Below, in pieces: positions 1 through 64,000 of a stretch of 64,000 nt of DNA (positions within the stretch are counted from its first letter, which is position 1; the number at the start of each line of letters is the position of its first letter). The DNA comes from Lampris incognitus (lineage: Eukaryota > Chordata > Actinopteri > Lampriformes > Lampridae). Where the stretch lies: positions 20,597,950 through 20,661,949 of the forward strand of contig NC_079214.1 in the NCBI RefSeq assembly GCF_029633865.1, in the 5' to 3' direction. Both the position numbers and the translations under genes were made by a program. A model generated the notes under the pieces. The model did not search any database and was not told the DNA's origin. It saw nothing but the letters and a program-made list of their open reading frames with translations.

Positions 1-1329
1 TCTCGCACTGTCCAGTGGATATGGATATTAGCTTTCAATGTCTCCATCCAAACAAATGTGCCACAAGTTGCCATTGCCAACCTCAGAATTATTTTCAAGT
101 TAGAATAAGCAACTAATAAGTCAGATCTAAAAATTCAAGGCTTGTCTTTCCATGCACTAATGGAAGCATGGTCAGCCCTTATCTGGAGAACTATCAACCT
201 AATCTGTTTTGCATGTTGGTTGTGGAGATATCAAAGTGCTCTAATCTGCTCTAGGGGTGGAAAGCCGCATGCAGCCATTCAACCGTCTGCTAGCTCCAAT
301 CCCTTTGGCTTCCAAAACCTAATTTAGTCAAGAACTATATGGCCTGACATACATTTTAATTACACTAAGCGTCGCACTCCCATTCCTAATCTTTTCCATT
401 AGTTGCCTTTACAGTTAGGGCTTTTTGAAAGGATTTGTGCCTTTCTTCACGCCTTAAACCCTTTAAAAAATTCCACTTCAATTCCAGGGCAAGTTGAAAA
501 GATAACAGATTTAGACAGGTAAACTGACCAACAGGCAGGAGAACCAATTAAATAAGGGCAATTGCTGGTTTGGGAGATGCCCGGGGACACTGAAAGAATA
601 GCATGTCAAGATTGCCAAATTACCTCACAGGGTTGGCTATTGTGGTTGAATAATCTAGCCGCCCCGAGCCCTGCTTTTCCACGGCCTGCACAGTGTAAAA
701 GCCCTGTCCTTTGGTTGACAGATCTATTGTCAGGCGCAGGTAGCTCCTGGCAAACCCTGGGTTTGTTTTCTAGGCATTAAATATGCTTCTGTATTTGGGT
801 GTTCATAGACAGCACTGGAAGGCATAAGCATGCTTACATGCACACACCTCTTGTGTGTAATCCTGCTTTAATCTGACATCATGTCCTAGTTTTACAAAGA
901 TGAAAAGTTTGGATGGTGAACATAATCCTATAGAGGGCAAATGTTAACTTTAAACCAAACACATTGAAATGTGCCACGGTTCCTGCAAATTACAACTAAA
1001 TTACTTTTCATAGCATCTGCAAAGCACAATCAAATAAACATGAATGAGTCTCCCAAATCTCGGGCTCCAATCAAATTGCCTGATTTCGTAGTACCTGTGA
1101 CACATGTTTTGAAATACTTGTTAACTTGGCATGAATGTTGCGGTCCCTTACTCCAAGTCACCTGACCCCTACTTTTCAGCTTAAAGCCTAACACATAAGC
1201 AATTGGTCTGGTTCAAATCCAGTTGGTCCTTGCAGAGCTGTCATCTTGGAACAATATGCACTGCAGCCTAACACACTTTCTATTTGGGGACAATCCCTCC
1301 TGAAATCAGCCGTCATCAGACAGCTGATT
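1..1329. other. non-coding stretch, no exon recognised
   Basis: AT-rich sequence with short chance reading frames only. No recognisable protein motif, RNA gene or repeat family was seen. It could be intron or intergenic sequence of an unidentified neighbour. Confidence 0.5.
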
Positions 1330-1386
1330 CAGCCTATAAACCCGTTTTAAGTTATTAAAAGAACTTAAAAACAGGTTTATAGGCTG
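1330..1386. repeat. near-perfect hairpin palindrome
   Basis: Left arm 1330-1353 (begins CAGCCTATAAACC) pairs with right arm 1362-1386 (ends GGTTTATAGGCTG) around an 8-nt loop, with a single C/T difference and a one-base bulge in an A/T run. The 57-nt hairpin could be the core of a MITE or a small foldback element. A pre-miRNA is less likely because the stem is short and AT-rich. Confidence 0.7.
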
Positions 1387-1873
1387 GAGTTTGTGTTCTA
1401 CATTGCATTTCATCTATGTCATCCTATGCATTTAGGAAACTGCTACAGGCCTGAACCTGACTGAAGAGAAGAAAACTGTGCTGTCACGATCCAGTTCCAT
1501 AGGAACTGATCTATAGTAAATAGGTTGATAAACATAATGCAATATGTATTTTAAGCTTCACTTCAGAGCATTTGCAGTTCATAATTGTACTACGATGAGA
1601 TATGGTGAACGTCGTCTCAGGAGTGATGCAAAGCCTTGTTTTTTTTTTCCTTTCCTTTTTTGTACAGTATTAAAGCCAATGTCCTCATTCCAATTTCTAT
1701 GACATAATATTAAGACTGTCCTCGTTATCACTGCATTTCATTGCTGTATTTTGCATCAACAAAAATTAGCAACTTATCTTAACGATGCTTTACAGAGAAC
1801 TGCCGATGAAAGGCTTTTTCATTTACAGGGTATTCTCCTACGGTCTCACCACTGAATAACCCCTGCTGTGGTT
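1387..1873. other. non-coding stretch, nothing recognised
   Basis: AT-rich with a short T-run near 1640. No coding signal or known repeat family was recognised. Confidence 0.5.
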
Positions 1874-1942
1874 GGGGAGGGTGTAAACTTCACTTGCCTC
1901 CTGTGATTCATGTGGAGTCGCCAGCCACTTCTTTTCACATGC
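1874..1942 (-). repeat. decayed fragment of tRNA-derived SINE (family A)
   Basis: The stretch aligns throughout with the middle of the three better copies in this window (8,077, 12,990 and 19,147), including the block CATGTGGAGTCGCCAGCCAC near 1909-1928. The tRNA-like head and the tail are missing, so this is an old internal fragment. Confidence 0.7.
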
Positions 1943-4652
1943 CAATTACAGGTTTCTCCGTAAAGTATGTGGTGGCCAATGCCATTTCCCTCCGACCCAC
2001 CATCATCAACAGGCAGCACAAATATTACTTCCTCTCTGGAGCTGGCAGATAGCCAAATGCAACTGCCCTCCACTCACCCCCAAGCCCTTTGCCACACCCA
2101 CAACTTGGTCCTTTGTGCTTCAACCAGTAGTCCCCTGTGTCAATGTCATGAGGATGGAAAGATTAAGAAACACTGGCTAATGTACACACAGGACAAAGTG
2201 CAACAACCACCCAGTTTACTGTTTTCTCCTACCTTTCTTCTCATTCAGACACACTCCTCCTGTAGAGGTACCCCCAAAACACAAAGAGCAACAAATTGTG
2301 GAGAGATGTTCGGTTATGACTTGTCATCAAGTGACAAAATAATTGGAAAACCAAGGCTGTGTGTCAGTCCGCAGTAGTTAGTTTAAAAATTCACAAATTT
2401 CAGTGGCTAAAAGCGGTTTGTATTCAGCTCAAATGGTGCAGCTCGTAATTGGATGGGAGTATTTTTAGGGGGAGTTGAAACTGCCCTAACTTTACTGCAA
2501 TTCGTTTCTCGCTTGTAATACTTTGCTGCCTTGAATACAAGTCTGACAATATTCTGACAACGTGCGGTTAGTTTTTAAAAAGATAACACCGTATAGCCAT
2601 ACATGGAAACAACAGAAGGAAAACATAGTTGTGTAAGCCATTTGAGCATCAAACGCAAAGCAATTTGAACGGTTGTATCTCAATACTTGGCAACACGTTT
2701 CTCATATGCTTTATACTTACCCCGACAAGTGCCATGGCATAACACCAAAATGTCAGAGTGAATATTCTGCCTAGTTATCTGCCAGCCATCATCCATTTAC
2801 CAGATGTGCGACAATTTATAGTCTGCTAAATCAACATATGTCATTCCTTCCGAGTGACTTGTCTGCAACTGGAGTGCTAGCATACTAGCTCGCTGTAGGG
2901 TTGGGGAGAGAACAGAGGAGCAAGCAACTGACAGAGATACGGGATGAGCAGAGAAGGAGGGGGAAGAGCGGCAAATGAATAACAGAGTGAGAGAAAAAGG
3001 CAAAGTTGGGGGTGATAAAGAGAGATGGTATAGCAAACTGGATTGCTAGCGATAGAGCGGATTTCGTGGGGGGGGGGGGGGGGGGGAGTGTGAGGGACTG
3101 GCAGCTACTGTTTCCTGCCAGATCAGCAGACTGGGGCTGATTCCAGGCCAGCTTATCTTTCCGCAGGAATATCACTCACCACCACACCAAATGGGAGGGA
3201 TGAAAGGGTGGGAGGGATGAAGGGGGACAAGCGCATGATGGATTAAATGCACATTGCATAATGCTTGGGCTACTCGAGTGAAGATGACATACACAACAAT
3301 AAAAGGCTGCTGAAGTGAGAATTACCCAAAATTTAGAGTACATTTCGTTAAAAAAATAAGCTACCTAGATTCAAAGCTCCTAGCCTACACATGTAAAAAG
3401 ACGCTCCTGACAAACTCGTAATTTTCCCTGACCATTTCCTTTTGATCCATTAAACATTCTACACAACCTACACCGTACACTTTCCATCCATGATGCACTC
3501 ATTTTACACAAACACTGCTTGCTCCATGACAGAACTGGTTGGGAGGAGCAGTGCCTGTGTGTTTCTGCTTCATGTTAACAAGGACCACTTTAAAAACACC
3601 CTTGGGGGGGGGGTGTCAAGGAAATATCTGGAATGCGAGGCAGCCCATAGCATGCAAGGATGTCAGGTTATTTGTATATACCTGTTCACAAAGCCAGTTA
3701 AAAGTAAAATGCAGAAGCACCGTTTACACAAGTCCAGCTAGGGAACAACCAGATGTTAGCTTTGGGAAATGCAGATCTAAAAAACAAAAACAAAAGTTCA
3801 CTCCCAATTTGAAACCGTAAACAGTCTGAATACAGCAGCCGAATAGCATATGCTGCTAATGCACATCATCTTATGAACTCAGATGAACAATTCCTAAATC
3901 TTTCCTAGATTTCCCACCCCGCGTAGGGAACCTGCATCTGAAAGACTTAACCACTTAGCTCCAACAGAGAGAACCTGAGGCAAAAGTCCCAAACAGGGAT
4001 GTCAGAACTCTGAGTGAGAGAAATCCTTCAGTAGCGCTGAGACCCCCTTGACCCCCACCCACCAGCACACCCCCAAAGTCGGTGCACTGGGCTGATACGT
4101 AACCCGAGCCAGGACAAGGCTGGCATTCTTCTCCCCATCCAAAGAACAAAATGCCTGAGATATTTTTAAGTGAAGAATATCACAATACAGCGTTTGTCTT
4201 ATTGCCAAGTGGAGAACAAGCGCTCTACTGACATGTCAATATGAAACACTGCCCACATCAACTTTAACCTTGTAAGATTATCAAACAATCTCATTTCAAT
4301 TAGGCAAATAGCAAAATACTGACATTGGATTATCTCAATTAAACAAAGTGGAGTCAGGAGTAATTAGAAAGCAATTTGCAGAGAAAGCATTATAGTGTAG
4401 TAATCAAACAAAATCAATGCTTTTCATTACCTAAAACCATTACACCTAAAATTACACCTAAAAAGCAGTAACCTATTAAAAATGGCAACCAATTAAGGTT
4501 AAGGCTAAGAACAAGTTAAGAAATCAACATTTACAGTCAGCGGTGAGTAGCAGGCTCTGCAGTTCAACAATTGAAATGTTTCCTTCATACAGCCCAACTG
4601 ATCCTAAAACAACACAGATGGTTACATGACAACAAATGGATATTTGCGCATC
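1943..4652. other. non-coding stretch with one long G tract
   Basis: Only chance reading frames are present. A run of 19 G lies at 3068-3086 and a shorter one at 3605-3612. No exon or repeat family was recognised. Confidence 0.5.
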
Positions 4653-4958
4653 CAGGCGCGGATCTATGGGGTGGCAGGGGGTGGCAGCTGACACCTCTGG
4701 GACACAGTCTTGCCACCCCTGTTGCCACCCCATTTATAAATCAGATAATATGTTTTTAAAGTATATTTTATGTACATGCATGGTGAAGGTCAATGAGACC
4801 CGAACCAAACTCATTTCAAACAGTAGAGAACAAAATACATTCTATGAAATCCGAGTTTTGAATAATAATACGTTTTGAATAATGTCCACTGCCCCCCTCC
4901 TTGAACCTCATGCCACCCCTTTGCCACCCCAGGAAAAAAATCTCTAGATCCGCCACTG
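4653..4958. mobile_element. hAT-like MITE with 8-bp target duplication
   Basis: This 306-bp element has imperfect terminal inverted repeats: it starts CAGGCGCGGATCTA and ends TAGATCCGCCACTG. It is flanked by TGCGCATC (4645-4652) and TGAGCATC (4959-4966), an 8-bp duplication with one mismatch, as expected for hAT transposition. The interior has GGGGTGGCA-type motifs in opposite orientations near both ends and no transposase, so it is a non-autonomous copy. Confidence 0.8.
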
Positions 4959-4966
4959 TGAGCATC

Positions 4967-5393
4967 GTCTCCCACTTCCTGGCTGCTGCCAAAATGAGCC
5001 ACCACCCAATTCAACAACAGTCCAGCCAGTAAACGTGAGCCTCGTTAATGAGCTAATGTATTTTCCAAAGTCAGGCGGTGTCATTCACGCTTTTAAACTG
5101 GAGGCCTCAGACAGTTTTAGCCCCATAGCAGCAATTCTAATGAAAAATTAATCTTTGCCAGAGATGCTCTGACCCAGTCGTCTGGCCATAACAATTTGGC
5201 CCTTGTCAAAGTTGTTCAGGTCTTTATTCCTGCCCATCTCTCCTGTATCCAACACCTTGACTACGAGAACTGATTGTTTGCTTACCATCTAATCTACCCA
5301 GATCTTGACATGTACCCTTGTTTGGAGAGGAGCCAACGTTATTTGGTTCACCTGTGAGTGGTCATAATGTTTTGGCTCATCCGCCTGTGTGTG

Positions 5394-5400
<7 letters not shown>
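4967..5400. other. non-coding stretch, nothing recognised
   Basis: No exon, RNA gene or repeat family was recognised between the MITE and the (CA)n microsatellite. Confidence 0.45.

Positions 5401-5471
<71 letters not shown>
5401..5471. repeat. (CA)n microsatellite
   Basis: An uninterrupted CA repeat of about 35 units. Confidence 0.98.
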
Positions 5472-5474
<3 letters not shown>

Positions 5475-8063
5475 CATTTTCTTGATTTTGGCCTCACTGG
5501 TAGGTGAGCCGAACAGTCAATCAGCATTGTACCTGAAGTAAAAAAATACAAATAAAAAGGACAGATGTCCTTTTTAGGCTCACTTCATTGTAAATGTTAT
5601 GCTAGGGTGCAACCACATTTGCTAATTCTCAGGCTAGCATTAAACAAGCAAGAAACATTACATCCTAAGGAAGAGGCAAACTAAAAACCTGCCTGCAGCA
5701 GATGGGTGGCCACTCTCCGGAGAGGGCCTTGGCAGCAACGGCCTAAGTTTACTTTAGAGATCGGCAGGGACACAGGTCACATCTGGCTCTTAGTGCATGG
5801 TGTGCACGATACTGAAGAAAATGGAAGGAGTGTACCAAGCCAAAGCTCAAGGAAAAGGGTGGGAATTCTGTTTTCATTCTGTCTGACTAATTACGTAAGC
5901 GCATGTGGGGAAGCAAGGCAGGGTTATGAGATGAGACTTGGGAGCTGATGAAGCAAGTTCACATCAGCACATTTCTATGCAAGTACTGTGGCATGACTGC
6001 GTGTCCTGACTGGCTGTTGTTCCAGCAATGCATGTGGGACAAGGTTACTTAATGTTCTAATATTTTACATTTGCTAAAGTTTGTAATGATATTTGCCATT
6101 ATCAATTTTCATGTCAGCTTTGTTTTATTGTTTTAAATTTTTTTGTCCATAGTTTAATTGTTCTTTAGGTTGCACCCTGACCTGGGTTGTTGTTTTCTTT
6201 AGAGACTTGGCAGGACAGATAGATAGCTGTCCAAAGTATACTCAATATCACTGCCATTTAGTTGCACTTCCTTTTGGGCGGGGTGATAGAGCTGTTTAAA
6301 AAAAAAAAAAGCCTTCTGACTCTTCACATTGCAGTATGACCAAATTAGGAGAAGTGACAAATTTAGGTAATCAAAACTGCGGCAGGAACATGCTGTGTCA
6401 CTATCTCCCTGACCAAATCCTACGCCCTTGCTGGGGGGAGGCTTACATTAAGCATTGTATCCATTTGGCTTGTTGTATTATTGAGCTCTGCCCCTAGCAG
6501 ACTGCACAAATAAAAGTCTATGTTACACCACTTGATTAACATTTAGCTTTCCGTGTGTAATGTAATCCAGTTGTCATACTCATGAGGCGCTTTAAAAGCA
6601 AAAACAAAAAAAAATAACAGCACACACGGAATGTGAGTGGTATTTCATCTGCCTCTTTCTGTCCCCATTTTCCAAGCTGTGAGGCCTGGCTGCAATCCCA
6701 TGCACTCTCCCTTCACTAATAAACAACGAATGGTTTCCCTTATATAGATCTATTCAAACGGAACATGCAACATCACGCATAGGCTTGCAGATCCCCACGT
6801 AAAACTAAGTTTTTTTCCCAAGACGTGAATATCTCAGCCAAAGGCAAGAAACCCTGACAATATGACTCCAATAGTGAGACATCAACAGCCACTTAAAGAC
6901 CCATTTCTGGTGCCATCCATTTACAGATCCCTGCAGTGTCTGGCTGTTCGGGACATCAAAAATTGCGAGCAATTGATTATATCATAGTAGCATTTCAAGT
7001 AGAAGTAGAAGTACAAGTATAGATGGTAGTATACTTTTTTTGCTTGGTTTTTGCTTTTGTTTAATAAATTTCAAGTGAAATTACGCTTGAGTTGTTGAGT
7101 AAAACCTGGCATTTGTGATCATTTTCATTCACAAATCTCTTGTTTTTGACAGCTTTTTCCTTAAACACCAAGTTCACTATTGTATGACCAGTCGTATCAT
7201 GATCACAGTACATCTCCCACTGTCACTATTCTCCCCAAACCTGCCCCATTTACAGAGGAACAGGCATCTTAAGCTGTCCCTGTGTACGCAAGTGCCTCTT
7301 TTTAGCACATTTTCATTTAGCGGTTATCCCTCCTTGGTGTGAGATAAACAAATCCACTAGACAACAACTGTGATGACTCCCACCAGCACCACTTAATGCA
7401 AGTCTGCATTAAGTCAGATCATACCAGAAAAATGATCACCAAATGGAGGACATGCATTAAAAAGTAGCTGGTAAATTAGGCCTCTGCATTAAACAGTGAC
7501 CTTACCATAATGTTTGTGTGCAGTCGTGACACCCTCCTGAACAAAAGAGCAAACTCTGTACTAGAAACATTTTAGTTTTTAATGAAGACTACGCCTTATG
7601 ATGACAAAATATCACTGAAAATCATCCAAAATATAGACTTTGAAGAAATATGAAAACCAATAAAAATGGAATAATGCAATTAAAAAAAATTATTGAAAAA
7701 CAATTTATGGGCAGTCAAGTTCACCTTTTTTTGAATGCCTAAAAACATTCCACAAATTTTTGCTAAAGAGTATGTGTTTCAAACACATGGGCCTATGACT
7801 CACTCCTGAAGTGAACAGCCAATCCAGGGGAAACACTAACTACACCCCTGGTGCTAAACAAGCAGCACAATGCATATGACTGTGTAGTTCAAAAGAAGTG
7901 CAAATGGAAAAATCATACAACAAAAAAAGTCAACATGCTTCGTTACCTTCCTGTTACCCGAGTTGTCAGGTCAGTATGGACTTAAGACACACTGAGAGCA
8001 AGTAGAAAAGTGCTCACAATCTTCTGCCAAAGACCACCCCACCTCCAACTTATTGAGGGGGTC
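5472..8063. other. non-coding stretch, nothing recognised
   Basis: AT-rich sequence with short homopolymers (for example A-run at 6298-6310). No exon or known repeat family was recognised. Confidence 0.45.
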
Positions 8064-8076
8064 TATGCTGCCATTC

Positions 8077-8500
8077 ATTCGCCCCCCCCTTTTGTCCCAA
8101 TTGTACTTGACCAATTACCCCACTCTTCTGAGCCACGCCGGTTGCTACTCTACCCCCTCTGCTGATCCGGGGAGGGCTGCAGACTACCACATGCGTCCTC
8201 CGATACATGTGGAATCACCAGCCACTTCTTTTCACCTGACAGTGAGGAGTTTCACTGGGGGGACGTAGCATGTGGGAGGATCACGTTATTCCCCCTCCCC
8301 CCTGAAAAGGCGCCCCGACCGACCAGAAGAGGCACTAGTGCAGCAACCAGGATACATACCCACACCCGGCTTCCCACCCGCAGACACAGCCAATTGTCTG
8401 TAGGGATGCCCGACCAAGCTGGAGGTAACGCGGGGATTCAAACCGGCAATCCCCGTGTTGGCAGGGAACAGAATAGACCACCACGCCAATCGGACGCGCC
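8077..8500 (-). mobile_element. tRNA-derived SINE (family A), full-length with target duplication
   Basis: A 424-bp SINE on the minus strand. The tRNA-like head lies at the high-coordinate end, with a B box visible as the reverse complement of GGATTCAAACC near 8434. The tail lies at 8077 onward. Exact 13-bp duplications TATGCTGCCATTC (8064-8076 and 8501-8513) flank it, which shows retrotransposition. The body matches copies at 12,990 and 19,147. Confidence 0.9.
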
Positions 8501-8513
8501 TATGCTGCCATTC

Positions 8514-9223
8514 CTGCTGTTTTCGACCTTAACATTTTCATGCACCGCATAAATCAATTACAAGTGTGAGAAGGTGCAATGTTACAAAAAAAAATTCAAA
8601 TGCTTGAAAATCACAAATCCTTGAAAGAGGATTTCCTTCAAGCTGATGGATTTCTTTCTTGGCAAAGGACTTCAAATTGATTCAAACATTTCACGTGACA
8701 TTTATATGACAAATGCTGCCAACTCTTCACACATTGAGCGTGAGACACACAATTGACACAGATGTCACGCCAGACATGCCTTTCTCACGCTTACTTTTGG
8801 TCCTCGCTTACTCTGATGTAGAGTTTGTGATTTTTAAGCGAAGGAACAGCAGTGTGATGCGCATTCCAGTGGCACAAATCACAATGATTTTGTGGTCAAA
8901 CAGCTAACCCAGTGAGCATGAGTGGAGCAAGGCTGGAGGAGCAAATACATGAAGAATATAACAGCTATGGTCATTTGTCTCATAACATGGTTTCGTCGGA
9001 TGATACTCAGGATCTCTTAGTGTAAAGTTGTAGAGCTGGCCTACATAGCGCATGGTTAGCAAAGTTATTGCAACTTTCATCATTTTATGCTTAAAAACAT
9101 GACAAAACATGTGGAACCAGTCAAACATCTGGACATGCCTGGTAGTTAACGTCAACTGCTAATTGTTGTTTTCTGAAGAAACAGACCATGGCTGTCAACA
9201 ACAAATGATTTTATATATGATGT
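8514..9223. other. non-coding stretch, nothing recognised
   Basis: Only chance reading frames; no motif or repeat family recognised. Confidence 0.45.
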
Positions 9224-9350
9224 GATGGTCTGGCGGCCTGTCCAGGGTGTCTCCCCGCCTGCCGCCCAATGACCGCTGGGATGGGATAGGCTCCAGCATC
9301 CCCGCGACCCTGAGAGCAGGATAAGCGGTTCGGATAATGGATGGATGGAT
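9224..9350 (+). mobile_element. ATCC/GGAT-tailed LINE-like 3' end fragment
   Basis: The stretch holds the common fish repeat GGCGGCCTGTCCAGGGTGTC, continues through GGATAAGCGGTTCGGATAATGG and ends in a short (GGAT)n tail. It is homologous, in opposite orientation, to 25,985-26,100 and 27,517-27,745. It is most likely a 5'-truncated retroelement 3' end; the exact family is not assigned. Confidence 0.75.
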
Positions 9351-11845
9351 AGTCATTTTGATTATGAATTTTTAAAAAAAATCATCATCAAGCATGTCCA
9401 GACTTTTGACTAGCCACCAGCACGTCCAACAGAGCACATGAGAACTTGTGAACCTGTTTCTGTTAAACTTTCTGGTTGTGGGTTTTAGGACAGTCAACAA
9501 CCTCAATAGAAATGTGAATTGGACTTTCCATGTTGTCAATACATTTAAGGAAATACTCACCAGTTGTGAAATGATTTGACATTCTCAATAAATGTAAGGG
9601 AACACTGTGCACTCTTGTGATACAAGGTTTTTTTTATGGCTAAGCACATCACTGTAAATATAACCACCCCCCCACCCCCGCCCCAGGAGCAAATCTCACT
9701 CCAAGCTGAACTCAACAGTTGGCAGCCTCAAGACTGATATACTCATCTATGTGACCTTGTGTGTTGTCTTTACGCAGTATCAGTAAATAAACTCATACTG
9801 AAACATGCATACTATTGAGTAGCTACTTCTTGAAACATTAAGTTGATTTTAGCATAAAAAAAACCTACTTTTCTCAGTCAACATGTTTATATTCCTGTTC
9901 AAGACAACACGCAATACAAATTTTACAGCATACATTTTCATGTTCTCGGCGTCATTGCTCTAAAATCCATTTAGTTTTGATTCAATAAAGTGGCAGCTTC
10001 AGAAACTACCAAGACTTACACAGTTGCAAGTTCAAACGGGAAGCGAGAAAATGAACTACACAACTGCCATGCATAGCACAGGAAGACAGGGAGGAATGTG
10101 TTTATCATTTTTTCAAGTCTCTGGAGTATTTTCACTCACAATCTGTGGCGGTGGGAAGATTTTATCCCCTTTGCCAACAAGTTAGCCTTATACAGTGGGG
10201 TTACAAGTTAACGTCTGTTAGCGGTTAAATATTTGTAGCAACATTGTATCCATATGGGAAAACCAGGACTAGAATAGCTAGGCTGCTGCAGGGCTGGGAA
10301 GGGGCAAGCCGTTGTGATCCCCCACCCCCCCCCCACCCCATACATACACACACACACACACACACACACACGATCGTTTTCATCCAAACATCACTGACAG
10401 TAATATTCAAGGTAAGCAAGACCAATGTTGAAATCGTGACGAAAAACAACAGACATGTTGGATAATGAGAGGGCCATTTCTTCTTGACGACATGAAGACT
10501 AGATGAAGTCACAGCCATCTGCTGAGGAGTGTCTCAACGCTGTTCAAAGAGGCAGAAGCAGTATGTGTCAGATGCAGGACTAGGCAAAATACCAAGCCAC
10601 GCAAACAAACTACACATCAAAAAGAATACCTAATATAACCACACCTACTACCATTGGTCAGTGGTGTTATGTAAGAGTGAATATTTTGGCTAGGAGAGCA
10701 GTGCACTTCTGACAAAAATGTTCTAAGCGGCCCTGAATATCTGAACAAGCAAAATTCCAGTCGTGAGCCTGTTTCTTGCTGTTCACTTTACACTGAATTG
10801 CCCTATGTGTGCCCTATAGCCCTTGACAGGTGTGGATGTAAAGAATGGCAGACTGCAAAGAAAAAGACTGTGCTCACTGGAAAAAAAAATGTTAGTCAAT
10901 ATGGGATTAAGGTTAAAATTAAGAAGTGTCATGCAGTAACATTGCAGAGCAGAGTTCACCTAGGCTCCACGTGGCTCCACACAAGCCAGCCAAGTATACT
11001 CTTGTGTTTAAAACGCAGCCTAGTTATGTACAGGGAGCAGGAGACACCTGATTACACTACATTTCTGTCCTGGTGACTAAGAGGCATGAGGCGGCAACCA
11101 TGCCAGACAGGGGGTTTTGCCAGAGACACAGTCCAGCAATAGCAGGGGAGCTCAGCTGCAACCCAATACACATTTCTGAGAAGATCCACTTTCAGCTAGG
11201 AGATGACAGTCCCCGTTGGCCACACCAAGCCCCTTAAATAACAAACTGAGATCTTCAAGTCAACCTGGATTTGGTCCAAAAGGCTATCAAGTCATCTTAT
11301 AAGAATGCCATGTATGCAAGAGGGAAAACATTGTGCCCCATTTGCATATAGATACGCTTCTTACACTTAAAGCGGCAGTAGACCACTTTTTAGCTATAGC
11401 TTATTACAAAGTAGATGTTGACCACACAGCATAATGGCTATAGAATAATGACATCATCAGCGTTTAGAGTTCCCTATAAGTCTCGCTTTCACTATACAAT
11501 TCTGTCTGACACCCAGTACGATCTCGCGGGAAAATGATGGCTCAGTTTATAGCACAAAGGTGTGTCAACCATTGCACAAATAAGATAGGCAGAGGACAGC
11601 ACTTTTGTTTTTCCCAGTAGCTATCCCTAATAGCAGAAATGGCAGATGGAACAACCAGAGTGACAGTGGAAACTCTACCTGGCAAGAGAAAAAGAACCCC
11701 GTTGACAGAGGAGGCAAAAAAGGTGAAGAGGAAGCGTGATAGAAACAGGTAAAACAAGAGTGAACCTCAGATGGGCAACCACTTGATGGAGTGAGCCGTT
11801 TTCCCCTAGCCAGATGAAAGCAGTCGCATGGAAACAGGTTAGCTA
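9351..11845. other. non-coding stretch with a short (CA)n
   Basis: No exon was recognised. A C-rich tract followed by (CA)n occupies about 10,320-10,371. The rest is unique AT-rich sequence. Confidence 0.45.
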
Positions 11846-11916
11846 TAGGTTACGATTAGGTTAAAGTGAGTGTTAGGTTGAGGTTAGGGTTAGGTTGAAG
11901 TTAGGTTTAGGTTAGC
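11846..11916. repeat. degenerate GTTAGG-type repeat (telomere-like)
   Basis: Several imperfect copies of GGTTAG/GTTAGG occur in 70 bp, with one TTAGGGTTAGG block near 11,884-11,894. It may be a short interstitial telomere-like tract or merely a degenerate hexamer repeat. Confidence 0.45.
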
Positions 11917-12428
11917 TTACAGTTAATCAGATCTCGATGGGGAAACGGAGCTGGACACAACACCAGGCACTTGAGAGGGTTCCAAACCGACATGCGGTTG
12001 GCATTCTTTCTACTGGATCAGTAAGTAACACAACCTGCCTACTTATTAATACGAGCAAATGTTTTACTCTGCCTTTATCATAGCACTGAGATTGGGGTTT
12101 CTAGTTCAAATTGGGAGTCTTATGGTTGTTTCTTGCTTTGGACAGTAGCCAGGCTGCTAATAAATGGAAAGGGATCCGGTTGTCTTTGCAACAGCGGCAC
12201 AAACAATAAAACCACTTGGAAACGCTGGGGGGGTCCAAAAGGCAAACACAATGGTGGGTTTTGACCAAGTTTTATGCATGCCCCACCAGTGAACCATTTT
12301 CACAATTTAACAATATCAGCACCAAAACCAGAATGTTATTGCTCAACTAGGTAGAATGCAAATTTTATATATGCAACATGAACCAAGCTGCAGATGGAAG
12401 GAGACAGAAAAGTCACAATAACCCAATT
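11917..12428. other. non-coding stretch, nothing recognised
   Basis: No exon or repeat family recognised before the SINE at 12,444. Confidence 0.45.
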
Positions 12429-12837
12429 AAGCATCACTTTTATTTTTTTTATTTTTTTTTCTTAAATTTATTTCTGATTTTTCCCTTTTTTCTCCCAATT
12501 TAGTGGCCAATCGATCCCTATTTTAATTCAAACACCCACCCTCGCACTGTGTGCGTTCGCCAACTGCATCTCTCCGGCCGGCAGTCTCGAAGGAGACCGC
12601 CTCGCCACTTTCGTGACAAGGCGACTCCAAGCCGAACCACTGTTTTTCCGACACACACAGAGACGCATTCACGTGACGAACACAAGCCGACTCCGCCCCC
12701 CTCCCGAAGACAGCGTTGCCAATGATCGCTGCTTCGTCGAGTCTGGCCATAGTCGGATCTGACGAGACCGGGGCGCGAACCCCAGTCCCCAGTGGGCAAC
12801 TGCATCGACACAGAGCCGATGCAAGCATCACTTTTAT
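12429..12837 (-). mobile_element. tRNA-derived SINE (family B), CpG-rich, with 15-bp target duplication
   Basis: A second SINE family, unrelated in body to family A. It occupies 12,444-12,822 on the minus strand and is flanked by the exact 15-bp duplication AAGCATCACTTTTAT (12,429-12,443 and 12,823-12,837). The head carries a Pol III B-box-like GGTTCGCGCC (read on the minus strand near 12,770-12,780) and the 3' tail is A-rich. The body keeps many CpGs and is open in two minus-strand frames for over 110 codons, so it is probably young. Those frames are not considered genes. Confidence 0.88.
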
Positions 12838-12989
12838 AATAAGTAAAATGACAAAACAAGACTGGGTCAAAACCTAGTATATGGCTGGACCATGTATGGT
12901 CAATGTTCAAAATTGTGGCTAATTTCTTGCAGGGATAGTCAGTGGTAGTGTCTATAATGTAAATTCCTGGATATCAAGTGTTCATCGGC

Positions 12990-13414
12990 AATTTTTTTTC
13001 CCCCTTTTCTCCCCAACTGTACCCATCCAATTACCCCACTCTTCCGAGCCGTCCCAGTTGCTGCTCCACCCCCTCTGCCAATCCAAGGAGGGCTGCAGAC
13101 TACCATATGCTTCCTCCGATATGTGTGGTGTCACCAGCCGCTTCTTTTCACCTGACAATGACGAGTTTCACCAGGGTGACGTAGCGCGTGGGAGGCTCAC
13201 GCTATTCCCCCCAGTTCCCCCTCCCCCCTGAACAGGCACCCCGACCAACCAGAGGAGGCGCTACTGCAGCGACCAGGACACATACCTACATCTGGCTTCC
13301 CACCCGCAGACACTGCCAATTGTGTCTGTAGGATGCCTGACCAAGCCGGAGGTAACGCAGGGATTCGAACCGGTAATCCCCGTGTTGGTAGGTAACAGAA
13401 CAGACTGCCAGACC
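12990..13414 (-). mobile_element. tRNA-derived SINE (family A)
   Basis: A full-length-looking family A copy. The reverse complement of the exact B box GGTTCGAATCC lies at 13,361-13,371, and the poly-T/C stretch at 12,991-13,010 is the 3' tail on the minus strand. Possible short duplications CAAGTGT (12,975-12,981 and 13,415-13,421) do not abut the tail cleanly and may be coincidence. Confidence 0.85.
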
Positions 13415-13421
13415 CAAGTGT

Positions 13422-16400
13422 GTGTGTTATCCCCCCTGATGACTAGAGGAAAGGAGCAAAGGATCAACCATTCCTAGCACTCTCAGAGCCATGAAGGCTT
13501 CAGTGTCTTGCCTAAGCACACCTTGACCGAGAAATATATCGTCACTGTCAAGGACAGAACCTGCGACTTTTCAGTTACTGAAAAGGCTATCCACTAGGGA
13601 ATCCCAAAGTCTCATTTTCTCTTCTCTAAACTGCAAATTATGAAATGGATTACCTTGCGCCTTTTATGTTGTTGATTGGGCAAGTTCATCAGCTTTCACT
13701 TCCAACCACATCAAACACTACAGTGACCTTTCCCGGAAGCCTGTGGTACCTACTGAATACCACACACTGCGAAGACAGAAAAACTCGAAGCACATAGATG
13801 TCAAGCCATACCCAACATTGTATTTATACATGATGTTCTTTACAATATGGTTTGAAGAGTAATTTTTTATCGTTCATTTTTACTTTTGTTTTTAATTTTT
13901 GGTTTTTCTCCACAATACTCATAACAATAAGCACATCAACTACTGATGTTACATCCGAATTGGTCAAAGGGGTTAAAGTAGACACGAATGATTAATGAAC
14001 GTCAATTAGCCTGAAAAACTTTTCTGGGTGTTTTCAAGTCAGAACAGTGTTGAATAGACAATTCCACCATTGGGAAATCACACCAGGAGCACTGCAGAGC
14101 AAGCGGGTTTTATTCTAAGTGTAAACTGTTGGGAAGCAGCCGAGTGCTTGTCATGAAGCTACTTTGTTTTATTGACAGAACACACCAGAACCGTAAGTGA
14201 TGCACAGCGACCTATCCTTGTGTCACCTACAGGATTTAAAATCAAACAGTTAGCACAGACCATGCCAGGCAACAGTGCACTTATTTGCAATGTAAATGTA
14301 AATCCATTTACATTGGATGGTCGACTGAGTGGGAGGAGGTCTATATAGGAGGTGAAGCTAGGCAAAAGAAGACTCCAGATGGAAGAGCCAAGATGGCTAC
14401 CCCTTTGTTGGAAAATTATTGCCCATCCCACAGTGCACTGCATCGAACACTGAACATAGCCATCCAATCACCACTTTCAAAACTTTGGTTTTAACTGCTA
14501 TCAGATAGGCTGGGAGGACTGAATGTCATCAAATTAGATGGATTTCACCCTTGATAACCAGGATATTGACATCCCCCTCCAAAAAAATTGGTAGTTAAAA
14601 AAACGACAATAATTAATCCTATTACTGTTACATTTGATGTTTAGGATTTTAGTAGTTGATATTAAGAAGGCTCTAGTTTTAGCTCAGAACGGTGATACTA
14701 GAAAGTTGCATGGGTTGCCTGTCTGTTGCTAATTATAGTCCCCTAATAGCAGAATGTGTGTGGGACAGAGGAGCACAGACACTGGGTCATCTCATTCTCT
14801 TTTATTATACTGTCTGTAACTATGTGTATTATGCAGAGCCAGACACAGGGGTCCCAATTTTCAAGGGGAGCCCTACAGCGGCACTGGAATCTTGTGATTT
14901 GACTCTTACGTGTAATGTTACACATGCATTGGCTGGGTAAATAGCTTGGTGTGAAATTCTGAGATATTGTTCTTAATGTGAACTATAGCAGTTATTCCCA
15001 AGACTATATTGAGGTCTGTTTTACTAACTGTAAAGAAAAGCATTTCAAAATCTTCCACAACAATCACTAAAGATGTGTAACTATATTCCATCAGGTTTTC
15101 TCTCAAAACACCCAAAGCTGATAGGGATTCTGCTTTAAAATGTGGCATGCAGCACCACAAGGTGATATTAGACCTGTCACTGCCTTGACAGTGCTTATGG
15201 CTCAAGAGATGAATCTCTTCAGCCTGGGGTGCTGCAATGGGCAGTAAATAGACTGGATGTCAAAAAAATTCCACCTAGTCTTTGTTGCATTAACGCTTTC
15301 AATAATAGCCTAATAACAATGTAAGTCTACTAAAATCTAAGCAACATCAAGCAGAGTCCTAGTCAGGTAATACAAAAAACATCTGTGTGAAATATAGGAA
15401 ACTAAGGACAATCTTTAAGTGATTGAAATTTCATCAAGTTCCATCATTCTGGACACAACATGCTCTGTTCCTCCCACCCCCTACTGTATCTCAATCCATC
15501 TCAGCTGACTTCCACCTACGAGAAAAAGACAGGAGAGGGCATACTCTTGTGGACGGACAATATGTGATGAATTTGCAAGTCGTGTTCCCCTCTAATTCTG
15601 ATCGGCCATGACTGAGATGACACTTCTGACATCTTCTAGGATTCTCCTTCTACCAGCTAAGAGTTTCCTGGCTGTGTATGGTGACAAAATGGGTGTCCCC
15701 TATCCCCACGGTCCAAAAAACGTTTACTTACATTCTACATCAATTGTCTCAAATCACCTACCAGCAAGAGCTAACAGTATGCAGGTTTTTATTCCAAACA
15801 AACATGACACCAGCTGACATTACCAATTCGCTCTATTTCTGCAGGCTGTACCTACCAATGAAACTAGCTGTGGTTCGTTTGACTGACAACCTGCATCTTC
15901 TGGGGCCTCAACACATGACTTCAGAGCACTCTTCCTACATCCAGCCATTGTGCTCCACAAGGGTATGCCCAGTGCTTCCCCTCTGTAAGCCAATGGTAAA
16001 AGCAGACAGCCTTTTTTCTCTCCATGTAGAATTAAGAGCCAGATCAATATATTAGTCTTATGCTGTTAGTAATCAACTCCTCCACAATAGCGTGCTATTG
16101 GCCACAGAGGTCTTTATGAGCTATAATTACATGGGCAGGAAGACACTCTTAATGTGAATGTGTGTTTGTTCTGAAAGCATGTTGCATAAACATAACAACC
16201 CATATGCACTGTAGTCTATGCTTTAACTACCAATAGATTCATCATAATTTCTCCCACTAATGCAATGCAGTCTGTCTTTTTGAAAACGGGCCAGCTATGT
16301 ACAGAATCAAAGAGTAATTTCACGAAGGGCTTAATGGTGATTCAAAACACTGCTCTCTGCATATCACTAATCTCAGCAGTAACAATTGTACCATTTGAAG

Positions 16401-17303
16401 AGTGAACAGCACATTTGTCACCCACATTGTTAAAATAGAGAATATGGCTCAGGCTGTTGATGTCATAATGGACTAACAAACAGATTTTCAAAAAGCTCAA
16501 TGTCACATGAAATGGCAAGGCTCTTGATTGCTGTGTTGCTGTCAGGCAAGCCAGGTAGATGTTCACTGTAATAAATGATCACAACCATTGCTAGAGTACA
16601 AGCTGCGTACCAAGAACAAGAATCTGGTGTTACTGTTAAATATGAAGCTCAAGAACAACACTTTCATGCAAGTCAAACAGGAACATGACAGTGGGGAAAA
16701 AGAGCCTAGCCTATAATATCTATCATATTGAGAGAACAGATTTCAACAGGACAAATTGAGAAGAGAGCGATAGGCATTTCACTCTGCTACATTTTTGATT
16801 GTATTCTTCCTTTTATGCAACTATACATTGTAATAGTATAGCCTTTTGTTCAAAAGCAACATTGGAACTCAAAAAGAAGAAGCAAGGAGTCAAAACAACA
16901 CACAGACAAATGTCAGGCAGATAAAGAAGTGCTAGAAGTGCAACACCGCAAAACGAAACCAGTCTGATGGATGCCACAGATTGTTTCCTGCACCAAGCCT
17001 TTATCTAACATATCAAGGACTGGGGCAGCCACGGGTCCCTTCTAGACGATTTACCTTTGCCCATTAAACTGCCAAAGAAACTCAGCAGCACAGCTAACAT
17101 TTCAGCCACCTGTCATGTCCGCATCTTCACCAACTGTGGCTCATCCTTCATCTGAAGCAGTCTCACATGACTCACTGCAATACATTCTCTGGTGATGCAT
17201 TGGATAGCTAAGCACCACACATCTAGCCATCAATTTTTCACGAGCAAAAAACAAAAAAAAAAAAAAAAGAGGAAGAATACCATTTCCTCTTTGCTAGTCT
17301 CGC
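13422..17303. other. non-coding stretch, nothing recognised
   Basis: AT-rich with chance reading frames only (longest about 125 codons near 15.7-16.05 kb, no recognisable domain). No exon, RNA gene or repeat family assigned. Confidence 0.45.
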
Positions 17304-17403
17304 AACTGGTGATCTACTACTACTACTTTTGGCTGCTCCCGTTAGGGGTCGCCACAGCGGATCATCCGTTTCCATTTCTTATGATTTCTTATGAACTGGT
17401 GAT
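17304..17403 (-). mobile_element. 80-bp 5'-truncated RTE-like LINE tail with target duplication
   Basis: Exact 10-bp duplications AACTGGTGAT (17,304-17,313 and 17,394-17,403) flank an 80-bp insert. On the minus strand it reads ATCCGCTGTGGCGACCCC, then AACGGGAGCAGCC, and ends in a (TAG)n tail. Trinucleotide tails and extreme 5' truncation fit an RTE-type non-LTR retrotransposon 3' end; the family assignment is from memory of common fish repeats. Confidence 0.75.
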
Positions 17404-19033
17404 AAAATGTAATAATAATGTACTTATGCTAGACCAAAGTATTAATACCGTTTTTCCCCGCCCTTGCTGTCAAGTGACAATACACTCTCCCTTGCATGCT
17501 GATGTTTCATTGGCTACGTCAGGCTGGACTTAGTGTGGATCAGGCTGAATGTATACAAGCCCCTTATGGTAGAATGTTCTATGACTTCCAGTTTGAGTTT
17601 TACACCATGTTAAAAGGACTCCATCAAACTACTGTGGCTTTTGTGAGAGAGAAAAAAAATCACCAAAGAGAAAGCAAAACTACACGCATAGAGCGGCCGG
17701 CTAGTGCACTTTCAAGTGCAAAGAAAATGCAGCACCAACATCAAAAACATCAAAAAGCGTTTGTATACTTGTGGCAATTTCTTAACGTTTGCTTACCATG
17801 AGCTGGTGAGCACAAATGTAATCAAAAGGCATTGATAAATAGAAGAAATGGAAGATGCATCCAAAAAAAGACAACACATCAAATTATGTAACATGGTAGA
17901 GACATTTCAGACAATCAATAACTGGACTATGAAGTACTTAACCTGTTCAGCTAGCAAATGTGGCCATGACCAGTGCGGCATTAATTCTGCTCTACAAATT
18001 TGCTCTTTCACCTGCATGAGCCAATTGTTGTTTCAGGTTGATTATATCTTTCCATTAAGTTTACTCCTGTGACAGCAAAATATCAAGCCAAGTACTCCTA
18101 CTCTGTGTGCTCAGTTCACCTGAGGAGCTGTGTGCTTGGTTTCACCCGATAGTGCTTTTCTCTCTTTTCTCTCAAGTTAACCTGTACCTTCTGGTGGGAA
18201 GGGGGGAGGGGGGCATTCTCTCTTACACTCGATATTGACACTCATGTTGTGCGCAAATGTGATGTAGCTAGGTTAAATATCACATGGCCCACTGTTCAAA
18301 CAGAGGGTACTAAATCTCACAATGATGGTAAGAAACTGCCTTAGTCAAGAAGACATGCCAACAGCTACAGCCCATGTTCCAACAGCTGCTGGAAACGAGC
18401 CTTATAGGGAAAAGCATCCCACCCCTGGAGTCTCAGTGTTGGACTATGAGTGAATGGAGACCAACAGCAAACGCCCTATGCCGTATTCACTAAGCCACGA
18501 CAGTTAGCTCACTGAACCTTCTACTTAACAGGAGGTGCTGGATCATACAAAAAGTGCTCACATACCATTTGATGACTGTTTGTTTCAGAGTACACAGAGT
18601 TTTGACAATTTCTTTCAAGGGATTTGCCTGTGGACCCTTGTCCAATGGATGTCATTCAATGAAAAGGGTTAACGCTTTCAGGGCGTGTCTAACATCATTT
18701 TGCAGGCAAAATTTGTACCTAGACAAGGCCAAAGATTATTTGGGCTAGTGCTTCAATTCTAGTAGTTATTCTCCCTGTTTGCGTGTGTAAAAAAGGTGGG
18801 CTAACACAGGCAGGGACTACATTGCCTCTGACTGTTGGGTCAGAGTTTGAGCAGAATGCACTGTGGCACTCACTGCATTCAATGAAGGAACACAGGGTGA
18901 GGGGAGTGTCCATGGGTATTATCCTGGACAGGAATGTGATCCTCCATAAGCTGTGGAGAACATTGTGTGTTGGTCCAGACAGACAATACCACAATCATAG
19001 TGTATATATCAAAGGGCAAAGGTGGTTAGGCTC
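17404..19033. other. non-coding stretch, nothing recognised
   Basis: No exon or repeat family recognised. Short chance frames only. Confidence 0.45.
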
Positions 19034-19641
19034 TAGGGCTGCAACTAACGATTATTTTCATTGAATCTATTTGGGGGTTTTTTTTCCAATGAATCATTCA
19101 CCCCATGAAATGTCAAATATAGTAATTATAAAAAATACTCATCACAGGTCCTTTTTAAAAAAAATGCGCCCCCCCCCCCAACTGTACCCAGCCAATTACC
19201 ACACTCTTTCAAGCTGTCCCGGTCGTTGCTACACCCACTCTACCGAGCCGGGGAAGGCTGCTGACTACCACGTCTCTGCCAATACATGTGGAGTCGCCAG
19301 CCACTGCTCTTCACCTGACAGCGATGAGTTTCACCAGAGGGATGTAGCATGTGGGAGGATCATGCTATATTCCCTCCCCCCCACACAGGCACCCCGACCG
19401 ACCAGAGGAGGCACTAGTGCAGTGCCAGGAAACATACCCACATTTGGCTTCCCTCCCACAGACACAGCCAACTGTGTCTGTAGGGACACCCGACCAAGCC
19501 AGAGATAACACCGGGATTCAAAGCGGCGATCCCCATGTTGGTAGGCAATGGAACAGACCGCCACGCTACCTGGATGCCCCCATCACAAGTTTCTTTAGTG
19601 ATGTTTTAAAATTCTTAGTCTGACCAGCAGCCCAAAATCCT
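19034..19641. mobile_element. hAT-like MITE fragment split by a SINE
   Basis: 19,034-19,146 begins TAGGGCTGCAACTAACGATT, the end of a very common fish non-autonomous DNA transposon. 19,581-19,641 continues the same element (CATCACAAGTTTCTTTAG onward). Between the halves lies the SINE at 19,147-19,580. The right terminus of the DNA element was not found, so it is truncated. Identification rests on remembered family sequence. Confidence 0.65.
19147..19580 (-). mobile_element. tRNA-derived SINE (family A) nested in a MITE
   Basis: Third family A copy, minus strand, homologous to 8,077-8,500 over its length. Its B-box complement is decayed (GGATTCAAAGC near 19,513). CATCACA at 19,140-19,146 and at 19,581-19,587 is the likely target duplication, consistent with insertion into the older MITE. 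Confidence 0.82.
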
Positions 19642-21124
19642 AGTGACCCTGTGCCTTTCCTTACACACTTCCCCTAATTATATTGATCTAATTGATCAAA
19701 CTATGGCCAGAGTTCAGGAGAAAGGTACGCCAATTTTTTCATAGCTTCTAATAAGCCAAAAAAGCACTTGCTGTTGGAGATTAACTTTACGCAGCAAGCT
19801 GTGGCCCCAACTTTAGTGCAGGGAGCATCTGTGAGACACACCGAAAAATATTTTATCCACAGTTGAAGAGGCCAATTCTCTGGGGATTTGCCTGTGAATG
19901 GTTTAATTTGAATATCATGAGGATTTCCATGAATGCAATTGACAACTGTCCGAATATTCCTTGGTGTCTATAAGAAGCATGTGTTTGGGAAGTGGTACAT
20001 TGAGTCATCGGTAATCTTCCTTTTTCAGTGTTTTCTGGCAGTGATCATGTCCCCTTTTTTTCTTTTCTTACACAACTTACTGGGAACACAAGTGGCTTCT
20101 TCCATTGTCAAGTTGTATCGAAGTGTTAGTTCAGCATGCCATATTGGTTTTGAAAGCAAGATGGGGACTTGACACCCTTGTGTGTTGGCCTATTGAAGGG
20201 AATCAGTGTAAATTACCCACATAAATTACCCACATCTGCATTCTACCCAAGATGGAAAAGATCCCCTTTACATTTTGCCTTTGAACCACAACGAGGCAGA
20301 TTTAAAGATCGCATTTTTAAAGGACTACTGCCGACTCTGACCTCGGCAAAACAAGTGAGCATAAACCTCCAAAAGTATCAGGCATGCAGGCTTTGAGAGT
20401 GGGTCCACAGCCAAACCCAGTCTACATTCTATAAGTGATTGGATACTGCTCTCCAACTGAGCTAGTGTCGCTCCACTCGGGTCTTCATAAACAGAGCAAA
20501 AAGTTGTGGAAAACCTGACCGGCTATTTTTGCATTGTGCAAACTCTAACACAGGTTAACCTTTCTCCGTGCACAGACTCGCCCACTACATACTGAGGACT
20601 ATTTCTTTTGGCCTACAGTATCTTGGGGCTTTGCATGAACTCGTGGGCTCTGTTGAGAGGAGTTTTGTACTCAAAATAGATGCACCACTGCCAGTTGAGC
20701 TTTCACTTCAGTTTTGCGAGGTTCCACAAACTAGATGTCAAAACGCTGCCTTTGACTTGACTTAGTGCTGAGTGCAGCAGCACGGAAACGTCTGCATCAT
20801 GTACCATATGAGGAAGTAATAGTCTTCAAAACAGACTTATTGGGTTATTAGGACGTCAGCATTTTTCAGTGAGAAACAAAAATGAATGCTACTCAAAAGA
20901 ATTTAGGTTTATTTAAATTGGCTCGATTCTCTGCCATGAGTGAGTGTCTTACCGAACCACCCTCCTTGCTTGTGAAGTGAGGAAGAAATGGGCTGGTTCT
21001 GAATGATAAGTGACACGGTGTCAGCACCATATACTGCAGGGTAGACGCCGTTCCTCCACACCCTGTAATGAAATTGGAGCTTTGGATGAGGTCAAGCAAG
21101 AGGCGTTCCCAATGAAAGACACTC
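19642..21124. other. non-coding stretch, nothing recognised
   Basis: Only short chance frames; no exon or repeat family assigned. Confidence 0.45.
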
Positions 21125-21530
21125 ATGCTGCGTTCAAGACAACTCGGAACTGGGGGGGAAAAAAACGAGCCAATTTGTGAGGAAGGGTCATCTAATTCAG
21201 AAATATCAGGGATCATTTCAGAGCTCCAGATTATCTGACCTAAGCACACGTGAAGTCGCAGTAAAAAAAAAAAGTGAAACAAAACAACAAAAAAGGCAAT
21301 ATTTGTACTTCATAGTAAGAGGGAGAAGTTGTCTAAAAACATGTCAGTGCACATTTGGGTGTGTGACAATGCGAGCCTGCTCAAAAAAATGCTGTGGATG
21401 AAGTAACTACTCGTCTGAGAGCATCCATTTTGTTTATTTCTCCCCAGTAAACTAAGTTGAAAGCGAGACGTCGAAGCCGGAAATTTGCAACTTGAAACGT
21501 CCGAATTCCAAAATGTCTTGAATGCAGCAT
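21125..21530. mobile_element. possible MITE with ATGCTGC/GCAGCAT ends
   Basis: The left end reads ATGCTGCGTTCAAGAC (from 21,125) and the right end reads GTCTTGAATGCAGCAT (to 21,530), which are inverted repeats with one mismatch. The interior has purine-rich runs and no transposase. No clear target duplication was found, so the superfamily is open. Confidence 0.55.
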
Positions 21531-21859
21531 CGTACAACTCAAGAGAATCGAGTTATGCAAGCCCCCCCCCCCAAAAAAATAAAATGAATATATATGTATA
21601 TTAACATTCGTGAACAAACTGAACTTATTGAGAAGTGGCACATTAAACATGATATCTAGCAAAAAAGTTACATGAGACAAAAGTCTCAACTTAATGCTTA
21701 ACTTAACCACAAACAAAAGCATCGGAAATGAATTTGGGCGAGTAGCAGCAGAACGTCCGCCTAGTCCCGCTATGGAGGGGTGGGGCAACCATACACTGTG
21801 ACCGTTAAAGGCAAAAACCCCTTGCAATATAAAATGACGTGGTTAAATCCTACACTTTA

Positions 21860-24070
21860 ACAAACGTAGTCAAAATCTGCATTTCGTACGTTTCTATTCC
21901 GACGCTGTTTTGATCGACACCGAGTTATAGCGGTATTATAAAGGGGAGTAGGTTCGCCCGGCTGAACAGCAACCACGTATACACGTCGTGGTGAGCCGCT
22001 GTCACAACGCAGAGCCGTGGGGTGGGGGGGGGACCCGTCCACGAAAATTGCTGGCTTCTGTATTAAACCGTGATTAGTGAACTTCATTGCGGTTTTATTT
22101 AAATCCCGTTCCTTCTCTTTTCACACGGCGCCCTCGCAAATGCCCGATTGCTTCACGACAGGTAACGTTTCCTGTCGTTTTGGGAAATGGTATTCTCTTG
22201 TTACATCCCAGTCCAATGGAAAGCCAGTCCATAATAAAAAAAACTTTTAATCTAATGTTTCTTATGGGACGGGTCGGTAGCAATTACTACCCTAATTAAG
22301 TACACCGATCATTTCAACGCGCTGTGTGAACTGGTGCAGAGTCGTACGGGCTTCCGATCCGCAACATTTCCGTAGTTATTTCCATCTACGTAACAGCACT
22401 TTCATAGCATGCAATTTACAGACTTGACCCCCCCCTTCTTTTCGAGGACCGATAAAACTAATGGCAACGTAAGAATGTGTTGGCATAACCCCCCAAAATA
22501 CGATCGCCGAGTCTTGCACAGACTCGGCAGTCTGGTTCTCTAAACGCCAATCGTCTGGTCGTAAAGTCGCTTTACTTCGCCCGACTTTTGATAAATACCG
22601 AGGGCGAAAATTCAAGGAGCAGCTTACGTTGATTTAAGATGAGTATCGCAATCTTTCTCAATACAACGAACCACCGTAACCCCGGGCGACACTCCTGCAC
22701 TACGATGCAACGTTATGTGTGTACTTATCTCTATACCATCAAGTTAGGGCAGAGACTCGCTCGGTGTGCTCACACAACATGAAGAATGTATGTTAAAGCT
22801 TGGCCCCCAACAGAAAGAAGGGTCAGATTTCGACGTCTCTTTACAGGCCGATTGGACAACGGAAATAAGTGAGGGGTGTTTTTTTTTTCTTCTTCTGTTC
22901 GAACCTTACCTTGAGATCTTCTACGCTTTCATTGCAGGCAGCCAGTCCTCAGAAAAAGCAAGAAAGAAGTTAACATTAACGCCGGCAGTTCCTCTTCTCA
23001 GTAGTAAAATATCCTGCTTGTTGAGCAAATTTCCAACTGGCCAATACAGTGTGTGCGAGCTGAGGCGGTGTGTGTGCGTGCGCGTGTGTAAACGGGGAGG
23101 GGGCGATAAGCCTCCTGCGGTGGGAAAAGGAAATGCGTCATAAATGATGGACACGGTGTTGTGTAGTCCGTCCCAACTTCGCCAACGCTGCGAACACGAC
23201 TACAAGTGTGGGAAGTAGATTCAAGTAGAGGCGCCGTCTGTGCACTTAAAACGCTACGCACGGAGCTTGAAGGCTTTGTATATGAAATAAAGTTTGTGAG
23301 AGCGGCTGAACAACTTCCAAAGGAATCTGTGTCAACTATGTGGAAAGAAGTTTGGCCATTGGTCGTCTCCATTGCTAAATAAACTAAAAGAATGCACCCA
23401 GTAGGGTGCAGATCCCCGCCAGGCGTATCTCCCCTTCTCCGGTGCTCAGACTTGGGGGGGGGGGGGCAGCTGAGGAGTTAGCACTTCACTTGCGGTATAA
23501 AACAGGCTCTTCCAACGTTTTGAATCACCGCAACAAATATTAAACTGACAGGCTCCAGTAGTACGCGAGATTAGCAGCGGACAGATACACGCACACACGG
23601 ACAGAACATTTAAAAAATAAAATAAAAAAAATCCTGCCATTATAAGACTAATGCACAGTGCCCAAGTCGGTTGAATGGGAAATATGGGGGGGGGGGGGGT
23701 TAGTATGCAGTGCTCAAGCTGGGGGGGGAAATCTATCTAATAAAACGTTTTGGCTTGTCAGTCTGTGGATGCGCTGCCTCTTGTGCAGATGCACTTGCAC
23801 TTTTCAAAAAGAAAAGGTTTGCGATGCCACTATTTTGGTCTAACCCCAACCCTGCGAAAATAAAGGCAGAGGTTATTATTTTTGGTTCCTCGTGTTCTTC
23901 TGCGCTGAGATCGGCAGTGAATGAGTTGCTGACTTGCTTGCGAAACACGATCAACTTGTCGTTTACTTTCAAGACTTATACCGTCGCTGCGCGATCTGAC
24001 GCCAAAGGGGGATGTGAGTCGCGCATGCGCACGGTTGACTTGGATCGGGGCAGTGACGGAAAGCAGCGTT
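21860..24070. promoter_or_regulatory. CpG-rich block, candidate promoter of an unidentified gene
   Basis: This block has far more CpG than its flanks, CCAAT motifs, and a palindromic NRF1-type core GCGCATGCGC at 24,021-24,030. A near-perfect stem CCGAGTCT/AGACTCGG lies near 22,508-22,530. Reading frames here (for example 24,091-24,400 plus strand, 22,998-23,372 minus strand) have no recognisable domain. The features fit a housekeeping-type promoter; neither its direction nor its gene could be decided, and an unrecognised short first exon may lie inside it. Confidence 0.45.
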
Positions 24071-24492
24071 GGTTTGAGCGAACTGGAGCGAATGAAGAGA
24101 GGGAGCGGCGATAGTGAGAACAAACGTTTTCGGAGGATTTTAATTGGCGAAACCAGGAGAGGTTCTGTTATGGATGTTGATATTGAGCACATTTCTTCGT
24201 CAGTCATAGCTGTGCACAAAAAAATAAAAATAAAAAATAGGCTGATAGGTCCAGTGGTTTGCAAACGCTTCCCATTCTACCGCCTGATGGGGATAACAAA
24301 CACAAACTCTGCTAACCAACACGAACCCATAAAAGCACTTAAGCCAGCTCACTGTGGAAACAAGTGTATAGGAGTAGGACAAATAACGGAGAATGGGACG
24401 TAAAAAGAAATATATATATATATAAAACTGGCAGCTGATAAGGGCCCCTCCATCTATCTTAATATTCCACTCCTCATTTGCTGAGCACTTTT

Positions 24493-25912
24493 TTTTTTAT
24501 TGGAAACCAGTATTATATACATGTTAGACACAAAGAACAGATCAGTGTTTCACAACAATTTCCCTTTTTTCTTTTCTTTTATTTTCTTTTTTGGTGTGTT
24601 AGAACAGAGAACTACAACAACACTTTGTTCCAATTCTCCAGCCATCCCAAATTCTCAAAGAAAACAGGGGAAAAAGAAGAAGAAAAAATAATGCATATAG
24701 AGAACTGAATAAGTAAGACACACGTACGTTCACACACACACACACACACACACACAAAGAGTTGATAAAATGAAATAAAACAAAACAGGGGGGTCAGTGC
24801 AATAAAAAGGATGCGCGGGATGCCCACCCCAAGGAATGGATTCACTGATAATCAGTTGGTGTCCAGAGAGGTAAGAGAATTTACATATGAGATAATAGAC
24901 TGCCATCTTTTGTAGAACTTAGCAGTTGAGCCTCTTAAGGAATACTTCAACTTCTCTAATGGGAGAAATAACATTAAATCGTTTAACCAGGAGGTAGTGG
25001 AAGGTGGATTTGGGCTTTTCCACTGTAACAGAATGTGTCTATGGGCAATGAGTTAGGCAAAGGCAACAACATCAGAATTTTTCTTGGTAAGACTGGCCGG
25101 TATAGGGGGTACCCCAAAGCTGGCTATCAATGGGCTGGGATCTAGTGTGATGTTGAGGGATTCTCCTATCATCTTAATGAAACAGCACCAGAACTCAACT
25201 AATTTTGGACAGGAGAAGAACGTGACTATGATGCGCCGGTGATGAGCCACATCTATCGCAGGTATCTCTTGTGCCTGGAAACAGCTTACAAAGCTTAGCT
25301 TTTGTAAAATGAATGATGTAGAGTTGACCCTGACTAGTGCCTTGTCCCACCAGTCCTCTGTCACAACACGTTCAAGTCCCTGTTCCCAACTACCCCTACC
25401 CCTGCTAGAGAAGTCAAATCCGAGGATGATATAAGGTCATATAAAATTGAGATCCTGCCACGTGCCCTGGGGAGAGAGAGTACCTTAGAGACAAGAGAAC
25501 CTATTGGAAGCTGAGGGAAAGATGTGCGAAGAAATCTGTTCGATCGTAATTACGAGCTTGAAGATACCAGAACAAGTGAGATTCGGGTAAATTTGACTTT
25601 AAGCGGAGACCGTTAAAAGTGGTGAATGAGCCCTTCAAATATAAATCTGAGAAACGGGACAGGCCTCTCTCTCTCCACAGATTGAAAGCTGTATCTGAAT
25701 TAGAGGGAGGAAACAAATGGTTATGACCAATGGGGCTGCATGGAGTGGGGGCAGAAAGTTTGAAATATTGCCTGAATTGTTTCCAAATTTTCAAAGTAGA
25801 GAGTACAGTTGGATTTCTAATGTATTTAGGACAGCAAGAAGCCAGAGGGGCACAGACCAAAGCCCTCAGAGATGAAGGACAGGAGGAGTTATCCTCCATT
25901 ATGCACCATTGT
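24493..25912 (-). pseudogene. 5'-truncated L1-type LINE (ORF2 C-terminal end and 3' UTR)
   Basis: On the minus strand two frame-separated pieces resemble the C-terminal part of L1/Tx1-type ORF2. The first, 25,899 down to 25,501, contains IWKQFRQYF, SPIGHNHLFPPS and LPESHLFWYLQAR. The second, 25,364 down to 25,053, contains FFSCPKLVEFW and LDPSPLIASFG. The reverse transcriptase and endonuclease are absent. The T-run at 24,491-24,499 is the poly(A) tail on the minus strand. Flanking 15-mers (24,478-24,492 and 25,909-25,923, sharing TGAGCACTTTT and differing at one base) are the target duplication. It is dead and probably arrived 5'-truncated. Confidence 0.88.
24733..24757. repeat. (CA)n microsatellite
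   Basis: Short CA repeat inside the 3' UTR part of the L1 fragment. Confidence 0.9.
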
Positions 25913-25963
25913 TGAGCACTTTTATCAACAACACCATTGATGGTTTCCAGGAAAAGAAAACGC

Positions 25964-25984
25964 TATCTATCTATCTATCTATCT
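25964..25984. repeat. (CTAT)n tail
   Basis: About five CTAT units directly abut the ATCC-tailed repeat at 25,985 and probably belong to its tail. Confidence 0.8.
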
Positions 25985-26100
25985 CCATCCATCCATTATC
26001 TGAATCGCTTATCCTGCTCTCAGGTTTACGGGGATGCTGGAGCCTATCGCAGCAGTCATTGGGCGGCAGGTGGGGAGACACCCTGGACAGGCTGCCAGAC
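25985..26100 (-). mobile_element. ATCC-tailed LINE-like 3' end fragment
   Basis: Opposite-strand homologue of 9,224-9,350. It starts CCATCCATCCATTATC and runs through GGGGAGACACCCTGGACAGG. Only the 3' end of the parent retroelement is present. Confidence 0.75.
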
Positions 26101-26160
26101 CACACACACATACATACATACACTCAAACACACACACATATATATATATATTTAAATATA

Positions 26161-27380
26161 CACTCACTGGCCACTTTATTAGGTACACCTTGCTAGTACC
26201 GGGTTGGACCCCCTTTTGCCTTCAGAACTGCCTTAATCCTTCGTGGCATAGATTCAACAAGGTACTGGAAACATTCCTCAGAGAGTTTGGTCCATATTGA
26301 CATGATAGCATCACGCAGTTGCTGCAGATTTGTCGGCTGCACATCCATGATGCGAATCTCCCGGTCCACCGCATCCCAAAGGTGCTCTATTGGATTGAGA
26401 TCTGGTGACTGTGGAGGCCATTTGAGTACAGTGAACTCATTGTCATGTTCAAGAAACCAGTCTGAGATGATTCGAGCTTTATGACATGGCGCGTTATCCT
26501 GCTGGAAGTAGCCATCAGAAGATGGGAACACTGTGGTCATAAAGGGATGGACATGGTCAGCAACAATACTCAGGTAGGCTGTGGCGTTGACACGATGCTC
26601 AATTGGTACTAAGGGGCCCAAAGTGTGCCAAGAAAATATCCCCCACACCATTACACCACCACCACCAGCCTGAACCGTTGATACAAGGCAGGATGGATCC
26701 ATGCTTTCATGTTGTTGACGCCAAATTCTGACCCTACCATCCGAATGTCACAGCAGAAATCAAGACTCATCAGACCAGGCAACGTTTTTCCAATCTTCTA
26801 TTGTCCAATTTTGGTGAGCCTGTGCGAATTGTAGCCTCAGTTTCCTATTCTTAGCTGACAGGAGTGGCACCCGGTGTGGTCTTCTGCTGCTGTAGCCCAT
26901 CTGCCTCAAGGTTCGACGTGTTGTGCATTCAGAGATGCTCTTCTGCATACCTCGGCTGTAATGAGTGGTTATTTGAGTTACTGTTGCCTTTCTGTCAGCT
27001 CGAACCAGTCTGGCCATTCTCCTCTGACCTCTGGCATCAACAAGGCATTTTCGCCCACAGAACTGCCGCTCACTGGATATTTTCTCTTTTTCGGACCATT
27101 CTCTGTAAACCCTAGAGATGGTTGTGCGTGAAAATCCCAGTAGATCAGCAGTTTCTGAAATACTCAGACCAGCCCGTCTGGCACCAACAACCATGCCACG
27201 TTCAAAGTCACTTAAATCACCTTTCTTCCCCATTCTGATGCTCGCTTTGAACTGCAGCAGATCGTCTTGACCATGTCTACATGCCTAAATGCATTGAGTT
27301 GCTGCCATGTGATTGGCTGATTAGAAATTTGCGTTAACGAGCAGTTGGACAGGTGTGCCTAATAAAGTGGCCGGTGAGTG
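26161..27380 (-). mobile_element. Tc1/mariner element, DD36E type, complete with TIRs (copy 1)
   Basis: A 1,220-bp element flanked by TA on both sides. Terminal inverted repeats of about 30 bp (26,161-26,190 and 27,351-27,380) share the core GGCCACTTTATTAGG and differ at two positions. It encodes a Tc1-like transposase on the minus strand (separate entry). It sits beside an (AC)n/(AT)n tract. A near-identical copy begins at 62,936. Confidence 0.95.
26193..27233 (-). pseudogene. Tc1-like transposase, two in-frame nonsense codons
   Basis: The reading frame is 346 codons plus stop, the usual Tc1 length, starting at the ATG at 27,231-27,233. The N-terminus has the paired helix-turn-helix DNA-binding region (FERGMVVGARRAG, LGFSRTTISRVYREW). 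The catalytic region follows: the first D in VAWSDES, the second in YFQQDNAPCH, and the E in SPDLNPIEHLW. I count 36 residues between the second D and the E, so the signature is DD36E rather than the classical DD34E. The frame is broken by TGA at 26,760-26,762 and TGA at 26,748-26,750. Copy 2 has CGA (Arg) at both places, so both look like CpG-to-TpG decay. No other break was seen. Confidence 0.92.
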
Positions 27381-27413
27381 TATATAATCAGGTGAGTCAA
27401 GTAAATTCTTTAT

Positions 27414-27506
27414 GAGACAGTACAAGCCTGTTTCATGCCATAAGCAATTAGCTTTATTGACAGCTGATGATTGCTTATGGCATGAAACAGGCTTGTAGTG
27501 TCTCTC
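27414..27506. repeat. perfect 28-bp inverted repeat (palindrome)
   Basis: Arms 27,421-27,448 and 27,470-27,497 are exact reverse complements (left arm begins TACAAGCCTGTTTCATGCC), with a 21-nt loop. Pairing extends imperfectly outward to about 35 bp. It lies 33 bp from the end of the Tc1-like element and could be a foldback or MITE. Confidence 0.85.
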
Positions 27507-27516
27507 ATATATATCT

Positions 27517-27745
27517 CCATCCTTCCATTATCCAAACCATTTATCCTGTGCTCCGGGTCGCTGGAGCCTATCCCAGCAGTCATTGGGCAGCAGGTGGGGA
27601 GACACCCTGGACAGGCCGCCAGGTCATCACAGGGCCAACACATTCACATCTAGGGACTATTTTTAGTACGGCTGATTCACCTGACCCGCACGTCTTGGAC
27701 TGTGGGAGGAAACCAGAGCACCCGGAGGAAACCCCGCGCAGACAT
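27517..27745 (-). mobile_element. ATCC-tailed LINE-like 3' end fragment (longer copy)
   Basis: Homologous to 25,985-26,100 and extending further (GGACTGTGGGAGGAAACC, then GAGCACCCGGAGGAAACC), as expected for the same retroelement with less 5' truncation. Confidence 0.75.
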
Positions 27746-27841
27746 GACACTGTTAGGAAAGGTCAGCTGCAGGTGCTGACCCCTAGACAGAACAATACAA
27801 TCACCTGAAATCAGATGTTAATACAACTTGAGCTCACCATC

Positions 27842-27849
27842 ACTTCCGG
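27842..27849. promoter_or_regulatory. ETS-type motif ACTTCCGG
   Basis: An ACTTCCGG box of the kind found in many TATA-less vertebrate promoters. It lies 150 bp upstream of the candidate exon at 27,996. Alone it proves nothing. Confidence 0.35.
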
Positions 27850-27995
27850 TGGCACGCCTGTCCATCTCTACGCTGTTGTCTTAGCTACATTTTCTGCTTG
27901 GAATTTCTTCCCACAATCCATCCCACTTTTGAGCCAGCCTTAGTTTCTACGTAGCAGTTGTTAGTTGGGCGTTTGTTTTACGCTCCCCGTCATCA

Positions 27996-28082
27996 ATGCG
28001 ATACTTCAGTCTGTGTGATAAGCAGCTGTTTCACGATAACAAGGCGCATGGAGCTGCAGTCCATTTTGGGTCACAGGGAAAG
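27996..28082 (+). CDS. candidate first coding exon, unrecognised protein (weak)
   Basis: An ATG at 27,996 opens 29 codons beginning MRYFSLCDKQ and ending HFGSQGK. They finish in phase at AAAG followed by GTATTC, a usable splice donor. An ETS motif lies upstream and local CpG is raised. The start context is weak (T at -3). If unspliced, the frame stops five codons after the donor. I do not recognise the protein. If real, transcription would proceed toward and antisense to DDX28. It may equally be a chance frame in a short CpG-rich stretch. Confidence 0.22.
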
Positions 28083-29023
28083 GTATTCCTTTTGAAATGA
28101 GATCTGGAAGGCATTTGCTTCTGATTCATTTCCATGTTGGAACTTAACGGCTTCCTTGCATCAACCACCAACAAACACGAACAAGGCGTCAAACGGAGAG
28201 GTCAAGGGTTAAGCAGGATTTCAACTGTACTGTAAATGATCACGGCTGACTTCACTTTATGGCAGTTTTAGCGTTGCGAACGTGAAGGGGGATGGAAACC
28301 ATATACGTTTCGAAAATCCGAACAGTTGTGCTACAACGTATTTCCAAGACGAAATGCCGTTTCTGGTTTTTGTGACTTTGTGACTGATGCCCAAACAAGG
28401 ACTGGAAAAACGTTTTATTTCTCTGGCCCGTCTACCCTGCAGTTCCTTGTCGACGCCAAAAAAAAGAAAAAGTCAACAATTCAACTTAGGCCAATGCTGC
28501 CACCTAGTGGTTAATTGCATATATTACAAGTTTGTGTGACGAGAGATGAGAAAAAAACAAAGCCTTCAACTATATCGGTTGTTGGGAAGATTAAGTTGGC
28601 AGCATCAGCAGATAAGGGCTTTTTGGGACTGATCTGCATTCATAAACTCATGAATCTCTCAATTATTACCCGAACCCTCTGCAGTTTCTGCAGTATAATT
28701 TAAACCAAACACAACAGCCAACAGGCTTGTGGTTTTAAAAAAGTGCAAGACCAGCTTTATCTAAAAATATGGCTCTTGGAGAAATCTTTGAAAACCCATG
28801 ACTTATAGGAAATAGTGTAAGTGGCTTGCAAAACATTATGAGATAAATGTCCAAAACTTGACACCAAATGCTCTTTGCAATTTCAAAACACTGATTAATA
28901 AATGTAATAAGGATTTCAACATAAACAGCAGACCAATCAACAATTTCAGATAAGATTGAAACAGAAACTATATGCAGAAAAAGATGTATTAATAGAATGA
29001 GCGAACACAAAAGTAAACGACGA
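28083..29023. other. intergenic, nothing recognised
   Basis: AT-rich sequence between the candidate exon and the probable DDX28 3' end. No coding signal or repeat family recognised. Confidence 0.45.
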
Positions 29024-29029
29024 TTTATT
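29024..29029 (-). terminator. candidate DDX28 poly(A) signal
   Basis: TTTATT on the plus strand is AATAAA on the minus strand. It is the first canonical hexamer found downstream of the DDX28 stop, giving a 3' UTR of about 630 nt (29,020-29,650). Not supported by transcript data. Confidence 0.45.
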
Positions 29030-29650
29030 TTGTCCCATGTTGAGAAGCATCAACATGATGAATAAATAGTATCAGTAGATGAACAGTTTGCATCAGTAAA
29101 TTCACTCTGTTAGACAAACACCCTATTAAAATTATTTACATTCAGTATCTTTTGAAAATGTTCAGAGATTACATTGAGTTTAGAAAAGTAACACTTCACT
29201 GTTTTGTTTCCAGTCAAGACTTTGGGAGTAGGCAATTACATCTAACCAATAAGGACAGAAATTAGAGCTTTAGAGAATAAACTGATAAGACTGAGTGCCA
29301 TCTCCATTAGCATCTCTTGAAACATCTCTTCACTAACCAGGGCTCTGAACAACGACAGATTCTTTTTAGTCCAATAGCACATTTATGGTAATGATATAGC
29401 TGTATAGTGCTCTGTAAAGGATTTTTTTTTTACAAAACAAAGTTACAAAGAAGTAGAACACACACAAAAATTGTCTTTGATTAATTAGATACTCCTCAAG
29501 AAAGAACATACATGATTTGTACAAAATGACTTTCTCAAGTTAAGTGCACGTCTCAAGTGAAAACTTTGAGAAATTTTGTATGTACTCAGGTGTAGAGCAG
29601 TACATTCTCTCACCCTTGACTGAATGACTATGACCAGAGACAAAATCATT

Positions 29651-31354
29651 CTACTCTTCCAACTCAGTTGACTTGGGTTTTGGCTCATGGATAGCAGATT
29701 CCATTCCAGGCAGAGTAGCTCTTCTCCGAGCAGCAGTCTCAATCTTCTGCACCAGCTCCACATCCCAGGTGTGGGTAACAAAGCTGAGCACCTCACCGCC
29801 TTCGACACTCCCCGCTCTCCCCACCCTCCCGGCCCTGTGGATGTAGTCTGTTTGAGATTCTGGGAAGTCATAGTTCACAACCAAACGGACCCTCGATGTG
29901 TCCAGGCCACGTGAAGCAATGTCAGTGCAGACAAGAACATCCACCATACCCTTCTGGAAGGAGTGATAGATCCCAGCCCGAAAAGCAGCAGGCATCGCCC
30001 CTTGCAGGCGAAGGTGTTGCACCCCCATTTCTCCCAGAGAGTAACCAAGCCAGTTCACAGTTGGCGCCTTGTTACAGAATACCAGCACACCAGTACCTTG
30101 ATTTTCTTGTTTGTGCAGCTTAAGTGTTTCGTAAAGCTCAAGGATTTTGTCGGCGCCTCTTACTTTCAGGAATGTCTGTTTGACATGGGGCATGAGGAAA
30201 TGTAGCATCTTGCTCTTGATAGTGAAAATGCTACCAAGATCGGTTACCTGGCTTAGAACTTCCCCCACACCCCCAGGGAAGGTGGCCCCCATCATCAGCA
30301 GCTGGGCTTTACGCCCAGGGCCTCGTGTTTCAGAGGGCTGACTGGCAACATGTATGCAGGATAGAATATTCTCTAACATAGCAGAAAAGCTAGGATCAAA
30401 CATGGTGTCAGCCTCATCTATCACCAGGAAGCTCAACTCACTCAGGTCCAGGCAGTTTCTCTTTAAGGCCTTTATAAGAGCACCAGGGGTGGCCACCAAA
30501 ATATCAGGGGGGAACTGTTTGAAAACATTCTTGATGTGGCCCACACCTCGCCCACCACCCACAGTCTTTGTCAGTATACCAAATGGGGCACACAGCGTCC
30601 TGGAAACAGCTGCCACCTGGTCAGCAAGTTCCCTGGAGGGCACAAGTATTACTGAACTAATTACATGTGCAGCGTCAGTTTCGTCTTCTGTTTCCTTTTG
30701 GGCCTGCAGTCTATGAACGATGGGCAGGAGATAACTCAATGTTTTGCCACTGCCCGTTTCAGCAGCACAAAGAATGTTTTTACCTTGCAAAACTTTTGGA
30801 ATAGTGCAAAGTTGCACCGTTGTTGGACATATGATATTCATACTGTTCAAAACCTCCAACAGCTCCTTGCAGATGTCTAGGTCGCGAAATGTCACAGTCT
30901 TCCTGTCTTCAACAATTTCCTCTTGTTGGTTTTCAGTAACAAACGGTGCTACAGTCTTTGTGCTATTGATGGCGAAATAATCACCATAAGACTTGTTATG
31001 CTTCCATCCTTTAGAGGAGAGGTGTGGCTGCTCAAACTTCCCAAGTATGTAGCCTGCAGACTGGTTCAGCTGAGGGTTCTTGCTCTGGATAAGGAGCTTG
31101 CCAGCCTTGATGGTACCGATTTTGTTTTTGCCTCGGATCTGCTTCACGTTTTCAACCCGCCTCTGCATATGACGTGGGATACGAATCACGACAGGCCCCT
31201 CAGAGGTTTGAGTCTGGCAACAACGAATTGGACCAACGGACACATGGGCACGAAACATGCCCGAAGCTTTCACAAGCCACGGAGAGTAAATATTCGTGGA
31301 CGGGATACTCCTCGACAAAACCACGGCCAAATAGCCGACCTTCATAGGATTCAT
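29651..31354 (-). CDS. ddx28: DDX28, mitochondrial DEAD-box RNA helicase (intronless)
   Basis: 567 codons in one uninterrupted frame; the human protein is about 540 residues and also comes from a single exon. Helicase motifs in order: Q-motif Gln near 181, Walker A AETGSGKT 198-205, Ia PSRELA 239-244, TPG 289-291, DEAD 313-316, GAT 356-358 (motif III, where most relatives have SAT), VFCN 425-428, TDIASRGLD 477-485, HRAGRVGRAG 506-515. The N-terminus is basic and nearly acid-free for about 50 residues, fitting a mitochondrial targeting peptide. DDX28 is known to work in mitochondrial RNA granules in assembly of the large mitoribosomal subunit. The ATG at 31,352-31,354 has A at -3; Met4 could also serve. 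Single-exon structure is normal for this gene, not a sign of retroposition, since the neighbour nfatc3 is syntenic. Confidence 0.96.
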   Translation of the reverse strand: MNPMKVGYLAVVLSRSIPSTNIYSPWLVKASGMFRAHVSVGPIRCCQTQTSEGPVVIRIPRHMQRRVENVKQIRGKNKIGTIKAGKLLIQSKNPQLNQSAGYILGKFEQPHLSSKGWKHNKSYGDYFAINSTKTVAPFVTENQQEEIVEDRKTVTFRDLDICKELLEVLNSMNIICPTTVQLCTIPKVLQGKNILCAAETGSGKTLSYLLPIVHRLQAQKETEDETDAAHVISSVILVPSRELADQVAAVSRTLCAPFGILTKTVGGGRGVGHIKNVFKQFPPDILVATPGALIKALKRNCLDLSELSFLVIDEADTMFDPSFSAMLENILSCIHVASQPSETRGPGRKAQLLMMGATFPGGVGEVLSQVTDLGSIFTIKSKMLHFLMPHVKQTFLKVRGADKILELYETLKLHKQENQGTGVLVFCNKAPTVNWLGYSLGEMGVQHLRLQGAMPAAFRAGIYHSFQKGMVDVLVCTDIASRGLDTSRVRLVVNYDFPESQTDYIHRAGRVGRAGSVEGGEVLSFVTHTWDVELVQKIETAARRRATLPGMESAIHEPKPKSTELEE

Positions 31355-31657
31355 CCTAACTGTGCTGGTTCGCTCAGAGTTCCTGAACAGAATCGCGCAA
31401 ATGTTTCCTTAAACACGGATATAAACCTGTCTTACGCGTACTTTGCGAGTTAAAACATAACATGCCGATATGCGAAAGAGCTTTCGCGAACCTTAAAATG
31501 TTGCGTACCTCGATTCACTGCGCTCGCCAGTTTCACCATGCTGTCTCGGCGAGTGATAATGACGTCACTTGGGGGCGAGGGATGATGACGTCGCACATAG
31601 AAACACGACCGCACAAAACGGAACAAGGCAGCCTTGCAGGGGGGGGGGGGGGGGGGG
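31355..31657 (-). promoter_or_regulatory. DDX28 promoter region with CRE motifs and G tract
   Basis: The CpG-richer stretch upstream of the DDX28 start holds a full palindromic CRE, TGACGTCA (31,560-31,567), and a second near-CRE, TGACGTCG (31,586-31,593). A run of 19 G lies at 31,639-31,657. No TATA box is evident. The layout would also suit a bidirectional promoter, but no plus-strand exon was recognised beside it. Confidence 0.55.
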
Positions 31658-32328
31658 CAGGCAGTGTTGGGTCTGCGAAAGAGAGAGTACAGACAAGTCA
31701 ATGAAATTATAATTTGTTAGGCTGGCTTTGGCGAAAGCAAACCTGTTCATCAAGAAAAGCTCAAACATTCCACCCTTGAAAATGCGAAATGAAGGACTAT
31801 TGTTTCTCCGTAGTGCGTGGGTTTGGGGCTGGTAAAATCTGATTCTGTAATAATATTTTGATACTATTTGCCACTACCATTATGAATTTGTGTCCTGCTT
31901 ACGTAAGGCAAAATATTTTTTTAAAGTGAATAAGATGTTCCTTAAGTAAAAATGCAAGTAAGCTGAGTTTTGGTGAGCTTGCCCGTCAGTATTCAACCCC
32001 TGGAACACCAATGCCTGATTTTTATAGGCCAGGAAAGCAATGAAACACAACACTGTCACCGACACCACAGCTGAATGTCAATAACTGTCAATGTGACTCC
32101 GAGCTCTGGTCAATCCCATTAATATTAATTGGATGAGCCCCGCACACTGTAATGCTTAAAATGACAACTTTGTCATTTTATGCATCACTTTCATGATGAC
32201 ACAACTGTCATTGCGAAAACTGTGTCATCGTCTAAGGCAGTGGATCATCTCAATTTGTCTGATTGCACCAAATCTTCATATATGATCACAGAGGCAGCAC
32301 ACGTCACAGGTTCCATCTATAATTTATC
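31658..32328. other. intergenic, nothing recognised
   Basis: AT-rich, with a short palindrome AAATGACA/TGTCATTT near 32,159-32,178. No exon recognised. Confidence 0.45.
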
Positions 32329-32332
32329 ATAC

Positions 32333-32489
32333 TGTAACGTGCATGGATAAAAAGACACGCTGGCCGTTGGCTCGCGGGTCTGACCCTTTAGTCGAGCGAT
32401 TAGCGATGCCTCCTGCGGTGCGGGCGACACGGGTTCGCTTCCCGGCCGCGGCAGTTCCTGTGGTTGCGTTGTCCCCCGAATTCGCTACA
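32333..32489 (+). repeat. TRIM 5' LTR with tRNA-like segment
   Basis: The A-box-like TAGTCGAGCG starts at 32,389 and the B-box-like GGTTCGCTTCC at 32,432, a spacing of about 42 bp, normal for a tRNA gene. It starts TGTAACG and ends GCTACA. It has a 7-bp insertion relative to the 3' LTR (about 32,363-32,369). Confidence 0.85.
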
Positions 32490-32490
32490 T

Positions 32491-32508
32491 TGGTGTCAGA
32501 AGTGGGAT
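32491..32508 (+). promoter_or_regulatory. primer-binding site, tRNA-Leu(CAA) type
   Basis: TGGTGTCAGAAGTGGGAT lies one base after the 5' LTR. TGG pairs with the CCA end, and the rest pairs with the acceptor/T-arm end of vertebrate tRNA-Leu(CAA), ...ATCCCACTTCTGACA as I recall it. Confidence 0.8.
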
Positions 32509-32591
32509 GGAGCGACCGTAAGGCCATCGGAAGCGTATGCGCCCTGAGGCGTGAAGGAGTTGATATGCTTAAGCGCGGGGACACGCTTCCC

Positions 32592-32603
32592 GAAGGAGGG
32601 GGG
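32592..32603 (+). promoter_or_regulatory. polypurine tract of the TRIM
   Basis: GAAGGAGGGGGG ends three bases before the 3' LTR, where plus-strand DNA synthesis would be primed. Confidence 0.8.
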
Positions 32604-32606
32604 TAG

Positions 32607-32756
32607 TGTAAAGTGAATGTATAAGAAGACACGCTGATTTGCGGATCTGACCCTTCAGTCGAGCGGTTAGCGATGCCTCCTGCGGTGCGGGCGTTACGGG
32701 TTCGCTTCCCAGCCGCGGCAGTTCCTATGGTTGCGTTGTCCCCCGAATGCGCTACA
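32607..32756 (+). repeat. TRIM 3' LTR with tRNA-like segment
   Basis: Matches the 5' LTR with about 14 substitutions and one 7-bp gap. A- and B-box motifs are both retained (GTCGAGCGGTTAG and GGGTTCGCTTCC). Confidence 0.85.
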
Positions 32757-32806
32757 ATACTGTCTTTATGCATACTCAATAATCCAGGTAAGGAAATCAC
32801 AAAAAA

Positions 32807-32906
32807 TTGAATCAGTTCATCTGGACACCACGTTTACTGAGCAAAACATTTCGTTTAGATGAGTGATGAGACGTTTCTCTCGTGGTGTCCAGATGAACTG
32901 ATTCAA
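32807..32906. repeat. perfect 26-bp inverted repeat with 48-nt loop
   Basis: Arms 32,807-32,832 (TTGAATCAGTTCATCTGGAC onward) and 32,881-32,906 are exact reverse complements. It starts 50 bp after the TRIM. It may be a tiny foldback transposon; no duplication was identified at its edges. Confidence 0.85.
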
Positions 32907-34081
<1,175 letters not shown>

Positions 34082-34151
34082 GAGAACAAGAAAGAGAAAG
34101 AAAGAAAATTAATGTATTGGTTCATACATACATACATACATATAGTACATA

Positions 34152-35565
34152 CAGTGCTATGAAAAATGTTTACCCCCTCCCTGATTTCCTCTATTTTTGC
34201 ATATTTGTTTTTGCGTATTTGTCACACTGAATGGTTCCAGAGCTTCACATAAAATGTAATATAAGACAAAGAGAACCCGAGTAAACACAAAATAGTTTTT
34301 AAATGATGATGTCATTTATCGGAGGAAAAAAGTTATCCAACACCCATATCACCCATGTGAAAAAGTAATTATCCTGGTGAACTTAATAACTGGTTGTGCC
34401 ACCTTTAGCAGCACCAACTGCAACTAAACACTTCCTATAAATTGGAGATCAGCCCTTCACATCACTGTGAAGGGATTTTGGCCCACTCTTCTTTGCACAA
34501 TTGCTTTAATTCAGCTACACCAGAGGGTTTTCAAGCATGAACTGCTCATGTAAGGTCCTGCCACAGCTTCTTAATGGGGTTCAAGTCGAGACTTTGACTA
34601 AGCCACTCCAAAACCTTAATTTTTTTTCTTCTGAGCCACTGTGAGGTGGACTTATTCTTGTGTTTTGGATCATTGTCCTGCTGCATAACCCAATTACGCT
34701 TCAGCTTCAGATCATGGACTGAGGACCGGGCATTCTCCTTCAGAATTTTCTGGTTGAGATACTACCACCACCATGTTTGACTGTTGGTATGATGTTCTTA
34801 TTGTGAAATGCTGTGTTTGCTTTACGCCAGACATAACGGGACCCGTGTCTTCCACAAAGTTCCACTTTTGACTCGTCTGTCCACAGAACGTTATCCCAAA
34901 AGCTTGGCGGTCATCCATGTGCTTCTTTGCAAATGTGAGGTGAGCCCTAATGTTTCTCTTAGTTAGCAGTGGTTTGCACCTTGCAACTCTCCCATGACTC
35001 CCACTTCCGCCCAGTCTCTTTCTTGTTGCCGAATCATGAATGATGACCTCAGCTGAGGCTCGTGAGGCCTGCAGTTCTCTAGATGTTGTCCTGGGTTTTC
35101 GTGTGACTTCCTGGATGAGTCTTCGCTGCGGCCTTGGAGGAATGTTGGTAGGAGACAATGGCTCTCATTGTGGTTCGCTGGAGTCTCAGAGCCTTAGAAA
35201 TGGCTTTGTAACCCTATCCAGACTGATATATCTCAACAGCTTTCATTCTCGTCTCTTCTGGAATTTGGTTTAATAGTGTGCTGCTTGTTGAGACCTTGCA
35301 GCCTGCTTCACATTGATGGTGAGGTTCTCTATAAGTCATGTTTAGATTCGACTGGGCTGACAGTAATCAAGCCTGGGTGTGTCTTCTCTAATTGAATCCA
35401 ATGATCAAATTGGTTAAATTGATTGACTGAGTAACGAAGGGGGCAATCACTTTTTTTCTTAACAAATGCAATTATCATTTAAAAACTGATTTTTTTTGTT
35501 CAGTGTGATAAATATGCAAAAAAGAGGAAATAAGGAAGGGGGCAAATACTTTTTTCACGGGACTG
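34152..35565 (-). mobile_element. decayed Tc1/mariner element with long TIRs
   Basis: A 1,414-bp element between TA dinucleotides (34,150-34,151 and 35,566-35,567). The ends are inverted repeats of at least 60 bp with many mismatches, sharing ATTTCCTCT, TTTTTGCATATTT and a CCCCCT block. It is a different subfamily from the element at 26,161. The transposase remnant is listed separately. Confidence 0.85.
34712..35158 (-). pseudogene. Tc1-like transposase remnant
   Basis: A 148-codon frame from the middle of a Tc1-type transposase. It has a DNA-binding end (PRPQRRLIQEVTRKPRTTSR), KRNIRAHLTFAKKH, then a catalytic-region remnant where the sequence expected around the first Asp is altered. The start, and the portion with the last catalytic residues, are out of frame or absent. 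It is non-functional. Confidence 0.8.
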
Positions 35566-35567
35566 TA

Positions 35568-37541
35568 CTTACATACACATACATATATACATATGACATG
35601 CATACATATGTACACACATGCATACATACATATGTGTGTAGGCCAAAAAAAGCAGAACAATCTATAATATATAAAACAAAACCAAAAAATGCTTTAGTAA
35701 TTAAAAATAAAATAACCATATGAGGAGCTGAGAGCAGTGTATGTCTGCTTGCCTCTGCTTCCATACAGTTATTCCATACTGATATGCAATAACTCCCATC
35801 TATGTGATGAAATAGATTTCCATTCTTCAAGCACCACAACTCCCTGCTCTTTTCCACTGCTTCAGAAGCTACCTCTCTGACCTTACTAAGACTTAATTGT
35901 GAATTTCCGATACTCCAACTTGTCGTGTGTGTATGCATGTGTCTTTTTTCATGCCTGTCTTCCCACAGCATAGTGATAACTACAATGCAAACACTTTCCC
36001 CCATGTTAAATTAAGCAAACTTACCGCTTAATATAAGTGGAAAGTTATGTGCATGCAGACCGAGAGCTTGGGATGGTATGACTGGAGATGCGTTAAAGTG
36101 CTTAAAAGGTTTCATTTCACCAACTCGACAGAAGAGGGCAGCACAATCAAAAAAGCAAGCTTTTGACACGTCAAGCTAGAAGAGTCGTTATCCAAAGTTC
36201 CCCTCCATGTTAACCAACCTATGCCACAATACTATATACACTGTTTCAAGAAAGCTTGAAATAACAGTTTGTAGAGTTTCACGAGTCTTCAACCATTCTT
36301 TTTATTTAGTATATTTTCATTTTAGCACGTGATCAAAATACAGAAGAGTTTTTTGAGACGTACAACATGTCCAACTAGATTACTTCTTGCGTATGTACAG
36401 GTGTAACATTATGAGTGTTGGAGAAATTGTATGTCTGGGATCATTACACCAATCCTGTCTCTGCTTCACTAAGCCATTCATTCCACATTATCTGACTTTC
36501 TGCTGAAGAACCTTACGCAATTCGTTAGATTCAGCTCCATTGCGAGGTTTTGCCAAGGTGCAGCTTTGCATTTGTGCAGTTTGTGCAAACCCCAAATCCC
36601 CGAACGAGTGACACTTCTCAAACAGGACCGGTGTGGGGGTAGAGTATGTTTTTCTTCCCTTCGCAACTTTCTTTGCAAGAACTTAATATCACAAACCACA
36701 TCTACACCCTCCCACACAATTCATGTTCTTTAACTTCTCCCTTCAAAGGTCATCTGAGAAGATAAGAGATACAGGTAACCTGACTCTGACTCTGGTGGGT
36801 CTGGAGAAGCAACTTTTGCACAGAAAAAAAATGTTCTGGCTAATAACACGGTCAATTAACGACATGATGTTAACTGACCGTATCATACCATGTTGACATA
36901 CCACATTGAAACATTTGCAATGCAGGTCTGCCTCTGGATGACAGTGGTACTGTAAAATGCCAATGTGAAGCGAGAGAGAAAAAACCCCTCTTTGAAACAG
37001 TAGAAAAAAAGGCAGAAAGTCAACATTTTTGGAATATAAAACCCAGGCTTTCCCCTGCGTTGTTAAGTACATTATCCCAAGTAGAATACGTCTCTAATTC
37101 TTAGAATCCCGAGCAGGGGAGGAAGCTCTGTTTAGCATCACACCAACCCATATTTAGTGCTACGAATATCTTTCGGTGTGTGAACTAATCTCTTGGGATA
37201 GGATTTTTTTTTCTTCTAGTGGGCGGCACATAAATAAATTGAGGTTAAATCTTGCACTTGGGCTTGGAAATAAAGACCACAGGAAATATGATATTGATGC
37301 TTTCGCATGCATTTCTGAGTTTAGCATCTGACTGTACACCCACATACATCTAGCATTGGTGTATGGCGTACCTCTGTCATGAAAATAAGAGGGTGTTTTT
37401 GCTGCACATGCAATTTGCCTTGAAGATAAAGGTGTCACTATATACTTCTGTGCAAGTTATTTTCAATTCTATACTATAATGTTTGTGGCGCCGTTCCCTT
37501 GATAATGAGATAAAGGTTTATATGGTATAATGATTGATTTA

Positions 37542-37543
<2 letters not shown>
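35568..37543. other. intergenic, nothing recognised
   Basis: Starts with degenerate (ACAT)n to about 35,640. Otherwise unique sequence with no exon recognised. Confidence 0.45.

Positions 37544-37638
<95 letters not shown>
37544..37638. repeat. (CA)n microsatellite
   Basis: About 47 CA units. A complementary (TG)n lies 240 bp downstream. Confidence 0.98.
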
Positions 37639-37640
<2 letters not shown>

Positions 37641-37878
37641 TGATTCAATTTGTCTTACTGCAAGTTAATCATAAATCACTGTTTATGCCTAAATGCTGTC
37701 CTGTCTGTCAAACAGTACACGCAGAATAATGAGTAGATTATACATATTCAGCTTTGGTAAGGTAAGAACCACTACATGGCATAACGTGATTTATAACTGT
37801 GTTTATCAGTCTTGGAGATGTCTTTAGTAAATCATTAAAAGCCTGCTCCCATTTCTTTGATCAGTCACAAGTTATTGC

Positions 37879-37968
<90 letters not shown>

Positions 37969-37981
37969 GTGCGTGTGTGTC
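37879..37981. repeat. (TG)n microsatellite
   Basis: About 51 TG units with two GC interruptions near the right end. Confidence 0.98.
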
Positions 37982-38159
37982 TGTTTGTACATGACGTGAG
38001 TGAGAAAGAAAGAGAGCAAGTGGGAAGGAGACAGTGTTATGATTCGGAGAACAAAGGGCATCCCTGTCATAACACCGATGTCCTGTAAAGCCTATTGGGT
38101 TGGGTGTTCTCATTTGAATTCATTGAAATATCATGAAAAATTATTTATCTATCAAAAAT

Positions 38160-38181
38160 ATGTGTGTGTGTGTGTGTGTGT
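38160..38181. repeat. (TG)n microsatellite
   Basis: Eleven TG units. Confidence 0.9.
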
Positions 38182-39599
38182 ATAGGGGCATCGCTACCTA
38201 ACTTTAAAATAAAATCGTAAATCTTCCCAGGTGACAAATTAATTCAAATATTTACCAAAAGATAGAAATAAAGGGTAAACATTTAATTGCATTACCCTGT
38301 AGTTACCCTGGACAAATATAGCCACAAAAAAACCGTAAAGCAAGGCAGAAAATTGTGGAAACCCTGTCTTTCAAGATGACAGGTAAAGCCCCGGTGCACA
38401 TCTGACTCATGTTAACACAACAAATAAAGATTTGCCTGAGGAGATTAATAGTTGAAATTCACACAGGGAGGTCAAGTGGTTTGGAGCAACCTGTAAATAA
38501 ATAAATGTACTCTCCCTTTGTTTCCAGTTGCAGATTTACTTTTAACCTATCCCCGGCAAAGAATCCTCACTTGGTAATATCCAAAGAAACAGGACAAAAA
38601 AAAAAACAGTTTACACCATGTGCTCTCTTTCTGTTCCCATCTCCTCAGCCACCACTGCTCATTACATTTCAGTGTTATGCCGTTATAAGAGATGTCCTTA
38701 ACACATCCCTCTTTTTAATACCCAGATAATATACAGCATAAATCATGAGAAATCATGACGTCATCAAATCATGAAAAATGCTAGAACTCTACATCCTCTG
38801 CAATCTAAGCAAAGACAAGAAACGTAGAGAAAAGGCTTCTCATTTTATTTGCTTAGTTTGCATCACAAGCTCCAGCGGGATGGTCCCAAATTAGCCCGTG
38901 CTGTGACAGGTTTTGAGGGACCACAGGTTAAAAAAAAGTGCATCCAGTTGTGATACTCGCCACTCTAGGCTTGGATTGGTGCTACTCTAAAGTTAAGAGG
39001 CATGGCATAAGGTCAAGCATGGCTTGGGTAAATCTAATGGTGGGTGAAAGGAAGAAAAGTGAGGACCAGCATAATGGAGGAGAGTGACAGCAAAGCTTAC
39101 TTATTGCACTTTTAAACGACTTATTATGCATAAATCAAAATCTTAAAGATGCGTATTTTCAAATGACTGACATGCAAATCATGTCAAAATCAGTCAAAAT
39201 CCTAGTAGCTTCAAACCCAAAACTGATTCAAACTCAAAAACAAATTCCGATTCTGACTCGAAGCTGTCTGGCTGTTGTCAGGCTGAAAGCCCGAAGTCTA
39301 ACTGCTATGAGAAATACTCATTATGAGACGAGGAGAACCCCTTTTGAAAGTGGTATGAAAAGTTACCACAGAGGAAAGTTATGGTGAATGCATAGCCAAG
39401 GGCAACAGGGATTTCAGTTTTAGTGTGATGGTGTTACCGCTGATTAAAAAATAATAAAAATAAAAACAGGACCAACAAAAAACAAACAAAAAAAGCTGGA
39501 CAAGCTCAGCATAAAAAAATATAACGCCGATATAAAACATACATAATATCATGCGATATTACCCTTGTGTTTACAGACTACATATCCCAGGAGCACTTG
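38182..39599. other. intergenic, nothing recognised
   Basis: AT-rich with A-runs near 39,440-39,500. No exon recognised between the microsatellite and the nfatc3 promoter. Confidence 0.45.
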
Positions 39600-40081
39600 G
39601 CACTTATCCCCCCCCTCTCGTGTGCGTGTGTTGTGTGTTGTCTGGTTTGCTGACGTCACCGGCGGAGCTGCCCTGTTAGTAAAAGTTGGGATAGGAGCGC
39701 CGCTCGGAGCTTGAGACTCTAATTTACGGACAATCTTCCGCCCGTGTTATTGACATCAGACATCGGCGGGGATCGAGCGGCATTCCCCGTTGCTTCGGTC
39801 CAAAGTGCGAGGCTTCGCTTTCCCGAAAGTTTAAGCCGCGGTTTCGACAGAGCAACTGCCGGGGAGAGAAAAGCGAGCGAACCACACTTTTGATTTGTTG
39901 AGGGAGGTTAATAATATATGCATCTATAGCTTTCCGACCCGACGCTCATCGCCAGAGTTCAGCAAAAAAACAACTTCAGTATTGGCGTCCCAAGTCGGTA
40001 AATGTTGTTTCACCGTTAGGAGAGCAATTTACCCCAGCCGTCGACGTTCGAGTGGCGGGTAAACCCGACCTGTCAAACCCG
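39600..40081 (+). promoter_or_regulatory. nfatc3 promoter and 5' leader, CpG-rich
   Basis: GC- and CpG-rich sequence against AT-rich flanks. It contains a perfect CRE, TGACGTCA, at 39,651-39,658 and no convincing TATA box. The transcription start is not fixed by sequence. Two tiny upstream reading frames lie in the presumed leader: ATG at 39,918 (3 codons) and ATG at 40,002 (5 codons). Confidence 0.7.
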
Positions 40082-40172
40082 ATGACCACTGCAAACTGTA
40101 CCGGTAATGAGGAGCTGGACTTCAGACTGATCTTCGGAGAGGACGGGCAGCAGCAGTCGTTAGGGCCCGCAG
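40082..40172 (+). CDS. nfatc3: NFATc3-type transcription factor, first coding exon (partial gene)
   Basis: Thirty codons plus one base, beginning MTTANCTGNEELDFRLIFGE. The MTTANC start followed by ELDF.L.FGEDG is the N-terminus of vertebrate NFATc3 and of no other NFAT I recall. The exon ends at CAG followed by GTCAGT, a good splice donor (40,173). The ATG has C at -3, a weak context. NFATc3 is a cytoplasmic phosphoprotein that calcineurin dephosphorylates, moving it to the nucleus; the calcineurin-binding, SP-repeat and Rel DNA-binding regions are encoded by later exons outside the window. The neighbour DDX28 confirms synteny. Which teleost duplicate (a or b) this is cannot be said. Confidence 0.92.
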
Positions 40173-43100
40173 GTCAGTGAACGGTCCCCCTCGCCCGGAG
40201 GCGCATAATGCATGCAAAACTGTCCTGTACCGGTAGTTAAACGGCTTTACAACTAACTATTAGTTAGCCGCGCATCCTCCTTGAAACAGGAACAGGGCGA
40301 ATGTGCGAAAGAGAATTTAGAGAAACGAGAGCGTGGACACGTTACCGGTCCTTTATTCGCACCGCGTTGGCCGAGCAAGCCGTCAGGTGTCGGTGTCAAC
40401 AGCTGTCATTAGCTCGGTGTGCTAGCTTGTTCGCGCCCGCGCTGTTTACTTTTGCCATCGAGCTTAGTAACTGAAACGTGGAGAAAAACAACAACAAAAA
40501 AAGCGCTGCACTTCTTTCATAGGAAACGCAGGCACCGTCTTGTGTGTTTGGAAACTGCCAACTATGGAAGCACAGCGTGAAACCCGCATAGTCAGTAAAC
40601 GTTGCAAGAAAAGTTGGATAACGCTGCAGTTACAACATTCTTATAATAACTCGTTCGCCTGCTTGCGTATAGTAAGGCCGTTATAACGCGACGTGCGGGG
40701 TGTTCTCCTGTACCTGAAACGGCGAATGTTAAACTCATCTACTTATAGATTGCGGCGGAAGCACATGAAGCACAATTCAGAAAACAGCCTTGAAGAAGCT
40801 TTGATAATATTGTCTAATGGGAGCTGTGTGGGCAAACCAGTTGTAGCCACGCACAGGCACAGAGCCATTTATTCGTGCCATGTTGTCTTCATGCAGAGTT
40901 GACGTCTGGTGGGCCGCCTTACACGCTGCTAATTTACCTTGACCAAGTTGAAAGTTGTCACTCTGCTGCCTAAAGGGAAGAGAATTACGCTAATGCAGTA
41001 TAATTTAGATCATCAAAAATATAAATACCGTATAATCTAATGTGATCTTATATGGTTCCAGAATGGGTAGCCTCACTTGGAATTTACCCACTCCGTAACC
41101 TTTAAAGATAACAGAGAAAACTTGTGTGTGAAGTCATCCTCACTGGGATTCCTTGGCAAAGTTGCAAAAGTTAGAATATCAGAAGCACAATCCCGCTGCT
41201 CAGTAATACAGGGTAACACAAGCTAATAACGTCTTTCAGTTCTGTAAAAATGTCCCTCAGCAGTGGTTCTGTATTTGCCATTCACAATGGCTTAAAATTG
41301 GCAATAGCTACCAGCTGTGTGTTGGTAAAATTTGGCTGTATTTGGCAAATTTGTCACTCTGGCATATAGTAGGACTTGTGCTCAGTCAGTCTTTGAAATT
41401 TGAGGAGGAAAAAAATACTTGGGTGGATTAGAAATGCATTGCTGTTAACATTTTGAATCGATTAGCCGCCACTGGCATTTAATGAAGCAAAAATGGGCAT
41501 GAAAAGTGTGACCTAGAGGGATTCAAATCACTGCTGTTTTTTTTTATATAATGTGTTTCGGAACACATCCACTTTTCATGTGTTTAAATTTAAAAAGACT
41601 ATTCTAACTAGACAAAATACAAACCAGTAATATTCCAGCCACAAGCTCACTTTTCTATCATTCAGGCTACCACCTCCCCTAATGTCATGTTCAAATCCAG
41701 AGCAATTTTAAATAGTGGCAGCAATACATAAGTGATTATTCAAGTGCACATTCAATGGACAACATACAACGCTTATAACTAGTCACAAATGAATTAGAGC
41801 TTTTGTTTTGATAACAGGGCAAAAGGATGAAATTAGCCTGAATTGAACAGGTTGTTTGAAGACCAAGTATAGAGATGAAGTCAAAGTTATAGTTACTAAA
41901 ATACTGACCATCTAATAGTATAGTCGCTAGTTGATCGCTAGTCCATCTTAGTCCAATAACTAATGCAAAAGAAAGCTAATCCTTTGAACTTTGGGTGCAT
42001 AATCAAGAGTACATTGACGTGATTTTTTTTTTACACTGCTATTTTTGAAGCTTGAGGGCTGACAGTGAGCAAATAAAAAATACAAAGTGTTCTGTGGGGG
42101 ATACCACTGCAAAACTTAGACTAGTAGTATAGTATTTTTATCATGTTAGAATGTATTTTCTAACCCTTTGTTTTGAAAGAAACTACATAGTCCTAGTTTA
42201 TTATGCCTCAAAGTGGTTAGCATTTAAGACTGTACTATAAGTTGTCTTTGTAGTTTACCATAAATTTGTATTTAATTTTCAGCCTTTGTTAGTGGACTGA
42301 CAGAAATGATATGAAAAGGTCATGTGCTAGATACGAGCTGAGAAGATATGGGGACAAAACATTTGTTTTATCCCACTGATCCACCCTAAGTAATGTGTCT
42401 TTATTTTTTTGTTGACTTTTGGGCCAGTAAATCCCTGGATCCAGTGAACACACAGTCTGTGTCCTTTTGATGAAACTTTGGCTAAGTATTGAACTCAACA
42501 CGGCTTGGCTGGTGCACACAATCTTCAATCAATTTTTCCTTGGATTAAAAAGAGGTTTCATTTGGAGATGGAAGGAAAGCTGCATAGGAATAAAAACGCC
42601 ACTGTGCAAGTGGTTTTAATCTGGTCTGAACTGTATGAACTGGCATAAAAAAGAAGCGCCTGTCCACCTTAAATATTTAGCGTTAAGTTCAGGGTGGATT
42701 AGGAATGAATCCACACAGCCAGAGTAACAGCAAATTGCAAACTCCTGAGCTGAGTTGAACCAGTTTCATTTTCTAACTGGTTAGGCTCAAGTCAGAGCTT
42801 GCTGTTGTTACAAGCAAGACAACCTCAAGTGTGCATATTTGACACTACCCCCCCCACGCCCCCCCCCCCCACACACACACAAGCAACAAAAACAAGGATG
42901 CAAGTACCATAGTTGGTACTAAAGAAAAGAAAAAGTCCAAAGCATGTAACCCAAGCAGCAATATGATGATATTGAATGCTTTTTCTTCTTCTTCGTCTTC
43001 CTCGTCTTCTTCGAGAATCACGATTTTGGACTATATTGGGCTGCTTTTCAGTGACAGATGGAATCCTCTCTCATCAGCCTTATTCCAAGCTGCCTGTTTT

Positions 43101-44162
43101 AAATTTTTTTCAAATTTTTATTTTACCTCTCAGGTTGTGCGGGTACATAGTTAAAGTGTATTGCAATGCTGAAGGCAGTGTGATTTCCCGCTATACCTGC
43201 ACACTGAAATTAATCGTAGCCCGTTTTCGCTGCTTGCAGCAATTAACATTTGCAAAGTGGATGCGAATAGAAATGAATAGATGGCTTCCACCCCTTCTTC
43301 ACTGTGCCTGTGTCTCACCCTCTTTCAGTGTTTCCCTTTCTCTCCCCCACCTCTCTGTCTCTCTTACTCTTTACCATGAGTAATTTGCTGTTGCTCAGGA
43401 AACAGACCTCCCTTTGAAGTGAAGCAATCCAGTGTTCCATTCAGAGGCATCAGGCAAACTATGGTTTAACCTTACTAATTTGCACTGTCAGCTGAAGTGA
43501 GGAGCAAAACCCTGTATGAATTCCCTTTCCAGTGCTATACCCATTATATAGACAGGCCAAGGAAAAAATATTGGCCAAGGAAGAGCGATAGCTGTTTCGA
43601 ACGTAGCAAAACTGAGGCTGATTATGTTAATGAGATGACGATGACGTTCTTCTAACCTCTGACACATACTGTCATATTTTTGTACATTACGCTAGCTAGT
43701 ATGGGAAATTGCTGTTGGCAATCTATTTGTTTTTATGTTTCTCTTTAATTTAAGTTACGAGTAAAACACTGAAAAGGTTGGCTGCCTACATATTGTTACA
43801 GTATTACATTTTATTATCTAGTCATCTTGACACAGGAAACGGTTAAGTAATGGCTTAAGTGATCAATTCACTATTCTCCATAACATGCTTGACTTGGAGC
43901 AACCCCGATTTTACCAAGAGACCTTCATAAAATAGAGATCACCATTGTCATCCAAGCTAACAGGGCTTGATAGGACACAAGTCGACCCAGCTGGACCCAA
44001 CATGACCCAACATGACCCAATAAATGTGGGTGGAGTTAGTAGTTCAGGTTGTATTTTTAACATAAATGCATGAGGGTGGTGGATTGGATTAATGAATATT
44101 GTGTTAAAAAGATTGTTCTCACCTTGGCCTATTTAGGATAATAATATGGAGAATATAGGAAA

Positions 44163-44774
44163 CAGTGGCGGCTGGAGCTGAAAAATTTTTTTTGGGGGGG
44201 GGGGCGCAATTTACTTTGGCACAGCACACCTGACAGCTGCTTTGATGTCCGCACAGTCACAGAGTTATTAAGAAGGACAATGTAGCCTATAGATTTTATC
44301 AGGGTTCGTAGACGATGGATGATTGACAGTCGAGACGAGGCGTGGTGGTGGATGTGAACATGATTGACAACCATGAGAATTGTCCAATCACATTAGATCA
44401 AAAAACCTTAAAACAATACCAATTCGCTGCCAATAAAAGTAGGAGTGTTTTCGGGGCGCACAGAATTGAGCCCCATGGAAAATCTGAAGAAACCAATTAG
44501 ACAGCAGCCTCAGGTCACCTGCTCGCCAAAAGGTTTGAGGGCTTACATAAGGTATCGTTTGGCCGACACCCCTCACCCCAGAAATCAACCAAATACCATT
44601 TGAAACCAATATTTAATGGCTGCTGACAGGCAGTCACAGACCGAAAAACAATTTTATTTCATAATTATTTGCATTGTGCAACTGAATTATATTTAACATG
44701 TTTAAGTAGAGTTTCCTCTCTTGATGTTTGAAGGGGGCAGCACCCCAGCGCCCTGTACTGGCCGGCCGCCACTG
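44163..44774. mobile_element. hAT-like non-autonomous element with exact 8-bp duplication
   Basis: A 612-bp element. The ends are CAGTGGCGGCTGG and CCGGCCGCCACTG, inverted repeats with one mismatch. Exact flanking duplications ATAGGAAA lie at 44,155-44,162 and 44,775-44,782. A T-run/G-run near the left end is typical of the family. No transposase was seen. Confidence 0.9.
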
Positions 44775-47700
44775 ATAGGAAAACAGGGGGGGAAAATACC
44801 TGCTGTGGGTTTTAGTGGTGTTTATGACATCTGAAACAGTAGTTACTATGATGGCTGTTGAGGTACCCAAAAGAACTGCTTGTTTTCATTGTTAGCATAT
44901 GTCATGGAATAAAAGCCGGGCACTGCTTTATCATTGAGCTTGTGACTAGTTGTGCGCGCTATTCTTCAATAGTTTGATAATGCACTTATCAGACTATTCT
45001 CCATTAGTTTGATGAGTGCGTTGTACAAAAGAATAACAGGTTAAAATCACGAATTTGTCCTGGGCTGGTCTCATATTATACTTGTCTGTGGTCATTGTCT
45101 TGGGTACTTAATGTATATGGACTGACCTTTTCCACTGTTTAGTTTGAGAATAAACTGCGAGTGTGTAAAGGTTTCTGAGGCCACAAGCAGTGGCCCTGCA
45201 GTGCCTATAATTTTTTTGTTCATTGTTTGTACATGTTGATTTGGGTTATGGTTTCAAATAAACAGCGCTATCAAACTGATGTTACACACATTTTGGAATT
45301 GACCCTAACCTTTTTAAAACACCACTTAGTGCAGTTGTGGAAGTGAGACTATTGTGAAGTGGTGTTGAGTGTGGTACAATTAGGTAATGCTGAGCTGAGG
45401 CTACGTGGGTCACAAGCAATAGACTCAATAGGAGGCAGAAGTGGTTTGAGGGTGAGAGGCAAGTATGCCCCCTATGGGTGACAAATGAGTTGCTTCGTAG
45501 TGGTGTTTTCTGGCTCTCTGCCCAGGCTTGCCATGTGGGGTTCAGATGGCAGGGTGGAACTAAACGAGAGGGGACGGAACAGCTTTCCTTTACATATGAA
45601 GGAGAACAGGAGCAGCATTTTTGTTCACCTGCTGTCCCTCCCTAGACATTTCTCTCTTTATGTTTTTTTTTTCTCGCTCCCCCCCCCGCTCTTGCTTTTA
45701 TCTCACATCCTGAGACAAGTTATGTTGGCTCACTGGTTGTCCCCATACCAGGGCAGATCATTGCAGAGCTGCTGCCGGGACCTCTAAGGCTTCCTTTCTC
45801 TTCTTCTCTCTTCTCTCTACTTCTCACGTTCTCAGGATGTTAGCGAGACCACCATTGACATCAGAGACACTGATCTAGGCTAATTAAATTTCCAGATGCC
45901 AGCAGTCTCCCACCACCGCTCAGTGACTAGTCAGGTTTGGTTTGGCTTTGTGCAGTCGTGTCATTTTGTTTTGTCTTGTACCTGTTAGATTGCCATTTAC
46001 AGAGTTTGAGTCTCTTATTTTTTGAGTCAAAGTCTCAAAATGAAAACTCAGTTGGCAAAGTGATAGCAACTCGTGGAGGAAGCTCTCTCGTCTCTAACAA
46101 AGTTGTTGTCATTGCCCTGCTTTGCTGGTCTACTGGCTCAGTGTTCTCAGTCCTTGTCGTGGGAAAGACTGAAATTACATCGCTCTCATGCTGGACTATT
46201 TTGAGCTCCCAAAGTGAGTGGCAGAGGGCAAGCGGCAGGTTCTAGAGCCTCGTCATTCGTAGAGCAGAAGTCCTAGCTTGTCTAAAGCCATTCACATTTT
46301 ACTGCACGAGCCCTTTACCGTATTGAAGAGGAGAGGAGTGGAAAAATGCTGTGTGCCACATCACCAGGTGAGTGAGTCGGCTGTCCCAGACACTGGCCAG
46401 GTGTGTGCCTGTCTGTGTGTGTGCGTTTGTCTGGACTTGGTTGAGGCGTAGGAGTCACTCCAGAGACAACAGCTGTCATAAGAGTACAAGCTGCACAGGC
46501 ATGTGTGTACGATTTAATATTAGGCTTAAACAAAAAAACCAACAACGTTGCATCCATCCTGTCAAGAGTTTTGCTGATGTTGTCCCATGTGCTCTAAGTT
46601 GTTGTCGTCTCCCACTTGGTTAATGAACATGAGAATGTCAAAGGGAGAGGTAGAATGTTAAGCCAGTCAACTTACACATGAGGTCCGCATGTGTGGCTAG
46701 ATCACCATGCGGGTGCCCCCTAACCCCACTGAACTACAGGGGGCCCGACACTCAGCGTGATGAGAGAGACGTTTGTTTCCTGGGGCGAGGCACGAGCAGT
46801 TATGTATGGCATCTGTCTAGTTTAAATTTAGTGTAACTGAAGCTACCACTGGCTGTGTTGTATCAACATGCTCAGGGCTGCATTACACCAGAGAGAAAGC
46901 TGTTGAACTTTTACATTTAGTTAGATTTTTTTTCCATTCTATCCCTGTCCCCCTTTTCTTTCATGTGTGGCTTATTCTGTCAGGGTAGTTTGAATCCCAG
47001 TTTATTTTAGGTTACTCCTCTGAGCCGTATTTTAGTCGGGCTAATTCTTGCTAGTAGCGCCTCTTCTCTATACAGTTATTTTGACCTACTTTTATGATGT
47101 TCCATATGATTAAGGATGAAAGATATCAAGGAGAATCCTGTTGAATATTATAATGCCATTTATTGGATCCGGTGGTGCGGGAATTGCACTGGGATAATTT
47201 GGTGCTGCGAGGGTTTCATTAAGAAGACACAATTCATGAAAATATGAAAAAAGAAGGAACTTGGATGAAGACAAGAGAAACATTTAATGATTTTAAAACT
47301 TTTTTTATATATCCTTCATTTATCAAGCTTATGAAATCCAAAAAAAAAAAAACACAACCACTGAAGTTTGCTGATCATAGTGGTGGTAGCGCATACAATT
47401 TTGAGCAGAACAACTTCTATAATGGAAGAAGTAGACAACCTGGAGAAAATTGCAAAACAGCGAGGAAAGACAAAAGAAATAGAGGCTAGAGAAATTGGAG
47501 AGCGGAGACGAGTGACAGCAATACTTGAACAATTAAAATTTGTGAAGACAAATTCCAGCAGGCCTGCCTAACCAGCAGCTTGATCAGGGAAGCTATAGCA
47601 ACGTGTTTTCAGATCACAATTTGTAGAATAGCCCAGAGGTTTTGCACGATTTTTCTTTTATGATTCAGAGTTTGGTGAGCTACACAAGCCATTTTAATGA

Positions 47701-49433
47701 TAGTAAAGGCTGGTGAGTAATGACTTGTCATCTTTTTGTGGGGAAATCCATGCCTGCTTCATTGGAGTTAGATTAGTCTGAGTGTATTGCAAAAGATCTT
47801 ACCACATGTTGGTAGCTCATCAGAGTGTGGTCCAAGAAAGATCAGGTCTCTGTAATACACAGAGCTTACGATCTGTACGGGATCGAGATGTCTGTTTCGT
47901 CAAACAAACAATTAGATTCACAGGTGTGAATTTGTTTGTTCTTGTTTTTAATTTTAGGATTTTTTTTTTAATTTGTGCTTGGGTTCCTGTTTTCTTGCTT
48001 CCTCCTTGATTATTTCCTGCTTGGTTGTTTCTTGCTGCCCTGATCGCAGCCCTGGTACAGTTTCATAGAGCGGTTAGGACGCTGTCCCCCTAGCAGAGCA
48101 GAGAAGTGCTGAGGGATTTCTCCACCAAGGGACATTTGACTTCCTTCCATTTATCACCGGGTCCCCTGTGTCCTAACTTCACCACCATCTCGCCACCTTC
48201 CTCAGCGTCTCTGCTGTGATCACAAAAACCACTAAGAAGGCTGGTAGGGGTGCAGCTTTTGCTGTTGTGTTGTTAACCTGCAAGAGATCTTGTGGAGCAT
48301 GTGGAGATGGGCATAAGCTAGCCTGTTTCAAATACCTTTTAACTGTTATTGCTGTACCATCACTAGAGTACCTTAGTGCCATGGATTGACTAATTGAATA
48401 ATTGCTTGTTTTGTTAGTTAGTTTGCTTGTTTTTTAGTTTATTTGCTAATTAAATTCCTATTCTTCAGACTGTTGTTTCTCCCCATGTGGACCATAGCAG
48501 TAGGTCTGCTTGTCTGTGTTCAATGTTAGCTATAGTAGAACTGTAATATGTCAAGCTACAAGTTATGTATTAATGCCTTATATCACTTAGGCAGTAGTGC
48601 TGAAGGCTTCCATAAATGTCTCCAGTCTCCTAACATTTGGAAATGTACCAAACACATTCCCATCCAGTAAAGACCAGACAAGACAGATTTAGATCATAGT
48701 CCTGTTAACTATTTAAATATACTGAATTCTTAAAGAAAAAAAAAAGAAGAAAATTTTGAGGGGCGAGAAAATAGGCTCCTTGGGATTGAATTTTAGACAC
48801 AACACAGTCTGTGTTGGTGATGGAATGGTGGTGTCATAGCCAGCTGTATTTCTTTGAGACAGTGACACACTTTCTGCAGGATCTCAGAATGTGCCAGGAT
48901 GACTGCTTAATGTTAAAGCCAGTTAGAACAGACACTACAGACCCAAGTCGACAATGTGTCACACAGCCATTGGCTGGCTTGCTGCAATGCAGTCGTTGTA
49001 AAGATCTATAATTTGGCAGGGTCAGGGGCTCTTGAAAGCATTATAGTTGAGATTGCCATCAAAAAAACGTGCAAGTATTACCAGGCAGTCATTGTAGATG
49101 ATAATTATTTCTTACTTGAGCCCCTGGTTAAATTAAGTAACAAGAATATTTTAACGATCATTATCATTTCTTGTCGGCAAATGGATGGACTTATTGTAGC
49201 CTAGTTGAACTGCATACATTCTAACATCCTGACTCAATAACATTAGTTGACACTGCTGTATTTGGCAGTTGGATAATACAGCCATTCAGTCCCTGCAGTT
49301 TCCCAGACCTGTAGTTTGCAAATGTCAACTCAGATTTCTCTCTCACTCCCTCTGTCTCGCGCTCATGCACACACACAAACTCTGTGCACTCGACATTTTA
49401 AGCACAAGGGCACAGAAGCTCATCAACTCAAGC

Positions 49434-49450
49434 ACACACACACACACACA
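49434..49450. repeat. (CA)n microsatellite
   Basis: Eight or nine CA units. Confidence 0.85.
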
Positions 49451-51464
49451 TGTACAAGTACGGGCTCTCCCTCCCACTCTTCTCCTCGCTTTCTCTTTCT
49501 GGCTCTGTGTTTCAGGCACATGCACAGTCACCCTGACAGATTGTTTAAATGTCACCCCTGCGAGCAGTAGCCTCAGATGTTATCTGCTCTTGGTTATTGC
49601 AGGCCGTCCGACTGCATGCGTTCGCCTCAGAGGAGTCGTCTGCCACACTGTAGCTCTTGGCTCAGGCTCCCCTGAAGAAAGCTGATGAATACACGAGCTG
49701 TCACACACTGATACAGCGAACGCAAACCGTAAAGACGAGGCTTACAGCGGGGCCAGAGAATATCTGACACGTCGCCGAATATCAATAGATGAGAAGCATC
49801 AGGTTTTAGACATTTTATTTTTTTCCTGGTTACTTCAAAAGCAATGCTTTAATTATTATTCTGCTGCATCATGTGCTAAAAAATTGTGCACTGGGTATTG
49901 TGTTTTGCAGTCAGTGAAAATATGTGAAAAGGATGTTGGTGCTTGAGTGGGTGTATAATAGAAGCGATCACTTGGCACTGTATAATGAACCCATAATGTT
50001 ATCTCAGCACGAGATTGTTAATTAGGAGCTTAATTTAGCAGGCGGGCATATGTCAATATTGGCTTAGGATGTCCTTGTTTGGCAACTGCTCGCTAGCAGG
50101 TCTGCTGTGATGTCACAGGAAGTCGGTATCGATGCGTACCTGCCATCACATCGCAACGTAGGAAACTAGCAATGTTTCTGCTGACATCAAGACATCTTAC
50201 TCGCGACAGCACACACTACACATGGCATATGGATCTAGTCTCACTTTTTGCTCAGTGTCCTTTGGATTTTCCTTTTATCTGATCCTCTTGCTAAAATGTG
50301 CGTTGTGCATGCAGTCACCCACCTACACACATACACAAACGAAGAAACACACCCATATCCACAGAGTTCACCAGTAGGTTTGGTATTAACCCAGTCAATA
50401 GGGTCAGGACTACAGGTGTAGGCCAGTCCTTAGAATACATATGTATGTGCGTCATGGGCTGTGTTTAGAAATGTTGGCTGGCAGCCAGCCACAGGGTTCT
50501 TGGGGGGGGGGACAAAGTAGGAGCAATTAAATTCTCTTTTAAGAGACACCCTAGGAATCGCTGTTAATAATGCCTCAAACCCAAATTATATGAAATAAAT
50601 TGTTGTGGAAGCCTAATATGCTAGCAAAAACACCATTGCGTATACTGTTTATGATTGAAAATGCATTGCTGATGAATTAATTGAGAATTTCACTATTTGA
50701 GAATATCTGTTACTTGTGTCCTTAACACAATAAGAGTCCTTAAAATGCAACGGTGGTACAGGTATGATGGCCTGCCTTTCCATTAAGAGAGGTTTGTATC
50801 CAGTCAGCTGATGTGGAAAAATGGTTTGAACTCTATTTTACAGAACTGTTATTTTTTTTTGTATTTCCCTGTCTTGGCTAACATCACAATTAAGAATACA
50901 GTCATATGTTAATGAGTAAATATGAAATTTAAAATTCACCGTAGCAAGCTGTCATATTCATAATATATATTTTTCCATATTTTCAAATAAAAATTAATGG
51001 GAAGATTTGTGAAGAAAGTGAAGCATCACAAACAATTATTTAACCATCCATTTTTATTGAACTGCTAATAATCTATAACCCAGGCATTTAAATTTTGTTC
51101 AGAGTACTGTGAAAATATATGCTTTTTATGGTTTTGAAAAAATTTAGATGAATAATCAAACCTGTTCCGTCTTGCTTCAGATTTTTTTATTGTGCTTGCA
51201 AAAAGTATTTACTTGCAATATAGAGTATTATGGCGTGCATTATTTTGCCAAGGTCTGTTGGTTAGCAGCTCCTGAGGAGAGCTGTAAGAGGAGACTGGAC
51301 TGAACACAAAGCCTTCTGTCCAGGGGGTGTAAGCAGAGCCCTGTTTAATCAACCTGCCTCCCCACACAAAGGGAACCCTGGCTTAGGTTACCCACCAGCC
51401 CTTGCACTACAGTCCGCTGCTCAGTCTTGTGTGAATGACAGGCAGAGGCACACATGCACACACA

Positions 51465-51605
<141 letters not shown>

Positions 51606-52480
51606 CCCCCCTCCCCCAAAGCCGTACAAAGGGTGTTAGTAGAAGTTAACAGGAGAAAGAAAGAATGTGTGCTCCCAGCAGGAAGCTTTAGCGGCAACGA
51701 ACTTGCCATCGTCTCAGGGAGAGACAAATCCCTCCATCCTTGGTAGTAAATTGGACTTTCTTATGATGTGGGCCTGTGTGTCACTGCTTTCCACCAGAGC
51801 CTGACGCACCTCATGTGCAATAAGAGGAAGAGGAGAAGAAAAAGTACCATGGAAAGTCTCTGTGGCTAATCTCTTAGCAAAAATCCCCAGGCAGGGTGAC
51901 ATGGGCTGGCCGGAGGCCCATTGTGCCCTGCATCAGAGCCAACGTTGATACCACTACCACCCTTAGTTTAGGTACAGGCCATTGCCTTTAGCTACCATGA
52001 GAACACATTGGTCCTAGGAGTGGGTCACGGAGAGCCAGCAAACCCTGATGAAACGTCTCCTGGTGAGGAGGAGTGATTTCCCAGCTATTATTAGCTTAGG
52101 TACAGCAAAGCCTCTTACAGATCTTTATTTAACCAGATTGGCTGTCTGATGTATGGACACTTGAGGAGTGTGTCACGCAGTGGGGTTTCAGGAAGAGAGC
52201 AAGGGCCCTTCACCCATGGCCATTGGCCGTCTTGTATTATCTACCCTGTTGTAGATCTAAGTCCATTGATCCTGACGATTATTGGTTTTGTTTAACGTAC
52301 AGACACCTATTGTGATACTTATATCTGGAATGTGCTTTGATGTTTGAACCTTCTCAGTACCAGAGATGAAATAGAGTCAAAACATGAGTGATAAAACATG
52401 GCTTGACTGAGGTCTTATCTGTCGTACCATGTGTTGATAAAGGTTTTTTACAATCCTGGTCTGCCATATCTACTTGTTAC

Positions 52481-52910
52481 CTCCTGGACTGCCACCTTGC
52501 TGTGGTGGAGACGCTTGCGTGTACTAATGATCCCAAGGGTTATGCCATCCAGAGCTTGGCTCCTGGTAGGGTCACCCAAGGCAGACAGGTTAAGGTGGAG
52601 GTTCCAGACGAAGCACGATCCAACAAAGACCTCAACGGCGGAACTGGCGGAAGATGTCTTCAGGTCACAATGCCAGTGAAGGCGGATGAAGGCTGCAAAT
52701 AGGGTGGTCCCCAGTCGTCTTGGTTCTCCATGCCAATGTACTCTGGCCACCCCCTGCCAAGGACCATGTGGTGGCTGCAGGCGCATCAGCGACTCCCATG
52801 TGAAAAGCTGTCACACACAGACGTCCTTCCGCAAGGCTCTACGCCTACCTGAAGACCCACAAGGACCTAGAAGGAGGACAGTCATACTCGACCCCGAGTG
52901 ACCGCAAATG
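52481..52910 (+). repeat. 430-bp interspersed repeat, copy A
   Basis: Homologous over its full length (roughly 85%) to 61,060-61,509. Both start CTCCTGGA, have a stem-loop CCACC/GGTGG within the first 25 bp, share GAGCTTGGCTCCTGGTAGG, and end GACCCCGAGTGACCGC with an ATGATG-like tail. The tail suggests non-LTR mobilisation. It has no protein of its own. Confidence 0.75.
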
Positions 52911-53079
52911 ATGTTACCTACAACAACTATGTTCATCGTCAGACTCACCACCACCTGCCTTCTTCTTCCACATTTGGCTGCTGTGATGAAAATATAAAAC
53001 ACAAGTTTTTTCTCGCCCAGGAAAGACCTACCTGACAGGGACCATTAAATGTGTACAAAAGCATTTATTCAATTCAATT

Positions 53080-53125
53080 CATATAGCAAGGTATCGATAT
53101 AATATCGATATATTGCCCAGCCCTA
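53080..53125. mobile_element. end of a hAT-like MITE (fragment)
   Basis: Tandem ATCGATAT motifs followed by ATTGCCCAGCCCTAA match the end of a common fish DNA element. The other terminus was not found. Confidence 0.4.
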
Positions 53126-53431
53126 ATTGGCAATATGGACTTTATTCAGTATTTGTATTTATAAGAAAGCATTTAAATCCTGGAGCCACAATAATTTTAA
53201 TGGCAACTGCTTTAGATAGATGGTCCTGGCACAAGTCCCTTTTGACAGCTATCTCTGTTTTAAGCCTGCTAGTGTTAGCAATGACATGGTCTGTACTGAT
53301 GCTGTGTCGGGCTATCTGATATGGCCAAACCCTGGGGGCTGATGTTGATTTTTGTTTCTCACTGGGCACATATGGGGTGATGTGTAGACCAGTTCCCCTC
53401 AGGTTAGTTGAGTCCACATGCAGGATCACTG

Positions 53432-53578
53432 CTTCTCTTCTCTTCTCTTCTCTTCTCTTCTCTTCTCTTCTCTTCTCTTCTCTTCTCTTCTCTTCTCTTC
53501 TCTTCTCTTCTCTTCTCTTCTCTTCTCTTCTCTTCTCTTCTCTTCTCTTCTCTTCTCTTCTCTTCTCTTCTCTTCTCT
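53432..53578. repeat. (TTCTC)n microsatellite
   Basis: About 29 pentanucleotide units, directly abutting the LINE remnant on its right. Confidence 0.97.
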
Positions 53579-54270
53579 GAGAGAGGCTTTTCTTCCTCAG
53601 GAAACTTACAAGCTGGTCTCCCCTCTCAGCTGCTGGTCAACTTTTACAGAAGCACAATAGAAAGCATCCTCTGTCAATGTGTCACAGTGTGGTATGCCAG
53701 CTGCACAGTAGAGAATAGGAAGGACTTGGCCTGGGTGGTAAAAACAGCACAGGGCATTGTGGGAGCTGTACTCCCGGACCTGGATGCTGTGTATGCTTGC
53801 TGCCTACAGAGGAAAGCCAGCAACATCAGCAAAGACGCAACACACCCAGGTCACCGTCTGTTTGTTCCCTTGCCATCGGGAAAAAGAAACCGCACCATCA
53901 AACCCTGGACTAACGGGCCGAGGAACAGCTTCTTCCCCAGAGCTGTAGCCTCCAACCCCCCCCCCCCACACACACACACACACCTGCCTATAGCTGCTGA
54001 GGACTAACTGCTACTAAAGCCGCTGCAATATGGATAACTATGTGCAATAATCCCATGCACTATTTTGAACTTTAAAAGCCGCTGCTATCTTTTATTGTCT
54101 CGTTATCATTTTCTACCTCACTTATTTTTACTACCTCACTTGTTTATACTAAATATTATTTGTCCTTGTTTTTATCTTTTCTTTTTTAATCATTTACCTT
54201 GTCTAGTGCTGCTGGTCTGAGAGTCACCAAATGAAATTTTGTTGCGTGCGCACAATGACAATCAAGTATA
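53579..54270 (+). pseudogene. L2/CR1-group LINE 3' end (ORF2 C-terminus)
   Basis: The plus-strand frame to 54,003 contains LLVNFYRSTIESILCQCVTV, WVVKTAQGIVGA and LPSGKRNRTIKPWTNGPRNS, the C-terminal region found after the reverse transcriptase in L2/CR1-like LINEs. The 3' UTR ends GCACAATGACAATCAAGTATA and runs into (TTCTG)n, as these elements end in short tandem repeats. The rest of the element is missing. Confidence 0.8.
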
Positions 54271-54365
54271 TTCTGTTCTGTTCTGTTCTGTTCTGTTCTG
54301 TTCTGTTCTGTTCTGTTCTCTTCTCTTCTGTTCTCTTCTCTTCTCTTCTCTTCTCTTCTCTTCTC
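54271..54365. repeat. (TTCTG)n then (TTCTC)n
   Basis: About ten TTCTG units, then mixed and pure TTCTC units. It is the LINE tail merging into the same pentamer found on the other flank. Confidence 0.95.
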
Positions 54366-55645
54366 AAGCACCATCATTTTAGAGGTGGTTATTGGTTGAA
54401 AAGTTTTGATGCAGAGATTGACATGCATTTATGGACATGATACACGTGTTGGAACCCGCCAAACAATGCTTTTTTTTCAGTGCATTATAGAATAGTTTTA
54501 CATCTTTAGGTTTTCAGTGAAGGCTGCTACCTGGCTCTTCAGATTAAATACAGGTGACTTTCTTCTGGTAAATGTTTATTAGTTTGAATGAGATGTCCAA
54601 GGTGAGATCAAGGATATTTTGGAGAAATGATGACCGTTGAAGGTATTTTAAAAACTGGAAAAGACCTCCTGTTTTTATGATAAGAGCGGGTGACATCATC
54701 ACCGCAGTAATCACCAAGGAAAAAAACCGATAACACCCGAGTAGAGGCTAGACTGCTGTAAAGCCAGGAAAGGCTGATTATAACCCCGATTTGGCCATGA
54801 TGACTGATTTTCGAGATCATGGAGAGTCTACACTGATTTGCACAAAATAGGGCAAGTCACCAAGGACAGACACCACACACCATCTTGTAGTGTGCAGGGG
54901 TTTAGGATTCAAATCACTCACGATCGAGCCTTCAACCAGCCAGAGCTATCATGATCACATCCAGCATGTTTGAATTCTTTTATTTTATTACTGTAATCTG
55001 GACAAATCTGAACTCGTCGGAAAGCGTGTGCACCTCTGTGACTGCAGTCGTAACCAGCATGCTTGTCTACAACTGTAATCTGGAAGTCAGTTGTTAAATG
55101 TGTGATGCCAAGTCTTTTCCCAGTCAATTAGGGCTAATCCATTTAGCATAATGTTAACAATCATTCACTCTTTTTCAGCTATTACCACGAAAAATGATTC
55201 AAGGGCCGAAGAAAGTTTGGATACATAAGAATAAAATTAAATTTTGTATGTGGTGCCTTCTTCTCTCCTCTCCTCCCCTCTCCTGTCCTCTCCGCTCCTC
55301 TCTCCTAGCAGGTGGCTGGAGCCTTGCCTTGACAGGGGGCTTTCCTAACCTTGCCCCCCCCCATCGAAACGCACATAAACACCAAACCCTTTCCAAAGGG
55401 CTTTAAGGTGACAGGGCTAATTTTGTCTTGGCCTGGGTAACGGGTCATCCCCATCACACCGCCGACTCAACTCTCACCACAAACTGTTTTGTCTCTCGTG
55501 CAACATTAAATTAATTCTCCCCCCTTTCAGTTTCACCATAAAAATATAATGTAGTTATCAAGCAAAAGGGGAACATGGATCTGAGCTAGACTGGCCCAAT
55601 TTGCTTACCATTTTTGTGTAAAGAGAACGTCAATGTACACAAAAA

Positions 55646-56092
55646 CAGGGTTCCCACACACTGGAAAATCTGAAAAATGGAAATTTAGAGACTCTTAGTT
55701 TTAAAGTTATGGAAAAGACCAGAAAAATGATCAGATATTGTGGAAATGTTATTGAGGCAATGGAAAATTGTGAAGTTAGGCTATAATAAAATTGTATTTT
55801 TACCTCCTGAGCTGGCATATTTCTGGTGTAAATTTTTGCTGACATTGCAGCTATTTATCCATATTTTCAGCCACTGAGATTACACAACAGTGCTTGATGT
55901 TGGTTTGGGCGCTAGTGACCATCTAAAGGTTACACAGTCCATTTAGAAACTGTTGAGGCTTACACGTATAGTTAATACTAAATAGTATGACTCTCTGTGA
56001 GCAACGGCTGTCATGTATATCCAGGAAAAAGTCATGGAAAATATGCTTGAAAAATTCTTGAAAACGATTCCCTAAAAAGAATGGGAACCCTG
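55646..56092. mobile_element. MITE with CAGGGTTCCCA ends
   Basis: A 447-bp AT-rich element with 11-bp perfect terminal inverted repeats: CAGGGTTCCCA at 55,646 and TGGGAACCCTG ending at 56,092. Both flanks carry AAAAA, so any duplication is ambiguous. The interior has repeated GGAAAA-type motifs and no protein. Confidence 0.75.
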
Positions 56093-56324
56093 AAAAAGCC
56101 AAGTAAAACCCTGGGCCTTCTTAGTATGTCTACGTCTTACAACTTCAACAGTCACAACAAGTCAGTTAACTGTAAAGTTAGTGTGTTTGCATGATATAAT
56201 ATGGTGAGCATGTGTGAGCATATGCAGCAGTGTAGGCTGTATGAAGCAGGCATTGCTTTGGTGTGCCTTCCACTATTATGGTGTGTTTGTAGGTGTGTGT
56301 ATTATTAGTGGGTTTGTGTGTGTA

Positions 56325-56860
56325 TGAGGGTCTCCATTAAGTATTTTTGCTGCCAGCCTATGTGACCGGCAACATTTTAATTTACCGGACATTTGAGAAT
56401 TTACAGGACATCCATATACATTATGTAAACCTTCGAGCAGCTTGCGATACACATGCCTTGTAACTTGCGAAGACGCGATCTTGTGGCCATTTTTATTCTG
56501 GATTAGAGGCCCCTTTTTGGTTGGCACACTGGAAACAGGACCAATCAAACCAATGTTGGCCAGTTTTGCCCAGGTCAGAGACCACTTTACTGAGGTCACA
56601 TATGAGGACCTTGCAAGCTGGGCTGAAATCTAACCCGCCGTATCTAAGAAGTGTTGTCATCATAGGCACCACATCATCACAAAGAACTAGGCCTATATTT
56701 GATTTCGACATTGGAGAACACAAATAAAAGTAAAATCCAAGAATAAAATGCAGTATTTTTCAATGCATTTGACGGGCAGCAACTGTATTTACTGGCTTTT
56801 GAGTGATTTTATTGGCCAAAAGTCAGCTAATGGAAACAAACACTGGTTTATGTTTGTGTG
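56325..56860. mobile_element. possible decayed MITE
   Basis: CCATTAAGTATTTTTGC near the left edge and the complement of CCATTAGCTGACTTTTGGCC near the right edge resemble each other as inverted ends. The similarity is loose and no duplication was found. Confidence 0.3.
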
Positions 56861-57116
56861 TCTCCTGTCTAAACTCTCAGGACTAGGGGCTGGCTGCTAA
56901 CCTGTTCCCACTTTACCGCCTTACTCCAACTACCATCCCATAATCCTCCCTTCAGCTTCCTCCATTCTGTCATCCCCTCCTCCCTCTACCATCCCCTCCT
57001 CTTACCCCTCTTTGTTCTCTTCCCTCTCTTTGTCATTTTAGTCTATCAGTGATGAGGACAGATACACTGTGCCCCTCGTCACTCAACTCCCATTCTTTCT
57101 GTCTGACTGTCTGTCT

Positions 57117-57262
57117 AGCTCTTGCTCTTGCTCTTGCTCTTGCTCTTGCTCTTGCTCTTGCTCTTGCTCTTGCTCTTGCTCTTGCTCTTGCTCTTGCTCT
57201 TGCTCTTGCTCTTGCTCTTGCTCTTGCTCTTGCTCTTGCTCTTGCTCTTGCTCTTGCTCTCT
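57117..57262. repeat. (GCTCTT)n hexanucleotide repeat
   Basis: About 24 units of CTTGCT/GCTCTT. As the unit is a multiple of three, all frames stay open through it and give artefactual Leu-Ala, Ser-Cys and poly-Leu proteins. Confidence 0.97.
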
Positions 57263-58637
57263 TTTCTGTTGCCCTTCTTTGTCTCCCTGTTTATCAGCCA
57301 GTCAGTCAGTCCGATGCTTTCGTCAGAGGATCCACTGGTGGGTCTTGTGACAGGCAGGCAGGGCCAGTGTGGAGCTGAGTGGCTATAAATAAAAAGCGAC
57401 TGCCACTACCTCTGTTGTGCTGCTATTGCGTAGAGAGACAACAGAAACACAGACGCACACACCCCTCCTCCTCTTTTAGCAAACTCCCTCATAGACTCTC
57501 TCCAGCTACTCAGTTTACAAAGCTGTGGAGATAGTTGTTGACTTTTACAAGGCCTGCTTGCCAATTAAGGAAAAATTGGATTTATTTTAAGGTAGTTAAA
57601 CAAATTGTCATGAAATGCATTTTGTTTATTGAACTAATTTTAGATATATGGTTACATTGGGGTTTCAGAGGGAACTGTTCTTGCGTAATTTTCAAGGGAT
57701 TTCACAACCTTATCCTGTATGGGGTACATTTGGGTTTTGAGTAAGCCAGCTAGATGTGTTATGTGCCCTGATGGTTTTGCAATTTCTCTAGATGACGTTA
57801 TTGACAGTTTTTTTCATCATTTTCCCCTACAGTTTTGTTAAAGTAGAATTCGTCATTACCATCATTTTTAATGCCCCAAAGAAAGAACATAGAATGGTAC
57901 GAAGTCCTCAGAATGGAGGGGCACTTGTCAAAGTAATTCAAAATTATTATGCAAGGAAAATGTGCAATGCTGTAACTTTTAAATTAGTCAAATAGCCACA
58001 TTTGTTTTTGTTTTTTTCCCCTTGGGGTGGATGCAGCATAAGTTAAGCAGTGGCTGTATCTACATCATTGCACAGCTATTCCACTCAATTTTGAACCACC
58101 TGCCTATTGGCACCAAGACCATTTGCTACATTATATTCCAGAGGTTCTTTTCTCTTTTTCTCTCTCCAAAACAGTGAATTGGCTTGTCTTTCTCTGAAGA
58201 TGAGTATTGATAGCTAGTGTGGCTAGCATCATTGTGCAACACATCTTTGTGAACTAACTGCTTCTCTCAAAGTGAAAGTACAGGAGCTGAAATTCACTGG
58301 CTTTGTGATGGCCAAAAGGCAGTCATGATTGTTAACCCCCTTTTTTATTTGTTTGTGAATATTTATAAATTTGCTCTTAAATTGTGTGATAGTCCTATCT
58401 GCTTAAAGAGGTAGTTCACCTTTTCTTTTACATTTTTGAACCACATTTTTTACATTCTTATTTTCCCAGGATGATAAAATTGATTGCCCAGGTGATACAT
58501 TCAACAAAAAATGAGACCACAGCACATAGCTGTTTTGAGGGATAAAATCTATGCTGTTTCTGTCTTTTGCAGTAAAACATTATGATCCAACCCCCTGTAT
58601 TGTTTACACCATTTGACGGTATCATATACACCATTAC

Positions 58638-58921
58638 TGTTAGGGTCCCCACTTTTAACTGCAAGGGGACAGCGTAGGATACTCTGGGATTTCTTTTCTG
58701 CTCTAAATCGATTCATTAATTTCAACTGTTTTTCTTTGTACCTGTTGCTAGTTATGTTAGTGTATCTAAGCCTTGCCTTTGTTCAGTTTCTTGGGTCATC
58801 CCTGAGTTGCTCTTTCATGATCATCTCAAGTCCTAGCCCTTTGTGTGCTTGCAAAATTCTCCAGTAAAACCTGCTTTTTGGCTCCTACAAACCTGTTTTT
58901 TAGTCTTTAATCTTCTCTGCA
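58638..58921 (+). repeat. gypsy 5' LTR
   Basis: A 284-bp sequence starting TGTTAGGG and ending CTCTGCA, matching 62,086-62,368 at roughly 75-80%. The divergence indicates an old insertion. Confidence 0.78.
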
Positions 58922-58996
58922 TTTGGGTGCTCATGGTCATTGCATTTTCACCTGCAGGACCAGGGTTCGATTCTTGGTTGGATACCTCAATTGAAC
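58922..58996 (+). repeat. tRNA-like segment after 5' LTR
   Basis: A degenerate tRNA-like stretch with a B-box-like GGTTCGATTC. It aligns with 62,369-62,451. Being next to both LTRs, it may be part of the LTR. It is not a functional tRNA gene. Confidence 0.5.
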
Positions 58997-59480
58997 AGCA
59001 AGACTGAGCCAACATGCACCACCTGTGCTTCTCCCTTGCAAATGAGTGAGGTGAATGGATAGACATGAACAAATTTTCCAGAAAATCCTCTCAAACTTCC
59101 ACTTTCCGGTTGAGCTAACAATGCTCAGAGTCCAGAGCACCTTCCTACTCAGTACCCGCCTAAGCAACTCCGGCTTCTCTCAATCCTTTTGACAGAGATC
59201 TCCACTTGCCAGTTCCAAGTGATTTTATGGTAACTCGGGTAAATCCTGGGGATGTTTGACCCAGTGCTCACTGACCTTTGAGCTCTAAGCTGCCAGATTT
59301 CCCACCAACTCCTGAACCTCCTGTCTGAGCTGTTGGGAAAAGCCAGAACTTGTCAAGGGGTGCGAGAACTGAGATGAGTTCTTCAATCTTTCCCAAGTCT
59401 ATACAGGTCCTGAAGAAGACCTTCGTGTCCCTCCTGTCCATTGTAGTAGACCTTCCTGCCTAGGGATACTCAAGCAACCA

Positions 59481-60178
59481 TTGTCTGCCACTGATCTAAA
59501 TGGAAGATCCCTGAGTTTAACATTTCATAGCCCCTTACAGGTGGAGCAACACCAAGAGGACATCCAGTTTCATCTAATACACTTACCAGAGTTCTCACTG
59601 TCCTTGGTCACCTCCACAATCCCCAGATTGCCTGGTCCCTTGGTACTCTCCAGGAATGGGGCCCCAACTGTCATGCCACTTGTCTCCTCATTGGTAAGCC
59701 TCCCAAGTGTCTTCAGCCCTTACCTAGTGGGTGTCCTTATCCCCGGGTGCCCAGTGAATACACCGGTCTCCAAGATGTTTTCAGTAAGAAGCAAGCCATG
59801 CCCCCCCCCCACAGGCCCTATAAACTGTGCCATCGACCTATGTCCTCATAACTGTCTTCCTCAGTGAAGACTCTTCTCTCTCTCTCTCGACACCAGAAGG
59901 GAATGCCATGGAGGAAGGCATACATCTGTGAATCCCTCACTTCAGGTTTCATTTGCCCTTCCATTTCTATGCCAGGAGCTGGTTTTATTCTTTGTTGTCA
60001 AGAACGATGGAGTATTTCAGCCTTGCTTCGACTACAGAGTGCTGAACAAGATTACAGTAAAGAAACTGCTATCCCCTGCCATCGATGTCCACTGCATATG
60101 AGCTGCTCCAGGGGACCACAATCTTTACCAAATTACATTTTTGCAATGCCTACAACCTAATCCTACAACCTAATCCAA
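59481..60178 (+). pseudogene. gypsy protease to reverse transcriptase remnant
   Basis: The first frame (59,481-59,864) contains LNGRSLSLTF, VEQHQEDIQFHLIHLPEFSL and GPINCAIDL, matching the protease-to-RT linker of fish gypsy elements. The next frame contains PSISMPGAGF, the start of the RT palm. Frameshifts separate these pieces, and the sequence ends abruptly near CLQ/YNL where the RT continues in intact relatives. Confidence 0.78.
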
Positions 60179-60620
60179 TTCTTGGCAAGAACGGTGGGCG
60201 CTCTACTTCAGACAGTTTGATTTTGTCCTCTCCTACCGCCCAGGTTCCAAGAATCAAAAATCTGATATACTCTCTTTGCAATTTCATCCACCAGAACTGA
60301 ACACTGCACCAGGGCCAACGTTCCCGAGTTCTATGATTAAGGCTCCTGTCTGCTGGTTAAAGAGACCACAGTTTGGAGAACTCAACAGCCGGAGGCAGAT
60401 CTAGGTAGCAATCAACCAGGCTGCCTATTTGTTCAGAATGATGTGCATTCCAGTGTGTTGCAGTGGGGGCATATATGTCACAGCTCACAGGACATCCAGG
60501 TGCTGCCAGGACTTTGGAGTTAATCCAGAGGTGTTTCTGATGGCCAAACAATGAAATGGATGTCTGTTCTTTTGTGGCAGCCTGCACCATCTGCACAAGA
60601 AACAGAAGCCCAAAGTTTCG
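60179..60620 (+). pseudogene. gypsy RNase H end and integrase zinc-binding remnant
   Basis: Near 60,190-60,300 the translation contains FDFVLSYRPGSKNQKSD, the RNase H end. Further on, VLQWGH, a shifted frame with TGHPGAARTLELIQ, and VAACTICAR mark the HHCC zinc-binding part of integrase. Most of RT and RNase H is deleted between this and the previous piece. Confidence 0.75.
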
Positions 60621-60694
60621 TCCTCAAGGCCTTCTATACTCAAGGCCTTCTATACCCTCTCCTCATTCTTTCTTGTCCATGGTCCCATATTTGA

Positions 60695-61690
60695 ATGGAT
60701 TTCATCATAGGTTTGCCTTCATCCCAAGGTAACATTGTAATCCTGGTGGTAGTAGATGGATTCTCCAAGGCTTGCAATTTTTTTACCTCTTCCCAAAATG
60801 CCCAACATATTTTCCGACGACGTTATTTTGTTCAGAATATTGTCTCAGATCAAAGTCCACAGTTTGCATTCTGTAGACTCATCGGCACATTGGTTAGCCT
60901 TTCATCTAGTTTCCATCACTATTCTAATAGTCAGACTGAGAAGGTCAGTCAAGACTTGGCAGTGACCCAGTGATGCATCATCTCTGGTAACCCCATGTCC
61001 TGGAGCAGTCATCTCATCTGGTTTGAATACATGCACAACACCCTGCGAAATTTCTACTTCTCCTGGATCATCACCTTGCCGTGGTGGAGAAGCTTGCATT
61101 GTACCAATGATCCCAAGAGCTATGCCATCTGGAGCTTGGCTCCTGGTAGGATCACCCAGGTGGACTGGTCAAGGGGGAGGTACCAAACAAAGCGCGGTCC
61201 AACAAAGACCTCAAGGGCAGAACTGGCAGAAGATGTCTCCAGGTCACAATGGCAGTGAAGGCAGATAAAGGCTGCAAGAGGATGGTCCCCAATCATCTTG
61301 GTTCTCCGTGCCATTGCACTCTGGCCACCTCCCTGCCAAGGACTGTGTGGTGGCTGCAGGGGCATCAGCCACGCCACTAAAAAGCTGTCACGCGCAGGCG
61401 TCCTCCCATTATGCGGCTCCAGGATCCGCCTCTACATCCACTTGAGGATGCAGAGGGACCCAGAGGGCGGATGGTCATACTTGACCCCGAGTGACCGCTG
61501 ATGATGATATGCCTTTCGAGGGCCAGTTTGTATTCCAACCCCCTCTGTTCCCTAAGCAGAAATCTGAGGTTGCAGTGCCATTTGCACAACAGTTGATGAT
61601 CAGGTGCTGTCATCGAACCTGGAAGAAGACACACATGGCTCCACAGAGGGCCTCCCAACATCAGCAGCTTCAGGCTAATCAGTGTTAGGG
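60695..61690 (+). pseudogene. gypsy integrase core, split by a repeat
   Basis: DFIIGLPSSQGNIVILVVVD contains the first catalytic Asp region. VSDQSPQFAF matches the second, and SQTEK with SWSSHLIWFEYMHNTL the region after the catalytic Glu. The reading is then broken by the repeat at 61,060-61,509 and resumes with PFEGQFVFQPPLFPKQKSE. Confidence 0.82.
61060..61509 (+). repeat. 430-450-bp interspersed repeat, copy B, inside the integrase
   Basis: Copy of the repeat at 52,481. It starts CTCCTGGA and ends GAGTGACCGC followed by (TGA)n, with gypsy integrase coding on both sides. It is therefore younger than the gypsy insertion. Confidence 0.85.
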
Positions 61691-62048
61691 GCTTGGGCCA
61701 ACTCTTCATCCAGCACAGAAGGCCTGGCTCACCACTAAAGACCTCCCACTGAGGGTTGAGTCCTGGAAAGTGGCCTCCCGCTTCATGGGGCCCTTCAATG
61801 TCTTCAGAAGGATTAACCCTGTCTCTTACCAGCTCCAGCTACCCAGGACCATGAGAATCCCCCCAACCCACCATGTCTCCAACCTCAAGCCAGTGGTTTC
61901 CAGTCCCATGCCTCCACCAACCAATACATCACTTTTCCCCCGCATCATTGCTGGTCAGCCCGCCTACACCGTACACCGTCTGCTGGACTCCCACTGGGTA
62001 CAGGGTAGGCTCCTGTACCTGGTGGACTGGGAGGGCTACGGGCCATAG
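61691..62048 (+). pseudogene. gypsy integrase C-terminus and chromodomain remnant
   Basis: MGPFNVFRRINPVSYQLQLP and PPTHHVSNLKPVV match the integrase C-terminal domain. YTVHRLLDSHW and LLYLVDWEGYGP are the chromodomain. A stop follows shortly, before the 3' LTR. Confidence 0.85.
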
Positions 62049-62085
62049 GAATGTTTGTGGGTTCTGGCCTGGAACATCCTGGACC

Positions 62086-62368
62086 TTAGAGTCTCCCCTT
62101 TTAGTCGCAAGGGGGCAGCGTAGGATCTTCCGGGATTTCTTTTCTTCTGTAAATCAGTTTATTGGTGTCATTGATTTTACTTGTGTACCTGTTGCTTGTT
62201 ATGTTTGTGTATTCAGGCCCTGCCTTTGTTGACTTTCTTTGCTCAGTCTTGAGTTACTCTTTAGTATTATCTTGAGTCCAAGCCCTTTGTATGCTCGTAC
62301 ACTTCTCCAGTAAAACCTGCTTTTTATCTCTGTTTCAACCTTTCTTTGAGTCTTGAGTCTTTTCTGCA
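62086..62368 (+). repeat. gypsy 3' LTR
   Basis: Homologous to 58,638-58,921; shares GCGTAGGAT, GGGATTTCTTTTCT and CTCCAGTAAAACCTGCTTTT. The TG start is lost and the end is TTCTGCA. Confidence 0.78.
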
Positions 62369-62451
62369 CCCTGATAGTCTAGTGGTTTGGTTACTGCATT
62401 TTTACCCAGAGGGTCAGAGTTTGATTCCTGGCTGGATACCTCGTTGTAACA
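62369..62451 (+). repeat. tRNA-like segment after 3' LTR
   Basis: It contains TAGTCTAGTGGTTTGG (A-box-like) and GAGTTTGATTCC (B-box-like) and resembles a degenerate tRNA-Glu. It aligns with the segment after the 5' LTR. Confidence 0.55.
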
Positions 62452-62935
62452 GGTACCTCATATTGCATTGCTAACACGTGTGGTTCAGCATGTTTGACCA
62501 ATGACATATGAGACAAGTTGAACGGCAACACACGGGGCTAGCCAACTAAACTTGCCAATTAGATCTGTTAGAAGCTGGGGTTTGATGTTCTACTACAGCC
62601 TGGCCATCTTCAATGTAACCCACACTGCCATCACTGTCCTCTTCATCTACACCACTTTTTTTGCCTTTGGCCAAAATGTGAGTGGGCAGAGTCGGTGTTT
62701 ACTTACTCTTTAATGGATGATTGCAGTTAACATGGATTTCATGAACAGTATGCCAAGCAATAAAATAAAAGTAAGCAAATACAATTTCAATCAGTCCTCG
62801 GTATTATGTAGTGGTTTTAATAAAGTTAAAGATATGTCTGACCTCTCGCTTCAAATTTAATCATTGGATATTGCCATCAAAAATCCTACTACCAGCTCAT
62901 TGCATTGCTGTTGTAAAGTTATTTATATATATATG
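62452..62935. other. intronic, nothing recognised
   Basis: No exon or repeat family recognised before the second Tc1-like copy. Confidence 0.45.
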
Positions 62936-64000
62936 CACTCACTGGCCACTTTATTAGGTACACCTTGCTAGTACCGGGTTGGACCCCCTTTTGCCTTCAG
63001 AACTGCCTTAATCCTTCGTGGCATAGATTCAACAAGGTACTGGAAACATTCCTTAGAGACTTTGGTCCATATTGACATGATAGCATCACGCAGTTGCTGC
63101 AGATTTGTCGGCTGCACATCCATGATGCGAATCTCCCGGTCCACCACATCCCAAAGGTGCTCTATTGGATTGAGATCTGGTGACTGTGGAGGCCATTTGA
63201 GTACAGTGACCTCATTGTCATGTTCAAGAAACCAGTCCGAGATGATTCGAGCTTTATGACATGGCGCGTTATCTGCTGGAAGTAGCCATCAGAAGATGGG
63301 AACACTGTGGTCATAAAGGGATGGACATGGTCAGCAACAATACTCAGATAGGCTGTGGCATTGACACGATGCTCAGTTGGTACTAAGGGGCCCAAAGTGT
63401 GCCAAGAAAATATCCCCCACACCATTACACCACCACCACCAGCCTGAACCGTTGATACAAGGCAGGATGGATCCATGCTTTCATGTTGTTGACGCCAAAT
63501 TCTGACCCTACCATCCGAATGTCGCAGCAGAAATCGTGACTCATCAGACCAGGCAACGTTTTTCCAATCTTCTATTGTCCAATTTTGGTGAGCCTGTGCG
63601 AAATGTAGCCTCAGTTTCCTGTTCTTAGCTGACAGGAGTGGCACCCGGTGTGGTCTTCTGCTACTGTAGCCCATCTGCCTCAAGGTTCAACGTGTTGTGC
63701 GTTCAGAGATGCTCTTCTGCATACCTCGGTTGTAATGAGTGGTTATTTGAGTTACTGTTGCCTTTCCGTCAGCTCGAACCAGTCTGGCCATTCTCCTCTG
63801 ACCTCTGGCATCAACAAGGCATTTTCGCCCACAGAACTGCCGCTCACTGGATATTTTCTCTTTTTCGGACCATTCTCTGTAAACCCTAGAGATGGTTGTG
63901 CGTGAAAATCCCACTAGATCAGCAGTTTCTGAAATACTCAGACCAGCCCGTCTGGCACCAACAACCATGCCACGTTCAAAGTCACTTAAATCACCTTTCT
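62936..64000 (-). mobile_element. Tc1/mariner element, DD36E type (copy 2, cut by window end)
   Basis: Nearly identical to the element at 26,161 and in the same orientation. Its left terminal repeat begins at 62,936; the usual flanking TA is TG here. The right end lies beyond the window. Confidence 0.93.
62968..64000 (-). pseudogene. Tc1-like transposase copy 2, one nonsense codon and one frameshift
   Basis: The DNA-binding half (63,968 down to 63,687, continuing past the window edge) ends at TGA, 63,687-63,689, where copy 1 has CGA. The catalytic half resumes at 63,683 and keeps SDESRFLLRHSDGR, but a one-base deletion near 63,272-63,274 (ATCTGC against ATCCTGC in copy 1) shifts the frame right at the second catalytic Asp. 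The start codon is outside the window. It is non-functional. Confidence 0.9.

Follow-up and report, generated by a model that had tools for sequence, protein, structure and literature searches.

The question raised by this locus is how a 424-bp element with a non-coding interior, whose LTRs carry motifs of a Pol III promoter, is transcribed, copied and inserted. The window, i.e., the whole stretch of 64,000 nucleotides that was analyzed (G000:C5:20597950-20661949), belongs to a genome of 1.48 Gb in 537 contigs. Sequence reading and alignment locate a complete TRIM on the forward strand at 32333-32756, flanked on the left (32329-32332) and on the right (32757-32760) by the duplication (TSD) ATAC. 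The 5' LTR (32333-32489, 157 bp, TGTAAC...GCTACA) contains both of two 7-bp units (CGCTGGC CGTTGGC), and the 3' LTR (32607-32756, 150 bp) is without one of them. The non-coding interior of 117 bp (32490-32606) carries the 18-base PBS word TGGTGTCAGAAGTGGGAT (32491-32508), which we take to be the complement of a tRNA-Leu 3' end, and closes with the polypurine tract (PPT) GAAGGAGGGGGGTAG (32592-32606). Within the 5' LTR lie an A-box-like motif (TAGTCGAGCGA, 32389-32399) and a B-box-like motif (GTTCGCTTC, 32433-32441), each with one mismatch to the consensuses TRGYNNARNNG and GWTCRANNC; the 3' LTR has CAGTCGAGCGG at 32656-32666, placed by alignment with the 5' LTR, and again GTTCGCTTC at 32700-32708. 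An earlier note on this DNA had described a complete TRIM with these LTR lengths, this interior, PBS, PPT and ATAC duplication, all of which is borne out. The A and B boxes that it placed in each LTR are present as well, with their starts 44 bp apart and not, as given there, 42 bp.

The element is a member of a published kind, Helenus, and not a new class. Helenus elements are TRIMs below about 1 kb with two LTRs and a non-coding interior, a PPT before the 3' LTR and the animal-type 4-bp TSD, and the window copy has each of these. The name, which the earlier note gave, fits, and the note's remark that few such families are described in animals is out of date, as the main text of Kojima (2024, PMC10886601) reports Helenus from six animal phyla, fish included. 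Families related to LTR-11_DR are described there from Cypriniformes, a catfish and milkfish, and in zebrafish 5575 Helenus LTRs were counted and tandem arrays are also known. These fish families are TRIMs with tRNA-like LTR sequence containing A and B boxes, PBS, PPT, 4-bp TSDs, thousands of LTRs and tandem arrays, in all of which they resemble the present family, a likeness that rests on the published description and not on the LTR-11_DR sequence. Primer tRNAs of vertebrate Helenus include Leu, and Gypsy elements were proposed as mobilizers of animal Helenus based on PBS similarity (PMC10886601). In difference to the present analysis, that paper was not found to name a Gypsy partner for the fish families, and its main text does not mention a hairpin, chimeras, asymmetry, co-packaging or template switch. 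In the open-licence PMC literature no paper besides Kojima's was found to name Helenus or LTR-11_DR.

In the same genome at least 44 matches extend over nearly the whole element, and 40 of 4709 first-look candidates were scored. This first sample consists of the loci L001-L040 from the match list, L001 being the window copy. The order LTR-interior-LTR was found in 40 of 40 loci and an exact 4-bp TSD in 32, the window copy included; four further loci have TSDs with one base different and four with two. Among the 32 exact TSDs, 19 are ATAT and 11 are ATAC, and the ends TG..CA are constant in the family. As matches are nearly full-length, the order is kept throughout and 32 of 40 TSDs are exact, the element is not a chance arrangement; the search for further copies which the earlier note proposed has thus come out in its favor, with the same order and boundaries kept. 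A 29-base interior word, allowing up to two mismatches, matches 1419 times genome-wide and not once in the control. Between the two LTRs of the window copy there are 15 substitutions over 150 aligned sites (K2P 0.108), besides differences in length; set against a mean within-copy difference of 4.4% over 40 loci, among them the window copy itself, this would make the copy rather old, if LTR difference reflects age at all. Three-LTR arrays are present in four of the 40 loci, with exact outer TSDs in L010 and L017 and outer TSDs that are not exact in L023 and L034. At G000:C15:5879301-5908159, several of the matches to the LTR head are spaced 2650 bases apart, i.e., this is a tandem array containing a Helenus LTR.

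Judging from the boxes, the TRIM is most likely transcribed by RNA polymerase III. Of 84 aligned LTRs, 77 have an A box without mismatch and 79 a B box within one mismatch of its consensus. TTTT, the stop signal of Pol III, occurs inside only one of 40 copies, as a Pol III template requires. No tRNA was called by ARAGORN in the whole window, and a search of 32200-32900 against Rfam returned only two sub-threshold matches, neither of them a tRNA, so that from the proposed check for a tRNA and for Pol III boxes the boxes were recovered and the tRNA was not. By its motifs the putative promoter region of the LTR is tRNA-like and not a tRNA gene. Together with order, boundaries and TSDs, the boxes support the earlier proposal of LTR-type replication combined with a SINE-like promoter motif in the LTRs. 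We regard it as rather unlikely that the transcript is instead one of RNA polymerase II from a TATA-like word near LTR position 15, with the A and B boxes being relics or structural. This alternative draws on the presence, in 67 of 84 aligned LTRs, of such a word (GATAAGAA or GATAAGTA) about 40 bp upstream of the A box. It draws also on the A-box strand being an arm of a hairpin that recurs in the family, so that the strand could be conserved even if it were no promoter. It has to be weighed against the preservation of both boxes and the scarcity of TTTT, and against the plant TRIM Cassandra, which is of the same design and yields Pol III transcripts (PMC10886601).

In this hairpin, which is strong, the stretch before the A box is predicted to pair with the A-box stretch. 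In the 5' LTR of the window copy, where the hairpin is weaker, folding places it approximately at 32353-32411, with the upstream arm pairing with the A-box region. Pair counts were made on 30 of 197 LTR pieces, chosen to be mutually less than 90% alike; by eye the same fold is seen in most of the 30, with L080, L101, L106 and L116 as exceptions. The hairpin cells are paired in 88.0% as compared with 86.3% after shuffling (a value reached by 0 of 500 shuffles), the covariation score is 0.153 vs. 0.131 (2 of 500), and cells changed on both sides number 14 vs. 8.3 (22 of 500). No excess was found for hairpin pairs with both sides changed (5 vs. 4.3; 221 of 500) or for further pair types (24 vs. 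23.1; 199 of 500). The pair counts back the putative hairpin moderately, and the covariation is suggestive and does not amount to proof. The LTR form with one 7-bp unit corresponds to a deletion of part of the upstream arm. Conserved hairpin folds are reported also for Cassandra (PMC7215508).

The PBS word was found behind LTR ends other than the usual Helenus end at 408 places, and at none in the control. Thirty of these loci were examined and many turned out to be Helenus relatives with changed ends. Four of the 30 (L045, L061, L066, and L068; longer stretches L071-L074) carry a Gypsy-type element of about 5.7 kb. Its LTR has about 378 bp (TGTGGCGAATTC...ACGTCACA), and its first 22 interior bases, identical in L071-L074, are those with which the Helenus interior begins (32490-32511 in the window copy). 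Its purine tract CAAGGAAGGGGGCAG is similar to the Helenus PPT, and its insertion sites are similar too, with ATAT-rich flanks. A second LTR lies about 5 kb downstream in L071, L073 and L074; in L072 the match to a second LTR is limited to 69 bp. Separate open reading frames of L074 match the Pfam families of aspartyl protease, reverse transcriptase, RNase H, H2C2 and rve integrase in Gypsy order. With predicted protease, reverse transcriptase, RNase H and integrase following in this order between LTRs, the element, a likely partner of Helenus, can be assigned to Ty3/Gypsy. A second LTR family (L075, L076, and L077) has the same PBS word behind an LTR end CGCCACA followed by C. As one LTR of this type is joined to a Helenus interior (L077), the Gypsy partner named here may not be the only one. 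In L044, L053 and L069 (longer stretches L081-L083) the same PBS word stands behind other LTR-like ends.

The two families are joined to each other in hybrids. The end of the partner LTR is followed directly by the Helenus interior at 18 exact junctions genome-wide, as compared with 0 in the control. A partner LTR was identified at the join in 12 of 14 examined junction loci, in full length in six of them, with fewer than 12 independent events to be counted since some of the loci are alike (the interiors of L127, L129 and L130 are 96-99% identical). Two candidates were discarded, L124 as a mutated Helenus LTR end and L134 because it matches no partner LTR. The reverse join, from Helenus LTR to partner interior, was found four times (control 0), one of these at the already counted L132. 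L127 and L128 consist of a partner LTR, the Helenus interior and a Helenus LTR, which in L127 is internally shortened. In L079 a partner LTR is followed by Helenus interior, the start of a Helenus LTR, the integrase region of the partner (98% identical to that of L072) and the partner PPT and LTR, the whole being flanked by ATAT. L137 contains a second Helenus interior. In L135 and L136 an inverted LTR end of subfamily S1 stands head-to-head with an LTR end of subfamily S2, which is joined at the PBS to partner interior; they were also considered as self-primed foldback palindromes, which was rejected as their arms come from different subfamilies, S1 inverted and S2 direct. Of the six hybrids in which both outer ends can be read, four have exact TSDs (GTAT in L078, ATAT in L079 and L128, ATAC in L127), which is not decisive alone as TSDs are drawn from few motifs, and two (L080 and L131) have TSDs with one base different. 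From the motif counts it is estimated that unrelated insertions match in their TSDs by chance in about a quarter to half of cases. In L080 and L126 partner interior stands before a partner LTR part whose start is near LTR position 257-262; this point might be the 5' end of the partner RNA.

In textbook reverse transcription both LTRs of a new insertion are alike, an expectation that is also found in the literature (PMC1950507). In 26 of 40 copies of the first sample, among them the window copy, two 7-bp units (CGCTGGC) stand in the left LTR and a single one in the right, and in 13 of 40 both LTRs have two units; in L031 the gap in the right LTR is larger, and in none of the 40 copies is the unit missing from the left LTR. 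As this sample is biased, its copies having been chosen by similarity to the two/one-unit window copy, the 26:0 cannot be sign-tested. Private decay of the window copy as the source of its 157/150-bp difference was rejected, the same 7 bases being missing in 26 of 40 copies. A second sample comprised 40 places from C1 that match the interior exactly, taken in the order listed and leaving aside near-tandem places and loci included before; both LTRs score as Helenus in 31 of the 40, with an exact TSD in 17 of these 31 and a one-mismatch TSD in five more. Twenty-one of the 31 copies are two/two, six are two/one and four are unscorable, two of these on the left; the exact 7-bp loss on the left was found in none of the 31, and for 6:0 the sign test yields P = 0.03. 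The right LTR of L115, unscorable in the state table, is of the one-unit form by a search of LTR heads after the PPT, in which 18 one-unit heads stand directly after the PPT. A count by the word ending CGCTGGCT (142 places) proved unusable, as two-unit LTRs with one C-to-T change match as well (seen in L037 and L103). In five of the 31 copies the two LTRs belong to two subfamilies, with an exact TSD in L093 and L115 and no exact TSD in the other three; since an S1-type interior was required, this sample may favor recombinants.

Given this sequence evidence, we consider it quite probable that a Helenus-type TRIM with a Pol III RNA is copied and inserted by the enzymes of the Gypsy element of about 5.7 kb, with transfers between molecules. 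RNA polymerase III would transcribe the TRIM from the boxes of the 5' LTR, and the RNA would enter the virus-like particle of the Gypsy-type element, as the recombinants suggest. There, a host tRNA would prime at the PBS, the Gypsy reverse transcriptase would copy the TRIM and the Gypsy integrase would insert it, mostly at RTAY sites and with a 4-bp duplication. Several RNAs per particle would allow for frequent strand transfers between molecules, with the PBS, identical in Helenus and the partner, as a frequent crossing point, and products would arise with a Helenus LTR on the right and, on the left, an LTR of the Gypsy element or of a different Helenus subfamily. The hybrids are of the kind expected from strand transfers between co-packaged RNAs. 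As textbook reverse transcription leads to like LTRs, unlike pairs call for transfers between molecules, and the one-sided 7-bp loss calls for an error in a step that touches the right LTR only. One possibility, for which the samples give the polarity and the step is a guess, is that the last-made plus strand copies a single strand folded into the hairpin. Were the RNA to start beside the A box, U3 would include the 7-bp unit, and parents without the unit in the right LTR would be expected to have offspring without it in either LTR; no such copy is among the 31 of the second sample, which speaks against the proposed mechanism. It is with reserve, and as a possibility somewhat doubtful in its full extent, that we put forward the wider reading: that in this family commonly neither LTR of an insertion is a copy of the other, that plus-strand transfer between cDNAs (Helenus-Helenus or Helenus-Gypsy, at the shared PBS) would be a regular route, and that the right LTR recurrently loses the 7-bp hairpin repeat in the last synthesis step.

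It is unlikely that the TRIM was moved by Gypsy machinery as proposed and that the hybrids and unlike LTRs arose only after insertion, by ectopic recombination or gene conversion. In favor of this reading are the three-LTR arrays, and those of the form A-B-B fit unequal crossing-over; with uniform 4-bp sites, TSD-like matches can be accidental, and three of the five two-subfamily copies are without an exact TSD. The complex structures L078, L133 and L137 could in part be due to recombination after insertion. However, the joins lie precisely at the border of LTR and PBS, where no more than 22 bases are common to the two families, and full partner LTRs begin at the canonical TGTG after RTAY flanks (L078, L127, L128, and L131). 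The reverse junctions and products of three templates (L135 and L136, with inverted S1, S2 and partner interior) argue in the same direction, and undirected conversion does not predict a one-sided 7-bp loss. Copying by reverse transcription with transfers between molecules is preferred also over the view that the 157/150 difference is a marker amplified by DNA-level duplication from one source with unlike LTRs, which we judge very improbable. In line with that view identical 7 bases are missing each time, but flanks and TSDs differ between copies, and other minor LTR variants are common to both LTRs of a copy in 45 cases, compared with a mean of 18.2 and a maximum of 29 in 500 shuffles of the LTR pairing; based on these differences and shared variants, the copies went through reverse-transcription cycles of their own. 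The tandemly duplicated tRNA SINE, which the earlier note named as the reading that would overturn its own, has the tRNA-like boxes and the missing coding capacity on its side and can practically be dismissed, as SINEs insert without LTRs or a fixed 4-bp integrase-type duplication, while the copies here keep their order and boundaries with constant TG..CA ends, have PBS and PPT in place, mostly carry exact TSDs and form hybrids with Gypsy.

Among known systems, Cassandra resembles the Helenus element in having a Pol III promoter inside its LTRs and in forming tandem arrays, and differs in being derived from 5S rRNA and in belonging to plants, with no indication of an autonomous partner given in the main text of Kojima (2024, PMC10886601). 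Complex LTR retrotransposons of the Triticeae are likewise flanked by TSDs and were attributed by Sabot and Schulman (2007, PMC1950507) to template switches among RNAs packaged together; these are large elements with outer LTRs that are alike, in contrast to the hybrids between a TRIM and Gypsy described here, several of which have unlike outer LTRs. Among open-licence PMC titles on chimeric or template-switched LTR elements none was found on a TRIM-Gypsy hybrid. The autonomous mover of a TRIM is often deduced only from sequence similarity, e.g., a shared PBS, and the hybrids, cut at the PBS and partly flanked by TSDs, point to a specific and testable Gypsy partner in the same genome. That the LTRs differ on one side runs counter to the textbook expectation and matters both for dating by LTRs and for how reverse transcription proceeds. 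If the wider reading is true, such TRIMs record which RNAs share a particle and the order of the reverse-transcription steps, and LTR divergence is not simply usable for dating them.

In the neighborhood of the TRIM, an open reading frame of 567 amino acids with DEAD and Helicase_C domains lies on the reverse strand at 29651-31354; this DEAD-box helicase is consistent with DDX28, the gene that the earlier note had named as a neighbor. Two copies of a Tc1/mariner-type element, 98% identical, are located at 26145-27226 and 62920-64000, and Tc3-like HTH and DDE domains are found in open reading frames of the copy at 26145-27226. Just after the TRIM there is a perfect 20-bp inverted repeat (32813-32832 and 32881-32900) with a loop of 48 bp, which has a sub-threshold Rfam match to MIR1878 and is perhaps a small MITE-like repeat.
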